This document shows positions 1 through 64,000 of a stretch of DNA of 64,000 nucleotides, piece by piece; positions within the stretch are counted from its first letter, which is position 1; every line of letters begins with the position of its first letter. The notes beneath the pieces are model-generated. The model did not search any database. It worked only from the letters and a program-made list of their open reading frames with translations, and was not told where the DNA came from. The translations under genes and the position numbers were made by a program. The stretch is from positions 5,070,501-5,134,500 of the forward strand of contig NC_007778.1 in NCBI RefSeq assembly GCF_000013365.1, written 5' to 3'. The stretch is from Rhodopseudomonas palustris HaA2 (GTDB lineage Bacteria; Pseudomonadota; Alphaproteobacteria; Rhizobiales; Xanthobacteraceae).

Positions 1-204
1 GATCCGCAGCGTCACGCGGCGCGGCCGCAGGCCCTGCGGCAGCCGCACGGCAATGCGCAGCGCCGCCGGATCGGCCGTGGCAAGATCGGTGCGCGCCAGC
101 TTGACCATCGAGGTCACCGGCACGGAGCTGCAGGCCGTCAGCGCAGCGACCGCCAGGACGGCGGCAGCAGCGGCGAGCGGTCTGGCGAAAGCTGAGATGT
201 TCAT
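1..204 (-). CDS. Putative lipoprotein (3' part outside window)
   Basis: The reading frame is open from an ATG at 204 to the left edge, so only the first 68 codons are seen. The N-terminus is a typical lipoprotein signal: short polar start, a hydrophobic Ala/Leu stretch, and a lipobox LTAC around residue 26 followed by SSVP, so the mature protein should be acylated and membrane anchored. The visible mature part has no motif that I recognise. It is transcribed away from the DUF2975/XRE pair and shares a roughly 80-bp upstream region, including the palindrome at 233-249, with it. Function unknown. Confidence 0.65.
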   Translation of the reverse strand, partial: MNISAFARPLAAAAAVLAVAALTACSSVPVTSMVKLARTDLATADPAALRIAVRLPQGLRPRRVTLRI

Positions 205-232
205 AAGTGGACCCTACCTTGACGATGATAAT

Positions 233-249
233 TTATCGTTATACGATAA
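233..249. promoter_or_regulatory. Perfect 7-bp inverted repeat, candidate XRE operator
   Basis: TTATCGT and ACGATAA are separated by TAT, in an AT-rich patch within GC-rich DNA. GATAATTT also occurs twice directly around it (226-233 and 245-252). The site lies between the divergent lipoprotein and DUF2975/XRE genes, so autoregulation by the XRE protein is an inference from position and symmetry. Confidence 0.5.
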
Positions 250-281
250 TTTCATCTCGAAATAGATGATGGAGTTCCGCA

Positions 282-857
282 ATGCAAGCCCCTTCCACGA
301 TCGCCTCGATGGCGCCTGATGACCCGGCCGCGGCCCGCCTGGTGCGGCTGTCTCGCGCGATGGAATGGGTGACGACGGGTGGCATCGTGCTGATCGTCGG
401 CCTGCTCGGCGCCGCCTTCGTGTTCCAGAACTGGACCCGCAACCTGCTGCTGACGAAGCTCGGCGACGTCGGCAACCGGCTGCCGCTCGACGCCGGCAAT
501 CAGGCGCTGGCGGCGATCATCATCGCGGTGCCGGTCGCCGTGCTGGTGTGGGGATTGTTGAACGTGCGCGCGCTGTTCGGCGACTTCGCGCGTGGGCGCG
601 TCTTCACGGCGGCGACGGCGACGCATCTGCAGCGGTTCGGCATCGCGGTGGCGGCGCAGGGCGCGCTCGGCCCGCTGACGGCGACCGTGTTGGCGCTGGT
701 GCTGTCGCTCGGCAACCCGCCGGGTCAGCGGCTGCTGGTGCTGACCTTCTCCAGCAACGACTACATCTCGGTGATCGTCGGCGGCGTGCTGATCGCAGTC
801 GCGACTGTGATGCGCGAGGCGACGCGGATCGCCGACGAGAATGCGAGCTTCGTGTAA
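282..857 (+). CDS. DUF2975 family membrane protein
   Basis: This 191-residue protein has four hydrophobic segments, at roughly residues 33-53, 75-95, 119-140 and 154-174, with the FARGRVFT motif after the second one, which is characteristic of DUF2975 proteins. These inner-membrane proteins are usually encoded directly before a small Cro/CI-type regulator, exactly as here (stop at 857, next start at 861). The biochemical role of the family is not known; a membrane partner or sensor for the regulator is the usual guess. The start at 282 is preceded by GGAG about 7 bases upstream. Confidence 0.8.
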   Translation: MQAPSTIASMAPDDPAAARLVRLSRAMEWVTTGGIVLIVGLLGAAFVFQNWTRNLLLTKLGDVGNRLPLDAGNQALAAIIIAVPVAVLVWGLLNVRALFGDFARGRVFTAATATHLQRFGIAVAAQGALGPLTATVLALVLSLGNPPGQRLLVLTFSSNDYISVIVGGVLIAVATVMREATRIADENASFV

Positions 858-860
858 CCG

Positions 861-1109
861 ATGGCGATCGTGGTCAATCTCGACGTGATGCTGGCGCGGC
901 GCAAGATGCGTTCGAAAGAACTGGCCGAGCGCATCGGCATCACCGAGCAGAACGTTTCGCTGCTGAAGTCGGGTAAGGTGAAGGGTATCCGCTTCGATAC
1001 GCTGGAGCGGATCTGCGCGGCGCTGGATTGCCAGCCCGGCGATATTCTCGAATTCGTGCCCGATCCTTCCGAAGCGAGCACCTCCGAAACGAAACCGGCA
1101 CCCGCCTGA
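861..1109 (+). CDS. XRE/Cro-type HTH regulator (YozG-like)
   Basis: An 82-residue DNA-binding protein made almost entirely of one helix-turn-helix of the XRE family (residues about 8-66). The recognition region reads ELAERIGITEQNVSLLKSGK, and the C-terminal part has the LDCQPGDILEF signature of the small YozG/YvaO-like branch. The gene follows the DUF2975 gene by 3 bases and is surely co-transcribed. It probably binds the palindrome at 233-249 and controls its own operon and possibly the divergent lipoprotein gene; that link is inferred. Confidence 0.85.
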   Translation: MAIVVNLDVMLARRKMRSKELAERIGITEQNVSLLKSGKVKGIRFDTLERICAALDCQPGDILEFVPDPSEASTSETKPAPA

Positions 1110-1168
1110 CGAGGCGGATGCCGGTGTATCTTTCAAATCATCGGTCTTGGATGCGCGTGCGCCGCGCC

Positions 1169-1366
1169 TCAGCGCGCCTGCGAGGCGACGGCGAGGTGCT
1201 CGTGGGGGCGCCAGTCTTCGGCCGTCTCGTCCCAGTAATGCGCGTCGTCGAAGCGCTTCCAGTGCGCCGTCTGGGACATCATCTCACGTCCACCGACGAA
1301 CAGGGCGACGATGCCGATCAGGCCGACCAGCACGTAGATCGCAGCGATCAATGCAACAATGGTCAA
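1169..1366 (-). CDS. Small single-span membrane protein
   Basis: About 65 residues, starting at a TTG with an AGGATGAAG-like ribosome site just upstream; the frame is open further but the upstream part is proline/arginine-rich and not protein-like. Residues 2-24 form one transmembrane helix (IVALIAAIYVLVGLIGIVAL), followed by a polar tail rich in His, Asp and Trp. No family recognised. The next gene upstream on the same strand is also a tiny one-span protein. Confidence 0.5.
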   Translation of the reverse strand: MTIVALIAAIYVLVGLIGIVALFVGGREMMSQTAHWKRFDDAHYWDETAEDWRPHEHLAVASQAR

Positions 1367-1442
1367 GGCTTCATCCTCACTGTGGTTTCTGTTGCTTTGC
1401 ACCCGGATCGTGGGCGGCGGGTGCGCCGCCTGTCTCGTCAGA

Positions 1443-1643
1443 TCAGCTATTCGCCCAAGCAAACAAACCGATCCTCCGCGCGCGCACCGGCGCGGGCGCA
1501 GCCACCACCGGTTCCGGCTTTCGCGGTTGTGCACGGCGGAACAACCTCTGCCGAATGTCGTCGACCACCAGATACGCAATCAATGCGGGCGCGACGGCAC
1601 AGGTCAGGAACAACACCAACGAACCGAGCGAATTGAGATACAC
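1443..1643 (-). CDS. Small single-span membrane protein
   Basis: About 66 residues from a GTG start that has a good ribosome site (AGGAGA, 6 bases upstream). Residues about 6-28 form one hydrophobic helix ending in a VVDDIRQRLF stretch, followed by a Pro/Arg-rich basic tail, which suggests an N-out or N-in single-span protein with a cytoplasmic tail. A longer frame begins at 1745, but its first 30 residues look like untranslated sequence. Function not recognisable. Confidence 0.5.
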   Translation of the reverse strand: MYLNSLGSLVLFLTCAVAPALIAYLVVDDIRQRLFRRAQPRKPEPVVAAPAPVRARRIGLFAWANS

Positions 1644-1868
1644 GCTACATCTCCTGTCTTGGTGACGGAAAGGTAGACGCCAGTACCGCTGGACGGCATT
1701 GCGCCGGATCAATTTTGCCGCCTCGCGGAGCCCTCCGAACGCCACGATGATAGCGTGTAGTTATTTGAACGTTAATCGTTTTTCGCCGCGAACGTGGACC
1801 GGGTCGACGGACTCACCAAGTCGTGACCAGTTCCAGTGGTGCGGACGCATTGCAGCATCACAACCGAC

Positions 1869-2894
1869 TCACACCGGCTTCAGCCGGTAGTGGCTGACCC
1901 CCCATTCGTCCCCATCGGCGTAGCCGAACAGGCCGGAGGTGGCGAGGAAGAACCAGCGCCAGCGCCGCATCCACAGCGCGGTGTCGTCGCCATAGACCGG
2001 GCGCAGGATCTTTTCGATCTCGTCCTGGTGCGCGTCGAAATTGGCGAGCCAGTGCTCGGCAGTCTGCTGATAGTGTCGGCCACTCCAGCGCCACTGCTCC
2101 TCGACGCTGAACAGATCGGCATATTGCCGGATCAGCTTGTGGCTCGGCATCACCCCGCCGGTGAAAAAATGCTGCGCGATCCAATCCGCGCGGTCGGCGC
2201 GATCGAACAGATAGGCGCCGCAGCGGTGGGTGAAGATATGCATGAAGAACAGACCGCCGGGCTTCAACCAGCCGTGGATCCAGGTCAACAGCTTGCGCCA
2301 GTTCATCATGTGCTCGAACATCTCGACCGAGACGATGCGGTCGAACTGCGCGTGCGGCTCGAACACATTCATGTCGCTGGTCACGACCTGCAGATTCGGC
2401 AGGTCGCGGGCGATCGCCTCGGCTTCGATGTAGTTGCGCTGCGACGCCGAATTCGACACGGCGACGATGCGGGCATACGGAAACCGTTGCGCCATCGCCA
2501 GCGACAGCGAGCCCCAGCCGCAGCCGAGTTCGAGAATGCTCTGGCCGTCGCGCAGATCGGCGTGGTCCATCGTCAGCCGCAGCGCTTCCTCTTCGGCCTG
2601 CGCCAGCGTGGTGTCGGCTTCCCGATAGAAACACGACGAGTATTTGCGGTGCGGGCCCAGCACCTTGCCGAAGAACGCCGCCGGCACCTCGTAGTGCTGG
2701 GCGTTGGCGGCGTCGGTGTGCTCGGCGACCGCGCGCGCCGCCATCTCGCGGGCGAAGGCGGCGTCGGCGGCCTCGTTGCCACGTGCCATCTTGGCCGCCG
2801 TGCGCGCGCACAGCCGGTTGATCGCGACGCGGATCACCGGATCGGGCAGCGGAACGCGTTCGGCGGCCTCGATGATCGAGGAGATCAGACTCAT
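1869..2894 (-). CDS. Cyclopropane-fatty-acyl-phospholipid synthase family methyltransferase
   Basis: A 341-residue SAM-dependent methyltransferase of the CFA synthase/mycolic acid cyclase family. The AdoMet-binding motif I LELGCGWGSLS lies near residue 130, followed by the family features SNSASQRNYI and the SVEMFEHM catalytic-region motif. It is shorter than E. coli Cfa (382 residues) and lacks part of its N-terminal lipid domain, so the acceptor may not be a plain phospholipid. Its start overlaps the stop of the preceding DUF1295 gene by ATGA, so the two are translationally coupled. In other bacteria this pairing is linked to unusual lipid modification; the substrate here is not known. Confidence 0.85.
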   Translation of the reverse strand: MSLISSIIEAAERVPLPDPVIRVAINRLCARTAAKMARGNEAADAAFAREMAARAVAEHTDAANAQHYEVPAAFFGKVLGPHRKYSSCFYREADTTLAQAEEEALRLTMDHADLRDGQSILELGCGWGSLSLAMAQRFPYARIVAVSNSASQRNYIEAEAIARDLPNLQVVTSDMNVFEPHAQFDRIVSVEMFEHMMNWRKLLTWIHGWLKPGGLFFMHIFTHRCGAYLFDRADRADWIAQHFFTGGVMPSHKLIRQYADLFSVEEQWRWSGRHYQQTAEHWLANFDAHQDEIEKILRPVYGDDTALWMRRWRWFFLATSGLFGYADGDEWGVSHYRLKPV

Positions 2895-3730
2895 GACGTT
2901 GCAGGACCTCTCGACACGGGGTTCCCCGGCGGCAGCGGAAAGAACTTGCTGGTGCGCGCCTGATACGCCTTGTAGCGCTCGCCGCGGGATTTGAGCATCT
3001 GCTCCTCCAGCGGCGGAATGCCGGTGAGGTGCACCAGGATCCAGTACATGAACAGCGGCGCCAGCAGCGCGGCGTAGCCCCATGGATAGGACAACGGATC
3101 GGCGAACGGAATGGCGATCACCGGATAGGCCAGCCAGCCGAACCATTCGAAGAAGTAGTTCGGATGCCGCGACCAGCCCCACAGGCCGGCGTCGCAGACC
3201 TGGCCCTTGTTGGCGGGATTTTGGCGGAACGCCTTCAGTTGCGAATCGGCCAGCCCCTCGCCGGCGATGCCGATCACGAGAATCAGGATGCCGAGCCAGT
3301 CCTGCAGCCGCAGGTCGCCCGCCGGCGCGCGCGCCGCAACGAAGATCGCGAACACCAGCGGGATCGAGCCGTAGGCCTGCTGCTGCAGGAAGACGAACAT
3401 CTTCTTCGGCGCGTCGGCGCCCCAATCCTTGGCGAAGGCGGCATAACGCGGATCATCGCCGATATGCCGGCTGCGCGCGGCAATGTGCGAGCCGAGCCGC
3501 ACCGACCAGGCGACGACAAGCGCCGCCACCAGCCATTGCCGCGCATTCGCCTCCGCGCCGTCGACCGACCACAGCGACGCGGCGGCGCCGGTCAGGCCGA
3601 GCGAGAACGTCCAGATCGTGTCGACCCAGCCGGAATTGCCGGTCTTCTGCTGCACCACCCAGGCGCCCGCCATCAGCGCCGACAGCGCCAGCCCGATCGC
3701 CACCAGAGCCTCGAGATATAAAACCGTCAT
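2891..3730 (-). CDS. DUF1295 membrane protein (steroid 5-alpha-reductase-like)
   Basis: A 279-residue polytopic membrane protein with the C-terminal steroid-reductase/isoprenylcysteine-methyltransferase-like fold: the sequence GLWGWSRHPNYFFEW (about residues 190-204) is the family signature, and the C-terminus has the E-R-Y-K-A-Y motif. Around seven hydrophobic segments are visible. The ATG at 3730 has AAGGA about 8 bases upstream. Family members are thought to be NAD(P)H-dependent reductases of lipids. First gene of a two-gene operon with the CFA-synthase-like methyltransferase, which suggests they act on the same lipid; that is inference. Confidence 0.85.
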   Translation of the reverse strand: MTVLYLEALVAIGLALSALMAGAWVVQQKTGNSGWVDTIWTFSLGLTGAAASLWSVDGAEANARQWLVAALVVAWSVRLGSHIAARSRHIGDDPRYAAFAKDWGADAPKKMFVFLQQQAYGSIPLVFAIFVAARAPAGDLRLQDWLGILILVIGIAGEGLADSQLKAFRQNPANKGQVCDAGLWGWSRHPNYFFEWFGWLAYPVIAIPFADPLSYPWGYAALLAPLFMYWILVHLTGIPPLEEQMLKSRGERYKAYQARTSKFFPLPPGNPVSRGPATS

Positions 3731-3926
3731 CAAATCATCCTTGATCGCCGCGCCACGTTCCCCGCAAATACGCGATCGTTCAAGTCCCGGTTTCAGCGGC
3801 CGGTTCCGCGCTGCGCGGCGTGGCGCAGGGAGGTGCGGGATAACCGCTGCCGAGCCTTCCTTCCGCGTCGCACTGTGCCATATTGATGGAAACAACCCTC
3901 CCGGCAAACCGGAGATCGAACGCGCG

Positions 3927-4925
3927 ATGGCATCTGGCCCCTCTTCCCGCCCGGCGATGGAGATCGAACTCACCAAGCTGTCGTCGCCGCGGATTTTCCT
4001 GGTGCGGATGCTGGTGTTTCTGGTGCTGTGCGCGCTGATCACGGTGGTGCTGTACAAGCAGGTCATGGCCGCGTTCATGGCCAATCCCGGGCTCAACGGT
4101 CTGATCTGCCTGGTGCTGCTGATCGGCATCGTGCTGGCGTTCCGGCAGGTGATCCGGCTGTATCCCGAGGTCGCCTGGGTCAATACATTCCGCATCAGCG
4201 ATCCGGGTCTGGCGATCGAGCGGCGGCCGACGCTGCTGGCGCCGATGGCCGCCCTGCTCGGCGGCGAACGCAGCGGCCGAATCACGATCTCGCCGCAGAT
4301 CATGCGGCATCTGCTGGATTCGATCGCGACCCGGCTGGACGAGGCGCGCGACATCTCGCGCTACATGACCGGACTCTTGGTGTTTCTGGGCCTGCTCGGC
4401 ACGTTCTGGGGCCTGATCGAGACGGTCGGCGCGATCGGCGGGGTGATCGGCGGGCTGAAGGTGACCGGCGACGCCGGCTCGCTGTTCGATACGCTGAAAG
4501 AGGGCCTCGCCGCGCCGCTCGGCGGCATGGGCATCTCGTTCTCGTCGTCGCTGTTCGGCCTCGCCGGCTCGCTGGTGCTCGGCTTCCTCGATCTGCAATC
4601 GAGCCAGGCGCAGAACCGGTTCTATACCGACCTCGAGGACTGGCTGGCCTCGACCGTGCGCGGCGCCACCGCCGACGGCGGCATCGCCGGCAGCGGCGAT
4701 CTGCAGAACGCAATCGAACGGCTGCGGCTGACGCTGGAGGACGGCGGTGCCAACCGCGCCACCACCGCGGCGATGGCCAACCTCGCCGACGCGATTCAGA
4801 ATCTCGTCGCCCATATGCGCAACGAGCAGCAGATGATCCGCGAATGGGCCGACGCCCAGGGCGAGCAGAACCGCGAGATCAAGGACCTGCTGACCGCGAT
4901 GGTGCGCCAGCGGGAGAAGAACTGA
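3927..4925 (+). CDS. MotA/TolQ/ExbB-family proton channel protein
   Basis: A 332-residue inner-membrane protein. Two hydrophobic segments near residues 25-75, a conserved glycine-rich channel region (MTGLLVFLGLLGTFWGLIETVGAIGG, about 147-173) and a fourth segment (GMGISFSSSLFGLAGSLVLGF, about 198-218) match the MotA/TolQ/ExbB channel fold. The C-terminus is a predicted coiled coil rich in Glu and Gln. The ATG at 3927 is chosen because the upstream frame reads into non-protein-like sequence. It is followed, after a palindromic repeat, by a MotB/OmpA-like partner, so the pair probably forms a proton-driven stator or peptidoglycan-linked energiser. Not the flagellar MotA itself. Confidence 0.85.
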   Translation: MASGPSSRPAMEIELTKLSSPRIFLVRMLVFLVLCALITVVLYKQVMAAFMANPGLNGLICLVLLIGIVLAFRQVIRLYPEVAWVNTFRISDPGLAIERRPTLLAPMAALLGGERSGRITISPQIMRHLLDSIATRLDEARDISRYMTGLLVFLGLLGTFWGLIETVGAIGGVIGGLKVTGDAGSLFDTLKEGLAAPLGGMGISFSSSLFGLAGSLVLGFLDLQSSQAQNRFYTDLEDWLASTVRGATADGGIAGSGDLQNAIERLRLTLEDGGANRATTAAMANLADAIQNLVAHMRNEQQMIREWADAQGEQNREIKDLLTAMVRQREKN

Positions 4926-4950
4926 TGGCGGCGGTGCGCGAACGGCGCGC

Positions 4951-5120
4951 GCCTCACCTCTCCCCGCGTGCGGTGCCTCACCTCTCCCCGCGTGCGGGGA
5001 GAGGTCGGATCGCATCGCCAGATGCGATCCGTGTGAGGGGGCGCCTCGCCGAGGCCGAGCGGCTCAGACTCGCGGAGACGCCCCCTCACCCCACCCCTCT
5101 CCCCGCGCGCGGGGAGAGGG
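4951..5120. repeat. Palindromic intergenic repeat (CCTCTCCCCGCG type)
   Basis: Two arms, CTCTCCCCGCGTGCGGGGAGAG near 4982-5003 and its variant near 5097-5118, bracket shorter internal palindromes (GCATCGCCAGATGC). The left arm is partly duplicated: the sequence CCTCACCTCTCCCCGCGTG occurs twice within 45 bases. It separates the MotA-like and MotB-like genes and can form a large stem on RNA. Same general architecture as the elements at 6831 and 47693/48182. Confidence 0.85.
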
Positions 5121-5166
5121 AGCGCGCTGCCGTCGTTGCGGAGCTGCGGCTCACAGGAGCTCATTA

Positions 5167-6192
5167 ATGGCGCTGGCCCGCGGACGGCGGCAGGAGACAG
5201 GGTTCAACTACTGGCCGGGATTCGTCGACGCGCTGTCGACGCTGATCCTCGGCATCGTGTTTCTGCTGTCGGTGTTTCTGGTGGTGCAATTCTTCCTGTC
5301 GCAGGAGGTCACCGGCAAGGACAAGGCGCTGCAGGAGCTCAACGCCCGGATCGCGCAGCTCAACGATCTGTTGTCGCTGGAGAAGCTCGGCAAACTTGAT
5401 ATCGAGGAGCAGCTGTCGCAAGTCCGCGCCGGCCTGTCCGCGGCGCAGAGCGAGCGCGACCGCGTCAAGGGACTGTATGACGGCCTCGCCGGCGCCGGCA
5501 GCGACGCCGCCGGCCGCGCCGGCGAACTCGGCAAGGCGCTGGAATCGGAGAAGCAGCTTTCGGCCCGGGCGCTGGCGCAGGTCGAGGTGCTGAACCAGCA
5601 GATCTCGGCGCTGCGCCGCCAGCTCGCGGCGCTGGAAGAGGCGCTGGAGGCCACCGAAAGGCGCGACAAGGAATCGCAGGGCAGGATCGCCGATCTCGGC
5701 CAGCGGCTGAATCTGGCGCTGGCGCAGCGGGTGCAGGAGCTGTCGCGCTATCGCTCGGAATTCTTCGGCCGGCTGCGCGCGATCCTTGGCGACCGCCCCG
5801 ACATCCGCATCGTCGGCGACCGCTTCGTGTTCCAGTCGGAAGTGTTCTTCGACACCGGACAGGCGCTGCTGCTGCCCGAAGGCCGCGCCGAACTCGACAA
5901 GCTCGCCGCCGCGCTGACCGAACTCGACAAGAAGATCCCGTCGGAGATCCCCTGGGTGCTGCGCGTCGACGGCCACACCGACCGGCGGCCGATCACCGGC
6001 GTGTTCAAATCGAACTGGGAGCTGTCGAGCGCGCGCGCGATCTCGGTGGTGCAGTATCTGGTGTCGCTCGGCGTCCCGGCGCAGCGCCTGGTCGCCGCCG
6101 GCTTCGCCGAATTCCAGCCGCTCGACACCGCCAACACAGATGAGGCCTACCGCCGCAACCGCCGCATCGAGCTGAAGCTGACGGAGCGGTGA
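5167..6192 (+). CDS. MotB/OmpA-family peptidoglycan-binding protein
   Basis: A 341-residue protein with one N-terminal membrane helix (residues about 18-45) that carries an acidic residue in FVDALSTL, as in MotB-type proton channels, then a long coiled coil (about 50-190), then a C-terminal OmpA/MotB peptidoglycan-binding domain (about 215-341) with the DTGQALLLPEGRAEL, GHTDRRP and RNRRIELKL signatures. ATG at 5167 with GGAG 8 bases upstream. Together with the MotA-like protein upstream it should form an inner-membrane complex anchored to the cell wall; what the complex drives cannot be told from sequence. Confidence 0.87.
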   Translation: MALARGRRQETGFNYWPGFVDALSTLILGIVFLLSVFLVVQFFLSQEVTGKDKALQELNARIAQLNDLLSLEKLGKLDIEEQLSQVRAGLSAAQSERDRVKGLYDGLAGAGSDAAGRAGELGKALESEKQLSARALAQVEVLNQQISALRRQLAALEEALEATERRDKESQGRIADLGQRLNLALAQRVQELSRYRSEFFGRLRAILGDRPDIRIVGDRFVFQSEVFFDTGQALLLPEGRAELDKLAAALTELDKKIPSEIPWVLRVDGHTDRRPITGVFKSNWELSSARAISVVQYLVSLGVPAQRLVAAGFAEFQPLDTANTDEAYRRNRRIELKLTER

Positions 6193-6213
6193 ATGGCATT
6201 GGCACCTATCAGC

Positions 6214-6299
6214 CGTCATGGCCGGGCTTGACCCGGCCATCCATCACGGGAAATGATTTCGAAGAAGATGGATGCCCGGATCAAGTCCGGGCATGACGA
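6214..6299. repeat. REP-like palindromic repeat (GTCATGGCCGGGCTTGACCC family)
   Basis: GTCATGGCCGGGCTTGACCC at the left is matched by the inverted form GATCAAGTCCGGGCATGAC at the right, with GGATG/CATCC inner arms. A second copy of the same family lies at 22973-23068. It runs into the upstream in-frame extension of the GNAT gene. Confidence 0.85.
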
Positions 6300-6309
6300 T
6301 TGTGCACAT

Positions 6310-6753
6310 ATGACGCCCTTCACCCTCCGCCCCTATCGCGACGCCGACGAAGACGCCGCGATCGACCTGTGGCACCGTACCTGGCAGCTGGCTTATCCGG
6401 CGATCGATTTCGACAAGCGTGTCGACTGGTGGCGCGCGCGCTGGCGCGGCGAGTTGGTCCCCCAAGCCGCGATCGTCGTCGCCGAACAGGACGGCGCGCT
6501 GACCGGCTTCGTCACCATTGATGCCTCGGGCTATCTCGATCAGCTCGTGGTCGGCCCGGAGCAATGGGGCACAGGCCTCGCTGCCGCACTGGTCGACGAG
6601 GCCAAGCGGCTGTCACCGCGCGAAGTCACCCTCAAGGTCAACGCCGACAATGTTCGCGCGCTCAAATTCTACCAGCGCGCCGGTTTCATCACCACCGGCG
6701 AGGAGGTGAACTCCTCGGCCCGGCCGGTGCTGAACATGCGGTGGGCGCCGTGA
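6310..6753 (+). CDS. GNAT family N-acetyltransferase
   Basis: 147 residues with the GNAT fold: N-terminal LRPYRDADEDAAIDLWHRTW, a central strand pair (AALVAEQDGALTGFVTI type), the acetyl-CoA loop region VVGPEQWGTGLAAALVDEAKR (about residues 80-100, Q/R-x-x-G-x-G/A motif as QWGTGLA) and the C-terminal NVRALKFYQRAGF signature. The ATG at 6310 is preferred over 6253, because the extra 19 residues would be coded by the palindromic repeat. Substrate unknown; related proteins acetylate small molecules or protein N-termini. Confidence 0.85.
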   Translation: MTPFTLRPYRDADEDAAIDLWHRTWQLAYPAIDFDKRVDWWRARWRGELVPQAAIVVAEQDGALTGFVTIDASGYLDQLVVGPEQWGTGLAAALVDEAKRLSPREVTLKVNADNVRALKFYQRAGFITTGEEVNSSARPVLNMRWAP

Positions 6754-6830
6754 GCAGCCGAGAATTGCTAGGCTGGCCTCATCACAAGCACGGTCTGTGA
6801 GGCTGCGCTCCAAGTAATCGGCTGGTCCTC

Positions 6831-6968
6831 TTCCCTTCTCCCCTTGTGGGAGAAGGTGGCGCAGGCGGAGCCTGCGACGGATGAGGGGTGCCTCGAATGC
6901 CGTGCTTGCGGCACCCCCTCACCCGGCTTCGCTTTGCGAAGCCACCCTCTCCCACAAGGGGAGAGGGT
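6831..6968. repeat. Palindromic repeat, 'empty' form of the DUF559-carrying element
   Basis: Left half: CTTCTCCCCTTGTGGGAGAAGGTGGC then a short palindrome and GGATGAGGGG. Right half: CCCCTCACCCGGCTTCG, then GCCACCCTCTCCCACAAGGGG. The halves are inverted copies joined by about 30 bases. The same order of blocks surrounds the DUF559 gene at 47693-48249. Confidence 0.85.
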
Positions 6969-6973
6969 TACGA

Positions 6974-8911
<1,938 letters not shown>

Positions 8912-9117
8912 TCGAACTGCGACATCGTTGAATTAGAGCTTTTCCAGCCGATCCCCACATAGGCCCCAACCGCTGCAGCTGGCAAATCCGGGACATTGCG
9001 GTATTGAGGTCCTGACCACGTCGAAACCTTGTCTTACCGGCCCCGCTGCGATATAGAGCGCGCAAATTCGCCCGACATCATCGCGACCGTGGCGCCATCG
9101 CGCGCAAGGGATATCCC

Positions 9118-9345
9118 ATGAAGACCGAAATTCACCCGGATTATCATAACATTACTGTCGTCATGACCGACGGCACCGAATATCAGACGCGATCGACCTG
9201 GGGCAAGGAAGGCGACAAGCTGAACCTCGATATCGACCCCCGCTCGCATCCGGCGTGGACCGGCGGCACCCAGCAGGTGCTCGACCGCGGCGGCCGCGTC
9301 TCGCGCTTCCAGAAGAAATTTTCGGGCTTTCTCAAAAAAGATTGA
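9118..9345 (+). CDS. rpmE: 50S ribosomal protein L31, zinc-free form
   Basis: 75 residues, with the L31 start [19 protein letters not shown], the central [13 protein letters not shown] motif and the FQKKFSGFL end. It has no CxxC pair, so it is the cysteine-free form that does not bind zinc. It sits alone on the plus strand, followed by a strong intrinsic terminator at 9401-9429. It is part of the large ribosomal subunit at the central protuberance. Confidence 0.96.
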
Positions 9346-9400
9346 TGGTCGCGCGGCTTCGGCCTCGCCATCCGGCCCCAGGAATCGAACCCAGGAATCG

Positions 9401-9429
9401 AAAACGCCCCGCAGCTTGCGGGGCGTTTT
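9401..9429 (+). terminator. Intrinsic terminator after rpmE (likely bidirectional)
   Basis: AAAACGCCCCGCA and TGCGGGGCGTTTT form a perfect stem with a short loop and T run; the A run on the other side would also serve rcdA, which converges from the right. Just before it, CAGGAATCGAA is directly repeated (9380-9400). Confidence 0.9.
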
Positions 9430-9470
9430 GCGTTTGCGAAGGGGCGCTTCGACAGCGCGGGCCGTCCGGC

Positions 9471-9986
9471 TCAGCGCTCGAACGCCGCCTTGAGCATGTT
9501 CAATTGCGGCACCAGCGGGTTCCCGATCGCGGCCCGCTCCGACGGCGGCGGCAGGTGCATCGAGGCATCGAGCCGCCGAATCCGCGCCTGCAGGCTCATC
9601 GACCGGGCGATCAGCGACTGCAATTGCTCGGGCAGCCGCTCCAGCATGTCCGGTGCGCCGGGATCGGCGGCCGACAGCTTGACCTTGGACTTCTCCCGGT
9701 TGGCCTGGATCAGCGTCATTTCGCCTTCCTTCACCGCCCGGTGCAGCAGCAGCCAGGATGCGAGCTGCATCAGCCGCGTGGTCAGCCGCATGCTCTCGGT
9801 GGCGTAGGTCAGGCTGACCGTGCGTTCGAGCATCTTGGCCTCGGCGCGGCCATCGCCGTCGAGATAGGCGGCGGTTTCCTCGACGAGATCCATCCCCTCG
9901 CGGAACAGCGCGGTGAAGGCCGCCGAATTGGTGAGCCGTTCGCTCAGAACGACGAGCGGGGCTTCGCTCTGCGAAACTTCCGACAT
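9471..9986 (-). CDS. rcdA: RcdA, regulator of CtrA degradation (DUF1465)
   Basis: 171 residues, matching the length and the DUF1465 pattern of Caulobacter RcdA: an all-helical protein with the SEVSQSEAPLVVLSERLTNS start and the GMDLVEETAAYLDGDGR and TYATESMRLTTRLMQLASWLL helices. Known role of the family: adaptor in the ClpXP hierarchy, acting after CpdR and before PopA in delivering CtrA and other substrates at the swarmer-to-stalked transition. A cpdR gene is also present in this window (32264-32623). Transcribed toward rpmE; a shared terminator lies between. Confidence 0.85.
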   Translation of the reverse strand: MSEVSQSEAPLVVLSERLTNSAAFTALFREGMDLVEETAAYLDGDGRAEAKMLERTVSLTYATESMRLTTRLMQLASWLLLHRAVKEGEMTLIQANREKSKVKLSAADPGAPDMLERLPEQLQSLIARSMSLQARIRRLDASMHLPPPSERAAIGNPLVPQLNMLKAAFER

Positions 9987-10160
9987 GGTAGACGCCTCAC
10001 GCTATCGATTACGCCGCCGGCTCAGACGCCGACTTATGATGAACAAATCATTGCGCGGGCGACGCCGGGAGTCCAGCGCGCGCGCTTGCAACGGTTAACG
10101 CCGGCGGCGCCCGGATGATCACCACGGCGGGTGACGACCCCGTGACAGGGTTAAAAAAGC

Positions 10161-10190
10161 GCAAAAAAGAGCCGCCGTTTCCGGCGGCTT
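10161..10190 (-). terminator. Intrinsic terminator (minus strand)
   Basis: GCCGCCGGAAACGGCGGC stem-loop (10171-10188) followed on the minus strand by TCTTTTTTGCGCTTTTTT. No convincing gene ends just before it, which is what points to a non-coding transcript. Confidence 0.85.
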
Positions 10191-10324
10191 TGAAGTTGAT
10201 AACAGGGAGGCGTCAAAACAGAGTGGACAGGAGCCACTCGGTCCAAAGATGGACAATCGAAGTAATACACCGGAAAGCTTAATCGCTCGTAAATGAGCGA
10301 CTTTGTTGACAAAGCATTCGCCAT
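10161..10324 (-). ncRNA. Candidate structured small RNA
   Basis: Reading the minus strand from about 10324, the sequence can form hairpins TCGCTC/GAGCGA (10283-10300), GTCCA/TGGAC (10241-10254) and GAGTGG/CCACTC (10221-10239), then ends in a strong intrinsic terminator (10161-10190). A free CCTCCC segment lies before the terminator and could pair with ribosome-binding sites. A sigma-54-like element is placed 12 bases before the presumed 5' end. The only open frame here runs through the terminator and is not protein-like. It could instead be the 3' UTR of the DUF1192 gene upstream. Confidence 0.5.
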
Positions 10325-10335
10325 GCGCCACGCGC

Positions 10336-10350
10336 GCAAGCGCTGTGCCA
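10336..10350 (-). promoter_or_regulatory. Sigma-54-type promoter element
   Basis: On the minus strand TGGCAC-N5-TTGC, a full match to the -24/-12 core of RpoN promoters. Transcription would start near 10323 and read into the candidate small RNA. Only the sequence match supports it; no enhancer site was identified. Confidence 0.45.
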
Positions 10351-10437
10351 CAACGAGACAATCGGCGACGCGGCGCAGCCGCATCACCCGCGGCATCCGG
10401 CCACGGCTGTTAGTTCGGTCGAGGCGGCAGGCGGCGC

Positions 10438-10629
10438 TCAGGCCTTGAAGAAACGGTCGGCGGCTTCGCGGGTGGCGCGCTTCATCGTCATCGCCGCCTG
10501 CAGCCGGGCGACCTCCTCCTGAAGCAGCCCGACCCTCGAGGCGAGTTCTTCGACCGACAGCAGCGACAGATCCTGCCCGATCTCGTGACTGATTTTCCTG
10601 CTCGGCTTGTCGTCGTCCTCGATCGCCAT
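10438..10629 (-). CDS. DUF1192 domain protein
   Basis: 63 residues from the ATG at 10629, which has GAGGGA 6 bases upstream; an ATG at 10641 adds MRDA and is less well placed. The body is SVEELASRVGLLQEEVARLQAAM, a short coiled coil typical of DUF1192, with a basic C-terminal tail. These small alphaproteobacterial proteins have no known function. It lies upstream of, and on the same strand as, the candidate small RNA, and is divergent from the quinone oxidoreductase gene. Confidence 0.8.
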   Translation of the reverse strand: MAIEDDDKPSRKISHEIGQDLSLLSVEELASRVGLLQEEVARLQAAMTMKRATREAADRFFKA

Positions 10630-10740
10630 CGCGTCCCTCACGCCGTTCGTGATCCGGTCCGGTTGCCAGCCGCGCCGCGGCTGTCTAATCAGGCTGTCTC
10701 ATCAGATGGCACCCGCCACCCCGCCAGCCAAGGACAAATC

Positions 10741-11739
10741 ATGGAACCGGTCCCTTCGCAAATGACCGTGATCGGGATCAGCAAGCCCGGCGGACCCGAG
10801 GTGCTGCTGCCGGAAACGCGCGCCGTGCCCACGCCCGGCCCCGGTGAAATCCTGGTCAAGGTCGCGGCGGCCGGGGTCAACCGTCCCGATGTGGCACAGC
10901 GCTCCGGCAGCTATCCGCCGCCGCCCGGCGCCAGCGACCTGCCCGGCCTGGAGATCGCCGGCGAGGTGGTGGCGATCGGCGACGGCGCGACCCGGCACAA
11001 GCTCGGCGACAAGGTGATGTCGCTGGTCGCCGGCGGCGGCTATGCCGAATATTGCATCGCGCAGGATGCCCAGGCGATGACGGTGCCGGCCGGCTTCTCG
11101 ATGATCGAGGCCGGCGCCACGCCGGAGACGCTGATGACGGTGTGGCACAACGTGTTCGAGCGCGGCGCGCTGCAGCCCGGCGAAACCCTGCTGGTGCATG
11201 GCGGCTCGTCCGGCATCGGCACGATGGCGATCCAGCTCGCGGTCGCATTTGGCGCCAAGGTGATCGCCACCGTCGGCGCGCCCGACAAGGCCGAGGCCTG
11301 CCTGAAACTCGGCGCCACCCGGGCGATCAACTACAAGACCGAGGATTTCGTCGCAGCCGTCAAGGAAACGACCAGCGGCAAGGGCGCCGACGTGATCCTC
11401 GACATGGTCGGCGGCGACTACATCGAGCGCAATTACGATGCCGCCGCAATGGACGGCCGGATCGTCCAGATTGCGTTCCTCGGCGGCGCCAAGACCACGG
11501 TGAATTTCACCAAGCTGATGATCAAGCGGCTGCACCACACCGGTTCGACGCTGCGGCCGCGCAGCAATGCCGACAAGGCCGCGATGGTCGCCGCGATCGA
11601 GACCAGGGTGATGCCGCTGCTCGCCGAAGGCCGGATCAAGCCGCTGATCGACGGCACCTTCGCGTTGCAAGACGCCGCCGCCGCCCACCGGCGGATGGAG
11701 ACCAGCCAACATATTGGCAAAATTGTGTTGACGGTCTGA
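10741..11739 (+). CDS. NAD(P)H-quinone oxidoreductase, PIG3/QOR family
   Basis: 332 residues of the zinc-free medium-chain dehydrogenase type. The GroES-like N-terminal domain has AAGVNRPDVAQRSGSYPPPPGASDLPG; the nucleotide-binding domain has the HGGSSGIGTMAIQLA motif (about residue 150) and GATRAINY. Reduces quinones with NADPH in the cytoplasm, in stress or detoxification. The ATG at 10741 has AAGGA 7 bases before it; the longer frame upstream overlaps DUF1192 on the other strand. It appears monocistronic. Confidence 0.9.
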   Translation: MEPVPSQMTVIGISKPGGPEVLLPETRAVPTPGPGEILVKVAAAGVNRPDVAQRSGSYPPPPGASDLPGLEIAGEVVAIGDGATRHKLGDKVMSLVAGGGYAEYCIAQDAQAMTVPAGFSMIEAGATPETLMTVWHNVFERGALQPGETLLVHGGSSGIGTMAIQLAVAFGAKVIATVGAPDKAEACLKLGATRAINYKTEDFVAAVKETTSGKGADVILDMVGGDYIERNYDAAAMDGRIVQIAFLGGAKTTVNFTKLMIKRLHHTGSTLRPRSNADKAAMVAAIETRVMPLLAEGRIKPLIDGTFALQDAAAAHRRMETSQHIGKIVLTV

Positions 11740-11851
11740 ATCGGTCCCCGGTTGTTACGCCTATGTTTTCTCCGGGTTTCATGTCATTTATCCGTCGTCG
11801 GACACGCGCGGGGGCCGCGCTTCCAGACCGGTGTGAACGCGGAGAACTGAC

Positions 11852-14728
11852 TTGCGTCTGACCCGATGCCTTGCGCTTCTGGCGCTCGGCTTGATGATGA
11901 TTGCGGCCGCCCCGCAGGCACATGCGCTCGACGCCGTCAGCGTCCGCAGCGACGCGCCGGCGATCGACCTCACTGGCGTGCTCGACCACCAGCGCAGCGA
12001 CACCGACCGCATCCAGATCTCCACCGCGCCGGGCAGCGACGGCATCGTCCGCCGCGTCGAGGTCCGCGCCCGCGAGGGCGGCCAGAACTGGGTGGTGTTC
12101 GCGCTCGCCAACAACACCGACGATCAGCTCGACCGCCTGATCGTCGCGCCGCATTACCGGATGGTGTCGTCCGGCCTGTTCTGGCCCGACCTCGGCCTGT
12201 CGCGGATCGCGACCATCACACCCTCGACCGGCGACCGCCCCGAACGTCAGGACTCCGGCACCGCCGACATCTTCCGCGTCACGCTCGACCCCGGTTCGGT
12301 GATCACCTTCGTCGCCGAATTGCGCACCGACAAGCTGCCGCAGCTGTATCTATGGGAACCCGAGGCCTACAAGGACAAGGTCAACTCGTTCACGCTGTAC
12401 CATGGCATCGTGATCGGCATCTCCGGCCTGCTGGCGCTGGTGCTGACGATCCTGTTCGTGGTCAAGGGCAGCATCATGTTCCCCGCCGCCGCGGCGCTGG
12501 CGTGGGCGGTGCTGGTCTATATCGGCATCGACTTCGGGTTCTGGAGCAAGGTGTTCGACATGTCGGCGGGCGCCGAGCGGGTGTGGCGCGCCTCCGGCGA
12601 AGCGATCCTCGCCGCGACGCTGCTGGTGTTCCTGTTCGCCTATCTCAATCTCAGTCGCTGGCACGTGCGCTACTCGCACATCACGCTGGGCTGGCTCGCC
12701 TTCCTGGGCTCGCTGGTGGGGCTGGCGCTGTTCGACCCCGCGGTCGCGTCCGGCATCGCGCGGATGTCGCTGGTGCTGATCGCCTTCGCCGGTTTCGGGC
12801 TGGTGGTGTATCTGTCGACCCACGGCTTCGATCGCGCGGTGCTGCTGATCCCGACCTGGTTCCTGCTGGTGATCTGGGTGATCGCGTCCGGCATGGCAGT
12901 CGCGGGCTCGGTCACCAACGACATCGTCGGCCCGGCGCTGCTCGGCGGCCTGGTGCTGATCGTGATGCTGATCGGCTTCACCGTGATGCAGCACGCCTTC
13001 GCTGGCTCGGGCGCCACCGGCGGCGTGGTGTCGGACGTCGAACGCCGGGCGCTGGCGCTGATCGGCTCCGGCGACCTCATCTGGGACTGGGACGTCTCCG
13101 CCGACAAGGTGTTCACCAGTCCGGAGACCGAGGCGCTGCTGGGCCTGAAGCGCGGCGCGCTGGAAGGCTCGGCGGCGAGCTGGCTGGAAGTGCTGCATCC
13201 GCTCGATCAGGACCGTTTTCGCGCCGCGCTCGACTCGGTGCTCGACCAGCGCCGCGGCCGGCTGACCCAGCATTTCCGGCTGCGCACGCCGGACGGGCAC
13301 TTCATGTGGTTCGCCCTGAAGGCGCGGCCGGTGGTCGGCGCCGACGGCGAAGTCACCCGCGTGGTCGGCACGCTGACCGACGTCACCGAGGCCAAGAACG
13401 CCGAAGAACGGATGCTGCACGATTCGGTGCACGACAATCTCACCGGCCTGCCGAACCGCAAGCTGTTCATGGACCGGCTCGGCGCGGTGGCGAATTTCGC
13501 CAAGACGATGCCGACGCTGCGGCCGACCCTGATGGTGATCGACCTCGACCGCTTCAAGCAGGTCAATGATTCCGTCGGCATCGCGGTCGGCGATTCCATC
13601 TTGCTGACTCTGGCGCGCCGTCTCACCCGCATCCTCAAGCCGCAGGACACGCTGGCGCGGATCGCCGGCGACCAGTTCGGCCTGATCCTGCTGTCGGAGC
13701 AGGACCCCGCCAAGATCACCGCCTTCGCCGAGACCATCCGCAAGACCATCAAGGCGCCGATCGCTTTCAACGACCGCGAGATCTTCCTCACCGCCTCGAT
13801 CGGGCTGGCCTTGAGCGACCCGCAGACCCAGCTCTCGGACGAGATCATCAAGGACGCCGAGCTGGCGATGTATCACTCCAAGCGGATCGGCGGCGACCGC
13901 ATCGACGTCTACAAGCCGGCGATGCGCGCACGCAAATCCGATCGCCTGACGCTGGAATCCGAACTCCGCCGCGCCATCGAGCGGCAGGAGATCACCATCC
14001 TGTATCAGCCGATCGTGCGGCTGGAGGATCGCTCGGTCGCCGGCTTCGAGGCGCTGGCGCGCTGGGACCATCCCAAGCTCGGGCGGATGGCGCCCTCCGA
14101 ATTCATCGCGATCGCCGAGGAGATCGGACTGATCGTCGAGCTCGGGCTGTTCGTGATGGACCAGACCGCCAAGCAGCTCGCGATCTGGCAGCGCGCGATG
14201 CGCGCGCGCGAGCCGATCTTCGCCAGCGTCAACGTGTCGTCGCGGCAATTGCTGCGCCACGACCTGCTCCACGACATCCGCACCGTGCTGTCGCGCTCCT
14301 CGATCGCCCGCGGCACGCTGAAGCTCGAACTCACCGAATCGCTGGTGATGGAAAATCCGGAGCACGCCGCCCAGATGCTGACGCGGATTCGCGAACTCGG
14401 CACCGGCCTGTCGCTCGACGATTTCGGCACCGGCCATTCGTCGCTGGCCTATCTGCAGCGCTTCCCGTTCGACACCATCAAGATCGATCAGTCGTTCGTC
14501 CGCACCACCAGCCGCGGCACCCGCCCGGTGATCCTGAAATCGATCATCGCGCTGGCGCACGATCTCGGCATGGACGTGGTGGCGGAAGGCGCCGAGACGG
14601 ATTCGGACGCGGTCGAATTGTATCAGCTCGGCTGCGAATACGCCCAGGGCTTCGCCTTCGGCGAGCCGATGGACGCCGACGCCGCGATGCGGCTGCTGAC
14701 GGAAGAACGTCTGGAAGCCGCGAGCTGA
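11852..14728 (+). CDS. Membrane PAS-GGDEF-EAL protein, likely c-di-GMP phosphodiesterase
   Basis: 958 residues starting at TTG with a GGAG site upstream. Order: signal peptide (cut near HALDA), a periplasmic 7TM-DISM-like N-domain (about 25-165), seven membrane helices (about 180-385), a PAS/PAC domain (about 390-515), GGDEF (about 525-690) and EAL (about 700-950). The GGDEF signature is degenerate (AGDQF), so cyclase activity is unlikely and it may only bind GTP. The EAL domain keeps EAL, ELTES, DDFGTG and IKID, so c-di-GMP hydrolysis is expected. A ligand in the periplasm may control it. The accessory block begins directly after this gene. Confidence 0.9.
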   Translation: MRLTRCLALLALGLMMIAAAPQAHALDAVSVRSDAPAIDLTGVLDHQRSDTDRIQISTAPGSDGIVRRVEVRAREGGQNWVVFALANNTDDQLDRLIVAPHYRMVSSGLFWPDLGLSRIATITPSTGDRPERQDSGTADIFRVTLDPGSVITFVAELRTDKLPQLYLWEPEAYKDKVNSFTLYHGIVIGISGLLALVLTILFVVKGSIMFPAAAALAWAVLVYIGIDFGFWSKVFDMSAGAERVWRASGEAILAATLLVFLFAYLNLSRWHVRYSHITLGWLAFLGSLVGLALFDPAVASGIARMSLVLIAFAGFGLVVYLSTHGFDRAVLLIPTWFLLVIWVIASGMAVAGSVTNDIVGPALLGGLVLIVMLIGFTVMQHAFAGSGATGGVVSDVERRALALIGSGDLIWDWDVSADKVFTSPETEALLGLKRGALEGSAASWLEVLHPLDQDRFRAALDSVLDQRRGRLTQHFRLRTPDGHFMWFALKARPVVGADGEVTRVVGTLTDVTEAKNAEERMLHDSVHDNLTGLPNRKLFMDRLGAVANFAKTMPTLRPTLMVIDLDRFKQVNDSVGIAVGDSILLTLARRLTRILKPQDTLARIAGDQFGLILLSEQDPAKITAFAETIRKTIKAPIAFNDREIFLTASIGLALSDPQTQLSDEIIKDAELAMYHSKRIGGDRIDVYKPAMRARKSDRLTLESELRRAIERQEITILYQPIVRLEDRSVAGFEALARWDHPKLGRMAPSEFIAIAEEIGLIVELGLFVMDQTAKQLAIWQRAMRAREPIFASVNVSSRQLLRHDLLHDIRTVLSRSSIARGTLKLELTESLVMENPEHAAQMLTRIRELGTGLSLDDFGTGHSSLAYLQRFPFDTIKIDQSFVRTTSRGTRPVILKSIIALAHDLGMDVVAEGAETDSDAVELYQLGCEYAQGFAFGEPMDADAAMRLLTEERLEAAS

Positions 14729-14772
14729 GGATCATGGACAATTTCCCCCCAATGCCACTAAGCATTCCTCAC

Positions 14773-15402
14773 TTAATATTTCGTTTTGCCAGTGGCTGTC
14801 TTCCTAAATACAAGCACACTGACATCCGGCCGGACTGAGAATGGACTACTTTGTAACACCAACGGAACACTTCCAAAGCAAGCTCGAATCTCCCCTTCCG
14901 AAATTCCACGTTGGAATGTCCCCCTCTTCGGTGAAGAAAGATAGCCATCACGGAACCTCACCCACCCTTTGCGATGGGCCTCCTGCTCTATCGCCCTCGG
15001 CGACCGTGCCGCTACCACCAGGAGACCGCCATCTCGCGCATGAGCGAAAAGCTTCGCACACAGCTGGCGGCGCTCCATATCGTCAGCGATCACATTCAAA
15101 ACGAAAAGGCAAGAAACGAGGTCATACTCGCCAACAGGTGCTTCTTCGAAGCCAAATTGAGGATGAGGATCATAACCTGCAGCTACTAAACCATGAGCTC
15201 TGTAAAAGGCTACATCCTGACCTACTCCACAGCCAAAATCGAGAATCGTGCGTACATTAAACTGCTGCAAAGTACCTGAAGACAACAGCTCCCGCGCCAC
15301 CGGTGAAGCCTCTTTTCGCTGCATAGCAGTCCGCGCCGGCTGAAGCGGCCTTCGATAGTCAATCGGCGCGGCGTCAAATAGGTCGAACTGCTTCCGATTC
15401 AT
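14773..15402 (-). CDS. Class I SAM methyltransferase of the accessory module
   Basis: 209 residues. An N-terminal RTAMQRKEASPVARELL segment precedes AdoMet motif I LDFGCGVGQD (54-63) and GYDPH; this arrangement resembles the methyltransferases annotated next to DNA phosphorothioation genes, but no dnd gene is present here. It overlaps the EEP gene by ATGA and is the last gene of a LysR-EEP-methyltransferase operon. GC content and codon use are lower than in the neighbouring genes. Substrate unknown: nucleic acid or a nucleotide is an inference from its partners. Confidence 0.75.
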   Translation of the reverse strand: MNRKQFDLFDAAPIDYRRPLQPARTAMQRKEASPVARELLSSGTLQQFNVRTILDFGCGVGQDVAFYRAHGLVAAGYDPHPQFGFEEAPVGEYDLVSCLFVLNVIADDMERRQLCAKLFAHARDGGLLVVAARSPRAIEQEAHRKGWVRFRDGYLSSPKRGTFQRGISEGEIRACFGSVPLVLQSSPFSVRPDVSVLVFRKTATGKTKY

Positions 15403-16103
15403 TTTCTCGTCTCCAAGGACAACCGCATTCCGCTGTGGTCAGTGAATGCCCACGAGCCCGTCCTCGCCTCGTGAATATAACTCGCTTGCGCTGACGATCG
15501 TAGCGCCTCTGAGCAAAGAATAAAATCACATCGGAATTGGACCAACCCCCCGCGTAGATGTCGCTCAATTGTGAACTCTTGCGGTGGGCTTTCACCCAAG
15601 ACGTCAAAGAGGCCATGACGCTTCATAAGCTCTCGGAGTACGCGACGTTCACTATCAAGTGTCCAAGAACTAAAGGCCCCGTTGAACAGTCCATCACGAT
15701 CATACGGAGCAAGATTGAAATCTCCACCTATGACGATATTGTTATTGATTGATTTGTCCAGAAGCCTAAGCATGCACTCGAGCTGCTGGCTTCGTTTGGC
15801 GCCCTGGTATGCTGAAAGGTGCACGTTCAACACCGTAAGCGCATTGAGGGTTAAGCCAAGAACAAATGGCTCATCACAGAATACTGCAACATTGCCGATG
15901 GCCGGCCCCACAAATGCAGACAAATCGCGCGACACGTAAATTGGCACAGTATGAGCAAGACGATCAATCTCAAGTATACGTCGAGCAAAAGTCTCCTGCA
16001 ACAACACCAAGTCCGCGGAGGGCGACGAGACCAATCGTTCCAGTGATCGAATTGCGGCTTTGTTCTGCCCACGCTTACGCAGATTTTGCCAAACAAAGTT
16101 CAT
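15399..16103 (-). CDS. Endonuclease/exonuclease/phosphatase (EEP) family protein
   Basis: 234 residues with the catalytic motifs of the EEP fold: LQET (Glu37), VNVHL (about 95), GGDFN (127-130), RCDFIL (191-196) and TDHS (221-224). All metal and catalytic residues seem present, so an active phosphoesterase on DNA, RNA or a phospho-metabolite is expected. No signal peptide, so cytoplasmic. It overlaps the regulator upstream by ATGA and the methyltransferase downstream by ATGA, showing tight translational coupling. Substrate not predictable from sequence alone. Confidence 0.8.
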   Translation of the reverse strand: MNFVWQNLRKRGQNKAAIRSLERLVSSPSADLVLLQETFARRILEIDRLAHTVPIYVSRDLSAFVGPAIGNVAVFCDEPFVLGLTLNALTVLNVHLSAYQGAKRSQQLECMLRLLDKSINNNIVIGGDFNLAPYDRDGLFNGAFSSWTLDSERRVLRELMKRHGLFDVLGESPPQEFTIERHLRGGLVQFRCDFILCSEALRSSAQASYIHEARTGSWAFTDHSGMRLSLETRK

Positions 16104-17200
16104 TGAACCGCGTCAAGCTGAACATTGTCAAGCCAGCTATCTATTACCGCAATGCACTGCCTAACCGGGTGTTCTTTTGACAACGACGCGACGAACTCTT
16201 CGTTGGTCATAAACGTTACCATACTCTTGTGTTGCACATCGGCGAGGCTAAAGTAGCGTGTCAATGGCGCATCGCCATTCGCTGAATCGTAAAACCGCTG
16301 GAAGTGGCCATCGTACACTCCTTTCAAAACAAACATTCCAGCATCATGCAACCTAAGGCGCATAATCTCGAAAGCGAAATGAACGTCATCGCACCATTCC
16401 ACAACATTTATTTGCTGCTGAATTTCGGCAACACTGGAAACACCGAGATTCTCGCGGACGAAATCGAAGACTACTCCAGAAGTTGGAAGTATGAGCGGGA
16501 TTCTCTCGGCAAATATATCTTTGATCGTAAGCTGGTCGTTATTAGTTGTGTAGTTTAGCATAAATCCAAACGTATCTTCTCTTATTGTTCTGACTTTGAG
16601 CCCGACTTCCTGCACAGAAGACTCACCAATTTTTACTGTTCGGCCCCCGAATGCACAGTCGACCTCGCGTTTGAGGACGCTTTCTTCTAGCTTTCCCGTA
16701 CGCAAGTGAACAAGACGGCTTTCGAAGCTCTGGCGCTCACTATGCAATCGGGGAACAAGCCCTTTGACTAGATTCAGCAAGAACGTCGTGAGCCCAACGT
16801 GGACAACGAAGCGGCCGTCAGATGTTACCTTTTCCGTAAACTCTTTGAGAGCCAGCAAGCTGCTTTCCGCGAGCTCAAATGCAGCTCGTCCAGCTGGTGT
16901 GAGGGGGTTTCTCCCCCTTCCGGCCTTGCGGTCGAATAGCTCAGACTTTAGGATTGTGCTGGTGTGATTTCGCAAGCTTTCCAATGATTTCACAACGCTA
17001 GACTGGTGCTTGGGCTGGAGCTGCTTCGTCACCTGAGAGATTGATCCGGCAGAGCCCAGTACGTATAGGAGCCGGAGTTGCTCAAGCGTTATTTTGAACA
17101 GCTCGGCATTACGCTCGTCTCTCACAAAGGTATCCAGGGAGGTTACCTGACTACGTTGCGCGGAACGGCCCGAACCGACTCCAGGATTCGCCTTTGCCAT
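16100..17200 (-). CDS. LysR-type transcriptional regulator of the accessory module
   Basis: 366 residues from ATG at 17200 (AGGACGG site upstream); a longer frame reaches 17302 but covers the intergenic operator region. The N-terminal winged helix (about 30-105) reads FKITLEQLRLLYVLGSAGSISQ and ends in RNPLTPAGRAAFE, as in LysR proteins; the rest fits a periplasmic-binding-protein-like effector domain, but with little similarity to well-known LysR members. It is the first gene of its operon and divergent from the HIT operon, the standard LysR layout, so it probably controls both. Confidence 0.75.
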   Translation of the reverse strand: MAKANPGVGSGRSAQRSQVTSLDTFVRDERNAELFKITLEQLRLLYVLGSAGSISQVTKQLQPKHQSSVVKSLESLRNHTSTILKSELFDRKAGRGRNPLTPAGRAAFELAESSLLALKEFTEKVTSDGRFVVHVGLTTFLLNLVKGLVPRLHSERQSFESRLVHLRTGKLEESVLKREVDCAFGGRTVKIGESSVQEVGLKVRTIREDTFGFMLNYTTNNDQLTIKDIFAERIPLILPTSGVVFDFVRENLGVSSVAEIQQQINVVEWCDDVHFAFEIMRLRLHDAGMFVLKGVYDGHFQRFYDSANGDAPLTRYFSLADVQHKSMVTFMTNEEFVASLSKEHPVRQCIAVIDSWLDNVQLDAVQ

Positions 17201-17215
17201 TGGAACCGTCCTAAT

Positions 17216-17260
17216 CGATTGGTTGTGTTTATAACATTTTCGACCAATTATCGTCAATCG
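17216..17260. promoter_or_regulatory. Inverted-repeat region between the two divergent operons
   Basis: ATTGGT at 17218 and ACCAAT at 17243 form an inverted repeat with a 19-base spacer; CGATTG at 17216 is also mirrored by CAATCG at 17255. The region is AT-rich and contains TTTATAACATTTT. It is the likely binding site of the LysR-type protein and holds both promoters; no -35/-10 pair stands out enough to annotate. Confidence 0.4.
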
Positions 17261-17348
17261 GTGCCTCAAAGACAGATAATCCAACCTTTTCACTAAGATC
17301 ATTCAGCGGCAGATTTCGCTTGTCACAACGACAGAGCGAGATCTGGTC

Positions 17349-17993
17349 ATGTGCGATTTTTGCGAGGAGTTCAGACGTCCGCTGACTGAGAAATCGAGGA
17401 TTTCTTGCGAGCGAGATGGATTTGTAGTGATGCCCACCATCGGCTGCTTCGTTGACGGGTACAGCCTCGTTTTGCCAAGAAAGCATGCCGTATCGTATGC
17501 ATCGCTCCCTCATGGCGAGAGGCAGGCGGGCTTGGCTTTAGCCGAAGATGCGCGTGAGCGACTCGCTCAATTGTACGGCGATTTTATCATTGCAGAGCAT
17601 GGCGCCGCCGATAGTTGCGATCTTGGCGCAGGTTGTTGCGACCATGCCCATCTGCATCTGATCCCAATGGGGAAACGCTGTTCGGCGGTCCGGAATGCTT
17701 TCCTGGAAGCTGGAGCCGAGCCTTCGGTCTGCGGCGACACAGCCGCTTTCGAGAATTATCGCGGCGATCCCTATATAATGCTATCTACCGATCGAGGTCG
17801 TTACGAGTTTTGGCGCGCAACACACAAGTTTGGCCGACAATTTGTTAGGCGCGTATGTGCAGACCTCCTTGGCATTAGCCCCTATTTCAATTGGCGCGAG
17901 CATGCATTTGTCGATCGTATGGTCCGGACAAAGCTCGCATGCAAAATGCTTCTCCCTCAAGATTTGAATAACTTGCGGCGCCGAAGTGCTTAA
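17349..17993 (+). CDS. HIT-superfamily nucleotide hydrolase/transferase-like protein
   Basis: 214 residues. The histidine triad is HAHLHLI (His99, 101, 103) preceded by a Cys-rich loop (DSCDLGAGCC), and the N-terminus has a CDFC pair, recalling the zinc site of some HIT proteins. The core FVVMPTIGCFVDGYSLVLPRKH matches the HIT beta-sheet. HIT enzymes act on alpha-phosphates of nucleotides or nucleotidyl conjugates. The C-terminal 90 residues are an extra part without known similarity. First gene of a three-gene operon; next gene starts 21 bases after its stop. Confidence 0.75.
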   Translation: MCDFCEEFRRPLTEKSRISCERDGFVVMPTIGCFVDGYSLVLPRKHAVSYASLPHGERQAGLALAEDARERLAQLYGDFIIAEHGAADSCDLGAGCCDHAHLHLIPMGKRCSAVRNAFLEAGAEPSVCGDTAAFENYRGDPYIMLSTDRGRYEFWRATHKFGRQFVRRVCADLLGISPYFNWREHAFVDRMVRTKLACKMLLPQDLNNLRRRSA

Positions 17994-18014
17994 AAGCTTG
18001 TCGGGAATGCTCAC

Positions 18015-18899
18015 ATGTTGTTGCAAACTCTGAGTCTCGATCAACTCCTTTGCCAAGCCGAAGCCGACCGTTACCCAAAGTGGAATACGATGTGCTTGCT
18101 TCGCAGCTTGGGCGGAACCACGCTGAATGCAGTGCTCCTAGACCCGGATCAAATCATCCCTTCCACTCCCGGGGTAAGGGGCGTGCTTCAACATTTTTCC
18201 CAAGTAATCGGGAACAGTCGAGTCATGATAAGAACAGACAGGCGGAAGGAAAATGCATCATACGTGCGGGGGGGTAATAGCTATTCCCTCGACCAAGCTG
18301 CTGAATATACGACTCAATTGCTTACAGCCGGAAGGGGCGTTATTGCGCTAGAACCAACGAATCGCTTGACAAATTTGACCACAATCAACTTGGGCGTCGA
18401 TGGCGATGGATGCTGGCGCGCGGAGATCCTTGGCCCCGGTTTTGATGCTAGCGATCTACAGCGAGGCGATACGATCCCAGAATTCGTTTGCTATGGACTA
18501 CCGATGCACCCAGCTCAATATTCCCACATCAGAGCTCACAATTTTTCGATAGAAGTGCTCTCAACAGTCTCAATGGAAGAGAGGACAAAATCGCGACTAC
18601 ATAGCATCTGCCAAAATGTTCTCCCCAGCTTTGGAGCCGACTTCCGAGGATCCGCGGACAGCGAAGCCCGCACTCGCACTTGGCTCCTGCAGCACGGATA
18701 CACGTCGGCTCTTCGCCCAAGGTTCGCTAGCTTCCCGTTCAATGCATTTAAGCGCGTTTTTGAGATGGGACAGTTGGTTTTTCAGTATCGCTTCAATCGG
18801 CAGAAAACGAGTGCCTTCGTGTTGTCATCAGGGATACTCGCAGATTATCGACTCGTATATTGGGACATAGCAGATGCATCGAACAAATGGGCGGCATGA
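18015..18899 (+). CDS. Unrecognised protein of the accessory module
   Basis: 294 residues, no membrane segment or signal peptide. I do not recognise the family. The middle (RVMIRTDRRKE at about 70-80, then VIALEPTNRLTNLTTINLG and AEILGPGFDASDLQRGD) has the spacing of charged and glycine motifs seen in some ATP-grasp enzymes, but the match is too weak to call. It lies between the HIT gene (21-base gap) and the dCTP-deaminase-like gene (9-base gap), so it is part of the same operon and its function should belong with them. Confidence 0.7.
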   Translation: MLLQTLSLDQLLCQAEADRYPKWNTMCLLRSLGGTTLNAVLLDPDQIIPSTPGVRGVLQHFSQVIGNSRVMIRTDRRKENASYVRGGNSYSLDQAAEYTTQLLTAGRGVIALEPTNRLTNLTTINLGVDGDGCWRAEILGPGFDASDLQRGDTIPEFVCYGLPMHPAQYSHIRAHNFSIEVLSTVSMEERTKSRLHSICQNVLPSFGADFRGSADSEARTRTWLLQHGYTSALRPRFASFPFNAFKRVFEMGQLVFQYRFNRQKTSAFVLSSGILADYRLVYWDIADASNKWAA

Positions 18900-18908
18900 G
18901 GAATTCCA

Positions 18909-19421
18909 ATGCGTCTATGTAATTCTGAAAGATTGAACAGACTCATGGAACTCGGTGATCTGCGTATAGTAGCGGATGAAAATCGGATTGTATTTCTTGA
19001 CGATTTTCGAATCGGACTTCGGCTGCAAAACAGACTTCAACAGATAGAGGGACCGATCAATCTATCACAAGATTCTCCTCCAGCAGCAATTGAGCGGCCA
19101 TTGGCTCCAAGGGGAATGATGCGTGGAGAATGGGGACTCGCATTTTCCGTTGAACGTCTTTCGGTCTCTGAGAGACTGATCGGATTTTTGAACACACGTT
19201 CGAAGTATGCCCGTCTTGGCTTGGAAACTATGGGGTCATCATGGCTAATTGCGCCGGGATTTGGATACAATGACCCGACAAGCGTGGTCTTTGAAGTCAT
19301 CGCCCACAACGATCTTACGGGATTTTCGTCCCATATCTCATATGCATACACTATGTTCTTCGAACTCGATCATCCTGTCCGCCTCGATGGTCGAAGCTAT
19401 GGCGGGCGTTTCCCGCACTAG
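18909..19421 (+). CDS. dCTP deaminase/dUTPase-like fold protein
   Basis: 170 residues. NTRSKYARLGLET (96-107) followed by APGFGYNDPTSVVFEVIAHN (115-134) copies the GRSSLARLGL...DPGF...LE layout of dCTP deaminases, with Glu129 at the position of the catalytic glutamate. The N-terminal part is shortened relative to Dcd, and the similarity is distant, so the substrate may differ. Last gene of the HIT operon. In the family, dCTP deaminases supply dUTP or act in phage defence by dNTP depletion; either role here is inference from neighbours. Confidence 0.65.
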   Translation: MRLCNSERLNRLMELGDLRIVADENRIVFLDDFRIGLRLQNRLQQIEGPINLSQDSPPAAIERPLAPRGMMRGEWGLAFSVERLSVSERLIGFLNTRSKYARLGLETMGSSWLIAPGFGYNDPTSVVFEVIAHNDLTGFSSHISYAYTMFFELDHPVRLDGRSYGGRFPH

Positions 19422-19516
19422 CCGGATAGAGTCGAAGACGAGTCATTACGTCAGAGCTGATTCTGAAATGGTGCACCGATTGGTCGCAATATAAATGCAG
19501 TTGCCTCGAAGACACT

Positions 19517-20173
19517 TTAAGCGTGGCCGGCTTCGGCCGACAGCATGCCCGGCTCGATGCCGAGCTTGTGCAGCGCGCGGTCGTATTTCTCTTCGATGTC
19601 GTTGCCGAACACCAAATCCGCGTCGGCGTCGCAATGCAGCCAGCCATTGTCCTGGATCTCGGTCTCGAGCTGGCCCGGCGCCCAGCCGGCATAGCCGAGC
19701 GCCAGGATGGCGTGCTTCGGGCCGGCGCCGCTGGCGATCGCCCGGAGGATGTCGACGGTCGCGGTCAGAGAAATGCCGTCATCGATCGGCAGGGTCGCGT
19801 CCTTGATGAAGAAGTCGCTCGAATGCAGCACGAAGCCGCGGCCGGTTTCCACCGGCCCGCCCCGCAACACCTTCATGGACTCGGCGTGATCCGGCAGCTT
19901 GATCTGCTCGGGCTTCTCGACGATGTCGAGTTGCACCAGCAATTCGGGAAAATCGATGCTGCCGGCGGGGCGATTGACGATGATGCCCATCGCGCCTTCC
20001 GAGGAATGCGCGCAGATGTAGATCACCGACCGCGCGAAGCGCTCGTCTTCCATCACCGGCATCGCGATCAGCAACTGACCGTCGAGATAGTCGCCCTGCT
20101 CGATCGGCCCCGCGTTGCCGGGCTCTCGGCCCGATCTATCGCCTGACTTGGGTCTTTTGGACTTAGTCACCAT
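19517..20173 (-). CDS. yqgE: YqgE/AlgH family protein (UPF0301)
   Basis: 218 residues from ATG at 20173 (GAGGA 6 bases upstream); an alternative ATG further up would add about 15 residues. The motifs [36 protein letters not shown] and [14 protein letters not shown] identify UPF0301. A conserved, cytoplasmic protein of unknown biochemistry, linked in some bacteria to alginate or transcription control. It returns to the GC-rich core codon use, so the edge of the accessory block lies in 19422-19516. Confidence 0.92.
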
Positions 20174-20306
20174 CAGGGATCCTCGCGTTGCATCATTATC
20201 CTGATATTGGGTGCGCATCCTGTCAATCAACCAGTCGCCGCAGGCTGGCCGCCGAATCACGGCCAATTCAGTGGTTCTTCCTGGTCCCAGTGCGTAAATA
20301 CGTCAC

Positions 20307-21134
20307 ATGATCGCAATCGTTCCGCTCCGCGCGGCCCTGCTCACCGCTCTCCTCGTCGTCTGCGCCGGCGCGCGCGCCGACGACGCCTCGCCGTGGATCA
20401 ATGAACCCTATTCCGCCGTGCGGCTGCTCGCCGGGTCGCGCAGCGGCGCGGTGCTGCTGGGTGGAATTGCGTTCCAGTTGCAGCCGGGCTGGAAGACCTA
20501 TTGGCGCACCCCGGGCGATTCCGGCGTGCCGCCGCGGTTCGACTTCTCCAAGTCCGACAATGTCGAGGCGGTGACGATCCTGTGGCCGGCGCCGACGGCC
20601 TTCCCCGACGGTGCGGGCGGCACGTCGCTCGGCTACGAGTCGCATGTCGTGCTGCCGCTGCGCATTGTGGCGAAGAATGCCGACAAGCCGGTGACGCTGC
20701 GCGCCGCGATCAGCTACGCGGTGTGCGAGAAGCTGTGCGTTCCGGTCGAAGCCAGTGCCGAACTCGCCTTCAACAACGTGGCGAGTACGCAGGACAGCGC
20801 GCTCGCCGCGGCGCTCGACACCGTTCCGGTACCGGCCAATGTCGGCGATCCCAATCCGCTGACGATCCGCGACGTGGTGTTGCGCGGCGATACCGAAGTG
20901 TGGGTCGATGTCGTCGCGCCTCCGGCGAACGAGGTCCGCCTGTTCGTCGAAGGCCCGACGCCGGACTGGGCGCTGCCGATCCCGAAACGGAGTCCGAATG
21001 CACCGGAGGGCGTGCAACGCTTCACCTTTCCCCTCGAAGGTCTGCCTTCGGGCGCGCATGCCGAAGGCGCGGCGCTGAAATTCACCCTGGTCGGGCCGGA
21101 GAAATCCTACGAGTTCAACGTCAATCTGAACTGA
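20307..21134 (+). CDS. Periplasmic DsbD-alpha-like thiol:disulfide interchange domain protein
   Basis: 275 residues with a signal peptide (residues 1-24, cut after ARA). The body is the N-terminal immunoglobulin-like domain of DsbD type: GIAFQLQPGWKTYWRTPGDSGVPPRFDF is the signature of DsbD/CycZ-alpha domains, and the pair CEKLC (about residues 136-140) is the redox-active cysteine motif. There is no membrane portion, so it acts free in the periplasm, probably receiving electrons for cytochrome c maturation or metal handling. Divergent from yqgE. Confidence 0.85.
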   Translation: MIAIVPLRAALLTALLVVCAGARADDASPWINEPYSAVRLLAGSRSGAVLLGGIAFQLQPGWKTYWRTPGDSGVPPRFDFSKSDNVEAVTILWPAPTAFPDGAGGTSLGYESHVVLPLRIVAKNADKPVTLRAAISYAVCEKLCVPVEASAELAFNNVASTQDSALAAALDTVPVPANVGDPNPLTIRDVVLRGDTEVWVDVVAPPANEVRLFVEGPTPDWALPIPKRSPNAPEGVQRFTFPLEGLPSGAHAEGAALKFTLVGPEKSYEFNVNLN

Positions 21135-21159
21135 GCGCGTCGCGCCAGCACGCGCGCGC

Positions 21160-22074
21160 TCAGCTCGGGAGGCGGCGCTTCGGCCCCAGCCGGTCGGCCA
21201 GGAACGCCGCCAGCACCTCGACCCGCGCCGGCCGGGGGCCGCCGGGCGGCATCACCAGATGCACCGAGCCTTCGCGCTGGTGCCAGCCCTGCAGGATCAC
21301 CTCGACCGCGCCGGCAGCGATGGCGTCGCCGACGATGAACTCCGGCAGATCGGCGATGCCGAGCCCCGCGATCACCGCCGGCAGCACCGCCTCGCCATTG
21401 TTGACACGGAGCGGGCCGGACGGCCGCACCGACGCCTGTTCGCCTTCCGCATTGGTGTAGGTCCAGACATTCGGCGTCGACAAATAGGCGTAGCCGAAGC
21501 AGCGATGCGCGGCGAGATGCATCGGATGCGTCGGGCGGCCGTGCTGCGCCAGATAGGCCTTCGATGCCACCGTGTAGCGCGGCATCGCGCACAGCCGCCG
21601 CGCCACCAGCGACGAATCCGGCAATGAGGCGATCCGCACGCCTGCGTCGAAGCCCTCGCCGATCAGATCGACCATCGCATCCGACAGATGCAGGTCGATC
21701 GAGACCTCGGGATAGGCGGCGAGGAAGTCCGGCAGCAGCGGCGCGATCACCTTGACGCCGAAGGTCATCGGCACCGCCAGCCGCACCAGGCCGCGCGGCG
21801 CGGCCGACTGCGCCAGCGCCTCGCTTTCCGCCGCCTCGCCGTCGGCGAGCAATTGCGCGGCGCGCTCGGCCAGCCGCTGGCCGGCGTCGGTGAGCGCCAG
21901 CCGCCGCGACGTCCGATTGAACAGCCGGGCGCCGAGCCGCGCCTCGAGCCGCGTCACCGCCTTCGACACCGTCGCCTTGGACAGCGCCAGCTCGGCCGCG
22001 GTGGCCGCAAAGGATCGCAACTCGACGACCTTGGCGAAGATCGCCAGCGCTTCGAAATCCGGCAGCTTGGTCAT
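21160..22074 (-). CDS. LysR family transcriptional regulator
   Basis: 304 residues. The winged HTH is at residues 7-66 (FAATAAELALSKATVSKAVTRLE), followed by a typical effector-binding domain. It is close to regulators placed divergently from pirin and WrbA genes, as here: the pirin gene starts 138 bases away on the other strand. The intergenic region has ATTGGAAACAATTAGTTTCAAT-like inverted half-sites (about 22098-22122), a plausible operator. Probable role: response to quinone or electrophile stress. Confidence 0.92.
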   Translation of the reverse strand: MTKLPDFEALAIFAKVVELRSFAATAAELALSKATVSKAVTRLEARLGARLFNRTSRRLALTDAGQRLAERAAQLLADGEAAESEALAQSAAPRGLVRLAVPMTFGVKVIAPLLPDFLAAYPEVSIDLHLSDAMVDLIGEGFDAGVRIASLPDSSLVARRLCAMPRYTVASKAYLAQHGRPTHPMHLAAHRCFGYAYLSTPNVWTYTNAEGEQASVRPSGPLRVNNGEAVLPAVIAGLGIADLPEFIVGDAIAAGAVEVILQGWHQREGSVHLVMPPGGPRPARVEVLAAFLADRLGPKRRLPS

Positions 22075-22211
22075 GCCTCAGCTCGCATTAGGACGTTATT
22101 GGAAACAATTAGTTTCAATCATTTCTATTTCTGAAATGCAAGCGAGCCACTATTCCAATACCCAACACCTCACCGGCGCCCGATGACGGCGCCAAACACG
22201 GGAGATTTCCC

Positions 22212-22910
22212 ATGATCGAAGTTCGACCCTTCAACAAGCTCGGCGGCGCCGACCACGGCTGGCTCAAGGCGCGGCATCACTTCTCGTTCGCGAGCTATTA
22301 CGACCCTGCCAAAATGGGCCACGGCGCCCTGCGGGTCTGGAACGACGACGAGATCGCTCCCAACACCGGCTTTCCGCCGCACCCGCATCGCGACATGGAG
22401 ATCATCACCTATGTCCGCGACGGCGCCATCACCCACGAGGATTCGCTCGGCAACCGCGGCCGCACCGAGGCCGGCGACGTGCAGGTGATGAGCGCAGGCT
22501 CGGGCGTGCGGCATTCGGAATACAATCTGGAGCCCGAGACCACCCGGATCTTCCAGATCTGGATCGAGCCGACGCAGGCCGGCGGCCAGCCGACCTGGGG
22601 TTCCAAGCCGTTCCCGAAGGCCGACCGCTCCGGCAAGCTCGTCACCATCGCCTCCGGCCTCAAGGGCGACCATGACGCACTGCCGATCCGGGCCGATGCG
22701 CGGGTGCTCGCCACCACGCTGAAGGCCGGCGAGAGCGCCGAATACGACGCCGACGCCAGCCGGCATCTCTATCTGGTGCCGGCGGCGGGCAGCGTCGAGG
22801 TCAACGGCGTCCGTGTCGATGCCCGCGACGGCGCCGCGATCCGCAACGAAGCCAGGCTGACGATCACCGCGCTCGAAGACGCCGAGCTGGTGCTGGTCGA
22901 CGCGGCGTAA
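22212..22910 (+). CDS. Pirin family protein
   Basis: 232 residues of the bicupin pirin fold. The metal site is FPPHPHRDMEIITY with HEDSLGN later and E in the second half; these residues match the Fe/Zn-binding motif of E. coli YhhW, a quercetin 2,3-dioxygenase-like enzyme. Cytoplasmic. Start at 22212 with GGAG 8 bases before. With the LysR gene and WrbA it forms a compact quinone/flavonoid stress cluster, though a REP-like repeat separates it from wrbA. Confidence 0.92.
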   Translation: MIEVRPFNKLGGADHGWLKARHHFSFASYYDPAKMGHGALRVWNDDEIAPNTGFPPHPHRDMEIITYVRDGAITHEDSLGNRGRTEAGDVQVMSAGSGVRHSEYNLEPETTRIFQIWIEPTQAGGQPTWGSKPFPKADRSGKLVTIASGLKGDHDALPIRADARVLATTLKAGESAEYDADASRHLYLVPAAGSVEVNGVRVDARDGAAIRNEARLTITALEDAELVLVDAA

Positions 22911-22972
22911 GGCTGCAGCCGCAAACCCGAAGCGGCGCCGTGCGTTGGCATGGCGTCGCATCGCTTCCCTCA

Positions 22973-23068
22973 GGTCATGCGCGGGCTTGACCCGCGCATC
23001 CATCCTTCTTCGCAAGAGAGTCCTGACGAAGGAGATGGATGGCCGGGTCAAGCCCGGCCATGACGGCT
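22973..23068. repeat. REP-like palindromic repeat (second copy of the 6214 family)
   Basis: GTCATGCGCGGGCTTGACCC at the left and GGGTCAAGCCCGGCCATGAC at the right, with CATCCATCC/GGATGG inner arms. Lies between pirin and wrbA and could shape mRNA decay between them. Confidence 0.85.
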
Positions 23069-23119
23069 GACTAACAACTCGACGACTCCCCACCCATCCC
23101 CACCCCAACGGAGACTCCC

Positions 23120-23719
23120 ATGGCGAAGGTTCTGGTTCTTTACTACTCGGCTTACGGCCACATCGAGACGATGGCCAATGCGGTCGCGGAAGGCGCGCGC
23201 GAGGCCGGCGCGACGGTCGATATCAAGCGCGTCCCCGAGCTGGTGCCGCCGGACGTCGCCAAGGCGTCGTACTACAAGCTCGACCAGGCCGCGCCGGTCG
23301 CGACCATCGACGATCTCGCCAATTACGACGCGATCATCGTCGGCACCGGCACCCGGTTCGGCCGGATGGCGTCGCAGATGGCGAACTTCCTCGATCAGGC
23401 CGGCGGGCTGTGGGCGAAGGGCGCGCTGAACGGCAAGGTCGGTGGCGCCTTCACCTCGACCGCGACCCAGCACGGCGGCCAGGAAACCACACTGTTCTCG
23501 ATCATCACCAACCTGCTGCATTTCGGCATGGTGGTGGTCGGCCTCAATTACGGCTTCCAGGGCCAGATGACGCTCGGCGAAATCACCGGCGGCGCCCCTT
23601 ACGGCGCGACCACGCTGACCGGCGGCGACGGCGCGCGGCAGCCGAGCGCCAACGAACTCGCCGGCGCGCGCTATCAGGGCAAGACCATCGCCGAGACCGC
23701 GATCAAGCTGCACGGCTGA
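23120..23719 (+). CDS. wrbA: NAD(P)H:quinone oxidoreductase WrbA
   Basis: 199 residues, flavodoxin-like, with [14 protein letters not shown] at the FMN phosphate loop, [19 protein letters not shown] and [15 protein letters not shown], which are WrbA signatures. Performs two-electron reduction of quinones to protect from redox cycling. Start at 23120 preceded by GGAG. Located in the LysR/pirin neighbourhood; usual WrbA length. Confidence 0.96.
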
Positions 23720-23773
23720 TCGGCCGCGACGGGCGCGGTGCGCGATCCCGCGCGCCGCACCCAGCCGGGCCGG

Positions 23774-24262
23774 TCAGGCGTCGAGCGCCGGCACACCGGC
23801 GCCGGCGTGATAGCGGCTGCCGAAGAACACCAGCGGTGCGTCGTCGCGATGATCGCAGGCGGTGACCTCGGCGATCAGCATCAGATGATCGCCGAGCTCG
23901 ATCTGTCGCACCAGGCTGCAGGCGAAGAAGGCGAGACAGTCGGGCAGCCGCGGCAGCGCGTCGGTCCATTCGTAGCGAAGGTCGTGGCGGGCAGCGCCGC
24001 GGCCGGCGAAGTGGCTGGACAGCGCTGCCGCGGTGTCCGCCAGCACGTTGACGCCGTAGCGGCCGCTCGCCGTGATCGCCGCCCGGGTACGGCCGGGCTT
24101 CGCCAGGAACAGCACCGTCGGCGGCGACAGCGTCACGGTGACGAAGCTGTTCACCGTCATGCCGCAGACCTCGCCGTCTCGGTCGAGCGCCGTGATCACC
24201 GTCACGCCGGTGGCGAAGCGTGACGCCGCCGCGCGAAACCGCTCCGGATCGGCGCGCGGCAT
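23774..24262 (-). CDS. Flavin reductase (StyB-like) of a two-component monooxygenase
   Basis: 162 residues, flavin-reductase-like FMN-binding split barrel: FATGVTVITALDRDGEVCGMTVNSFVTVTLSPPTVLF is the hallmark. It supplies reduced FAD or FMN to a partner oxygenase. Its start lies 3 bases after the stop of the EthD-like gene, and the StyA-like oxygenase precedes that, so it is the last gene of the operon. The length and domain match StyB. Confidence 0.88.
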   Translation of the reverse strand: MPRADPERFRAAASRFATGVTVITALDRDGEVCGMTVNSFVTVTLSPPTVLFLAKPGRTRAAITASGRYGVNVLADTAAALSSHFAGRGAARHDLRYEWTDALPRLPDCLAFFACSLVRQIELGDHLMLIAEVTACDHRDDAPLVFFGSRYHAGAGVPALDA

Positions 24263-24265
24263 CGC

Positions 24266-24565
24266 TCAGCCCTCCACCGCATAGTGCATCAGCTGCGCAC
24301 CCTTCGGCGAGTAGTTCGGCACGTCGGCGGCGACCTTGGCGCCGATCTCCGATTGCAGCGCCTGCCCCATCGCCTCGGCGCTATCGAACAACGCGGTGAA
24401 CACACAGAACGGCGCATCGCCGGGCCCGAGCGGCGCCGGGAAGCCGTAGGCGCAGGATCCCAGCCCGGGCAATTGCTTCGCCAGCGGCACGTGAATCTTG
24501 ACGTAGTAATCCTTGAAGCGGGCCGGATCGTCCGGCGGCGGATACAGTACGGTGAGGCAATGCAT
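24266..24565 (-). CDS. EthD family protein
   Basis: 99 residues with the dimeric alpha-beta barrel pattern of EthD: CLTVLYPPPDDPARFKDYYVKIHVPLAKQLPG. Members assist cytochrome P450 or monooxygenase systems or catalyse small decarboxylations or cyclisations; its role here is unknown. It sits between the StyA-like oxygenase and the flavin reductase, an arrangement not typical of plain sty operons. A palindromic repeat separates it from the oxygenase gene. Confidence 0.85.
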   Translation of the reverse strand: MHCLTVLYPPPDDPARFKDYYVKIHVPLAKQLPGLGSCAYGFPAPLGPGDAPFCVFTALFDSAEAMGQALQSEIGAKVAADVPNYSPKGAQLMHYAVEG

Positions 24566-24590
24566 TGGTCTTCTCCATCAACTCTCTCTC

Positions 24591-24670
24591 CGTCATTGCG
24601 AGCGAAGCGAAGCAATCCAGCGCAGTGCACCGAGCTGGATTGCTTCGTCGCTTCGCTCCTCGCAATGACG
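24591..24670. repeat. Palindromic repeat (CGTCATTGCGAG...AAGCAATCCA family)
   Basis: CGTCATTGCGAGCGAAGCGAAGCAATCCAG and its inverted form flank a short loop. It lies inside the oxygenase operon, between StyA-like and EthD-like genes. Another copy is at 55892-55975. Confidence 0.88.
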
Positions 24671-24689
24671 GGGTTTAAGCCCACACCAC

Positions 24690-25940
24690 TCACGCCGCCT
24701 GCGGCTGCTGCGCGCGCTCGGAGCTGGCACGCGCGATCCAGGCCTCGATCCGTCGCGGGGTCGAAATCCGGTCCCACTGCACTTCCGGATAGTTGAAATT
24801 CTCGGTGAATTCGTCGGCCAGCGCCTTGTTCTGGCCCATCGTGCCGAGCAGCGCACCGAGCGATGGCGACGGCGGCGCCAGCATCAGATTGGTCCAGCGC
24901 GACGCCGCGAGCACACGGTCCTGCCGTTTCAGATCGACCTTCTCGCAGAAGCGGACATCCAGTACCTCGCTGGCGACGATCTCCTCGCCGAGCACGAAGG
25001 CGGCGTAAGAAGCCATGTTGGCGCCCTGCCCCATCATCGGGTCGACCACCGAATGAACGTCGCCGAGCGCGATCGCACATTTGCCGTCGGGAAATTCGAA
25101 CGTGGTGTTGCGCACCGTCGGCACCACGCCGCCCTGCAGCAGATCCTGCTCCTGCGCGAGGTCGAAGCGCGCGGTGTCGATCCGGTCGAACGTCGTCGGG
25201 TGATGTTTCTCGAGCTTCGCCAGCAACGTGTCCAGGAAATGCGCCCGGTTCTTCGCATAGTCGAGCGTCGCGAGGTCTTCGAGATCGCCGCCCGGCACAT
25301 TCTCCATCAGCAGCGCGGTGGCGATGCCGTCGAAGGTCAGGGTCGGAATCACGATCATCTCGCCGTGGCCGGGTGAGACCGACAGCGTGACATTCATCGG
25401 GTTGTTCTGCCGGACGCCCTTGTACAGCCCGACACAGAGGCGACGTTGCGGCTGGGTGTAGGGCGTGAGATCCGGACGATACGGAAACAACTGCCCGAAG
25501 CCGCCCTTGCCGGTCGACACCACCAGCAGCTCGAAGCGATCGACCAGCGCCGGGATATCGTCTTCCTCGATCCTGCGGCATTCGATCTTGCCGCCGCGGC
25601 GCATGAATTCCTCCATCAGCACCGGCAGATAGACGCGGTAGTCCACCGCGCGGCTCGGCCTGCTGAAGTCGCCGCGAAATCGCAACGGCTCGGGAAAATT
25701 GAAGACGTGGTCGTGATACGTGTAGTGCAGCTCGGCGGCCGACCACTGATCGATGCCGAGATAGTGCTCGCGCGCGAGGGTGACGTGATGGTGCGCCACG
25801 GTATTGAGCAGGCGACTGTCACGATAGTCGGACGGCTCGCGATCGGTGATGATGACGGCGTCGACGCCGTGTTTCTGCAGGTACAGGGCCAGATGCAGGC
25901 CGCCCACGCCGGCCCCGATGATTCCGATCGTCCGCTTCAT
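24690..25940 (-). CDS. Styrene/indole monooxygenase-like FAD oxygenase (StyA-like)
   Basis: 416 residues. The Rossmann FAD site is IGIIGAGVGGLHLALYLQKHG (residues 5-25), and the second FAD motif ALGDVHSVVDPMMGQGANMASY is around 295-320, as in StyA-type group E flavoprotein monooxygenases. Such enzymes use FADH2 from a separate reductase, here the gene at 23774, to epoxidise styrene or indole, in the cytoplasm. No styrene isomerase or aldehyde dehydrogenase genes follow, so the native substrate may not be styrene. It is divergent from a LysR gene 111 bases away. Confidence 0.9.
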   Translation of the reverse strand: MKRTIGIIGAGVGGLHLALYLQKHGVDAVIITDREPSDYRDSRLLNTVAHHHVTLAREHYLGIDQWSAAELHYTYHDHVFNFPEPLRFRGDFSRPSRAVDYRVYLPVLMEEFMRRGGKIECRRIEEDDIPALVDRFELLVVSTGKGGFGQLFPYRPDLTPYTQPQRRLCVGLYKGVRQNNPMNVTLSVSPGHGEMIVIPTLTFDGIATALLMENVPGGDLEDLATLDYAKNRAHFLDTLLAKLEKHHPTTFDRIDTARFDLAQEQDLLQGGVVPTVRNTTFEFPDGKCAIALGDVHSVVDPMMGQGANMASYAAFVLGEEIVASEVLDVRFCEKVDLKRQDRVLAASRWTNLMLAPPSPSLGALLGTMGQNKALADEFTENFNYPEVQWDRISTPRRIEAWIARASSERAQQPQAA

Positions 25941-26051
25941 GTCAGCCTCCCTTGGATGAGTTGTTGTTCTGGTTGATCGCAGCGTAGGAGCGGCCTTGAC
26001 GGGCGTCTACGGAATGAACAGGATATGATTTATTCCACTCAGGAATGATCG

Positions 26052-26978
26052 ATGGATCGTCTCGATTGCCTCAGAGCGTTCGTGAAGACGATGGAAGGCG
26101 GCAGTTTCTCCGGCGCCGCCAAAGAGCTCGGTCTCGGCCAGCCGGCTGTCAGCAAGCGGATCGCATTGCTCGAGAAGGAATTCGGCTCGCAGCTATTCAT
26201 GCGCAACACCCGCAAGCTGACGCCGACCCGGGAGGCCCACCGCATCTACGACCTGGCACGGCAGGCGCTGAGCTGTATCGAGATGGCGCGGGCGAGCATC
26301 GCGGAGGCGCCGGCGGTGCCGACCGGGATGTTGCGGCTGGGCGTGCCGTCGTCGTTCGGCCGGCACTACATCATGCCGGTGATCGAGCAATATCTGCGCG
26401 ACTATCCGCAGGTGAAGGTCGACATCCGGTTCAGCGAACAGACCGTCAATCTGGTCGAGGACGGCATCGAACTGGCGTTGCGGATCGGTGATCTGGAGTC
26501 CAGCTCACTCAAGGCGCGGCGGATCGGCCTGGTGCGGCGTTTCCTGGTGGCGACGCCGGCCTATCTGCGCCGGCAGCCGCAGCCGCAGCTCCCCGGCGAT
26601 CTGAAGAACCTGCATTGCATCGCCTACGCGCGGCTGTCGCCGGCCAACCAATGGGCCTTCGACTCCGAGCTGGGGCGCCATGTCGTGCAAATCTCCGCCT
26701 CCATTATGGTCGACGACGCCGATGCGATGAAGCAGGCGGTGCTGCAGAATCTCGGCGTCGCCATTCTGCCGGCGTGGAGTGCCGCCGATGCGGTGCGAAG
26801 TGGCGAGATGGAGATCGTGCTGCCGGAATTCGCCGTTCCGGCGCTGCCGTTGAATGCGGTCTATGCCGACACGCAATGGATGTCGCTGCGGGCCCGATGC
26901 TTTCTCGACCTGCTGATCGCCCGGTCGCACCGGTTCAGCGAGGATGTCGACGGCGCCGGGCCGCCCCGCCGCTTTTAA
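26052..26978 (+). CDS. LysR family transcriptional regulator
   Basis: 308 residues with the LysR HTH at about 2-60 (DRLDCLRAFVKTMEGGSFSGAAKELGLGQPAVSKRI) and a C-terminal effector domain. Divergent from the StyA-like operon, 111 bases apart; regulation of that operon is the natural inference. TGTTCATTCCGTAG and related AT-rich sequence in the spacer could hold the binding site. Confidence 0.93.
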   Translation: MDRLDCLRAFVKTMEGGSFSGAAKELGLGQPAVSKRIALLEKEFGSQLFMRNTRKLTPTREAHRIYDLARQALSCIEMARASIAEAPAVPTGMLRLGVPSSFGRHYIMPVIEQYLRDYPQVKVDIRFSEQTVNLVEDGIELALRIGDLESSSLKARRIGLVRRFLVATPAYLRRQPQPQLPGDLKNLHCIAYARLSPANQWAFDSELGRHVVQISASIMVDDADAMKQAVLQNLGVAILPAWSAADAVRSGEMEIVLPEFAVPALPLNAVYADTQWMSLRARCFLDLLIARSHRFSEDVDGAGPPRRF

Positions 26979-27077
26979 TGCAGATGCATCTAATTCTGCA
27001 TGGCAGCTCCGCCGCCTGCGGCACTTCTACGCACCCCCCGCCGCCCCCATCTCCGAACGACCTTCGGAGATGGACGA

Positions 27078-27227
27078 ATGATCGAGATGTATTTCATGCT
27101 TCAGCTCGCCCGCAGCCCGCTGCAGGTGATGGCCAAGCGGCTGGTCTGCAAGAGCCTCAGCATCGCCACCCACGGCAAGCGGCAATGCCGCGATTGCACC
27201 GGCGTCACGCCGCCCGACGCAGACTGA
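27078..27227 (+). CDS. Possible small basic protein
   Basis: 49 residues from ATG at 27078 with GGAG 7 bases upstream; the frame is open from 27000 but the upstream part is proline-rich and unlikely. The sequence ends in a CRDCTG motif with two more cysteines earlier, so it may bind metal. It is followed by a stem-loop at 27275. No family known; coding status uncertain. Confidence 0.35.
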   Translation: MIEMYFMLQLARSPLQVMAKRLVCKSLSIATHGKRQCRDCTGVTPPDAD

Positions 27228-27274
27228 AGGTCCGGGGCAACGACGCCCCGCTGCAATCGATCCGCTCTCGACAA

Positions 27275-27299
27275 ACGGCCTCCCGCTCGGGAGGCCGTT
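27275..27299 (+). terminator. Stem-loop, possible terminator
   Basis: ACGGCCTCCCGCTCGGGAGGCCGT is a perfect stem with a tiny loop, but only TT follows on either strand, so it may be a weak terminator between the small gene and the convergent oxidoreductase operon. Confidence 0.5.
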
Positions 27300-27352
27300 C
27301 GACGTCGGCGTCGACGTTTTCGGACCGGCGGGCCTCGCCGCCGACCCGCAGC

Positions 27353-29686
27353 TCACAGCAACTTGTCGAGCGTGACCGGCAGATCGCGCACGCGCTTGCC
27401 GGTGGCGTTGAAGACCGCGTTGGCGACGGCGGCGCCGACGCCGGTGATGCCGATCTCGCCGATGCCGCGGGCGCCCATCGGGGCGCGCGGATCCGGAATG
27501 TCGGTCCAGATCACGTCGATCGCCGGCACATCGAGATGCACCGGGACGTGATAATCGCCGAAGCTCGGATTCATCACCCGGCCGTTGCGGTCGTCGAGCT
27601 GGGTCTCCTCCATCAGCGCCAGGCCGAGGCCCATGATGATGCCGCCGCGGAACTGGCTCGCCGCGGTCTTCGGATTGAGGATGCGGCCGCAATCATACGA
27701 TCCGAGAAAACGCCGGACCCGGACTTCGCCGGTGACGCTGTTGACGCCGACCTCGCAGAACAGCGCGCCGAACGAATGCATCGACCAATGCTGGGTCTCG
27801 AGCGGCGCCGAGGCGCTGCCTTCGACGGCGACGTGATCGCGGCCCGAGCGGGTGAGGATCGAGACGTAGCTCTCGTGCCGCGACGGATCGTCGAGCTTGG
27901 CGAGGCCGCCATTCACCGTGCCGACCTCGTCGGCGCCCAGCCCCGCCAGCGGCGAGTCGTTGCCGGCGAGCTTGAGCAGCTCGGCGATCAGCACGTGATG
28001 CGCGGCGATCACCGAGGCGCCGATCGAGGCGGTCTGCTGCGAGCCGCCGGCGAGCACGACGCCGGGCATCAGCGAGTCGCCATAGGCGAAGCTCACCTGA
28101 TCGCGCGTGAGCCCAAGGCGTTCGGCAACGACCTGGGTGTGGGCGGTGGCGGTGCCCATTCCCATCTCGTGCGCCGCGACCTCGACCTTGGCCGCGCCGT
28201 CACGCGTCAGCGTGATCCGCGCCGCCCCGCCCGGCATCCGGTGATACGGATAGGTCGCGGTGGCGCAGCCCGTGCCGACCAGCCATTCGCCGTCGCGCAC
28301 GCTGGCGGCGGTCGGGTTGCGTTTCGACCAGCCGAACCGCTCGGCGCCGGCGCGCCACGCCTCGGCGATGTGTCGCGACGAGAACGGCGTGCCTTTCAAT
28401 GGGTCCTCGTCCGGCTGGTTCAGGATGCGCAGTTCGACCGGGTCCATGCCGAGCGCCACCGCCAGCTCATCGATCGCGGATTCCAGCGCGAAGGTGCCGA
28501 CGGATTCGCCAGGCGCCCGCATGAAGGTGTTGGCGAGCATGTCGAGCCGCGCCACCTGGACGTCCAGCTTGATGTTCGGCGAACCATAGCTCGACATCGT
28601 CGGCAGGATGAACGGCTCAGGCATCACGCTGTGGTTGCTCATCGCCACCGCGCCGGTGTGGATGATGGCGTTGAAGCGGCCGTCCGGATCGGCGCCGAGG
28701 GCGACGCGCTGCTCGGTCAGCGTGCGGCCGCCGATCAGGCGATAGACGCCCTCGCGCGAAAGCGCGATCCGGACCGGGCGGCCGGCAAGCTTCGAGGCTG
28801 CCGCGCCCAGCACCTGATGCTGCCACAGGCACTTGCCGCCGAAACCGCCGCCGACGAAGGGCGACGTCACACGCACCTGATCCTCGGCGATGCCGAACAC
28901 TTGGCCCAGCGACCACGCGGTGTGCGACACCGCCTGCGAGGCATCGTGCACGATCAGCCGATCGCCGTCCCACGTCACCGTGGCGGCGTGCGGCTCGATC
29001 GCATTGTGATTGTGCCGCGGCGTGGTGTAGGTCTCGTCGACCTTGGCGGCCGAGGCCTTGAACGCCGCGTCGGCCGATCCCTTTTCCACCTTCAGCGGCT
29101 GCCCCATGAACAGGGCAGGCTCGGTGCCTTTGCGTTTGGCGGTCGCGAAGCTGGTGATGGCCGCGTCGGATTCGTAAGTGGCGCGGATCAGCGAAACGGC
29201 GTAGTCCGCCTGCTCCTGAGTCTCGGCGACCACCACCGCGACCGGCTGCCCGTTCCAGTAGATCCGATCGTCCTGCATGATCGGCAGTTCGTCGCTCCCG
29301 CCGGCTTTTTCGGCGGTCATGAACATCGGCATCGGCGCCATGCGCGGGGCGTTGCGATGGGTCATCACCGCGACGACGCCGGGGGCCGCCTCCGCCTGCG
29401 TGGTCTCGAGCGACGCGATCCGGCCTTTCGGCACGGTGCTGAATTTCAGCGCGGCATAGACCATGCCGTCGAGCGCGAACTCGGCCGCGAAAGGTGCCGC
29501 GCCGCGGACTTTCAGCGGACCGTCGACGCGCGGCACCGAGGCGCCGATCTGGCCGTGCTTGCTGAGGATCAGCGGATCGGGCTGGCCGCCCGGCATCCAG
29601 CTGTCGGGCGCCAGCGCGATCACCTTCTCCATCGCGCCTTGCATCGCGCCGCGCATGGCCTGCTTGGTTTCTTCCGCGATCCTCAT
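27353..29686 (-). CDS. Molybdenum aldehyde oxidoreductase, large Moco subunit (PaoC-like)
   Basis: 777 residues of the xanthine oxidase family. The aldehyde oxidase a/b hammerhead domain comes first (about residues 55-160, PRVDGPLKVRGAAPFAAEF), then the molybdopterin-binding domains with TSPFVGGGFGGKC (about 265), MRAPGE and the C-terminal GARGIGEIGITGVGAAVANAVFNATG, in which the conserved glutamate acts as base. Oxidises aldehydes or N-heterocycles. It starts inside the FAD gene (ATGA). No Tat signal, so cytoplasmic unless co-exported. Confidence 0.93.
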   Translation of the reverse strand: MRIAEETKQAMRGAMQGAMEKVIALAPDSWMPGGQPDPLILSKHGQIGASVPRVDGPLKVRGAAPFAAEFALDGMVYAALKFSTVPKGRIASLETTQAEAAPGVVAVMTHRNAPRMAPMPMFMTAEKAGGSDELPIMQDDRIYWNGQPVAVVVAETQEQADYAVSLIRATYESDAAITSFATAKRKGTEPALFMGQPLKVEKGSADAAFKASAAKVDETYTTPRHNHNAIEPHAATVTWDGDRLIVHDASQAVSHTAWSLGQVFGIAEDQVRVTSPFVGGGFGGKCLWQHQVLGAAASKLAGRPVRIALSREGVYRLIGGRTLTEQRVALGADPDGRFNAIIHTGAVAMSNHSVMPEPFILPTMSSYGSPNIKLDVQVARLDMLANTFMRAPGESVGTFALESAIDELAVALGMDPVELRILNQPDEDPLKGTPFSSRHIAEAWRAGAERFGWSKRNPTAASVRDGEWLVGTGCATATYPYHRMPGGAARITLTRDGAAKVEVAAHEMGMGTATAHTQVVAERLGLTRDQVSFAYGDSLMPGVVLAGGSQQTASIGASVIAAHHVLIAELLKLAGNDSPLAGLGADEVGTVNGGLAKLDDPSRHESYVSILTRSGRDHVAVEGSASAPLETQHWSMHSFGALFCEVGVNSVTGEVRVRRFLGSYDCGRILNPKTAASQFRGGIIMGLGLALMEETQLDDRNGRVMNPSFGDYHVPVHLDVPAIDVIWTDIPDPRAPMGARGIGEIGITGVGAAVANAVFNATGKRVRDLPVTLDKLL

Positions 29687-30669
29687 CGGGCCACTCCTGC
29701 CAGTTCGCCGAGCACGGCAATAATGGTGCGCTTTGCCAGTTCGATCTTGAAGCCGTTGTCGCGAAGCGGCACGGCGTCGGCGAGTTCGGCCTCGGCCGCG
29801 GCGCGAAACGCCTCGACCGTGGCGGGACCGCCGCGCAGCGCCTGCTCGGCCTTGTGCGCGCGCCACGGCTTGTGCGCGACGCCGCCGAGCGCCAGCCGCA
29901 AATCCTTGACGCTGCCGCGCTCGACCTCCACCGCGGCCGCGACCGAGACCAGCGCGAACGCGTAGCTCGAGCGGTCGCGCACCTTGCGATAGGTCGAGCG
30001 CGCCGCGATCGGCTGCGCCGGCAGTTCGATCGCGGTGATCAGTTCGCCGGGCCGCAGCATGGTTTCGAGGTCCGGCCGATCGCCCGGCAGCCGATGGACG
30101 TCGTTGAACGGCAACGTGCGCTGGCCGCCGCTGCCGGCGAGATGCACCACCGCATCGAGCGCGGCGAGCGCCACGCACATGTCCGACGGATGCGTCGCCA
30201 CGCACGACTCCGACGCGCCGAGGATGGCGTGGTTGCGGTTGAAGCCGTCGATGGCATCGCAGCCTTGCCCCGGTTGGCGCTTGTTACAGCGCGAGCCGGC
30301 ATCGTCGTAGAAGTAAGCGCAGCGCGTCCGCTGCAGCAGATTGCCGCCGACCGTCGCCATGTTGCGGATCTGCGCCGAGGCGCCCGCCAGAATGGCGCGC
30401 GACAGCATCGGATAGCGCGTCCGCACGGCGCGGTGCTCGGCCAGCGCGGTGTTGCGCACCGCCGCGCCGATCAGCAGGCCGCCGTCGTCGCGCGCGGTGA
30501 TCTCGGCCGGCAGACCGGTGATATCGACCAGCGCCGCCGGGCGCTCGATCGTTTCCCGCATCAGGTCGATCAGATTGGTGCCGCCGCCGAGAAACTTGGT
30601 CTGCACGCCGGCGCCGGCCCGCAGCGCTTCGGCGACATCGCCGGCCCGGGAATAATCGAAAGGAGTCAT
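29683..30669 (-). CDS. Aldehyde oxidoreductase FAD subunit with extra Fe-S cluster (PaoB-like)
   Basis: 328 residues of the CO-dehydrogenase flavoprotein family: KFLGGGTNLIDLM for FAD, AQIRNMATVGGNLLQRTRC, and then an insertion with four cysteines in CAYFYD, RCNKR, GCDA and SCVATHPSD. These cysteines match the additional [4Fe-4S] cluster of E. coli PaoB. It passes electrons from the Moco subunit through Fe-S centres to FAD. Overlaps the genes on both sides by 4 bases; middle gene of three. Confidence 0.92.
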   Translation of the reverse strand: MTPFDYSRAGDVAEALRAGAGVQTKFLGGGTNLIDLMRETIERPAALVDITGLPAEITARDDGGLLIGAAVRNTALAEHRAVRTRYPMLSRAILAGASAQIRNMATVGGNLLQRTRCAYFYDDAGSRCNKRQPGQGCDAIDGFNRNHAILGASESCVATHPSDMCVALAALDAVVHLAGSGGQRTLPFNDVHRLPGDRPDLETMLRPGELITAIELPAQPIAARSTYRKVRDRSSYAFALVSVAAAVEVERGSVKDLRLALGGVAHKPWRAHKAEQALRGGPATVEAFRAAAEAELADAVPLRDNGFKIELAKRTIIAVLGELAGVAR

Positions 30670-31202
30670 TCCGCAGCCTCCGCATAGGTTTCGCTGATCG
30701 CATCGATGATGCCGTTGTGCGCGCCGCAGCGGCACAGATTGCCGCTCATCCGCTCGCGGACTTCGTCGTGGCTGAACGCCATGTGTTCGCTGCCGAGGTC
30801 CTGCGTGACGTGGCTCGGCAGGCCGCGCTTCAGCTCGGCCGCCATGCCGATTGCGGAGCAGATCTGGCCCGGCGTGCAATAGCCGCACTGAAAGCCGTCA
30901 TGATCGATGAAGGCCTGCTGCAACCGATGCAGCCCGTGGTCGTCGGCGAGGCCCTCGATCGTCGTGACGCCGCGCCCCGCATATTGCACGGCGAGCGTCA
31001 GGCACGAGACGATGCGCTCGCCGTCGACCAGCACGGTGCAGGCGCCGCAGGCGCCCTGGTTGCAGCCCTTCTTGGTGCCGTGGAGATGCAGGGTCTCGCG
31101 CAGCAGGTCGAGCAGGGAGACGCGGGGATCGGACGGGACCGGGCAGTCGACTCCATTGATCCGGATCGATCCGGCTGAAGCAGCACTTCGATCGGCGGTC
31201 AT
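30666..31202 (-). CDS. Aldehyde oxidoreductase [2Fe-2S] subunit (PaoA-like)
   Basis: 178 residues from ATG at 31202, which has GGAGA a few bases upstream; a longer frame to 31259 adds 19 doubtful residues. Two 2Fe-2S clusters: CNQGACGAC for the plant-ferredoxin type and CGYCTPG with CRCG for the second domain. The E. coli PaoA has a Tat leader, which is absent here, so this enzyme should be cytoplasmic. First gene of the operon, divergent from a TetR gene. Confidence 0.93.
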   Translation of the reverse strand: MTADRSAASAGSIRINGVDCPVPSDPRVSLLDLLRETLHLHGTKKGCNQGACGACTVLVDGERIVSCLTLAVQYAGRGVTTIEGLADDHGLHRLQQAFIDHDGFQCGYCTPGQICSAIGMAAELKRGLPSHVTQDLGSEHMAFSHDEVRERMSGNLCRCGAHNGIIDAISETYAEAAE

Positions 31203-31385
31203 GTGGTCTCCTTCGAGGATGTTTTGATACAAAGGCGCAGCCGGCGGCATCCGCCGCATCGCTGCACGGGACGGAGAAAGCGCTAACCGCGAAGCGGCTT
31301 ATTGGTTCTGGGCCTGGGTTGCTGGCACCGATGCTGCGTAGCCCGGCAGGCATCGATGTGAGATAACGGACCGGCAACTCCTTAT

Positions 31386-31402
31386 ACGGAACATTGTTCC
31401 GT
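31386..31402. promoter_or_regulatory. Perfect palindrome ACGGAACA-T-TGTTCCGT, TetR operator
   Basis: Seventeen-base perfect inverted repeat, 19 bases before the TetR gene start and in the divergent region shared with the oxidoreductase operon. Size and symmetry fit a TetR homodimer site. Confidence 0.7.
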
Positions 31403-31420
31403 TTATCAAGAGGTATTCTC

Positions 31421-32029
31421 GTGTCCGAAAAGCCGCCGCCGAAAGGCACGCCGCGGCGGGTCCGCGCGGATGCGCAGCGCAATCTGAAGACGCTGCTCGA
31501 CGCGGCGCTGACGGTGTTTGCGACCTCCGGGGTGGAAGCGCCGGTGCGGGAGATCGCCGAGAAGGCCGGCGTCGGCATCGGCACGCTGTATCGCCACTTC
31601 CCACAGCGGTCGGACCTGATCGTCGCGGTGTTTCGCAACGGGGTCGATGCCTGCGCGGGGGCGGCAGCGGAGCTGGCCGCGTCGCATGCGCCGTTCGAAG
31701 CGCTCAGCCTCTGGATGCAACGCTATGTCGACTTCGTGGCCACCAAACGCGGGCTCGCCGCGGCGCTGTATTCGGGCGACCCGGCCTATGACAGCCTGCC
31801 GGCCTATTTCGAGCAGAAGCTACGGCCGGCGCTGCAGGCGCTGCTGGATGCGGCCGGTGCGGCCGGCGAGATCCGGCGCGACATCGAACCGTTCGATCTG
31901 CTGAAGGCGGTGGCGCAGCTCTGCACCTCGGCACCCGGCGGCGACCCGGCGCATACGCGCCGCATGGTCGGCCTGCTGATCGACGGGCTGCGCTACCGCG
32001 CCGGAAGCGCGGCCGAACCGGGCAGATGA
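31421..32029 (+). CDS. TetR family transcriptional regulator
   Basis: 202 residues from GTG at 31421 (AGAGG 8 bases upstream). The N-terminal HTH reads REIAEKAGVGIGTLYRHFPQRSDLIVAV (about 40-67); the rest is the helical ligand-binding core. Likely represses itself and the divergent molybdenum aldehyde oxidoreductase operon through the palindrome at 31386. The ligand is presumably an aldehyde or related substrate, by inference. Confidence 0.92.
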   Translation: MSEKPPPKGTPRRVRADAQRNLKTLLDAALTVFATSGVEAPVREIAEKAGVGIGTLYRHFPQRSDLIVAVFRNGVDACAGAAAELAASHAPFEALSLWMQRYVDFVATKRGLAAALYSGDPAYDSLPAYFEQKLRPALQALLDAAGAAGEIRRDIEPFDLLKAVAQLCTSAPGGDPAHTRRMVGLLIDGLRYRAGSAAEPGR

Positions 32030-32115
32030 CCACGCAAGCGGAGGATCGGTGGGTCTGCGTCCGAATCGTCGGCCGGGGATGAGACGGCAGTCCCGCCAGA
32101 GGATTCCGGCAGGGA

Positions 32116-32190
32116 TGGTGGGCGCGACAGGGATCGAACCTGTGACCCCCTCGATGTCAACGAGGTGCTCTCCCGCTGAGCTACGCGCCC
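32116..32190 (-). tRNA. tRNA-Val (GAC)
   Basis: A complete 75-nt cloverleaf on the minus strand: acceptor stem GGGCGCG/CGCGCCC, D arm GCTCAGCGGGAGAGC, anticodon arm CCTCG-TTGACAT-CGAGG with anticodon GAC (reads GUC, valine), T arm ACAGGTTCGATCCCTGT and encoded CCA end. No integrated element abuts it. Confidence 0.97.
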
Positions 32191-32263
32191 TAAACGCCGT
32201 CGAAGTCGGGACGCGTCCCTATATCGGCTCCTGAGGAGCTAGGCAAGGACGCGAAAGAAGGAA

Positions 32264-32623
32264 TTAGGCGGCCAACATCTTGTTCACTTCGCTGACCAAT
32301 TCGCGCAGATGCACGGGCTTGGACAGGACCTTGGCGTTTTTCGGCGCTTCCGAATCCGAATTCAGCGCCACCGCGGCAAAACCGGTGATGAACATGATCT
32401 TGATGTCGGGGTCGAGTTCCGAAGCGCGCCGAGCCAGTTCGATGCCGTCCATCTCCGGCATCACGATGTCGGTCAGCAGCATCTCGAAGGGCTCTTCGCG
32501 CAACCGCTGATAGGCCGACATGCCGTTGTCGAAGGAGGACACCTGAAATCCGGCGTTTTCCAGCGCCTTCACCAGGAACCGGCGCATGTCGTTGTCGTCT
32601 TCGGCGAGGAGAATCTTGTGCAT
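32264..32623 (-). CDS. cpdR: CpdR, single-domain response regulator
   Basis: 119 residues consisting only of a receiver domain: acidic pair EDD, phospho-acceptor Asp in LLTDIVMPEMDG (about 52) and Lys in SKPVHL (about 104). It matches CpdR by length and sequence pattern. In Caulobacter, unphosphorylated CpdR localises to the pole and primes ClpXP for adaptors such as RcdA, so CtrA and PdeA are degraded; phosphorylation through the CckA-ChpT relay blocks it. The rcdA gene is about 22 kb away in this window. Confidence 0.88.
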   Translation of the reverse strand: MHKILLAEDDNDMRRFLVKALENAGFQVSSFDNGMSAYQRLREEPFEMLLTDIVMPEMDGIELARRASELDPDIKIMFITGFAAVALNSDSEAPKNAKVLSKPVHLRELVSEVNKMLAA

Positions 32624-32908
32624 GGGGCTGGCTTCAATCCGGATCGGAGAACTACGATTCAGTTAGACGGCGTCTCGGTAAATTTCGGGTGAAGTTTCCG
32701 CCGCGGGCCTTTCGCAGGTCAAATCGATTCTGCGCCCGATCCCCCGGCGAAGCAACAATCCGCGGCACTTTCCGCGACGACGCCCGTTAGCCCCGGCTTG
32801 GAATGATTTTGCTTGGCACGACCGGAGCGAACGCCGACAATCGTTCAAGATATCACCGCAGGGTTGTGGCGAGCCGGAGGTCGGCGATTTGACGGACGAC
32901 GGACAACG

Positions 32909-33796
32909 ATGACCGGCTTCGACGACGAATTCTCGCCGGCCTTTGCGATCGCCGAGCCGGCGGTCTGGCGTGCTCCGATCATTTTCAATTCGCCGCATTC
33001 CGGTTCGGTGTATCCGGACGCCTTCCTCGACGCTTCCCGGATCGACCTCGAGGCGCTGCGGCGCTCCGAGGACTCGTTCATGGACGAGTTGATCGACCAT
33101 CTTTACGACCGCGGCTTTCCGGTGGTCCGGGTGCATTTTCCGCGGTCCTATATCGACGTCAATCGCGAACCCTACGAACTCGATCCCCGCATGTTCCACG
33201 GCCGGCTGCCGAGTTTCGCCAACACCCGCTCGATGCGGGTCGCCGGGGGGCTCGGCACGATTCCGCGCATGGTCGGCGACGGCCAGGAGATCTATCGCGA
33301 GCGGATTCCGGTCGACGAGGCGCTCGGCCGGATCGAGACGCTGTACAAGCCGTATCATCGCGCGCTGCGCCGGCTGGTGAACAAGGCGCACCAGAGCTGG
33401 GGCACGGTGATCCTGGTCGATTGCCATTCGATGCCGTCGGTCGGCGTCGCCCGTGACGAGCCGCGACGGCCCGACATCGTGATCGGCGACCGCTACGGCA
33501 CCAGCTGCGCGCCGCTGATTCCCGCTTTGGTCGAGGAAACGTTGGCGGCGCGAGGCTATTCGGTCGGCCGCAACAAGCCCTATGCGGGCGGCTTCATCAC
33601 CGAGCACTATGGCGACCCGTCGAACGGCCTGCACGCCGTGCAGGTCGAACTCAACCGCGCGATCTATATGGACGAACGGTTGCGCCAGCGCAGCGAGCGC
33701 TTCGAGCGGGTCGCCGAGGATTTCACCGTGCTGGCCGACGCGCTCGCCACGATTCCGCAGGCCGATCTCGGACCGTTGCAGACCGCTGCAGAGTAA
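32909..33796 (+). CDS. N-formylglutamate amidohydrolase family protein
   Basis: 295 residues. FNSPHSGSVYPDAF and DSFMDELIDHL, then VDCHSMPS and ITEHYGDPSNGLHAVQVELNR, identify the N-formylglutamate amidohydrolase family, with zinc ligands expected in HSG and the DCHS motif. The reaction is hydrolysis of N-formyl-L-glutamate at the end of one histidine degradation route, but no hut genes lie nearby. ATG at 32909 chosen; the frame is open from 32813. Probably monocistronic. Confidence 0.88.
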   Translation: MTGFDDEFSPAFAIAEPAVWRAPIIFNSPHSGSVYPDAFLDASRIDLEALRRSEDSFMDELIDHLYDRGFPVVRVHFPRSYIDVNREPYELDPRMFHGRLPSFANTRSMRVAGGLGTIPRMVGDGQEIYRERIPVDEALGRIETLYKPYHRALRRLVNKAHQSWGTVILVDCHSMPSVGVARDEPRRPDIVIGDRYGTSCAPLIPALVEETLAARGYSVGRNKPYAGGFITEHYGDPSNGLHAVQVELNRAIYMDERLRQRSERFERVAEDFTVLADALATIPQADLGPLQTAAE

Positions 33797-33926
33797 CAAG
33801 CATCATGCGCGGGCCGGTGATGCAGACTGATGGCGCCGGCCGGCATGGCGGCGACGACACATGCCGACGAGGCGCTGGCCGACGAAGCGCGGACTGACAA
33901 GACTCGCTGACAGTCGCGCGGCGCGC

Positions 33927-33971
33927 AAAAGGCCAAAAGAAAAAAGGGCCGCTTGCGATGGCAAGCGGCCC
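33927..33971 (-). terminator. Strong intrinsic terminator (minus strand)
   Basis: GGGCCGCTTGC-CATC-GCAAGCGGCCC stem-loop followed on the minus strand by TTTTTTCTTTTGGCCTTTT. The amidohydrolase ends at 33796 on the other strand, so it must end some other transcript. Confidence 0.85.
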
Positions 33972-34040
33972 AAGTCTAGGGAGGAAACGCCCAAGGAGGG
34001 CAGCGATAGCGCGAGGCGCTACCGCACCGCAACAATGTGC
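33927..34040 (-). ncRNA. Candidate small RNA with anti-Shine-Dalgarno loops
   Basis: Minus-strand transcript predicted from structure: hairpin TAGCGC/GCGCTA (34007-34021), hairpin GCCC-TCCTT-GGGC (33989-34001) whose loop is CU-rich, a single-stranded TTTCCTCCCTAG segment, then a terminator hairpin with an 11-bp perfect stem (33946-33971). CCUCC in loops is the hallmark of several alphaproteobacterial regulatory RNAs. The 5' end is unknown; no clear promoter was seen. Confidence 0.4.
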
Positions 34041-34400
34041 GACCGCGGCGCACAAAGCGCAAGTGTTTTCGCGCCGTTTTCCATGCAAAAAACGCATGTC
34101 AGAGCACCAGATACGCACTTGGGGACGCTCAATTTCTTTGAGCCAAATCAATGAGATAAAATCGATTCCCGCGTTCCGCCTGCGACAAAACAGCATGGGT
34201 TCCAGCTGCTGTTGCGGCCGCCAAGCCGGCCTAAAACGAACCGATCGCAATGCCATCCGAAAAATGTGAATGGCGCGTGCGAAGGATGGTTCAACCTCTG
34301 GACCGCGGCTCAGCAGCCATAATAAGTGAGGCGGACGGGCGGGGTTTCAGGCAAGCCTAGGACCTCGTGCAGTGTAACCCCAGACTGACAAGGAACGCCC

Positions 34401-35183
34401 GTGACGGTCATCGATTTCGCCGCCTTTATCGGACGCCTCGCAACGTCGTCCGGCGACACCATCCTGCCGTTCTTTCGCACCTCGCTGACGATCGACAACA
34501 AGCAGCCGGGACGCGACTTCGATCCGGTGACCGAGGCCGACCGCGCCGGCGAGGCGGTGATGCGCCGGCTGATCAAGGCGAGCTTCCCGCAGCACGGCAT
34601 CGTCGGCGAGGAATTCGGCAACGAGCGCGAGGACGCCGATTACGTCTGGGTGCTCGATCCGATCGACGGCACCAAATCCTTCATCGCCGGCTTTCCGGTG
34701 TGGGGCACGCTGATCGCGCTGCTGCACAAGGGAACGCCGGTCTACGGCATGATGCATCAGCCCTTCATCGGCGAGCGCTTCACCGGGGACAATGGTTCGG
34801 CATCGTACAAGGGCCCGTCCGGCGAGCGCCGCCTGACGGTGCGGCGCTGCGCGACGCTGAAGGACGCGACGCTGTTCACCACCTCGCCGCTGCTGATGAA
34901 CGACACCGACCGCGCCACCTTCGAGCGGGTGCAGGCCGAGACCCGGCTGACCCGGTTCGGCGGCGACTGCTATGCCTATTGCATGCTGGCGGCGGGCCAG
35001 CTCGATCTGGTGATCGAGACCGAACTGAAGCCCTACGACGTCGCGGCGCTGATCCCGATCGTCACCGGCGCGGGCGGCGTCATCACCACCTGGGAAGGCC
35101 AGCCGGCGCAGAACGGCGGCCGCATCGTCGCCGCCGGCGACAAGCGCGTCCACGAGGCCGCGATGAAGATCCTCAACGGCTGA
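34401..35183 (+). CDS. hisN: Histidinol-phosphatase (inositol monophosphatase family)
   Basis: 260 residues starting at GTG (AAGGA 7 bases upstream). Motifs: VGEEFG (Glu metal ligand), WVLDPIDGTKSFIAGFPVWGT (the IMPase signature), and late PYDVAALIPIVTGAGG. The sequence pattern of this subfamily fits HisN, which dephosphorylates histidinol phosphate in histidine synthesis, rather than inositol monophosphatase, but the substrate cannot be proved by sequence. Not adjacent to other his genes. Confidence 0.85.
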   Translation: MTVIDFAAFIGRLATSSGDTILPFFRTSLTIDNKQPGRDFDPVTEADRAGEAVMRRLIKASFPQHGIVGEEFGNEREDADYVWVLDPIDGTKSFIAGFPVWGTLIALLHKGTPVYGMMHQPFIGERFTGDNGSASYKGPSGERRLTVRRCATLKDATLFTTSPLLMNDTDRATFERVQAETRLTRFGGDCYAYCMLAAGQLDLVIETELKPYDVAALIPIVTGAGGVITTWEGQPAQNGGRIVAAGDKRVHEAAMKILNG

Positions 35184-35193
35184 GCACCGGCGG

Positions 35194-36087
35194 TCAGGGC
35201 GGCGCCGAGCGGCGCAGATGCGCGACCAGCTGCTGCGCCGGCCGTGGCAGCGCCTTCAGGCTGCGGGCGCAGATCACCAGCTTGCGGCTGGCCCATTCGT
35301 CCAGCAGCCGCACCGCCCGAATCCGCATGGTTCTGGCGTTGGCTCTGACCGCGGTCTCCGGCATCACCGCAACGCCGACCCCGGCCTCGACCAGCTGGCA
35401 CAGGCCGGCGAAATCCCGCAATCGGGCGCGAAACCGCAGCCGCGCGCCGAGCCGCGCCGCCTGCGCGGCGACGTGCGCGTGCAATGCGTTCGGCCCGGAA
35501 AGCCCGACGAAATCCCGCTGCAGCACCTCGGCCAAACGGATGCCGCGGCGCTGCGCCAGCGGATCGTGCGGCGGCAGCACCAGCACCAGGCGATCGTCGC
35601 AGAACGCAAAGCGCTCCAGCGTGTCCGGCACCGCGGTGTCGACCGCGATGCCGACTTCCGCGGCGCCGGCCGCGATCGCCGCGACGATCTCGGCGCTTTC
35701 GCGTTCCTCGACCTCGACGTTGAAATCGGGATGCGCAGCCAGAAATTCAGCCAGCGTCTTCGGCAGATGCTCCGAAAGGCTGGCGGTGTTGGCGAGCAGA
35801 TGGACGCTGGCCTTCAGGCCCCGCGCATGGGCGGCCAGATCGCCGCGCATCACCTCGACGTCCTGCAGCACCACCCGGGCGTGGCCGAACAGGCTCTCAC
35901 CCGCCGCCGTCGGCGCCACGCCGCGGCGGCCGCGGCGCAGCAGCGTCACACCGAGCGCCTGCTCCAGCCCGCGGATCCGAGCGCTCGCCGAGGCCAGCGC
36001 CAGATGCGCCCGCGCCGCGCCGCCCGTGATGCTGCGCGCCTCCACGACCGCGACGAACAACTGAAGGTCGACCAGGTCGAACCGCAT
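35194..36087 (-). CDS. LysR family transcriptional regulator
   Basis: 297 residues from ATG at 36087, giving a standard LysR start (MRFDLVDLQLFVAVVEARSITGGAARAHLALASASARI); a longer frame reaches 36165. The effector domain follows. Divergent from the TauE/SafE permease gene 87 bases away, which is its most likely target. Confidence 0.9.
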   Translation of the reverse strand: MRFDLVDLQLFVAVVEARSITGGAARAHLALASASARIRGLEQALGVTLLRRGRRGVAPTAAGESLFGHARVVLQDVEVMRGDLAAHARGLKASVHLLANTASLSEHLPKTLAEFLAAHPDFNVEVEERESAEIVAAIAAGAAEVGIAVDTAVPDTLERFAFCDDRLVLVLPPHDPLAQRRGIRLAEVLQRDFVGLSGPNALHAHVAAQAARLGARLRFRARLRDFAGLCQLVEAGVGVAVMPETAVRANARTMRIRAVRLLDEWASRKLVICARSLKALPRPAQQLVAHLRRSAPP

Positions 36088-36174
36088 GGCGTCCCCGCTG
36101 CCTTCGGATATAGCGAAGGCTGACTCTGGAGCCTCCACATTGTGCCCGGCTACCCATTGCGTCAATGTACCGCG

Positions 36175-36927
36175 ATGCCCGATCCGCTTCTTCTCCTCAT
36201 CGCCGCCGTGTTTGCCTTCGCCGGCTTCGTCAAGGGCGTCATCGGCCTCGGCCTGCCGACGGTGTCGATCGGCCTGCTCGCGGTGATCATGCCGCCGGCG
36301 CAGGCGATCGCGATCGTGATCGTGCCGGCGATCGTCACCAACATCTGGCAGACCTTCGCCGGACCCTATCTGCGCGACATCATCCGCCGGCTGTGGCCGC
36401 TGATGCTCGGCACCGTGATCGGCATCCGGCTCGGCTCCGGACTGATGACCGGCCCCTATGCGCGCTACGGCACGCTGGTGCTGGGCGGGCTGCTGGTGAT
36501 CTACGGCCTACTCGGGCTGAGCAAGATGCGCTTCCATGTCTCCCGCGCGCACGAGAAATGGGTCGGCGGCCCGGTCGGGCTGGTCACCGGCGTGGTCTCG
36601 GCCGCGACCGGCGTGCAGGTGATCCCGTCGATGCCCTTCATGCAGGCGATCGGGATGGAGAAGGACGAGCTGGTGCAGGCGCTCGGCGTGTTCTTCACCA
36701 CGGCGACGCTGGCGCTGGCGTTCAACCTCACCGACGCCGGACTGCTGTCGGTCGCCACCGCGCTGCCCGGCGGGGTCGCGCTGGTCGCCGCCTTCGCCGG
36801 CATGTTCGCCGGCCAGGCGGTGCGAACGCGCATGCACCCCGACGTGTTCCGGCGCTGGTTTCTGATCTCGATCATCGGGCTCGGCTGCTATCTGTCCGCC
36901 GAGACGCTGGTGAAGATGTTCGGCTGA
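36175..36927 (+). CDS. TauE/SafE family permease (sulfite/sulfonate exporter type)
   Basis: 250 residues, start at 36175; about eight membrane helices. The duplicated FVKGVIGLGLPTVSIGLL and GPVGLVTGVVSAATGVQVIPSMPFMQ motifs are typical of TauE/SafE permeases, which move sulfite, sulfoacetate or organic anions. Substrate unknown. Divergent from a LysR regulator and convergent with a LysE exporter, whose stop is 8 bases away. Confidence 0.88.
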   Translation: MPDPLLLLIAAVFAFAGFVKGVIGLGLPTVSIGLLAVIMPPAQAIAIVIVPAIVTNIWQTFAGPYLRDIIRRLWPLMLGTVIGIRLGSGLMTGPYARYGTLVLGGLLVIYGLLGLSKMRFHVSRAHEKWVGGPVGLVTGVVSAATGVQVIPSMPFMQAIGMEKDELVQALGVFFTTATLALAFNLTDAGLLSVATALPGGVALVAAFAGMFAGQAVRTRMHPDVFRRWFLISIIGLGCYLSAETLVKMFG

Positions 36928-36934
36928 TGCGCGG

Positions 36935-37570
36935 TCAGCGCGCCTGCATCAGCGCGACGCGCAGGCCGAGCGCCACGAACAGCGCGCCGAGCCCGCGATT
37001 GATCCATTGCAGCACCCGGCCGGAGCGGCGCAGCCGATCCGACGCCCGCGCCGCGAACGCCGCCAGCGCCAGGCAATACAGCGTGCCGTTGGCGACGAAG
37101 ATCAGCCCGAGCACCAGGAACGCCAGCGCCTTGTGAGGCGCCTCGGCATCGACGAATTGCGGCAGGAAGGCCAGGAAGAACAGCGCCACTTTCGGGTTGA
37201 GCGCGTTGGTCAGCATGCCCTGGCGGAACACCTGCGCGTGCCGCAGCGTCGGCGCATCGTCCGACGCCGCCGCAAAGCTGGTCGCGCGCGACAGCAGCAT
37301 GCCGATTCCGAGCCAGACCAGATAGGCTGCGCCGATCAGCTTGACGGCGGTGAAGGCCAGCGTCGAGGCCATCAGCAGCGCCGACAGTCCGACCGCCGCC
37401 GCCGTGACGTGCACCAGGCAGCCGGCGCTGACGCCGAGCGCCGCCGCAGCACCGCCGCGCCAACCGAATTGAAGCCCGCGACCGAGGATGAAGGCGGTGT
37501 CCGGCCCGGGCGTGACATTGAGCAGCAGCCCGGAGGCGACGAACAGCCAGAAATCGTGAATGCCGAGCAT
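36935..37570 (-). CDS. LysE/RhtB family amino-acid exporter
   Basis: 211 residues with the family start FWLFVASGLLLNVTPGPDTAFILGRGLQFGWRGG and NPKVALFFLAFLPQFVD in the second half, plus six hydrophobic segments. ATG at 37570; the frame upstream, to 37684, is not membrane-protein-like. Exports amino acids or homoserine lactone-like compounds; specificity unknown. Confidence 0.9.
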   Translation of the reverse strand: MLGIHDFWLFVASGLLLNVTPGPDTAFILGRGLQFGWRGGAAAALGVSAGCLVHVTAAAVGLSALLMASTLAFTAVKLIGAAYLVWLGIGMLLSRATSFAAASDDAPTLRHAQVFRQGMLTNALNPKVALFFLAFLPQFVDAEAPHKALAFLVLGLIFVANGTLYCLALAAFAARASDRLRRSGRVLQWINRGLGALFVALGLRVALMQAR

Positions 37571-37769
37571 TGCGTGGCGCCAGTGAGACTTGATCTTCCG
37601 GCATCTCCATCCGGGAACGGCCCGGCGGTCAAGGCGGATGGCGGGCCGCGAGAACCCGGTCCGCCACCGCACCGCCGACGCCAAAACAACGCCTTGTTAA
37701 GCTGATCGAAACCATGACGAGGCCTCCTGACCGCGGGGGCTCTATCGAGCAAGCGGGATCGGACCGAGC

Positions 37770-39164
37770 ATGACGGAAACTGGCAACAGGCTAGCGCGGG
37801 TCGCAGGGATGGCCGTACTCGGCGCCGTGCTGCACACGGGCGCCGCGCAGGCGCAGAACCCGTTCGACGTGTTCAATCTGTTCGGCGGCAAGAGCGCCGC
37901 GCCGAATGCGCCGCAGCCCGCCAATGTCGGCCCGCAAAAGCCCGCTTCGCAGCAAGGCAGCAGCGCTGCGCCGCCGTGGAGCGGCGAGGACGGCGGCTCC
38001 GGCCATCCGACGATGACCGCGCAGGCGATCCGCGAGGCCGCCGCCAATTTCGACAATTGCGTCGCCGGCTTCTGGCCGGACGCTCAGCGCCGCGGCATCT
38101 CGCGCGACAGCTTCGCGCGCTTCACCGCGGGGCTGTCGCCCGATCTGCGGCTGATGGACCTGATGGATTCGCAGCCGGAATTCACCAAGGCGATCTGGGA
38201 GTATCTCGACATCCTGGTGAACGACAACAGGATGGCGCGGGGCCGCGAGATCCTGGCGCAATACAAGCCGCAATTCGACGCGGTGGAGCGCGCGTATGGC
38301 GTCGACCGCTACATCATTGCGTCGATCTGGGGCATCGAGTCGAACTACTCGACCCAGATGGGCGACCGCTATGTGCTGAACTCGACCGCGACGCTGGCCT
38401 GCGTCGGCCGCCGCCAAAACTACTTCAAGGACGAATTCCTCACCGCGTTGGAGATCCTGCATCGCGGCGATCTGCGTCCCGAGCAGTTGCGCGGCTCGTG
38501 GGCCGGCGCGTTCGGCCCGACGCAGTTCATGCCGACCGCGTTCAAGCGCTTCGCCGTCGACGCCGACGGCGACGGCCGCCGCGACGTCGTCGACAATCCC
38601 GCCGACCTGATCGCCTCGACCGCCAACAACCTCAAGAAGGACGGCTGGCAGAGCGGCCAGACCTGGGGCTACGAGGTCGCGGTGCCGCGCGGCTTCGACT
38701 ACATGAAGGCCGACCGCAAGCAGATGCTGACGCTGGCGCGATGGGAAGAGCTCGGCGTCCGCCGCCCGAACGGCCAGCCGTTCCCGCGCGGCGGCGAAAA
38801 GGCCTATCTGCTGGCGCCCGCCGGCGCCGAAGGCCCCGGCTTCCTGATGCTGACCAATTTCCGCGTCATCATGAAGTACAACCCCGCCGAAGCCTATGCG
38901 CTGGCGATCGGCCATTTCGCCGACCGCCTGCGCGGCGGTCCGCCCTTCGTCCAGCCCTGGCCGCGCCACGAACGCGTGCTGTCCCGCAGCGAACGCCTCG
39001 AACTGCAACAACTCCTCGCCCAACGCGGCTTCTACCGCGGCACCCCCGACGGCCAATTCGGCAGCCTGACGCGGGAAGGACTCCGGAATTTCCAGGCGTC
39101 CATTGGGGCCCCGGCGGATGGATTTGCCACGGGGGAGATGCTGGAGAGGTTGAGAGGAAGGTAG
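37770..39164 (+). CDS. Lytic murein transglycosylase with peptidoglycan-binding domain
   Basis: 464 residues. Signal peptide at 1-28 (ends AQAQ). The SLT_2 domain (about 85-380) has the catalytic glutamate in SIWGIESNYST and then GSWAGAFGPTQFMPTAFKRFAVDADGDGRRD, as in MltB-type enzymes; the C-terminal peptidoglycan-binding domain (about 400-464) has LQQLLAQRGFYRGTPDGQFGSLTREGLRNFQ. Cleaves glycan strands in the periplasm. The second accessory block begins 70 bases after its stop. Confidence 0.94.
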   Translation: MTETGNRLARVAGMAVLGAVLHTGAAQAQNPFDVFNLFGGKSAAPNAPQPANVGPQKPASQQGSSAAPPWSGEDGGSGHPTMTAQAIREAAANFDNCVAGFWPDAQRRGISRDSFARFTAGLSPDLRLMDLMDSQPEFTKAIWEYLDILVNDNRMARGREILAQYKPQFDAVERAYGVDRYIIASIWGIESNYSTQMGDRYVLNSTATLACVGRRQNYFKDEFLTALEILHRGDLRPEQLRGSWAGAFGPTQFMPTAFKRFAVDADGDGRRDVVDNPADLIASTANNLKKDGWQSGQTWGYEVAVPRGFDYMKADRKQMLTLARWEELGVRRPNGQPFPRGGEKAYLLAPAGAEGPGFLMLTNFRVIMKYNPAEAYALAIGHFADRLRGGPPFVQPWPRHERVLSRSERLELQQLLAQRGFYRGTPDGQFGSLTREGLRNFQASIGAPADGFATGEMLERLRGR

Positions 39165-39235
39165 CATCCCACGCCGCTGGAAAATTCCCACAACCTCTGG
39201 TTATACTGGGCCACGAGATTTTTGAACCACTCCAT

Positions 39236-39254
39236 TTCATAACTCGGAATTATG
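39236..39254. repeat. Left 19-bp inverted repeat of the accessory cassette
   Basis: TTCATAACTCGGAATTATG. The exact inverse complement is at 41935-41953, 2.7 kb away. The motif is itself nearly palindromic (CATAA-N7-TTATG), and its last three bases are the start codon of the pentapeptide gene. Confidence 0.9.
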
Positions 39255-40712
39255 ATCGTGCGCGGAATGCTATTTTCGACTCATGGAGATCAAAACGTTC
39301 ATGTTCCTGGAGACAGGTTCGAGGCTTTAGGCTTGGCGGACCTAAGGCGAATTCGCTTCTCAGGCAGGGCTCAATCAGAACAGACCTTCGCAGGCAACTT
39401 CGTTGAGTGCCTTTTCGACGGCGTCGAGCTTGACAAGATCAACTTCTCGAATTGCGACTGGAAGGATTGTCGAGTTTACAATACCACTTTTATCGACTGC
39501 GAACTGGGCGACGCGTCATTCATTACAAACCTGTTCGATCAGTGCAGCTTTATCCAATGCAAGTTTCCAAATACTGGGATCAGCGATTGCAGCTTCCGCA
39601 ATTGTGTTTTCGAGGACTGTGATCTCAGCAACATCGTAATGAAGTCAAATCGAATCGAGCGATCTCGATTCAGTCGATGCTCAACTTCAAACAGGGTCAT
39701 TGAGAGTAGCTTACTCATTGACACCTCTTGGAGTGGTATGAATTTGGAAGTTGGTCTGATCCTTGGAAACTTCGGTCTCGAGCGGTCTAATGTTCAGGCC
39801 TGCGTACTGTTCGAAAAACAGCCTGACCGCAGCTTGCGGGAAATCACTTGGTCTGACCTCGGTCGTATAGGAGGTCACCGGCCACTGAGCCCCATCGAAA
39901 CATTCCGTTTGGCATTCTTTGAGACCGGGGACGCAGACGGAGATCCCGACGCACTTGAACAGGCAATCAATCCACGAAATTGGACCAGCGAGGCGATTAT
40001 AGAGTCGAGCTTCGGAGCTCTACTGAATTCGTTTGCTCAATTTTTGCTGGCGCTATTCGCCGCGAACCGTTTACCCGTCTATGGTCTACTCCGCTTTCAC
40101 ACTCATAATTTTGCACTACTGGAATGGCTGTCAGGGAAGCCCGAGTTTTCATCCCTTTATCAATCTGCCGCGGGCGTCCATCTTTCTGTGACTCGGGAAG
40201 TTGACGCTTACGCTAGAGCAGTTCAGGAAATAGTCGACGCTCATACAAACTTGCTCCATATTCGACTTGAAGCAGATGGCCCCCTGGATCCTAGCTATTA
40301 CGAATCGCTCTTTCGTGAAGCCGATGGCGGGCAGATTCGGGTAGATTGGGTTCGCCCGCGCAATTCTCCGGTAGAAGTCTCCTTAAATTTCTTCGACTAT
40401 GCAACTTTGCTGTCGATAGTCGCTCTCGTACTCGCAACCCGAACGAAATTTGAACTGTCAAAAATACAGTCAATGGGATGGATAGCGTCTCCACCGACAG
40501 GCGATCGAAATGGAGAAGCCGCCAACGGCAAGCAATTGATCGCATTTCGAACAGGCTTCTCTCTCGATCGTCCCTCTGAGTATGAAATTAATGTGCGAAC
40601 ATTACTGCCGCGCTCCTTCCTTTTAGATCTACACCTTTGCTTGAACATCTCTCTGTTCAAGAGGGTCAGAGGGGTGTTGATTGGATTGCTACTGCCACCT
40701 AAAGACCCTTGA
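39252..40712 (+). CDS. Pentapeptide-repeat protein with unknown C-terminal domain
   Basis: 486 residues. Residues about 46-145 are pentapeptide repeats (segments such as FVECLFDGVEL, FIDCELGDASF, FRNCVFEDCDL) forming a beta-helix. The roughly 340-residue remainder has a hydrophobic segment (about 255-272 and 373-391) and no known domain. The start codon lies inside the 19-bp repeat, so translation may be leaderless; the next ATG is six codons in. Low GC and codon use differ from the flanking genes. Convergent with the aminotransferase, 14-base tail overlap. Function not known. Confidence 0.75.
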   Translation: MIVRGMLFSTHGDQNVHVPGDRFEALGLADLRRIRFSGRAQSEQTFAGNFVECLFDGVELDKINFSNCDWKDCRVYNTTFIDCELGDASFITNLFDQCSFIQCKFPNTGISDCSFRNCVFEDCDLSNIVMKSNRIERSRFSRCSTSNRVIESSLLIDTSWSGMNLEVGLILGNFGLERSNVQACVLFEKQPDRSLREITWSDLGRIGGHRPLSPIETFRLAFFETGDADGDPDALEQAINPRNWTSEAIIESSFGALLNSFAQFLLALFAANRLPVYGLLRFHTHNFALLEWLSGKPEFSSLYQSAAGVHLSVTREVDAYARAVQEIVDAHTNLLHIRLEADGPLDPSYYESLFREADGGQIRVDWVRPRNSPVEVSLNFFDYATLLSIVALVLATRTKFELSKIQSMGWIASPPTGDRNGEAANGKQLIAFRTGFSLDRPSEYEINVRTLLPRSFLLDLHLCLNISLFKRVRGVLIGLLLPPKDP

Positions 40713-41937
40713 TCACCCGAAGGTCTTCGCCGGCCTCCAGGAGGATTGCTCCCGTTTTCTCGATGTTCTCTGTCGGCGTAAAGTAATTGATCCGTACCGC
40801 TTCAAATTCGTCGTCAAATGCAAACCCGATGCTGGACCCCAGCACGATGGGCATTCTTCGGTCTTTGCAGAAACCAAGAAGTGCGCTGCGCTTTCTCGCG
40901 TAAGATCCAACGATGCAACTCAGATCTAGCATTATCGCCCCAATATATCCGTTCTCCAGCGGAGTAGGCTGCATCCAAGAACCAAGAGACATAATTTCCA
41001 ATTTTGCCCGCTCTCGCCGGACTTGTGCGTTCGCGATTCTCAGCATTGTTGGCAATAACATTGGTGTATCAGCAAGCAACGCAACGTTGGATAAGCTGAA
41101 CCGATCTAATGACGCCCCCGCAGCTTCAAGAATTTCTTCGAAGTTAGATCGCCACTGCGGCGGATGCAATATAACGCTCGCGCGGATTCCGTTGAGGCCA
41201 ACTCCCTTTACTATTCCTCTGGTTCGAAAGACAGGGCAGCGCATTTGAGAGAGACCTGATGTGACGCTGGGGAACATTTGCTCGGCAGCTTCATCAATCA
41301 CTAGCATACGCCTTGGCCCCAAGATCTCACCCAAGTGACGTAGCCTTTTGAGGCACTGATTAGAGCCTATCCCAAAGCGCGGCTGAGTAAGCCAAATTGC
41401 ACAATTCGACCTTGAATATAGGATAGATTCAAATCTCTCTAGGTCAGCTTCGAAACGTTCAGCTCTAAAAGTTGGCAACCGGATGAATTCCATCTTAAGT
41501 AGCTCTGCTTGCTGCAGAGTCGCATAATAGGCGGGACTTTCAAACAGAATCGTATCTATCCCCGCTTCTTTAAGGACATATAGAACCGCGAGATTGCAGC
41601 TAGAAACGCTCGGGCAGATCGTGATTTCGTCATGCTCAAGCGGGCGGTTCTCCCACTGACCAACAAGGCGAACAATGGACGATCGGGACTCTCCTAGTGA
41701 AGCTCCTTCATCAACGGCGTAGTGAATTATGTCGCGCGCTTCAGGGAGATGCAGCGAGAATGAAGCCGCTCCTTCACAAGAAGGATTATACCATCCAGAC
41801 GGAAAGGCACTCCAAGCTCGAGATTTTAGTATCTCATCGAAATAGTCTCTGTTGATCTTCTCATAGTCGTCGGGCGAGAAATCGCCGCGAACTAAGCTCG
41901 ATTCTAATGTTCCCATTTGTCTCAATGGCCTTTGCAT
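40699..41937 (-). CDS. PLP-dependent aminotransferase (class I/II fold)
   Basis: 412 residues. The cofactor residues are present: Asp215 in VIDEAAEQ, the Schiff-base Lys244 in GIVKGVGLNG and Arg252 in GIRAS. The N-terminal part has RLVGQWENRPLEHDEITICPSVSSCNLAVLYVL and FESPAYY, typical for the fold-type I aminotransferases. Amino-acid partner unknown. AT-rich and, like the pentapeptide gene, its start codon falls within a 19-bp repeat; an ATG at codon 8 is an alternative start. No biosynthetic neighbours are seen apart from the repeat protein. Confidence 0.8.
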   Translation of the reverse strand: MQRPLRQMGTLESSLVRGDFSPDDYEKINRDYFDEILKSRAWSAFPSGWYNPSCEGAASFSLHLPEARDIIHYAVDEGASLGESRSSIVRLVGQWENRPLEHDEITICPSVSSCNLAVLYVLKEAGIDTILFESPAYYATLQQAELLKMEFIRLPTFRAERFEADLERFESILYSRSNCAIWLTQPRFGIGSNQCLKRLRHLGEILGPRRMLVIDEAAEQMFPSVTSGLSQMRCPVFRTRGIVKGVGLNGIRASVILHPPQWRSNFEEILEAAGASLDRFSLSNVALLADTPMLLPTMLRIANAQVRRERAKLEIMSLGSWMQPTPLENGYIGAIMLDLSCIVGSYARKRSALLGFCKDRRMPIVLGSSIGFAFDDEFEAVRINYFTPTENIEKTGAILLEAGEDLRVIKGL

Positions 41938-41953
41938 AATTCCGAGTTATGAA
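41935..41953. repeat. Right 19-bp inverted repeat of the accessory cassette
   Basis: CATAATTCCGAGTTATGAA, the perfect inverse complement of 39236-39254. On the minus strand it ends in the start codon of the aminotransferase. The tyrosine recombinase gene starts 136 bases further on. Confidence 0.9.
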
Positions 41954-42088
41954 GCAACTCGCCCGCAGAGGCTGCATTCACCCTCTCACTCAACCAATAA
42001 CCTCAATTCCAGAAATGCCTGCATGCTGCGTAGCGCAGAGCCGATTGATACCTCACAAGTTCTCTGCCCCGGTTGGGCGGAGTGCGGA

Positions 42089-43021
42089 ATGACCCTCAGC
42101 AAACCTATCGTGAGCTTTCTCGATCATTGCTCGGTCGAGCGGCAGTTGTCGGACCATACGTTGCAGGCTTACGGCTACGATCTGGCGGATTTTGCCGCGT
42201 GGGTGGGGACGCGGCGGCGGAAGGACAAGGCCTTCTCCGCCGGTGCGCCAATCGAGACCGACCACCTGCGCGCCTATCTCGAGCACATGACCGAGCGGAA
42301 GCTGTCGGCTGCGACGGTGCGGCGGCGGCTCGCTTGCTTGCGGTCGTTTTTCCGCTACCTGGAAGATCGCGGCACGATGCCCAATCCTTTCGATGGCTGG
42401 CGACTGAAGCTGCCGAAGCGCAAGCGGTTGCCGCGGACGCTGTCGCGCGACGAGACCACGCAGCTGCTGAAATCGGCGCGAGCGCCGGGTGCGGCCCGGC
42501 ATGCAGCACCCGAGTCGCCATCGCTGTGCACCGAAATCCGGCTGATGATCGCCACCGGCATCCGGATCGGCGAACTCTGCAAGATCGCCAGCACCGACGT
42601 CTCCAGCGACGGCGCGGCGATCCGGATTCACGGCAAGGGCTCGCGCGACCGGATGGTGTACGTCACCGACAACGGCCTGCGCGCCGAGCTTCGCAAGCTC
42701 GCGGTGCTGCGCCAGCGTACGCTCGGCGGCGATGGGCCGCTGTTCCTCAACCGCAACGGCGACAAGCTGCGGCCGCATTCGTTTCGTGCCAAGCTGCGCA
42801 ATTTTGCGGGGCAAGCCGGCGTCCGCCGCCGCGTCACGCCGCACATGCTTCGCCACACCGCGGCGACGCTGCTGATCGAGAGCGGCGTGGATATCCGGAT
42901 CGTGCAGCGGCTGCTCGGCCATTCGAGCATCGCCACCACCGAGATCTACACCCACGTCTCCGACGAGGCGCTGCGGTCGACGCTGGCGCGCGCGAACATT
43001 CTCGCCGGGCTGGCGCGCTAA
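42089..43021 (+). CDS. XerC/XerD-like tyrosine recombinase
   Basis: 310 residues from ATG at 42089 (GGAG 7 bases before); the frame also opens at 42023. SAM-like N-terminal DNA-binding part (about 7-95), then the catalytic domain with Arg159 (TGIRIGEL), Lys183 (HGKGSRDR), His252/Arg255 (HMLRH), His278 (LGHSS) and nucleophile Tyr287 (IYTHV). All catalytic residues are present. GC-rich like the core genes, so it may be a resident recombinase. Its position directly outside the right 19-bp repeat suggests that it could act on those sites; alternatively it is a chromosome-dimer-type enzyme. Confidence 0.9.
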   Translation: MTLSKPIVSFLDHCSVERQLSDHTLQAYGYDLADFAAWVGTRRRKDKAFSAGAPIETDHLRAYLEHMTERKLSAATVRRRLACLRSFFRYLEDRGTMPNPFDGWRLKLPKRKRLPRTLSRDETTQLLKSARAPGAARHAAPESPSLCTEIRLMIATGIRIGELCKIASTDVSSDGAAIRIHGKGSRDRMVYVTDNGLRAELRKLAVLRQRTLGGDGPLFLNRNGDKLRPHSFRAKLRNFAGQAGVRRRVTPHMLRHTAATLLIESGVDIRIVQRLLGHSSIATTEIYTHVSDEALRSTLARANILAGLAR

Positions 43022-43073
43022 TCCGCGCCGGCTGCTACGCCATCGCCCATCGGGTGGTTGTTCGCCTCCACAG

Positions 43074-43103
43074 TTGACAAAACTCCCCTCGCGGGTCCTA
43101 CTG
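43074..43103 (+). promoter_or_regulatory. Housekeeping promoter of the candidate RNA
   Basis: TTGACA (43074-43079), 18 bases, then CTACTG (43098-43103), close to the alphaproteobacterial vegetative consensus. Transcription would begin near 43110. Confidence 0.5.
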
Positions 43104-43109
43104 GCTGCA

Positions 43110-43240
43110 TGATCAACCGCGCCGCTCATCGCAATGATAAATACCGTGCCTCCATCGGGGCCGGAGATGCACGCGCGCGCTAGATCGATACGCAGTTCGC
43201 AATCACCCAAAAACCCCGCCGGTTTCGACGGGGTTTTTTG
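43110..43240 (+). ncRNA. Candidate small RNA between recombinase and DapA-like genes
   Basis: About 130 nt from a promoter-like element to a strong terminator. An internal hairpin, CGTGC-CTCC-(9 nt)-GGAG-AT-GCACG (about 43145-43173), shows a CUCC strand. A 25-codon frame (43109-43183) is possible but unremarkable. It does not resemble 6S, SRP or tmRNA. Might also be the leader of the downstream gene if the terminator is leaky. Confidence 0.4.
43208..43240 (+). terminator. Intrinsic terminator
   Basis: AAAAACCCCGCCGGTTTCGACGGGGTTTTTT: stem CCCCG/CGGGG with flanking A and T runs. Ends transcription before the DapA-like gene. Confidence 0.9.
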
Positions 43241-43281
43241 TTGCGCTCCGTCGGCCGGCTCCTCGCGAAGGAGACACCACG

Positions 43282-44193
43282 ATGGAGACCGAATCCGAGC
43301 CGCCCAGCGGGCTGTGGCTGCCGCTGATCACGCCGTTTTGCGACGGCGCGCTCGACGCAGCCTCATTGCGCCGGCTGATCGCCCACTATGCGCGGCAGCC
43401 GATCGACCGGCTGATCCTCGCCGCCACCACCGGCGAAGGGCTGACGCTCGACGACGACGAAATCGAGCAATTGGTGATGCTGACGGCCGAGGCGCTGGCC
43501 GAGGCCGGCCGCGCGCTGCCGGTGTGGCTCGGCCTGTGCGGCAGCGATACGCGCAAACTGGTGCGGACGCTGGCGCGGGTCGCGAACTGGCCGGTCGACG
43601 GCTATCTGATCGCCTGCCCGTCCTACTCGCGGCCGTCGCAACAAGGGCTGGTGCTGCATTTCGAGGCGCTGTCGGACGCCGCGACGCGGCCGATCATGAT
43701 CTACAACATTCCCTATCGGACCGGCGTCAATCTCGGCAACGCGGCGATGCTGCATCTCGCCGCGCGCGACAACATCGTCGGCGTCAAGGATTGCTGCGCC
43801 GATACGCGGCAGACCGTCGAACTGCTGCACGACAGGCCGCGCGGCTTCGCCGTGCTGAGCGGCGAGGACGCGCTGTATTTCGGCGCGCTGGTGCGCGGCT
43901 GCGACGGCGCGGTGCTGGCCTCGGCGCATATCGAGACCGAGGCCTTCGCCACGGTGCGGCAGCGCATCCTGGCCGACGACCGGCTCGGCGCCTCGATCGC
44001 ATGGCAGCGGCTCGCCGAAGTCCCGAAGCTGCTGTTCGCCGAGCCATCGCCTGCGGCGCTGAAATACGCGCTGTGGCGGCTGGGGCTGATCGACAGCCCG
44101 GAATTGCGGCTGCCGCTGACCGGCATCAGCGACGACCTCGCCAAAGCCCTCGACGCCCGGCTTTTGGCCGCTAAATCCGGTACTTACGCGTGA
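43282..44193 (+). CDS. Dihydrodipicolinate synthase/N-acetylneuraminate lyase family protein
   Basis: 303 residues, TIM barrel. LAATTGEGLTLDDDE is the family variant of the GTTGE motif, YNIPYRTGV holds the catalytic tyrosine, and the Schiff-base lysine is in GVKDCCAD. Arg for pyruvate-carboxylate binding is unclear. DapA joins pyruvate with aspartate semialdehyde; but the family has many aldolases, and the sequence is not close enough to call DapA. Start with GGAG 9 bases upstream. Confidence 0.87.
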   Translation: METESEPPSGLWLPLITPFCDGALDAASLRRLIAHYARQPIDRLILAATTGEGLTLDDDEIEQLVMLTAEALAEAGRALPVWLGLCGSDTRKLVRTLARVANWPVDGYLIACPSYSRPSQQGLVLHFEALSDAATRPIMIYNIPYRTGVNLGNAAMLHLAARDNIVGVKDCCADTRQTVELLHDRPRGFAVLSGEDALYFGALVRGCDGAVLASAHIETEAFATVRQRILADDRLGASIAWQRLAEVPKLLFAEPSPAALKYALWRLGLIDSPELRLPLTGISDDLAKALDARLLAAKSGTYA

Positions 44194-44361
44194 TGCGACG
44201 GGCTTGCGCCGGCGCGCCGGCGCGGCCTCCGGAAGTTCGGCCGCGGCCCTTGACGGCGGCGGCTGGAGGCCCGTCTATGCGTCGCGAAGGCTGCCCGGTT
44301 GCGGCCCGAATCCGCTAGTATAGGCAGATCTCCTCTTTCCGATGCGAGCGCGGCAAAGCCG

Positions 44362-45984
44362 ATGTCCGACAAGCCGAAATCCCTGCTGACGGCCCTGACC
44401 CGACGCGGCCCGCTGCTGGCGATCATGGCGCTGTTGCTGGTCGGCGTCGCCGGGCCGGCCTCGGCGCAGTTTTTCGGCTTCGGCGGGCCGTCGCAACCGC
44501 CGCCGCGCCCACAGCGCGGCATCGGCAACGGCGGCGGCGGTTACAACGGCGGCGGCGGCGGTTTCTTCGGCAGCGACGTGTTCGCGCCGTTCCAGCATCA
44601 GGCGCCCAAGCGCGCCCCGGTGCGCGAGGATTATTCCCGCGCACCCGCGCCGGACAAGCGCGACGCGGCTTTGACGCCGGAGCGCAACGTCGTGGTGCTG
44701 GGCGACGCGATGGCCGACTGGCTCGCTTACGGCCTTGAGCAGGCCTATGCCGAGCAGCCCGACATGGGGGTGATCCGCAAGCACAAGACCGTCTCCGGCC
44801 TGCTGCGCTACCAGCCCAAGGGCGAGCCGTCCGACTGGATCGCCGCCGCCCGGGACATCCTCGCCGCCGAGAACCCGGACGCGATCGTGGTGATGCTCGG
44901 CCTCAGCGACCGCGTCCCGATCACCGAACCCGTGGCGGAGAAGGACAAGAAGAAGGACGGCAAGGGCAAGCCCGAAGACGCCGACGCCAAGCCTAATGCG
45001 AAGCCGGACGACAAGACCGCCGACGGCGCCGCCGACGATGACGACGAGGACGACGACACGCCCCAGATCATGACGCCGGAGAAGGGCAAACGCTCCGGCG
45101 TCGCCCAGTTCCGCGACGATCGCTGGATCGAGCTCTACACCAAGAAGCTCGAGGACATGATCGCCGTGCTCAAGACCAAGGGCGTGCCGGTGCTGTGGGT
45201 CGGCCTGCCGGCGGTGCGCGGCACCAAATCGACCTCGGACGCGCAGTTCCTCAACGCGCTGTATCGCGACGCCGCCGCCAAGGCGGGAATCACCTATGTC
45301 GACGTCTGGGACGGCTTCGTCGACGAGGCCGGGCGCTATGTGCTGCAGGGCCCCGACTTCGAAGGCCAGACCCGCCGGCTGCGCGCCTATGACGGGGTGT
45401 ATTTCACCAAATCCGGCGCCCGCAAGCTGGCGCATTATGTCGAGCGCGAGATCGCCCGCCTGCTCGCCGCGCGATCCGGGCCGATCGCCCTGCCGACCGA
45501 TCCCGGCACGCCGGACGCGAGCGCAAAGCCGGACGGCCCGGCGCCGCGGCCGATCGCCGGCCCGATCATGCCGCTGGTGGCGTCCTCGGTCTCGACCGAG
45601 CGCCTGCTGGGCGGCCCCGGCGTCGCGCCGGCGCCGGTCGATGCGCTGGTGGCGCGCACGCTGGTGAAGGGCGAGCCGCTCGCCGCCCCGGCCGGTCGCG
45701 CCGACGACTACGCCTGGCCGCGCCGCGAGATCGTGGTCGAGCGCGCGCAGGAGCCGCCGCCGCCGAAGAGCGCGGCGCCGGTGGCGAGCAACGCACCGGG
45801 CAGCGCCGCGCCGGGTGCGAGCGGCCAGCCGCAACCGCAGAAGCGCATCGCCCGCGCCGCGCCGCCACCGCCGCCCGCCGCCTCCGGCTTCTTCGGCTTC
45901 GCGCCGGCGCAGCCCCAGCCGCAGATGCGCCGCGCGCCCCCGCCGCCGCCGCCCGCGTCGGGATTCTTCTCGATCTTCCGCTGA
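44362..45984 (+). CDS. DUF459 SGNH-hydrolase-like periplasmic protein
   Basis: 540 residues. Signal peptide or anchor at about 12-36 (PLLAIMALLLVGVAGPASAQ). A glycine-rich stretch (FNGGGGGYNGG type) follows. The SGNH domain (about 110-380) starts with VLGDAMADWLAYGLEQAY and contains IVVMLGLSDR, with a charged Lys/Asp insert (about 190-250) inside; the end has DGVYFTKSGARKLAHYVE, the block V region (D-x-x-H analogue). C-terminus is proline-rich and repetitive (PPPPPA units). The nucleophile is in GDAMADW, where Ser is replaced by Ala, so hydrolase activity is doubtful. Confidence 0.8.
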   Translation: MSDKPKSLLTALTRRGPLLAIMALLLVGVAGPASAQFFGFGGPSQPPPRPQRGIGNGGGGYNGGGGGFFGSDVFAPFQHQAPKRAPVREDYSRAPAPDKRDAALTPERNVVVLGDAMADWLAYGLEQAYAEQPDMGVIRKHKTVSGLLRYQPKGEPSDWIAAARDILAAENPDAIVVMLGLSDRVPITEPVAEKDKKKDGKGKPEDADAKPNAKPDDKTADGAADDDDEDDDTPQIMTPEKGKRSGVAQFRDDRWIELYTKKLEDMIAVLKTKGVPVLWVGLPAVRGTKSTSDAQFLNALYRDAAAKAGITYVDVWDGFVDEAGRYVLQGPDFEGQTRRLRAYDGVYFTKSGARKLAHYVEREIARLLAARSGPIALPTDPGTPDASAKPDGPAPRPIAGPIMPLVASSVSTERLLGGPGVAPAPVDALVARTLVKGEPLAAPAGRADDYAWPRREIVVERAQEPPPPKSAAPVASNAPGSAAPGASGQPQPQKRIARAAPPPPPAASGFFGFAPAQPQPQMRRAPPPPPPASGFFSIFR

Positions 45985-46005
45985 TCGTTTCGGGCGTTCG
46001 CGCAG

Positions 46006-46740
46006 CTACAAAATCAGCCCGCCATCGACCACCAGGGTCTGGCCGAGCACGTAGGACGACAACGGCGAGGCGAGAAACAACGCCGCGCCGGCCATCTCCT
46101 GCGGCGTGCCGAGCCGCCGCATCGGAATGCCCTCGATGGCGCCGGCGAGCCGCTTCGGATTGGCGGTGGTGACCTTGGTCATTTTGGTATCGACCAGGCC
46201 GGGCGCGATGCCGTTGACGCGGATGCCGTCCTCGGCCCAGGCCTGCGCCAGCGTCCGGGTCAGCCCCATCGCGCCGGTCTTCGAGGCGTTGTAGGCCGGG
46301 TTGCCCTTGGTGGCGTGAAACGCCGCGGTGGATGAGACGATGATCAGCTTGCCGGACGACGCCTTGAGCAGCGGATGAAACTTCACCGCGCAGGCCATCA
46401 GGCTGATCAGATTGACCTCCATCACGTGGCGGAAGCCGTCCATCGCGAACTCGCCGCGACGATAGATCACCGCGCCCTGCGCCAGCACCAGCACGTCGAG
46501 CCGCTCCAGCGCCGGCGCGAACGCCTCGATCGCCTGTGGCTTGCTGACGTCGAGCTGCGCGTAAGTCAGCCCGCCGAAATCGCTACCGTCTTCGGGTGCG
46601 TAGTCGGACGTTTGCGCCCGGGTGCCGGTGACGCAGACTTTCGCGCCGCGCGTGCGAAACGCCTGCGCGATGCCGTTGCCGATGCCGCTCGAGCCGCCGA
46701 CGATCAGCATCTGCTGGCCGCCAAAATCGAGATCGTTCAT
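46006..46740 (-). CDS. Short-chain dehydrogenase/reductase
   Basis: 244 residues, classical SDR: cofactor motif GGSSGIGNGIA (about 15-25), Ser in SSTAAF and catalytic YNASK (about 157-161). Start at 46740. NAD(P)-dependent oxidation of an alcohol or reduction of a ketone; substrate not predictable. Divergent from a second SDR gene, 145 bases apart; the two may act in one pathway. Confidence 0.92.
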   Translation of the reverse strand: MNDLDFGGQQMLIVGGSSGIGNGIAQAFRTRGAKVCVTGTRAQTSDYAPEDGSDFGGLTYAQLDVSKPQAIEAFAPALERLDVLVLAQGAVIYRRGEFAMDGFRHVMEVNLISLMACAVKFHPLLKASSGKLIIVSSTAAFHATKGNPAYNASKTGAMGLTRTLAQAWAEDGIRVNGIAPGLVDTKMTKVTTANPKRLAGAIEGIPMRRLGTPQEMAGAALFLASPLSSYVLGQTLVVDGGLIL

Positions 46741-46884
46741 CGCGGTTTCTCCCTTGTTGTCGTGTCGCGGCTCTGACGGCGCGCGTTTGACCTGTGTCCC
46801 AATCGATGCGAGCCTTGTCAATCGGAGCCGGACCGCGACGCGCGTCCGCGCAATTCCGCAACAAGAAACAACCGGAGGAAACCG

Positions 46885-47661
46885 ATGAGCTACAAACCCC
46901 TCAGCCGTTCCGTCGAAGGCCTGCGCGTGCTGATCACGGGTGCTGCGAGCGGCATGGGCCGCGCCACCGCGCATGTGTTCGCCGACGAAGGCGCGCGCGT
47001 CGCCGTCACCGACGTGACGCGCGACGCCGCGCAGCCGGTGGCCGAGGCGATCCAAGCGCGCGGCGGCGACGCGACCGCGTTCGCGCTCGATGTCGGCGAC
47101 GCCGCCGCGATCAAGGCCGGCGTCGACGCGATCGCGCAGGCGCTCGGCGGGCTCGACATCGTCATCAACAATGCCGGCATTTCAGTGCGACTGCCGATCG
47201 ACGACGACGGCTACGACGCCGGCTGGGACCGCGCGCTCGCGGTGATGCTGAGCGCACATCCGCGCGTGATCCGCGCCGCGCTGCCCTATCTGCGCAAGTC
47301 GTCTTCGCCGCGGATCGTCAACATCGCCTCCACCGAAGCGCTCGGCGCCACCGCCGGCCACAGCGCCTATTCGGCCGCGAAGGCCGGCGTCACCGGTCTC
47401 ACGCGCTCGCTCGCGGTCGAGCTCGGCCCCGAAGGCATCACCGTCAATTGCATCTGCCCGGGTCCGATCACCACCGCGATGACCGACCGCATCAGCGACG
47501 ACCACAAGCAGAAATACGCCCGCCGCCGCACCGCGCTGCACCGCTACGGCGCCCCGGAAGAAGTCGCCCACATGACGCTGAGCCTGTGCCTCCCCGCCGC
47601 GTCGTTCCTCACCGGCGTGGTGATTCCGGTCGACGGGGGATTGATGGCGAGGAATGCGTGA
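46885..47661 (+). CDS. Short-chain dehydrogenase/reductase
   Basis: 258 residues with GAASGMGRATA, NNAG (VINNAGISV), Ser in NIASTEA and YSAAK, so all catalytic residues of a classical SDR are present. Start at 46885 with GGAGG 8 bases before. Substrate unknown. The region downstream is the DUF559-carrying repeat. Confidence 0.93.
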   Translation: MSYKPLSRSVEGLRVLITGAASGMGRATAHVFADEGARVAVTDVTRDAAQPVAEAIQARGGDATAFALDVGDAAAIKAGVDAIAQALGGLDIVINNAGISVRLPIDDDGYDAGWDRALAVMLSAHPRVIRAALPYLRKSSSPRIVNIASTEALGATAGHSAYSAAKAGVTGLTRSLAVELGPEGITVNCICPGPITTAMTDRISDDHKQKYARRRTALHRYGAPEEVAHMTLSLCLPAASFLTGVVIPVDGGLMARNA

Positions 47662-47692
47662 GGGCGACGATCCACTGGTGCGCGGCTTCCTT

Positions 47693-47754
47693 TCCCTCCC
47701 CCTTGTGGGGAGGGTGGACGGCCCGATGCTAATCGGGCCGGACGGGTGGGGGTG
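47693..47754. repeat. Left half of the composite palindromic repeat carrying DUF559
   Basis: CCCTCCCCCTTGTGGGGAGGGTGG, an internal GGCCCGATGC/AATCGGGCC palindrome, then GGACGGGTGGGGG. The DUF559 reading frame ends inside it, so its last residues are coded by the repeat. Confidence 0.88.
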
Positions 47755-48082
47755 GCAACGCGTCGAGGACGGTCTGCATCACACCGTCGAAATGGCGATC
47801 GATGTCCGAATTCCAGAACCGGAGAACGCGAAACCCTTCGCCGCGCAGGAATGCGTCACGCTGCTGATCGGCAGCGATACCGTCTGGCATCCCGTGCTGG
47901 CCGCCGTCCGCCTCGATGACGATCTTTGCGCCGAAGCAGACGAAATCGACAATGTAGCGACCGATCGGGGCCTGTCGGCGGAAGTGATAGCCGCGAGACT
48001 TCAACTGGCGGAGTTGCACCCACAGCCGGGCTTCCTGCGGAGTGAGGCGTTTGCGGAGGGTTCGGGCGGTAGCAATCGGCAC
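47729..48082 (-). CDS. DUF559 domain nuclease-like protein
   Basis: 117 residues, DUF559/Vsr-like endonuclease fold. RLTPQEARLWVQLR at the N-terminus and IGRYIVDFVCFGAKIVIEADGGQH, with D-x-E residues at about 46 and 58 (VDF, IEADG), form the PD-(D/E)XK-like core; also DAFLRGEGFRVLRFWN. The C-terminal LPPPPVRPD is coded by the flanking repeat. It is embedded in the composite palindrome, with no clear partner genes. Function not established. Confidence 0.85.
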   Translation of the reverse strand: MPIATARTLRKRLTPQEARLWVQLRQLKSRGYHFRRQAPIGRYIVDFVCFGAKIVIEADGGQHGMPDGIAADQQRDAFLRGEGFRVLRFWNSDIDRHFDGVMQTVLDALPPPPVRPD

Positions 48083-48181
48083 GGCTGATCTCTCGGCTGA
48101 TCAGCAAGGGTCGATCAAGTTCCGCAAACGGTCAATGCTGCGAGATGGTCGTCGGTGCGGTGACGCTGGCGCCCTGCCCGC

Positions 48182-48249
48182 GGCCCCCCACCCGTCCCGG
48201 CTTCGCTGCGCTACGCCGGGCCACCCTCCCCACAAGGGGGAGGGAGAAG
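48182..48249. repeat. Right half of the composite palindromic repeat carrying DUF559
   Basis: CCCCCCACCCGTCC, CGGCTTCG and GCCACCCTCCCCACAAGGGGG are the inverted counterpart of 47693-47754. Together they bracket the DUF559 gene, and match the 'empty' repeat at 6831-6968. Confidence 0.88.
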
Positions 48250-48266
48250 TAAGGGGCCGTCCCCCC

Positions 48267-49721
48267 TTACTTCGGCAGCGTCGTGCTTCCCATCAGGAAC
48301 TGATCGATCGCCCGGGCGCACAGGCGGCCTTCGCGGATCGCCCAGACGACCAGCGACTGGCCGCGGCGCATGTCGCCGGCGGCGAAGACTTTGTCGACCG
48401 AGGTGGTGAAGTGCGACAGGTCGGCGCTGACATTGCCGCGCGGGTCGAGGGCGACGCCGAGTTTTTCGAGCAGGCCTTGCTTGACCGGCGAGACGAAGCC
48501 CATCGCCAGCAGCACCAGATCGGCCTGCAGCGTGAATTCGGTGCCGGGGATCGGCTGGAATTTGGCGTCGACGCGGACGCAATCGAGCTGCTTCACCGCG
48601 CCGTTCTCGCCCGTGAAGCTCTGCGTCAGCACCGCGAATTCGCGGACCGCGCCTTCGGCCTGGCTCGACGAGGTGCGCATCTTCATCGGCCAGTTCGGCC
48701 AGGTCAGGCCCTTGTCTTCCTTCTCCGGCGGCGCCGCCATGATCTCGATCTGGGTCACCGAGGTGGCGCCCTGACGGATCGAGGTGCCGATGCAGTCCGA
48801 GCCGGTGTCGCCGCCGCCGATCACCACGACGTGCTTGCCGGTCGCCAGAATGTCGGCGCCGTTCACCGCTTCGCCGGAGACGCGGCGGTTCTGCTGGGTC
48901 AGGAAGTCCATCGCGAAATGGATGCCGGAGAGCTCGCGGCCCGGGATCGGCAGGTCGCGCGGATATTCCGCGCCGCCGGTCAAGGCCACGGCGTCGTACT
49001 GCTTCAGCAGCTCGGCCGGATCGACCGCGCCGGCCGCATTGCCGCCGACCGGTGCATTGTAGTGGAAGGTGACGCCTTCGGCTTCCATCTGCGCGACGCG
49101 GCGGTCGATCAGATGCTTCTCCATCTTGAAGTCGGGAATGCCGTAGCGCAGCAGGCCGCCGGCCTTGGCGAGCTTCTCATAGACGTGGACGTCATGGCCG
49201 GCGCGCGCCAACTGCTGGGCGCAGGCGAGGCCCGCCGGGCCGGCGCCGATCACCGCGACGCTCTGGCCGGTCTTGACCGAGGCGAGCTCGGGCACGAGCC
49301 AGCCGTTCTCCCAGGCGCGGTCGACGATGGCGCATTCGATGGTCTTGATGGTGACCGGGTTGTCGTCGATGTTCAGCGTGCACGAGGCTTCGCACGGCGC
49401 CGGGCAGATGCGGCCGGTGAATTCCGGGAAGTTGTTGGTGGAGTGCAGGTTGCGCGAGGCCTCCTGCCAATTGCCCTGGTACACCAGATCGTTCCAGTCG
49501 GGGATCTGGTTGTTGACCGGGCAGCCCGGCGCGCCCGGCTGCGCCGAGCCGGTGCCGTGGCAATACGGAATGCCGCAATTCATGCAGCGCGCGGCCTGGT
49601 CGCCGAGGTCCTTGTCGCTGAGCGGGACGACGAATTCGTTGTAGTTCTTCACCCGCTCGGCGACCGGCGCATAGACCCGATCGTGCCGTTCGATTTCCAG
49701 AAATCCCGTGATCTTGCCCAT
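48267..49721 (-). CDS. gltD: Glutamate synthase [NADPH] small subunit
   Basis: 484 residues. The N-terminal Fe-S domain has [13 protein letters not shown] and [10 protein letters not shown] cysteine clusters; then the FAD site [21 protein letters not shown] (about 148) and the NADPH site [15 protein letters not shown]. It takes electrons from NADPH and passes them to GltB in the cytoplasm. Located downstream of gltB on the same strand; a repeat (49763-49881) lies between them. Confidence 0.97.
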
Positions 49722-49762
49722 CAGACTACCAACGCCCCTGAACCTTCGAATTCATCCTGAGC

Positions 49763-49881
49763 CGTCATCCTGAGGCGCTCGCCCGCTTGGGCGAGCCTCG
49801 AAGGATGACTGTTCTGCTGCTGTCCCCGCGGCTGTCGCCCTTCGAGGCCGGTGCTGCGCACCGGCGCCTCAGGGTGACGGG
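49763..49881. repeat. Palindromic repeat between gltB and gltD
   Basis: GTCATCCTGAGGCGCTCGCC...GGCGAGCCTCGAAGGATGAC and a second hairpin CTTCGAGGCCGG...CCGGCGCCTCAGGGTGAC. Same family as three copies at 63699-63935. Could modulate the gltB:gltD expression ratio. Confidence 0.88.
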
Positions 49882-49893
49882 CCTGTCTCGTCG

Positions 49894-54645
<4,752 letters not shown>

Positions 54646-55058
54646 CTATCCGGCAAGGATATTTTCCAGCAGCGGCGCACTTCGGGCGTCCGCGGCACCC
54701 TCCGGGCCACCGCTCGCCGCCGCGAGCCACGATTTCCGTATTCAGACCCCCGTGTCCAGATCGTCCATAGGACAATCCAGGAGTCTCGCGCGACGTCAAA
54801 CGCCGCGATTTACGTTGTAATCCCGTGCTGGGCTACCACCGCAATTGAGACAGCGATGCTGTCCTAGCACAACCTTGGCAAATTTTTGTCTAGCACACAA
54901 GCGTGCGTGAGTCCTGTTTCCGAAGGTGCAAATCGCGGACAACTGCCGCGGATTCAAGCTGAAACCGCCGCGATCCGGCCCAAGCCGCGCCCAATTCCGG
55001 CGGGAGGCTCCGCGCCGCCCAGGACAGGGCCAAAAGCGGGACGTAGCAGGAGCAGGAC
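54646..55058. other. Intergenic region upstream of gltB and the DUF-like periplasmic gene
   Basis: About 410 bases without a gene. On the minus strand GTGCTAGACA and GTGCTAGGACA are direct repeats, 27-30 bases apart, near 54861-54900, followed by GACAGC-GAT-GCTGTC (54849-54863). These are plausible regulator sites for gltB; the spacer is AT-richer (AAATTTTTG). Nothing further identified. Confidence 0.5.
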
Positions 55059-55841
55059 ATGAATATCATCGGGTGCGTGATGTCGGCCGGACTGATGGCC
55101 GGCGCGACCGCGGCGATGGCGCAGCCGGCGCCACGCGACATCGGACCGCCGGCGATCACCGTGATCTCGGACATCGAGGGGCCCTATGCGGCGCTCCCGC
55201 CGCCGCCACGGATTCGGCGCTACCTGCCCGAAGGCCGCTACGTGCCCGAGGCGAGCTTTGCGCCGGACTTGCTGCCGCCGCGCGCGATCGTCGCGATCGC
55301 CCGCGACCAGGGGTTCGCCCCGCTGGGCCTGCCGCGGCAGCGCGGGATGTTCTACACGCTGGCCGCCATCAATCCGGACGGCGACGATGGCCGCCTGGTG
55401 ATCGACGGCCGCAGCGGCCGGCTGGTGCGGTTCATGCCGGCGTGGCGGATGGGCGCTGCGATGGAGGACGAGACCGTCGCCGGCTACGGCCCGGTGCAGG
55501 GCCTGCCGCCGCTGCCCGACAGCCGCGCACCACGGCCGGCCAAGCCGGTCCCGCAATTGGCCAGCCGCACCCCGGCGACGCCGCTGCCGCGTCCGTCGCC
55601 GCAGCAATCGACCAAAGGTCCCTCGCCGACCATGGCCGCCAAGGCCGCGACCACGGTCGCGCCGGTGAAGGATGCCTCGAAGCCGGCGACCGATGCGGCG
55701 CCGAAGCAGGAGACAGCCAAGGCCGAGAACAAGTCGGCCGCCTCGCCCGCTCCCGGATCGCCGGCGCCGACCGAGGCCAAGCCGTCAACGCCGACGATCC
55801 AGCCGACCGAAGCCATGCCGCCGGTGCAGGGGTTGGAATAA
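55059..55841 (+). CDS. Periplasmic protein with proline/alanine-rich C-terminus
   Basis: 260 residues. Signal peptide ends at about residue 22 (AMAQP). The central part PRQRGMFYTLAAINPDGDDGRLVIDGRSGRLVRF (about 88-128) resembles a PepSY-like domain, but weakly. Residues 150-260 are low-complexity Pro/Ala/Lys/Thr, likely a flexible wall-spanning tail. No function recognised. Divergent from gltB and followed by a repeat. Confidence 0.75.
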   Translation: MNIIGCVMSAGLMAGATAAMAQPAPRDIGPPAITVISDIEGPYAALPPPPRIRRYLPEGRYVPEASFAPDLLPPRAIVAIARDQGFAPLGLPRQRGMFYTLAAINPDGDDGRLVIDGRSGRLVRFMPAWRMGAAMEDETVAGYGPVQGLPPLPDSRAPRPAKPVPQLASRTPATPLPRPSPQQSTKGPSPTMAAKAATTVAPVKDASKPATDAAPKQETAKAENKSAASPAPGSPAPTEAKPSTPTIQPTEAMPPVQGLE

Positions 55842-55891
55842 GCACAGCGCATCTACTCACGGTCGAGACCCGTGCGCGCTCCCGAAAAGGT

Positions 55892-55975
55892 CCGTCATTG
55901 CGAGGAGCGAAGCGACGAAGCAATCCACGCCGCGTGGCGAGGCTTCTGGATTGCTTCGCTTCGCTCGCAATGACG
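55892..55975. repeat. Palindromic repeat (CGTCATTGCGAG family, second copy)
   Basis: CGTCATTGCGAGGAGCGAAGCGACGAAGCAATCC and the inverted GGATTGCTTCGCTTCGCTCGCAATGACG. Matches the copy at 24591-24670. Confidence 0.9.
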
Positions 55976-56037
55976 GCGGGGGGACGGGCCCGCCGGAACC
56001 ACCGACGCTCCGAAGTTCAGGACTTTCAGCGCTTCCA

Positions 56038-56068
56038 AAACAAAACGCCCCGGTTTCCCGGGGCGTTC
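56038..56068 (-). terminator. Intrinsic terminator of hsp20
   Basis: AACGCCCCGGTTTCCCGGGGCGTT stem; the minus-strand side is followed by TTTGTTTTGG. It sits 32 bases past the hsp20 stop. Confidence 0.9.
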
Positions 56069-56099
56069 GACGATGCGGATGGCGAGAGTTGCTGCGCGC

Positions 56100-56576
56100 T
56101 TACGCCGCCGCCTTGTCGCCGGCGTGGTCGACCACCTGCGGCGCGGAGACCGCGGTGGTGCTGATCGGGATGCTGCGCGGCTTCTTCGCCTCGGGAATCT
56201 CGCGCACGAGATCGACGTGGAGCAGGCCGTTCTCGAGGCTGGCGGTCTTCACCGTGACGTAGTCGGCGAGCTGGAATGCCCGTTCGAAGGCGCGCGCGGC
56301 GATGCCGCGATACAGCACCTCGGACTTGCCGCCGTTCTCGTTGGCGGTCTTCTCGCCCTTGATCGTGAGCTGGTTTTCCTTGGTCACGATCGACAGTTCG
56401 GCCGGGGAGAAGCCGGAGACCGCGACGCTGATCCGATAGGCATTCTCGCCGGTCCGCTCGATATTATAGGGCGGATAGCCGGGGGCCGCCTCGGCGGAGG
56501 TCTGGTCCAGCAGATTGAACAGGCGGTCGAAGCCGACAGTGGAGCGATAGAACGGGGTGAGATCGAAAGTACGCAT
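56100..56576 (-). CDS. Small heat-shock protein, Hsp20 family
   Basis: 158 residues with an alpha-crystallin domain (about 33-130): PPYNIERTGENAYRISVAVSGFSPAELSI, then KGEKT, RAFERAFQLADYVTVKTASLENGLLHVDLVREIP. N-terminal FDRLF motif. ATP-independent chaperone that holds unfolded proteins. Regulation is visible: an RpoH-type promoter and a ROSE thermometer precede it. The rhizobial genomes usually have several such genes; this one lies alone. Confidence 0.95.
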   Translation of the reverse strand: MRTFDLTPFYRSTVGFDRLFNLLDQTSAEAAPGYPPYNIERTGENAYRISVAVSGFSPAELSIVTKENQLTIKGEKTANENGGKSEVLYRGIAARAFERAFQLADYVTVKTASLENGLLHVDLVREIPEAKKPRSIPISTTAVSAPQVVDHAGDKAAA

Positions 56577-56680
56577 GGTGTAGTCCTCCTAGAAGCGACT
56601 GTTGCGACACCCGCCCGCCATCGGGCCGGGCATTGTGTGCAGCCGGAGCCGGTTTCCTGACCCCTTGGTGTGGCCTGCAC
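56577..56680 (-). promoter_or_regulatory. ROSE-type RNA thermometer in the hsp20 leader
   Basis: The leader ends GTCGCTTCTAGGAGGACTAC before the ATG: UCGCU matches the UYGCU consensus pairing with the AGGAGG ribosome site, as in ROSE elements. Upstream are GCCCG/CGGGC and CCGGCTCCGG hairpins. The leader is about 104 nt, in the ROSE range. Low temperature would hide the ribosome site. Confidence 0.75.
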
Positions 56681-56686
56681 GAAAAT

Positions 56687-56715
56687 GATATGGGAGGGTC
56701 GATCCGGCGTTCAAG
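56687..56715 (-). promoter_or_regulatory. RpoH (sigma-32) promoter of hsp20
   Basis: Minus strand CTTGAA (56710-56715), 15-base spacer, CCCATATC (56687-56694), a good match to heat-shock promoters CTTGAA/CCCATNT. Confidence 0.65.
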
Positions 56716-56789
56716 AGGTCCGGGCAGTGTTCGCGGCCATCGTTTTTTCTACTTTCCCTTCAGCCTTTTAGACCGACCGGACCCGGTGC

Positions 56790-57734
56790 ATGACGCTCGT
56801 CTCGATTCCCGCCAATCCGGTTCCCGAGGGCGCCGTCTCCGGCACCATCAAGACCCCCGACGGCGCCGAGCTGCGGTTCGCGCGATGGCCGCCGCCGGCC
56901 GGGCGCAAGGGCACGGTGTGCGTCTTCACCGGCCGCACCGAGCAGATCGAGAAGTATTTCGAGACGGTGCGCGACCTGCAGGACCGCGGCTTCGCGGTGG
57001 CGATGATCGACTGGCGCGGCCAGGGCCATTCGGCGCGGCGGCTGAAGGATTTCCGCAAGGGCTATGTCCGCAACTTCTCGGACTTCGAGATCGACGTCGA
57101 GACCTTCGTGCGCGAGGTGGTGCTGCCGGACTGTCCGCCGCCGCATTTCGCGCTGGCGCATTCGATGGGCGGCGCGGTGATGCTGCGGATCGCCTATTCC
57201 GGCAAGCGCTGGTTCGACCGCATGGTGCTGTCGGCGCCGATGATCGACCTGCCGGGCCGCGCCACCTCGCTGCCGGTGCGGCTGCTGCTGCGGGCGATGC
57301 GGCTCGCCGGCCAGGGCGGCCGCTACGTGCCCGGCGGCAACGACGTGCTCGCCAACACCGAGCCGTTCGCCGGCAACCCTTTGACCTCCGACCCGGTGCG
57401 CTACGCCCGCAATGCCGCGATCATCGCCGAGGACCCGACGCTCGGCCTCGGCTCGCCGACCATCGCCTGGGCGGATACCGCGTTCCGCACCATGCACGGC
57501 TTCCGCGCGGCGGACTATCCGTCGCGGATCCGGCAGCCGATCCTGATGCTCGCCGCCAGCCATGATACCATCGTCTCGACTGCCGCGATCGAGGAGTTCG
57601 CCTATCATCTGCGCGCGGGCTCGCATCTGGTGATCGCCGGCGCCAAGCACGAGATCCTGCAGGAGCAGGATCGCTACCGCCAGCAATTCTGGGCGGCGTT
57701 CGACGCCTTCGTGCCCGGCACGCCACTGTTCTGA
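56790..57734 (+). CDS. Alpha/beta hydrolase, monoacylglycerol lipase-like
   Basis: 314 residues, serine hydrolase fold. The nucleophile elbow is AHSMGGAV (Ser about 128), upstream WRGQGHS, later acid ASHDTIVS (Asp about 260) and His in GAKHEIL (about 291). Like PldB/YtpA lysophospholipases and monoglyceride lipases; the exact lipid is unknown. Soluble, no signal peptide. Confidence 0.88.
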   Translation: MTLVSIPANPVPEGAVSGTIKTPDGAELRFARWPPPAGRKGTVCVFTGRTEQIEKYFETVRDLQDRGFAVAMIDWRGQGHSARRLKDFRKGYVRNFSDFEIDVETFVREVVLPDCPPPHFALAHSMGGAVMLRIAYSGKRWFDRMVLSAPMIDLPGRATSLPVRLLLRAMRLAGQGGRYVPGGNDVLANTEPFAGNPLTSDPVRYARNAAIIAEDPTLGLGSPTIAWADTAFRTMHGFRAADYPSRIRQPILMLAASHDTIVSTAAIEEFAYHLRAGSHLVIAGAKHEILQEQDRYRQQFWAAFDAFVPGTPLF

Positions 57735-57881
57735 AGACACCTCTCGCCGCGAGGCCGCCTCACTGATCACGACTTTCGATCGAAGGTTGCGGAACTCCAC
57801 ACATCCGCCTTGGTTGCAAGCTGCAACACCCGCCGGCCCGCCGCAGGCTCCCGCCAGCACATTTTTGAAAGATCGCGTTCC

Positions 57882-58757
57882 ATGAAAATCCGCAAAGCCG
57901 TCTTCCCGGTCGCCGGCCTCGGCACCCGCGTCCTTCCCGCCACCAAGGCGATGCCGAAGGAGATGCTGACGATCGTCGACAAGCCGCTGATCCAGTACGT
58001 CGTCGACGAGGCCAAGGAAGCCGGCATCGAGCATTTCATCTTCGTCACCGGCCGCAACAAGGGCATGATCGAGGACCATTTCGACCGCCAGTTCGAACTG
58101 GACATGACGCTGAAGGGCCGCAACAAGACCGTGGAAATGGAGCTGTTGGCGCGCGACCAGCCGGAAGCCGGCGCGATGAGTTTCACCCGCCAGCAGGCGC
58201 CGCACGGTCTCGGCCACGCGGTGTGGTGCGCCCGCGACATCGTCGGCAACGAACCGTTCGCGGTGGTGCTGCCGGACGAGCTGGTGCTGAACTCGCCGGG
58301 CTGCCTCAAGCAGATGATTCAGGCCGCGGAAAAGCTGGGCGACAAGGCCAACGTCATCGCGGTCGAGGAAGTGCCGGCCGACATGACCCACCAATACGGC
58401 ATCTGCGGCGTCGGCAAGCGCGACGGCAAGATCTTCGAGGTCGACGGCATGGTGGAGAAGCCGACCAAGGGCACCGCGCCGTCCAACCTGTCGATCACCG
58501 GCCGCTACATCCTGCAGCCGGAGATCTTCAAGATCCTCGCCACCCAGGAGCGCGGCGCCGGCGGCGAGATCCAGCTCACCGACGCGATGATCGGGCTGTC
58601 GAAGACGCAGACATTCTACGGCGTCGAATTCGAGGGCGAGCGCCACGATTGCGGCTCGAAGGCCGGCTTCCTGCGCGCCAACATCGCCTTCGCGATGCGG
58701 CGCGACGATCTGCGCGACGGCCTCGTCGCCGACATGCAGCGCTATCTCGGGACGTGA
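57882..58757 (+). CDS. galU: UTP-glucose-1-phosphate uridylyltransferase
   Basis: 291 residues starting at ATG 57882. VFPVAGLGTRVLPATKAMPKEMLTIVDKPLIQYVVDEA is the GalU start; later VLPDELV, VEKPTKG and GGEIQLTDAM match the catalytic fold. It makes UDP-glucose for exopolysaccharide, LPS and trehalose synthesis. Monocistronic as far as seen. Confidence 0.96.
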   Translation: MKIRKAVFPVAGLGTRVLPATKAMPKEMLTIVDKPLIQYVVDEAKEAGIEHFIFVTGRNKGMIEDHFDRQFELDMTLKGRNKTVEMELLARDQPEAGAMSFTRQQAPHGLGHAVWCARDIVGNEPFAVVLPDELVLNSPGCLKQMIQAAEKLGDKANVIAVEEVPADMTHQYGICGVGKRDGKIFEVDGMVEKPTKGTAPSNLSITGRYILQPEIFKILATQERGAGGEIQLTDAMIGLSKTQTFYGVEFEGERHDCGSKAGFLRANIAFAMRRDDLRDGLVADMQRYLGT

Positions 58758-58766
58758 TCGCGCCGG

Positions 58767-60278
58767 TCAGGCGACCAGCGTGAGGTCGCTGCGGTTCGCC
58801 GCGACCACGGAGCGGTTTCGGCCGAGATCCTTGGCCGCGTAGAGCGCCTTGTCGGCGGCCTCGAACAGCACCGACCAGTGCTGCGCCGGACCGGGCATCA
58901 TGCTGGCGACGCCGACACTGACGGTGACGCCAGCCTGACCATCCGACCAGAGTTCGACCTTCTGCCGGATCGTTTCCGCCATCTCCAGCGCCGCCGTTGC
59001 ATTCATCCCCGGCAGCAGCACGGCGAATTCCTCGCCGCCGAACCGCGCCGCGCAATCGCCGGCGCGCTGCACGGAGTCGCCGATGCACAGCGCGATGCCG
59101 ACCAGCACCTGGTCGCCGGCCTGGTGACCATAGCTGTCGTTGAACGCCTTGAAATGATCGGCGTCGATGATCATCAGGGCGATCGGCGTCTGCGACCGCA
59201 GCGCGCGGCGCCATTCGCGATCGATCGTGACGTCGAACTTGCGACGGTTGGTCAGCCCGGTCAGCGCGTCGGTGGTGGCCAGTTCCTCCAGCCGCCGTTC
59301 GGCCGCGGCGCGACGGTCGATCTCGCGGATGAAGAAGACGGTGAAGCCGGCGACAATGATCGCGAGCCCGAGCAGGATGGCGCCGATCCGGATCGCCTCC
59401 TCGCGCCACATCTTGAAGACGTCGTCCCAGGATTTGCCGACCAGCACCACGAGCGGCCGGGTGCTGTCCGCCCACACGTAGATCCGGGAAATCTTGTCGA
59501 GCTTGCCGTGCCCACTGAACCAGCCGCGCCGCTGGCTCAGGATGTTGCTCATGCCGATGTTCGCCATCACATTGGAGCCGAGCAGTTCTGGACTGAACGG
59601 TGTTCGCATGATCAGGCTGCCGTCCGACACGATCACCGCGATCACGTCGTGCGGTGCGAGCCGCAGCCGGCTGAACAGCTCCTGGAAATAGCTGAAGCGG
59701 ATCGAGCCCGCGACGATGCCGAGAAATTGCCCGTCCGGCCCAGAGACGCGCCGGCTCAGCACGATCGAATAGGCGCCACGATGCTGCATCGGCCCGCTGA
59801 TATACAGGCCGTGATCCGGCTGATCCCGCTGCACGGTGAAATACGGCTCTGCGGCGCGATTGATCTTGTCCGGGGTCCGCGACGCGGAATCGATCGCCAG
59901 GTTTCCCTGCGCGTCGAAAACCTGGATCGCACCGAAATGCTGCGCCGTCGCCGCGTGATCGAACAGGATCAGGCGGCGGATGGTGTCGTCGACCTGCGAA
60001 AGCTGCGGTAGCGCCAGGCTGTTGACCGCGGAACGCAGCGAGAGGTCGTAGAGCTCGACGGTGCGATTGATGTCGGCGCTGATCGTGGAGGCGAGATTTT
60101 CCTGAGTCTGACGCGCCAGCTCCTGGGCGTTGCGCCGCATCTCCAGCATGATGCTGCCGCAGACCGCCGAAAATCCAAGCACCGTGATGACCGACGAGAA
60201 GATCAGCAGGCGTGGCGACATCCGCCGCCGCCGCCCGATTTCCTGCCTGATCCGTTCGAAAAGCCCACTGCCGCGCAT
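58767..60278 (-). CDS. Diguanylate cyclase with periplasmic CHASE/Cache-like sensor
   Basis: 503 residues. TM1 at about 22-45, a periplasmic Cache-like sensing region (about 46-290, with YFTVQRDQPDHGLYISGP as in dCache domains), TM2 at about 297-318, then a GGDEF domain with GGEEF at 414-418 and an RxxD inhibitory site at 405-408. The active site is intact, so it should make c-di-GMP with feedback control. Divergent from the DUF7662-like gene with a putative CtrA site between. Confidence 0.93.
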   Translation of the reverse strand: MRGSGLFERIRQEIGRRRRMSPRLLIFSSVITVLGFSAVCGSIMLEMRRNAQELARQTQENLASTISADINRTVELYDLSLRSAVNSLALPQLSQVDDTIRRLILFDHAATAQHFGAIQVFDAQGNLAIDSASRTPDKINRAAEPYFTVQRDQPDHGLYISGPMQHRGAYSIVLSRRVSGPDGQFLGIVAGSIRFSYFQELFSRLRLAPHDVIAVIVSDGSLIMRTPFSPELLGSNVMANIGMSNILSQRRGWFSGHGKLDKISRIYVWADSTRPLVVLVGKSWDDVFKMWREEAIRIGAILLGLAIIVAGFTVFFIREIDRRAAAERRLEELATTDALTGLTNRRKFDVTIDREWRRALRSQTPIALMIIDADHFKAFNDSYGHQAGDQVLVGIALCIGDSVQRAGDCAARFGGEEFAVLLPGMNATAALEMAETIRQKVELWSDGQAGVTVSVGVASMMPGPAQHWSVLFEAADKALYAAKDLGRNRSVVAANRSDLTLVA

Positions 60279-60330
60279 GCTGAAAATTAGCCAACCAAAG
60301 CTTGCGGAGCGCTTAAGTTGCGATCATGAC

Positions 60331-60345
60331 GTAACCTGCGGTTAA
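60331..60345. promoter_or_regulatory. CtrA-like site TTAA-N7-TTAC
   Basis: Minus strand TTAACCGCAGGTTAC, one mismatch to the CtrA consensus TTAA-N7-TTAA, placed between the divergent diguanylate cyclase and the small gene at 60449. Statistically weak alone. Confidence 0.35.
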
Positions 60346-60448
60346 CGCCCGATTTCACCAGTGAGCGTCCACAACGACCGCGAAATGACCTGCGGAACCA
60401 GAACGCTCCAGGCGACAGGGTTCCGCTCCGACAAGGGATCTGCAATAC

Positions 60449-60721
60449 GTGAGCAAATTTGAACAGCTCCGGGACTATCTGAAAAGCCAGACCGCGACGG
60501 AACTGGTGCTGAGCAACGAGCAGATCGAGGAATTGATTGGTTTCGCGCTCCCGCGCGCGGCGCAGCGCGCGTCGTGGTGGGACTCGACCCGGGCGCCCGA
60601 GGAGAAGATGCCGCAACGTGAAGCCTGCCTCGAGGCCGGCTACACCGCGACCCGCCTGCCCGACGGCACGGGCGTGCGCTTCCGCCGCATCAAGGCCGAA
60701 CGACATCGCCGGCCGTACTGA
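60449..60721 (+). CDS. Small DUF7662-like protein
   Basis: 90 residues starting at GTG. IEELIGFALPRAAQRASWWDS (about 26-46) and EACLEAGYTATRLPDGTGVRFRRI look like the DUF7662 family, small proteins with an aromatic WW motif, here WWDS, of unknown function. Possible nucleic-acid binding. Divergent from the diguanylate cyclase. Confidence 0.75.
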   Translation: MSKFEQLRDYLKSQTATELVLSNEQIEELIGFALPRAAQRASWWDSTRAPEEKMPQREACLEAGYTATRLPDGTGVRFRRIKAERHRRPY

Positions 60722-60742
60722 ACCACGGCCGGCCATGCGCGC

Positions 60743-62440
60743 TCAGTTCTGCAGCCGCACGCCGAGCATCACGACGGTGGCATTGTAGCTGCCGCCGACG
60801 ATATTGGAATCGAGCTGGTCGCGGCGCAGCGTGCCTTTGACCCAAAGCGAGCGATTCAGCTTGTAGACCAGATTGCCCTCGAGCGAGGTGAAGCGGTCGC
60901 TGCGGCCCGAGCCCTGGTAATCGTAGGTCGCGTAGGTGAACTTGCCGATCGCGGTCAGCCAGCGGCGGAAATCGTGGTCGACCTCGGCCGTGTAGGTCCG
61001 CGTCAGCACGCCGGACACGCCGGACAGCGGCGATTCGTCGATGCTGGTGTCGGCGATGAATTTGACCGTCGTCAGGGGCGTCATCGTCCAGATCAGCGAG
61101 GCGCTGGTGAGCAGGCCGTCGAGCTTCAGCAGCCGCGGATCGCTGTAGGTGCGCGATGCCCAGCCGATCGAAGCTTCGCCGGTCAATAGCCGCGTCAGTT
61201 CGAAGCTGGTGCCGCCCTTGACGTAGCCGCCATTGCTGTCGCGCCGATAGCCGTAGCGATCGGTGACGGTGTCGTGCGTGCGCGTATCGGCCTGGCCTTC
61301 GACGAACGGTTTCAGCCCCGGCAGAATCTCGTAGCTGACGCGGCCGGTGCCGGCATATTGATTGTAGTTGCGGTCGTTGTTGGTGTCGGTGCTGCCGTCG
61401 GTGAACACCGACTTCTGGAAGGCGCGACGATCCGCGCTGCCGATCGCCGTGACCTGAAGCCGGTTGAAGTTCTGGTCGATGCCGCCGGACACGCCGGTCT
61501 GGGTATAGATCGGATATTTCTGCAGCCCGACCTCCACGTTCGGGCTGCCGGGATTGTCGGTGCCGACGATCAGCCGGCCCTGCCCGAGCAGCCTGGTATC
61601 GCGGGTGACGTCGATCCGGCCGTCGACGTGGCCGTTGAAATCGGGGCGGTCGAGATTGCGCGGCGCCGACGACACGGCGCCGGCCGGATTGATGAAGTCG
61701 TGGCCATAGCCGGTGAAGGAGCCGCGCAGATCGGCAACCAGCGCGTGGCGCTCCCAGTCCGAGGTCACCATCAATTCGGGCGAGATCTTGTAGAAGCCGG
61801 AGGCGCGCGGCGTGGTGATGCGGGCCGGATTGGTATCGTAGCCGCCGTTCAGTTCGATCGCGCCCTTGAACAGAAAGCTGCCGGCGTAATCGCCGACCGA
61901 GCCGAACGGATCGAGGTCGGGCTTGAGCCGGCGCCGGGTCGGCTGGCCGGGCAGCGTTCCGGTGAAGGCGGCCGGAACCGGCGGCTTGGCGGCATTCTGC
62001 GACGGCGGCAGCGGACGGGCCGGCGGCGGGGCGGCGATCACCGGCTTTGAGCCGGGGCCGACCGCCTTGGGCTGCGGCGCGCCGGGAAAGATCTTCGGCT
62101 TCTGGCGTTTGCGGCCGAGCGCGTCATAGCCGGTGCCGGCGCTGCCCAGGCTGGGCTGCAGCCCGAAATTCGGCGATCCGAGCCGCGGCGGCGTGGTTCT
62201 GTCTCTGCGCGGATCATTGTCGGTCGCATAGGGATCGGGCGCGGCGGCCAGCCGCGGCGTGCGTTGCAGCGGCAGGTCCTGCGGCGCGACGAAGGCGCCG
62301 CGCTCCGGCCGGAACAGGTCGCGGGTCAGGCTCTGCGCCTCGGCGTGCCCGGCCGCGCCGGCCATCAGGCACGCCACGGCAGCCCGCAGCAAACCTGCAA
62401 GGCGGAGACGGCCGGTTGCTGGCGCCGCGGTCGCGTTCAC
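60743..62440 (-). CDS. Outer-membrane beta-barrel protein (BBP2-like)
   Basis: 565 residues. Signal peptide 1-35, cut after AEA. Residues about 40-170 are proline-rich and disordered; the rest (about 175-565) is amphipathic beta strands with a final YNATVVMLGVRLQN-like end, characteristic of rhizobial BBP2/outer membrane beta-barrel proteins. Sits in the outer membrane, unknown ligand. The upstream region 62500-62540 has TTAACC half-sites. Confidence 0.85.
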   Translation of the reverse strand: MNATAAPATGRLRLAGLLRAAVACLMAGAAGHAEAQSLTRDLFRPERGAFVAPQDLPLQRTPRLAAAPDPYATDNDPRRDRTTPPRLGSPNFGLQPSLGSAGTGYDALGRKRQKPKIFPGAPQPKAVGPGSKPVIAAPPPARPLPPSQNAAKPPVPAAFTGTLPGQPTRRRLKPDLDPFGSVGDYAGSFLFKGAIELNGGYDTNPARITTPRASGFYKISPELMVTSDWERHALVADLRGSFTGYGHDFINPAGAVSSAPRNLDRPDFNGHVDGRIDVTRDTRLLGQGRLIVGTDNPGSPNVEVGLQKYPIYTQTGVSGGIDQNFNRLQVTAIGSADRRAFQKSVFTDGSTDTNNDRNYNQYAGTGRVSYEILPGLKPFVEGQADTRTHDTVTDRYGYRRDSNGGYVKGGTSFELTRLLTGEASIGWASRTYSDPRLLKLDGLLTSASLIWTMTPLTTVKFIADTSIDESPLSGVSGVLTRTYTAEVDHDFRRWLTAIGKFTYATYDYQGSGRSDRFTSLEGNLVYKLNRSLWVKGTLRRDQLDSNIVGGSYNATVVMLGVRLQN

Positions 62441-62672
62441 AAAACCTCAACAACATCAATATTTTGCGCTCAACGACCAAGCGCCGCGAGGGCGGGCGGC
62501 GTTGATCATCGTTAATGGAGTAAAAACGTTTATGGTTAAGGAGGGGTTGAGACCGCGGCGAAGGATCGGTTGAGAAAGGCTCCGGACCGCGGCTCCGCGC
62601 GTCGCATCCCGGGTGGCGGCATGCTAGGAAGGGCCCCCCGGCCACACCTCGGCCCACGCTTCGGGACCCTGC

Positions 62673-63683
62673 ATGGCGCTTTCAAAACCCCGTACGACAA
62701 AACCCGCGATGACAGATTCAGCCGCCGCGATCCCCTCGGCCCTGCGCACGCTGGAGGCCGAAGCCGACGGCGTCACCGCGCTCGCCGCAGCGCTGCGATC
62801 CGACCTCGGCAGCGCCTTCGCGGCGGCGATCGAGACCATCCGCAACGCCAAGGGCCGGCTGATCATCACCGGGCTCGGCAAATCCGGACATATCGGCCGC
62901 AAGATCGCCGCGACCTTCGCCTCGACCGGCACGCCGGCGTTCTTCGTCCACGCCTCCGAAGCCAGCCACGGTGATCTCGGCATGATCACCGCCGACGACA
63001 TTATTCTCGCGATGTCGTGGTCCGGCGAGCAGCCGGAAATGAAGAACCTGATCTCTTACGCCAAGCGGTTCAGGATCGCGCTGATCGCGATGACCTCCGA
63101 CTCGGGCTCGACGCTGGCCAAGGCCGCGGATATCTCGCTGACGCTGCCGAAGGCGCGCGAGGCCTGCCCGCACAATCTGGCGCCGACCACCTCGTCGCTG
63201 ATGATGCTGGCGCTCGGCGACGCGATCGCGATCGCGCTGCTGGAGAGCCGCGGCTTCACCTCGACCGATTTCAGCGTGCTGCATCCCGGCGGCAAACTCG
63301 GCGCGATGCTGAAATACGCCCGCGACCTGATGCACACCGGTGACGCCGTGCCGCTGAAGCCGCTCGGCACCAAGATGTCGGATGCACTGGTCGAGATGTC
63401 GGCCAAGGGCTTCGGCTGCGTCGGCATCGTCGACGCCAGCGGCGCCGTCGCCGGCATCGTCACCGACGGCGATCTGCGCCGCCACATGCGCCCCGATCTG
63501 ATGACCGCGACCGTCGACGAGGTGATGACCAAGCGGCCGAAGACGATCAGCCCCGGCCTGCTCGCCGGCGAGACGCTGGAATTGCTGAACTCCTCGAAGA
63601 TCACCGCGCTCCTGGTGACCGAAGGCAACAAGCCGGTCGGCATCGTGCATCTGCACGACCTGCTGCGGGCGGGCGTGGCGTAG
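62673..63683 (+). CDS. KpsF/GutQ-type sugar isomerase (D-arabinose 5-phosphate isomerase)
   Basis: 336 residues. The SIS domain (about 50-190) contains GLGKSGHIGRKIAATFASTGTPAFFVHASEASHGDLGMI and SGE; two CBS domains follow (about 215-330). It converts ribulose 5-phosphate to arabinose 5-phosphate, the first step of KDO synthesis for LPS. An ATG at codon 13 (62709) may be the true start. Usual size for KdsD. Confidence 0.92.
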   Translation: MALSKPRTTKPAMTDSAAAIPSALRTLEAEADGVTALAAALRSDLGSAFAAAIETIRNAKGRLIITGLGKSGHIGRKIAATFASTGTPAFFVHASEASHGDLGMITADDIILAMSWSGEQPEMKNLISYAKRFRIALIAMTSDSGSTLAKAADISLTLPKAREACPHNLAPTTSSLMMLALGDAIAIALLESRGFTSTDFSVLHPGGKLGAMLKYARDLMHTGDAVPLKPLGTKMSDALVEMSAKGFGCVGIVDASGAVAGIVTDGDLRRHMRPDLMTATVDEVMTKRPKTISPGLLAGETLELLNSSKITALLVTEGNKPVGIVHLHDLLRAGVA

Positions 63684-63698
63684 GCAAGACCCCGAACC

Positions 63699-63743
63699 CA
63701 TCCTTCGAGGCCGCCGCGACGCGGCGGCGCCTCAGGATGACGG
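63699..63743. repeat. Palindromic repeat, copy 1 (CATCCTTCGAGG family)
   Basis: CATCCTTCGAGGCCGCCGCG and CGCGGCGGCGCCTCAGGATGAC. First of three tandem-clustered copies after the KpsF gene. Confidence 0.85.
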
Positions 63744-63808
63744 CGTGCGCGTTGCAGCGCCCGAGGTCGCCACCCCGTCCTTTCTTGAATCGCTAATTGC
63801 TCCGAATC

Positions 63809-63852
63809 GTCATCCTGAGGTGCTCGCCGTCTTCGGCGAGCCTCGAAGGATG
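63809..63852. repeat. Palindromic repeat, copy 2
   Basis: GTCATCCTGAGGTGCTCGCCG and CGGCGAGCCTCGAAGGATG hairpin; same family as 49763-49881. Confidence 0.85.
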
Positions 63853-63872
63853 CGGCGACACGCGCTTGCGGC

Positions 63873-63935
63873 TCATCCTTCGAGGCTTGATCCGTCACGC
63901 TCACGCGCGCCGGATCGCGCGCCTCAGGATGACGG
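63873..63935. repeat. Palindromic repeat, copy 3
   Basis: CATCCTTCGAGG and CGCGCGCCTCAGGATGAC with a 30-base centre containing GGATC/GATCC-like arms. Three copies within 240 bases. Confidence 0.8.
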
Positions 63936-63961
63936 GGCGGGTGTGGCAGCGCTAAGGGCGC

Positions 63962-64000
63962 TCACACCCCCGCCACCGTCAGATTCACCCCGTCGGCGTG
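63962..64000 (-). CDS. C-terminal end of an unidentified gene (cut by window)
   Basis: The last 12 codons, HADGVNLTVAGV and a stop at 63962-63964, are open to the window edge. Too short for family assignment. It is the only plausible frame because the adjoining sequence is repeats. Confidence 0.3.
   Translation of the reverse strand, partial: HADGVNLTVAGV

Follow-up and report, generated by a model that had tools for sequence, protein, structure and literature searches.

Six genes lie close together in Rhodopseudomonas palustris HaA2, at positions 14773-19421 of the 64,000-nucleotide stretch of contig NC_007778.1 that was analysed (the window), and they raise the question of whether they work together and, if they do, on what kind of substrate. 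A first-pass annotation, made from the DNA letters and a list of open reading frames (ORFs), had proposed two coupled divergent operons, possibly acting on nucleotides in defence or in nucleoside metabolism.

A foreign block with two divergent operons

The ORF list of the window contains all six genes in the positions and order first proposed. On the minus strand lie a class I SAM methyltransferase (14773..15402), an endonuclease/exonuclease/phosphatase (EEP) hydrolase (15399..16103), and a divergent LysR-type regulator (listed as 16100..17302), and on the plus strand lie a HIT protein with CxxC and HAHLH motifs (17349..17993), a protein first listed as unknown, here called the unannotated protein (18015..18899), and a dCTP deaminase/dUTPase-like (DCD-like) protein (18909..19421). 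Both minus-strand overlaps were found again (4 nucleotides, ATGA on that strand, at 15399-15402 and 16100-16103), as were the short plus-strand intergenic gaps of 21 and 9 nucleotides. For the LysR gene, the AGGA upstream of the ATG at 17200 makes this codon a likelier start than the listed one at 17302, and this choice would leave a divergent promoter/operator region of 148 bp between the two operons (17201..17348). An inverted repeat of 15 to 16 nucleotides with a 20-nucleotide spacer occupies the equivalent gap in all three Streptomyces regions searched; in the divergent region of the window no inverted repeat of 8 nucleotides or more was found, and the counts of promoters and terminators are near those of shuffled sequence (5 versus 3.8 and 6 versus 5.3).

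GC content per kilobase is 0.49 to 0.57 over 15-20 kb and 0.61 to 0.74 elsewhere in the window, apart from 39-42 kb, where another AT-rich block lies. GC3 is 0.43 to 0.54 in the block genes and 0.91 and 0.83 in the two flanking genes, which we take, by the look of their sequences, to be of GGDEF/EAL type (11852-14728) and yqgE-like (19517-20266). When 16 Rhodopseudomonas genomes, the host included, were searched at the DNA level, the complete stretch turned up in the host genome only (5.33 Mb, a single contig). In all 15 others the flanks lie 46 to 359 bp apart, with matches running from query position 3 to about 1129 and from about 5911-5919 onward, and reading four of these empty sites placed the breaks directly after 14728 and at 19518, at the end of the yqgE-like gene. 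From the empty sites and the shift in GC and GC3, the block at 14729-19517 is a foreign, horizontally acquired insertion that takes the place of the intergenic stretch separating the two flanking genes. The AT-richer block first described thus keeps its low GC, but not its extent, which now reaches from the end of the GGDEF/EAL-type gene to that of the yqgE-like gene.

When the ORF list was read by eye, no transposase or integrase was recognized among the ORFs of the block, in agreement with the earlier view that no transposase accompanies it. Neither a nuclease-toxin or pore-type partner nor a product, exporter, or resistance gene was seen in the block, of which the profile-library searches covered the six main ORFs. 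A prophage or integrative element was considered and set aside, as neither four viral-contig scans nor, for the HIT protein, phage records yielded a relative; these are weak negatives, the scans having been built on a few short peptide patterns.

The gene set recurs in actinobacteria

Relatives of the unannotated protein lead to nine loci. Eight are complete (the window, L004, L005, L011, L012, L013, L021, and L022), and the ninth, L020, ends at a contig edge and shows a partial HIT gene, the unannotated gene, and a cysteine desulfurase. Profile searches found the methyltransferase, EEP, DCD-like, and HIT genes beside this protein in 8/8 complete loci and LysR in 7/8, Kribbella being the exception; a cysteine desulfurase and a MazG-like gene are present in seven each, and the window has neither. 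Since L004 and L011 are 97 to 99% identical at the protein level, the eight loci are not independent, and the evidence is that of three lineages: this genome, Streptomyces, and Kribbella. Recurrence of the set in these three lineages rules out chance neighbours. Far from being scattered and never found together, the homologues stand side by side in Streptomyces and Kribbella, and because the same gene set recurs in such distant soil bacteria we regard it as a real working unit; on comparative grounds, the six genes are one functional unit, as the first-pass annotation had supposed. In every one of the seven actinobacterial loci, moreover, EEP and methyltransferase form one fused ORF (the same ORF was matched by both), and this fusion, as read from the ORFs, is independent evidence for coupling within the unit.

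Several searches brought the actinobacterial loci to light: tblastn found two Streptomyces plasmids with the unannotated protein at 30 to 33% identity, a pattern scan with the HIT protein added three loci, one each in Kribbella catacumbae, Streptomyces goshikiensis, and S. roseus, and a search of Streptomycetaceae genomes gave further ones. A pattern scan of genome contigs with the unannotated protein gave 26 pattern matches and no relative. The order on the two Streptomyces plasmids is an annotated nucleoside triphosphate pyrophosphohydrolase, methyltransferase, and LysR and, divergently, three hypothetical proteins, which are the DCD-like, HIT, and unannotated proteins, followed by a cysteine desulfurase. 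In Kribbella the set is extended by two genes of thymidylate-kinase-like type, a YqcI/YcgG domain, PEP-utilising domains, and an MFS gene. No clear biosynthetic cluster flanks the Streptomyces copies; of the four Streptomyces loci examined, L021 has two notable neighbours 120 bp downstream, one MBL-like and the other an E2-E1-JAB fusion.

The family of the unannotated protein is rare. A search of 299 Pseudomonadota genomes recovered it from the host alone, and one of 396 genomes from the Kribbella phylum recovered it from the search centre alone; 4 of 297 Streptomycetaceae genomes gave a match, three of them new and the fourth the search centre. Within the host's order there were matches in 2 of 249 genomes; the second, in G213, is weak (E 8.2e-4, 27% over residues 28-180), contains an internal TAG, is absent from the matches in the phylum sample, and was rejected as a member and left uncounted. 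The HIT subfamily, at E up to 1e-12, occurs in 3 of 337 Alphaproteobacteria.

Assignment of the six proteins

The methyltransferase matches Pfam Methyltransf_23 (2.1e-10) and is a single-domain relative of the TIGR04096 (dnd_rel_methyl) core, which it matches at 76.3 of 150 bits (E 2e-21) over model positions 6-168 of 478; it is 34% identical over 181 residues (E 8e-22) to an Azospirillum protein annotated as TIGR04096. The homologous core includes the TAxxR, GCGxGxD, and GTFQ motifs, whereas the window protein has only 209 residues against about 480 or more in the family, reaches half of the curated score, and has no DndC, DndD, or DndE-like gene found with it in the block. With the Streptomyces fusion it shares 45% identity in the C-terminal half (E 2e-42), and the EEP protein, which scores above the PF03372 cut-off (E 1.2e-10), shares 38% in the N-terminal half (E 1e-30). 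A profile search of solved structures with this fusion gave no match.

Three further proteins are recognized at scores below their Pfam cut-offs, and we therefore consider them divergent members of their families. The LysR protein reaches 15.1 of 26.6 bits for HTH_1 (E 0.022) and 12.3 of 28 bits for LysR_substrate (E 0.11), and is 25% identical to Streptomyces proteins annotated as LysR in the equivalent place (E 2e-9 and 1e-8). The HIT protein reaches 17.0 of 21.5 bits for PF01230 (E 0.0094), had one weak match in a profile search of solved structures, and is 38 to 40% identical to its counterparts in Streptomyces (E 1e-26 and 9e-28), in which its CxxC motif and its HxHxH active-site motif, in the form HAHLH, are conserved. 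The DCD-like protein reaches 24.8 of 27 bits for PF22769 (E 2.7e-5) and 27 of 92.8 bits for TIGR02274 (3.1e-6); its Streptomyces counterpart also stays below the TIGR02274 cut-off, at E 6e-21, and the match between the two is weak (29% over 49 residues, E 4e-4).

A structure model predicts that the unannotated protein is an ATP-grasp domain standing on its own, of the kind seen in rifampin phosphotransferase and PPDK, the closest folds being rifampin phosphotransferase and HpeI. With PPDK/RPH-type dikinases the model shares the fold of the ATP-grasp nucleotide-binding domain; the window differs from HpeHI and rifampin phosphotransferase in having no swivelling-histidine or substrate domain, and identity in the alignments is 6 to 11%. 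No match was found in Pfam at E up to 1, PF01326 (PPDK_N) included, nor among solved structures by profile search at E up to 1, and hhalign comparisons with the host PPDK (E 0.3) and with two MazG fusion proteins were not significant. None of the six window proteins matched PEP-utilizers, and the swivelling phosphohistidine domain was seen only in the Kribbella operon.

Wider settings of the HIT protein

Relatives of the window HIT protein appear in six plasmid records. On Rhizobium pRL1 the relative adjoins a cysteine desulfurase, as in the actinobacterial versions of the unit, within a gene run that looks like a nucleoside-type biosynthetic cluster and encodes an oxidoreductase, an inositol-phosphate synthase, thymidylate-kinase-like, PRPP-synthetase-like, PfkB, RidA-like, and phosphoribosyltransferase-type proteins, a methyltransferase, and PhyH proteins; in contrast to the unit, profile searches of the 16.6 kb read there turned up no EEP, DCD, LysR, or ATP-grasp relative. 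In Lactococcus one neighbouring gene is class-V aminotransferase/desulfurase-like, and another scores as EamA-like, though below cut-off. On a Caulobacter plasmid and in alphaproteobacterium G1263, the HIT gene stands beside a small membrane-looking protein and a protein of 815 to 826 residues ending in MazG; the two MazG-ending proteins are 33% identical to each other, and on inspection their N-terminal part (GTKGA, RSS) looks PPDK-like, a resemblance that was not significant in hhalign. The Caulobacter plasmid also has a GNAT-PIN protein with its HIT relative, and in Parabacteroides the relative occurs with ThyX, an AAA ATPase, a PRA-PH (MazG-like) protein, and an annotated dihydrofolate reductase. 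The unannotated, EEP, LysR, and DCD proteins were absent, by profile search, from the Rhizobium, Lactococcus, Caulobacter, and Parabacteroides plasmid loci and from G1263.

Discussion

Our tentative preference, held at somewhat less than even confidence, is that the unit is a mini-pathway under LysR control, spread by horizontal transfer, for making or remodelling a small molecule of nucleotide type. The DCD-like enzyme would act on a nucleotide of deoxycytidine or deoxyuridine type, the putative ATP-grasp protein would activate or phosphorylate an intermediate, and the HIT protein would move or remove a nucleotidyl or phosphoramidate group; the EEP protein might then remove a phosphate or split a phosphodiester and pass the product to the methyltransferase, its fusion partner in actinobacteria, where a cysteine desulfurase may add sulfur. 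LysR would sense the substrate or the product and govern both divergent operons. This reading draws on the five enzyme genes present at every complete locus, on LysR at seven of them and on the fusion at all seven actinobacterial loci, on the divergent LysR layout with its conserved Streptomyces inverted repeat, on the Rhizobium and Lactococcus HIT contexts and the extra Kribbella genes, and on the lack of a nuclease-toxin or pore partner in the block. Counted against it are the window's lack of a product, exporter, or resistance gene and of a swivelling-histidine domain, an ATP-grasp call that comes from a structure model with non-significant hhalign scores, the Streptomyces flanks, the MBL-like and E2-E1-JAB neighbours at L021, the weak DCD link between window and Streptomyces, and the absence of LysR in Kribbella. 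The nucleotide theme of the first-pass annotation is strengthened by the predicted ATP-grasp protein and by the actinobacterial MazG-like and cysteine desulfurase genes; a role in defence or dNTP depletion has found no support so far.

An anti-phage or anti-plasmid system in which infection triggers conversion of dNTPs, or production of an altered nucleotide that blocks replication, is nevertheless the kind of role that a patchy, rare, horizontally moved, and plasmid-borne unit could suggest, and it would suit the L021 copy just upstream of its two neighbours, the likeness of the methyltransferase core to a family named for phosphorothioation islands, and the MazG fusion and GNAT-PIN protein near HIT relatives on the Caulobacter plasmid. 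dCTP deaminase defence genes are a known kind of system, and the window protein shares their DCD-like domain; it differs in having no PADLOC match at E up to 1 and in sitting inside a multi-enzyme, LysR-linked unit. The only match of the six window proteins in PADLOC (2023) at E up to 1 was of Cas5d to LysR (E 0.022), and the six Streptomyces unit proteins other than MazG likewise gave a single hit, that of the cysteine desulfurase to DndA/SspA; among 10 flanking proteins from the four Streptomyces loci, matches were confined to the MBL-like and E2-E1-JAB proteins of L021. A Dnd or Ssp locus is marked by a DndC/SspD-type sulfur transferase with DndD/E or SspB/C. The actinobacterial versions resemble such loci in their DndA/SspA/NifS-type cysteine desulfurase, but the window lacks this gene, and searches of its six proteins against Pfam, PADLOC, and NCBIfam found no such sulfur-transfer or modification core; the earlier statement that the block comes without a dnd gene is to be qualified, as the methyltransferase itself is related to a dnd-associated family. 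With no relative in the viral contigs scanned or, for HIT, in phage records, and with LysR control being unusual for defence systems, we think defence somewhat unlikely. The mini-pathway is preferred to it on two grounds: the partners that recur are enzymes for tailoring and activation, governed by a LysR regulator, and HIT-desulfurase pairs of a related kind lie in surroundings that look biosynthetic.

The same enzymes could instead inactivate or use an incoming nucleoside-like or phosphoramidate compound sensed by LysR, in detoxification, resistance, or catabolism. HIT enzymes are able to split phosphoramidates, and a LysR gene beside a divergent operon is an arrangement that fits substrate-driven induction. 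The closest folds of the putative ATP-grasp protein also fit, since HpeHI is a two-component dikinase that acts first in a catabolic pathway (PMC12167813). The window has no swivelling-histidine partner, however, and neither a cysteine desulfurase nor a DCD-like enzyme is expected for simple inactivation, which makes this account quite unlikely. Sanitation of free nucleotide pools under stress appears more doubtful still: DCD, MazG, and HIT are classic pool enzymes, and the Parabacteroides relative keeps company with ThyX, the PRA-PH protein, and the annotated dihydrofolate reductase, but a methyltransferase, an ATP-grasp protein, and a cysteine desulfurase fit such housekeeping poorly, and the block is absent from all 15 other species searched in the genus.

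A more specific version of the preferred mini-pathway, which we consider improbable as a whole, would tailor free nucleotides: DCD would remodel a deoxynucleotide, the orphan ATP-grasp enzyme would activate it, the HIT protein would relay it, and a fused EEP-methyltransferase would trim and methylate it, with sulfur added in actinobacteria. Chemistry linked to phosphorothioation, with its DndA-like desulfurase and dnd-type methyltransferase core, would here be applied to mononucleotides rather than to DNA, and the product might be a LysR-sensed signal or an antiviral or interbacterial nucleotide.

Each of the enzyme classes is known, and in the literature searched, at the level of listings, we found no description of their combination as a gene set, of the orphan ATP-grasp protein, or of the EEP-methyltransferase fusion. 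What emerges is a defined unit with a six-gene core conserved in two phyla, whose members are singly divergent or unannotated. If its product is of nucleotide type, an antimicrobial or signalling nucleotide would be reached by a compact route, and if the unit serves defence, the 2023 PADLOC library would be missing a nucleotide system made up of several enzymes; either way, it provides a genomic context for the dnd-type methyltransferase core.

Relatives in other gene clusters

Relatives of the island HIT protein were encountered in gene clusters elsewhere. On Rhizobium leguminosarum pRL1 (L006:606-11329), a HIT-desulfurase pair lies among genes for nucleotide, sugar, and inositol enzymes in a cluster that looks biosynthetic, and on a Parabacteroides plasmid (L007:3343-8629) consecutive genes encode ThyX, which carries a long N-terminal extension, an AAA ATPase, HIT, PRA-PH, and dihydrofolate reductase. 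Two further loci share a trio of genes, which encode HIT, a small protein that looks like a membrane protein, and a protein of 815/826 residues whose end resembles MazG. One is on a Caulobacter rhizosphaerae plasmid (L009:6911-10567), where a GNAT-PIN protein is encoded next after the trio, and the other in an alphaproteobacterium (L055:2458-6430).

In one Streptomyces copy of the six-gene unit, the cysteine desulfurase gene is followed after 120 bp by genes for an MBL-like protein and an E2-E1-JAB fusion (L021:7316-11394). Methyltransferases annotated as TIGR04096, the phosphorothioation-associated family whose core the island methyltransferase shares, are encoded on plasmids of Azospirillum (L046:3149-10518) and Microvirga (L047:2630-10443), where large genes of the FtsK/SpoIIIE type lie upstream of them; no dnd gene was annotated within the stretches viewed around them.

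A second AT-rich block

Another AT-rich block (GC of about 0.50) occupies positions 39001-42000 of the window. It contains a pentapeptide-like open reading frame (39252-40712, plus strand) and a PLP-aminotransferase-like one (40699-41937, minus strand), and it is adjoined by a tyrosine-recombinase-like one (42023-43021, plus strand), each of the three being named by eye.
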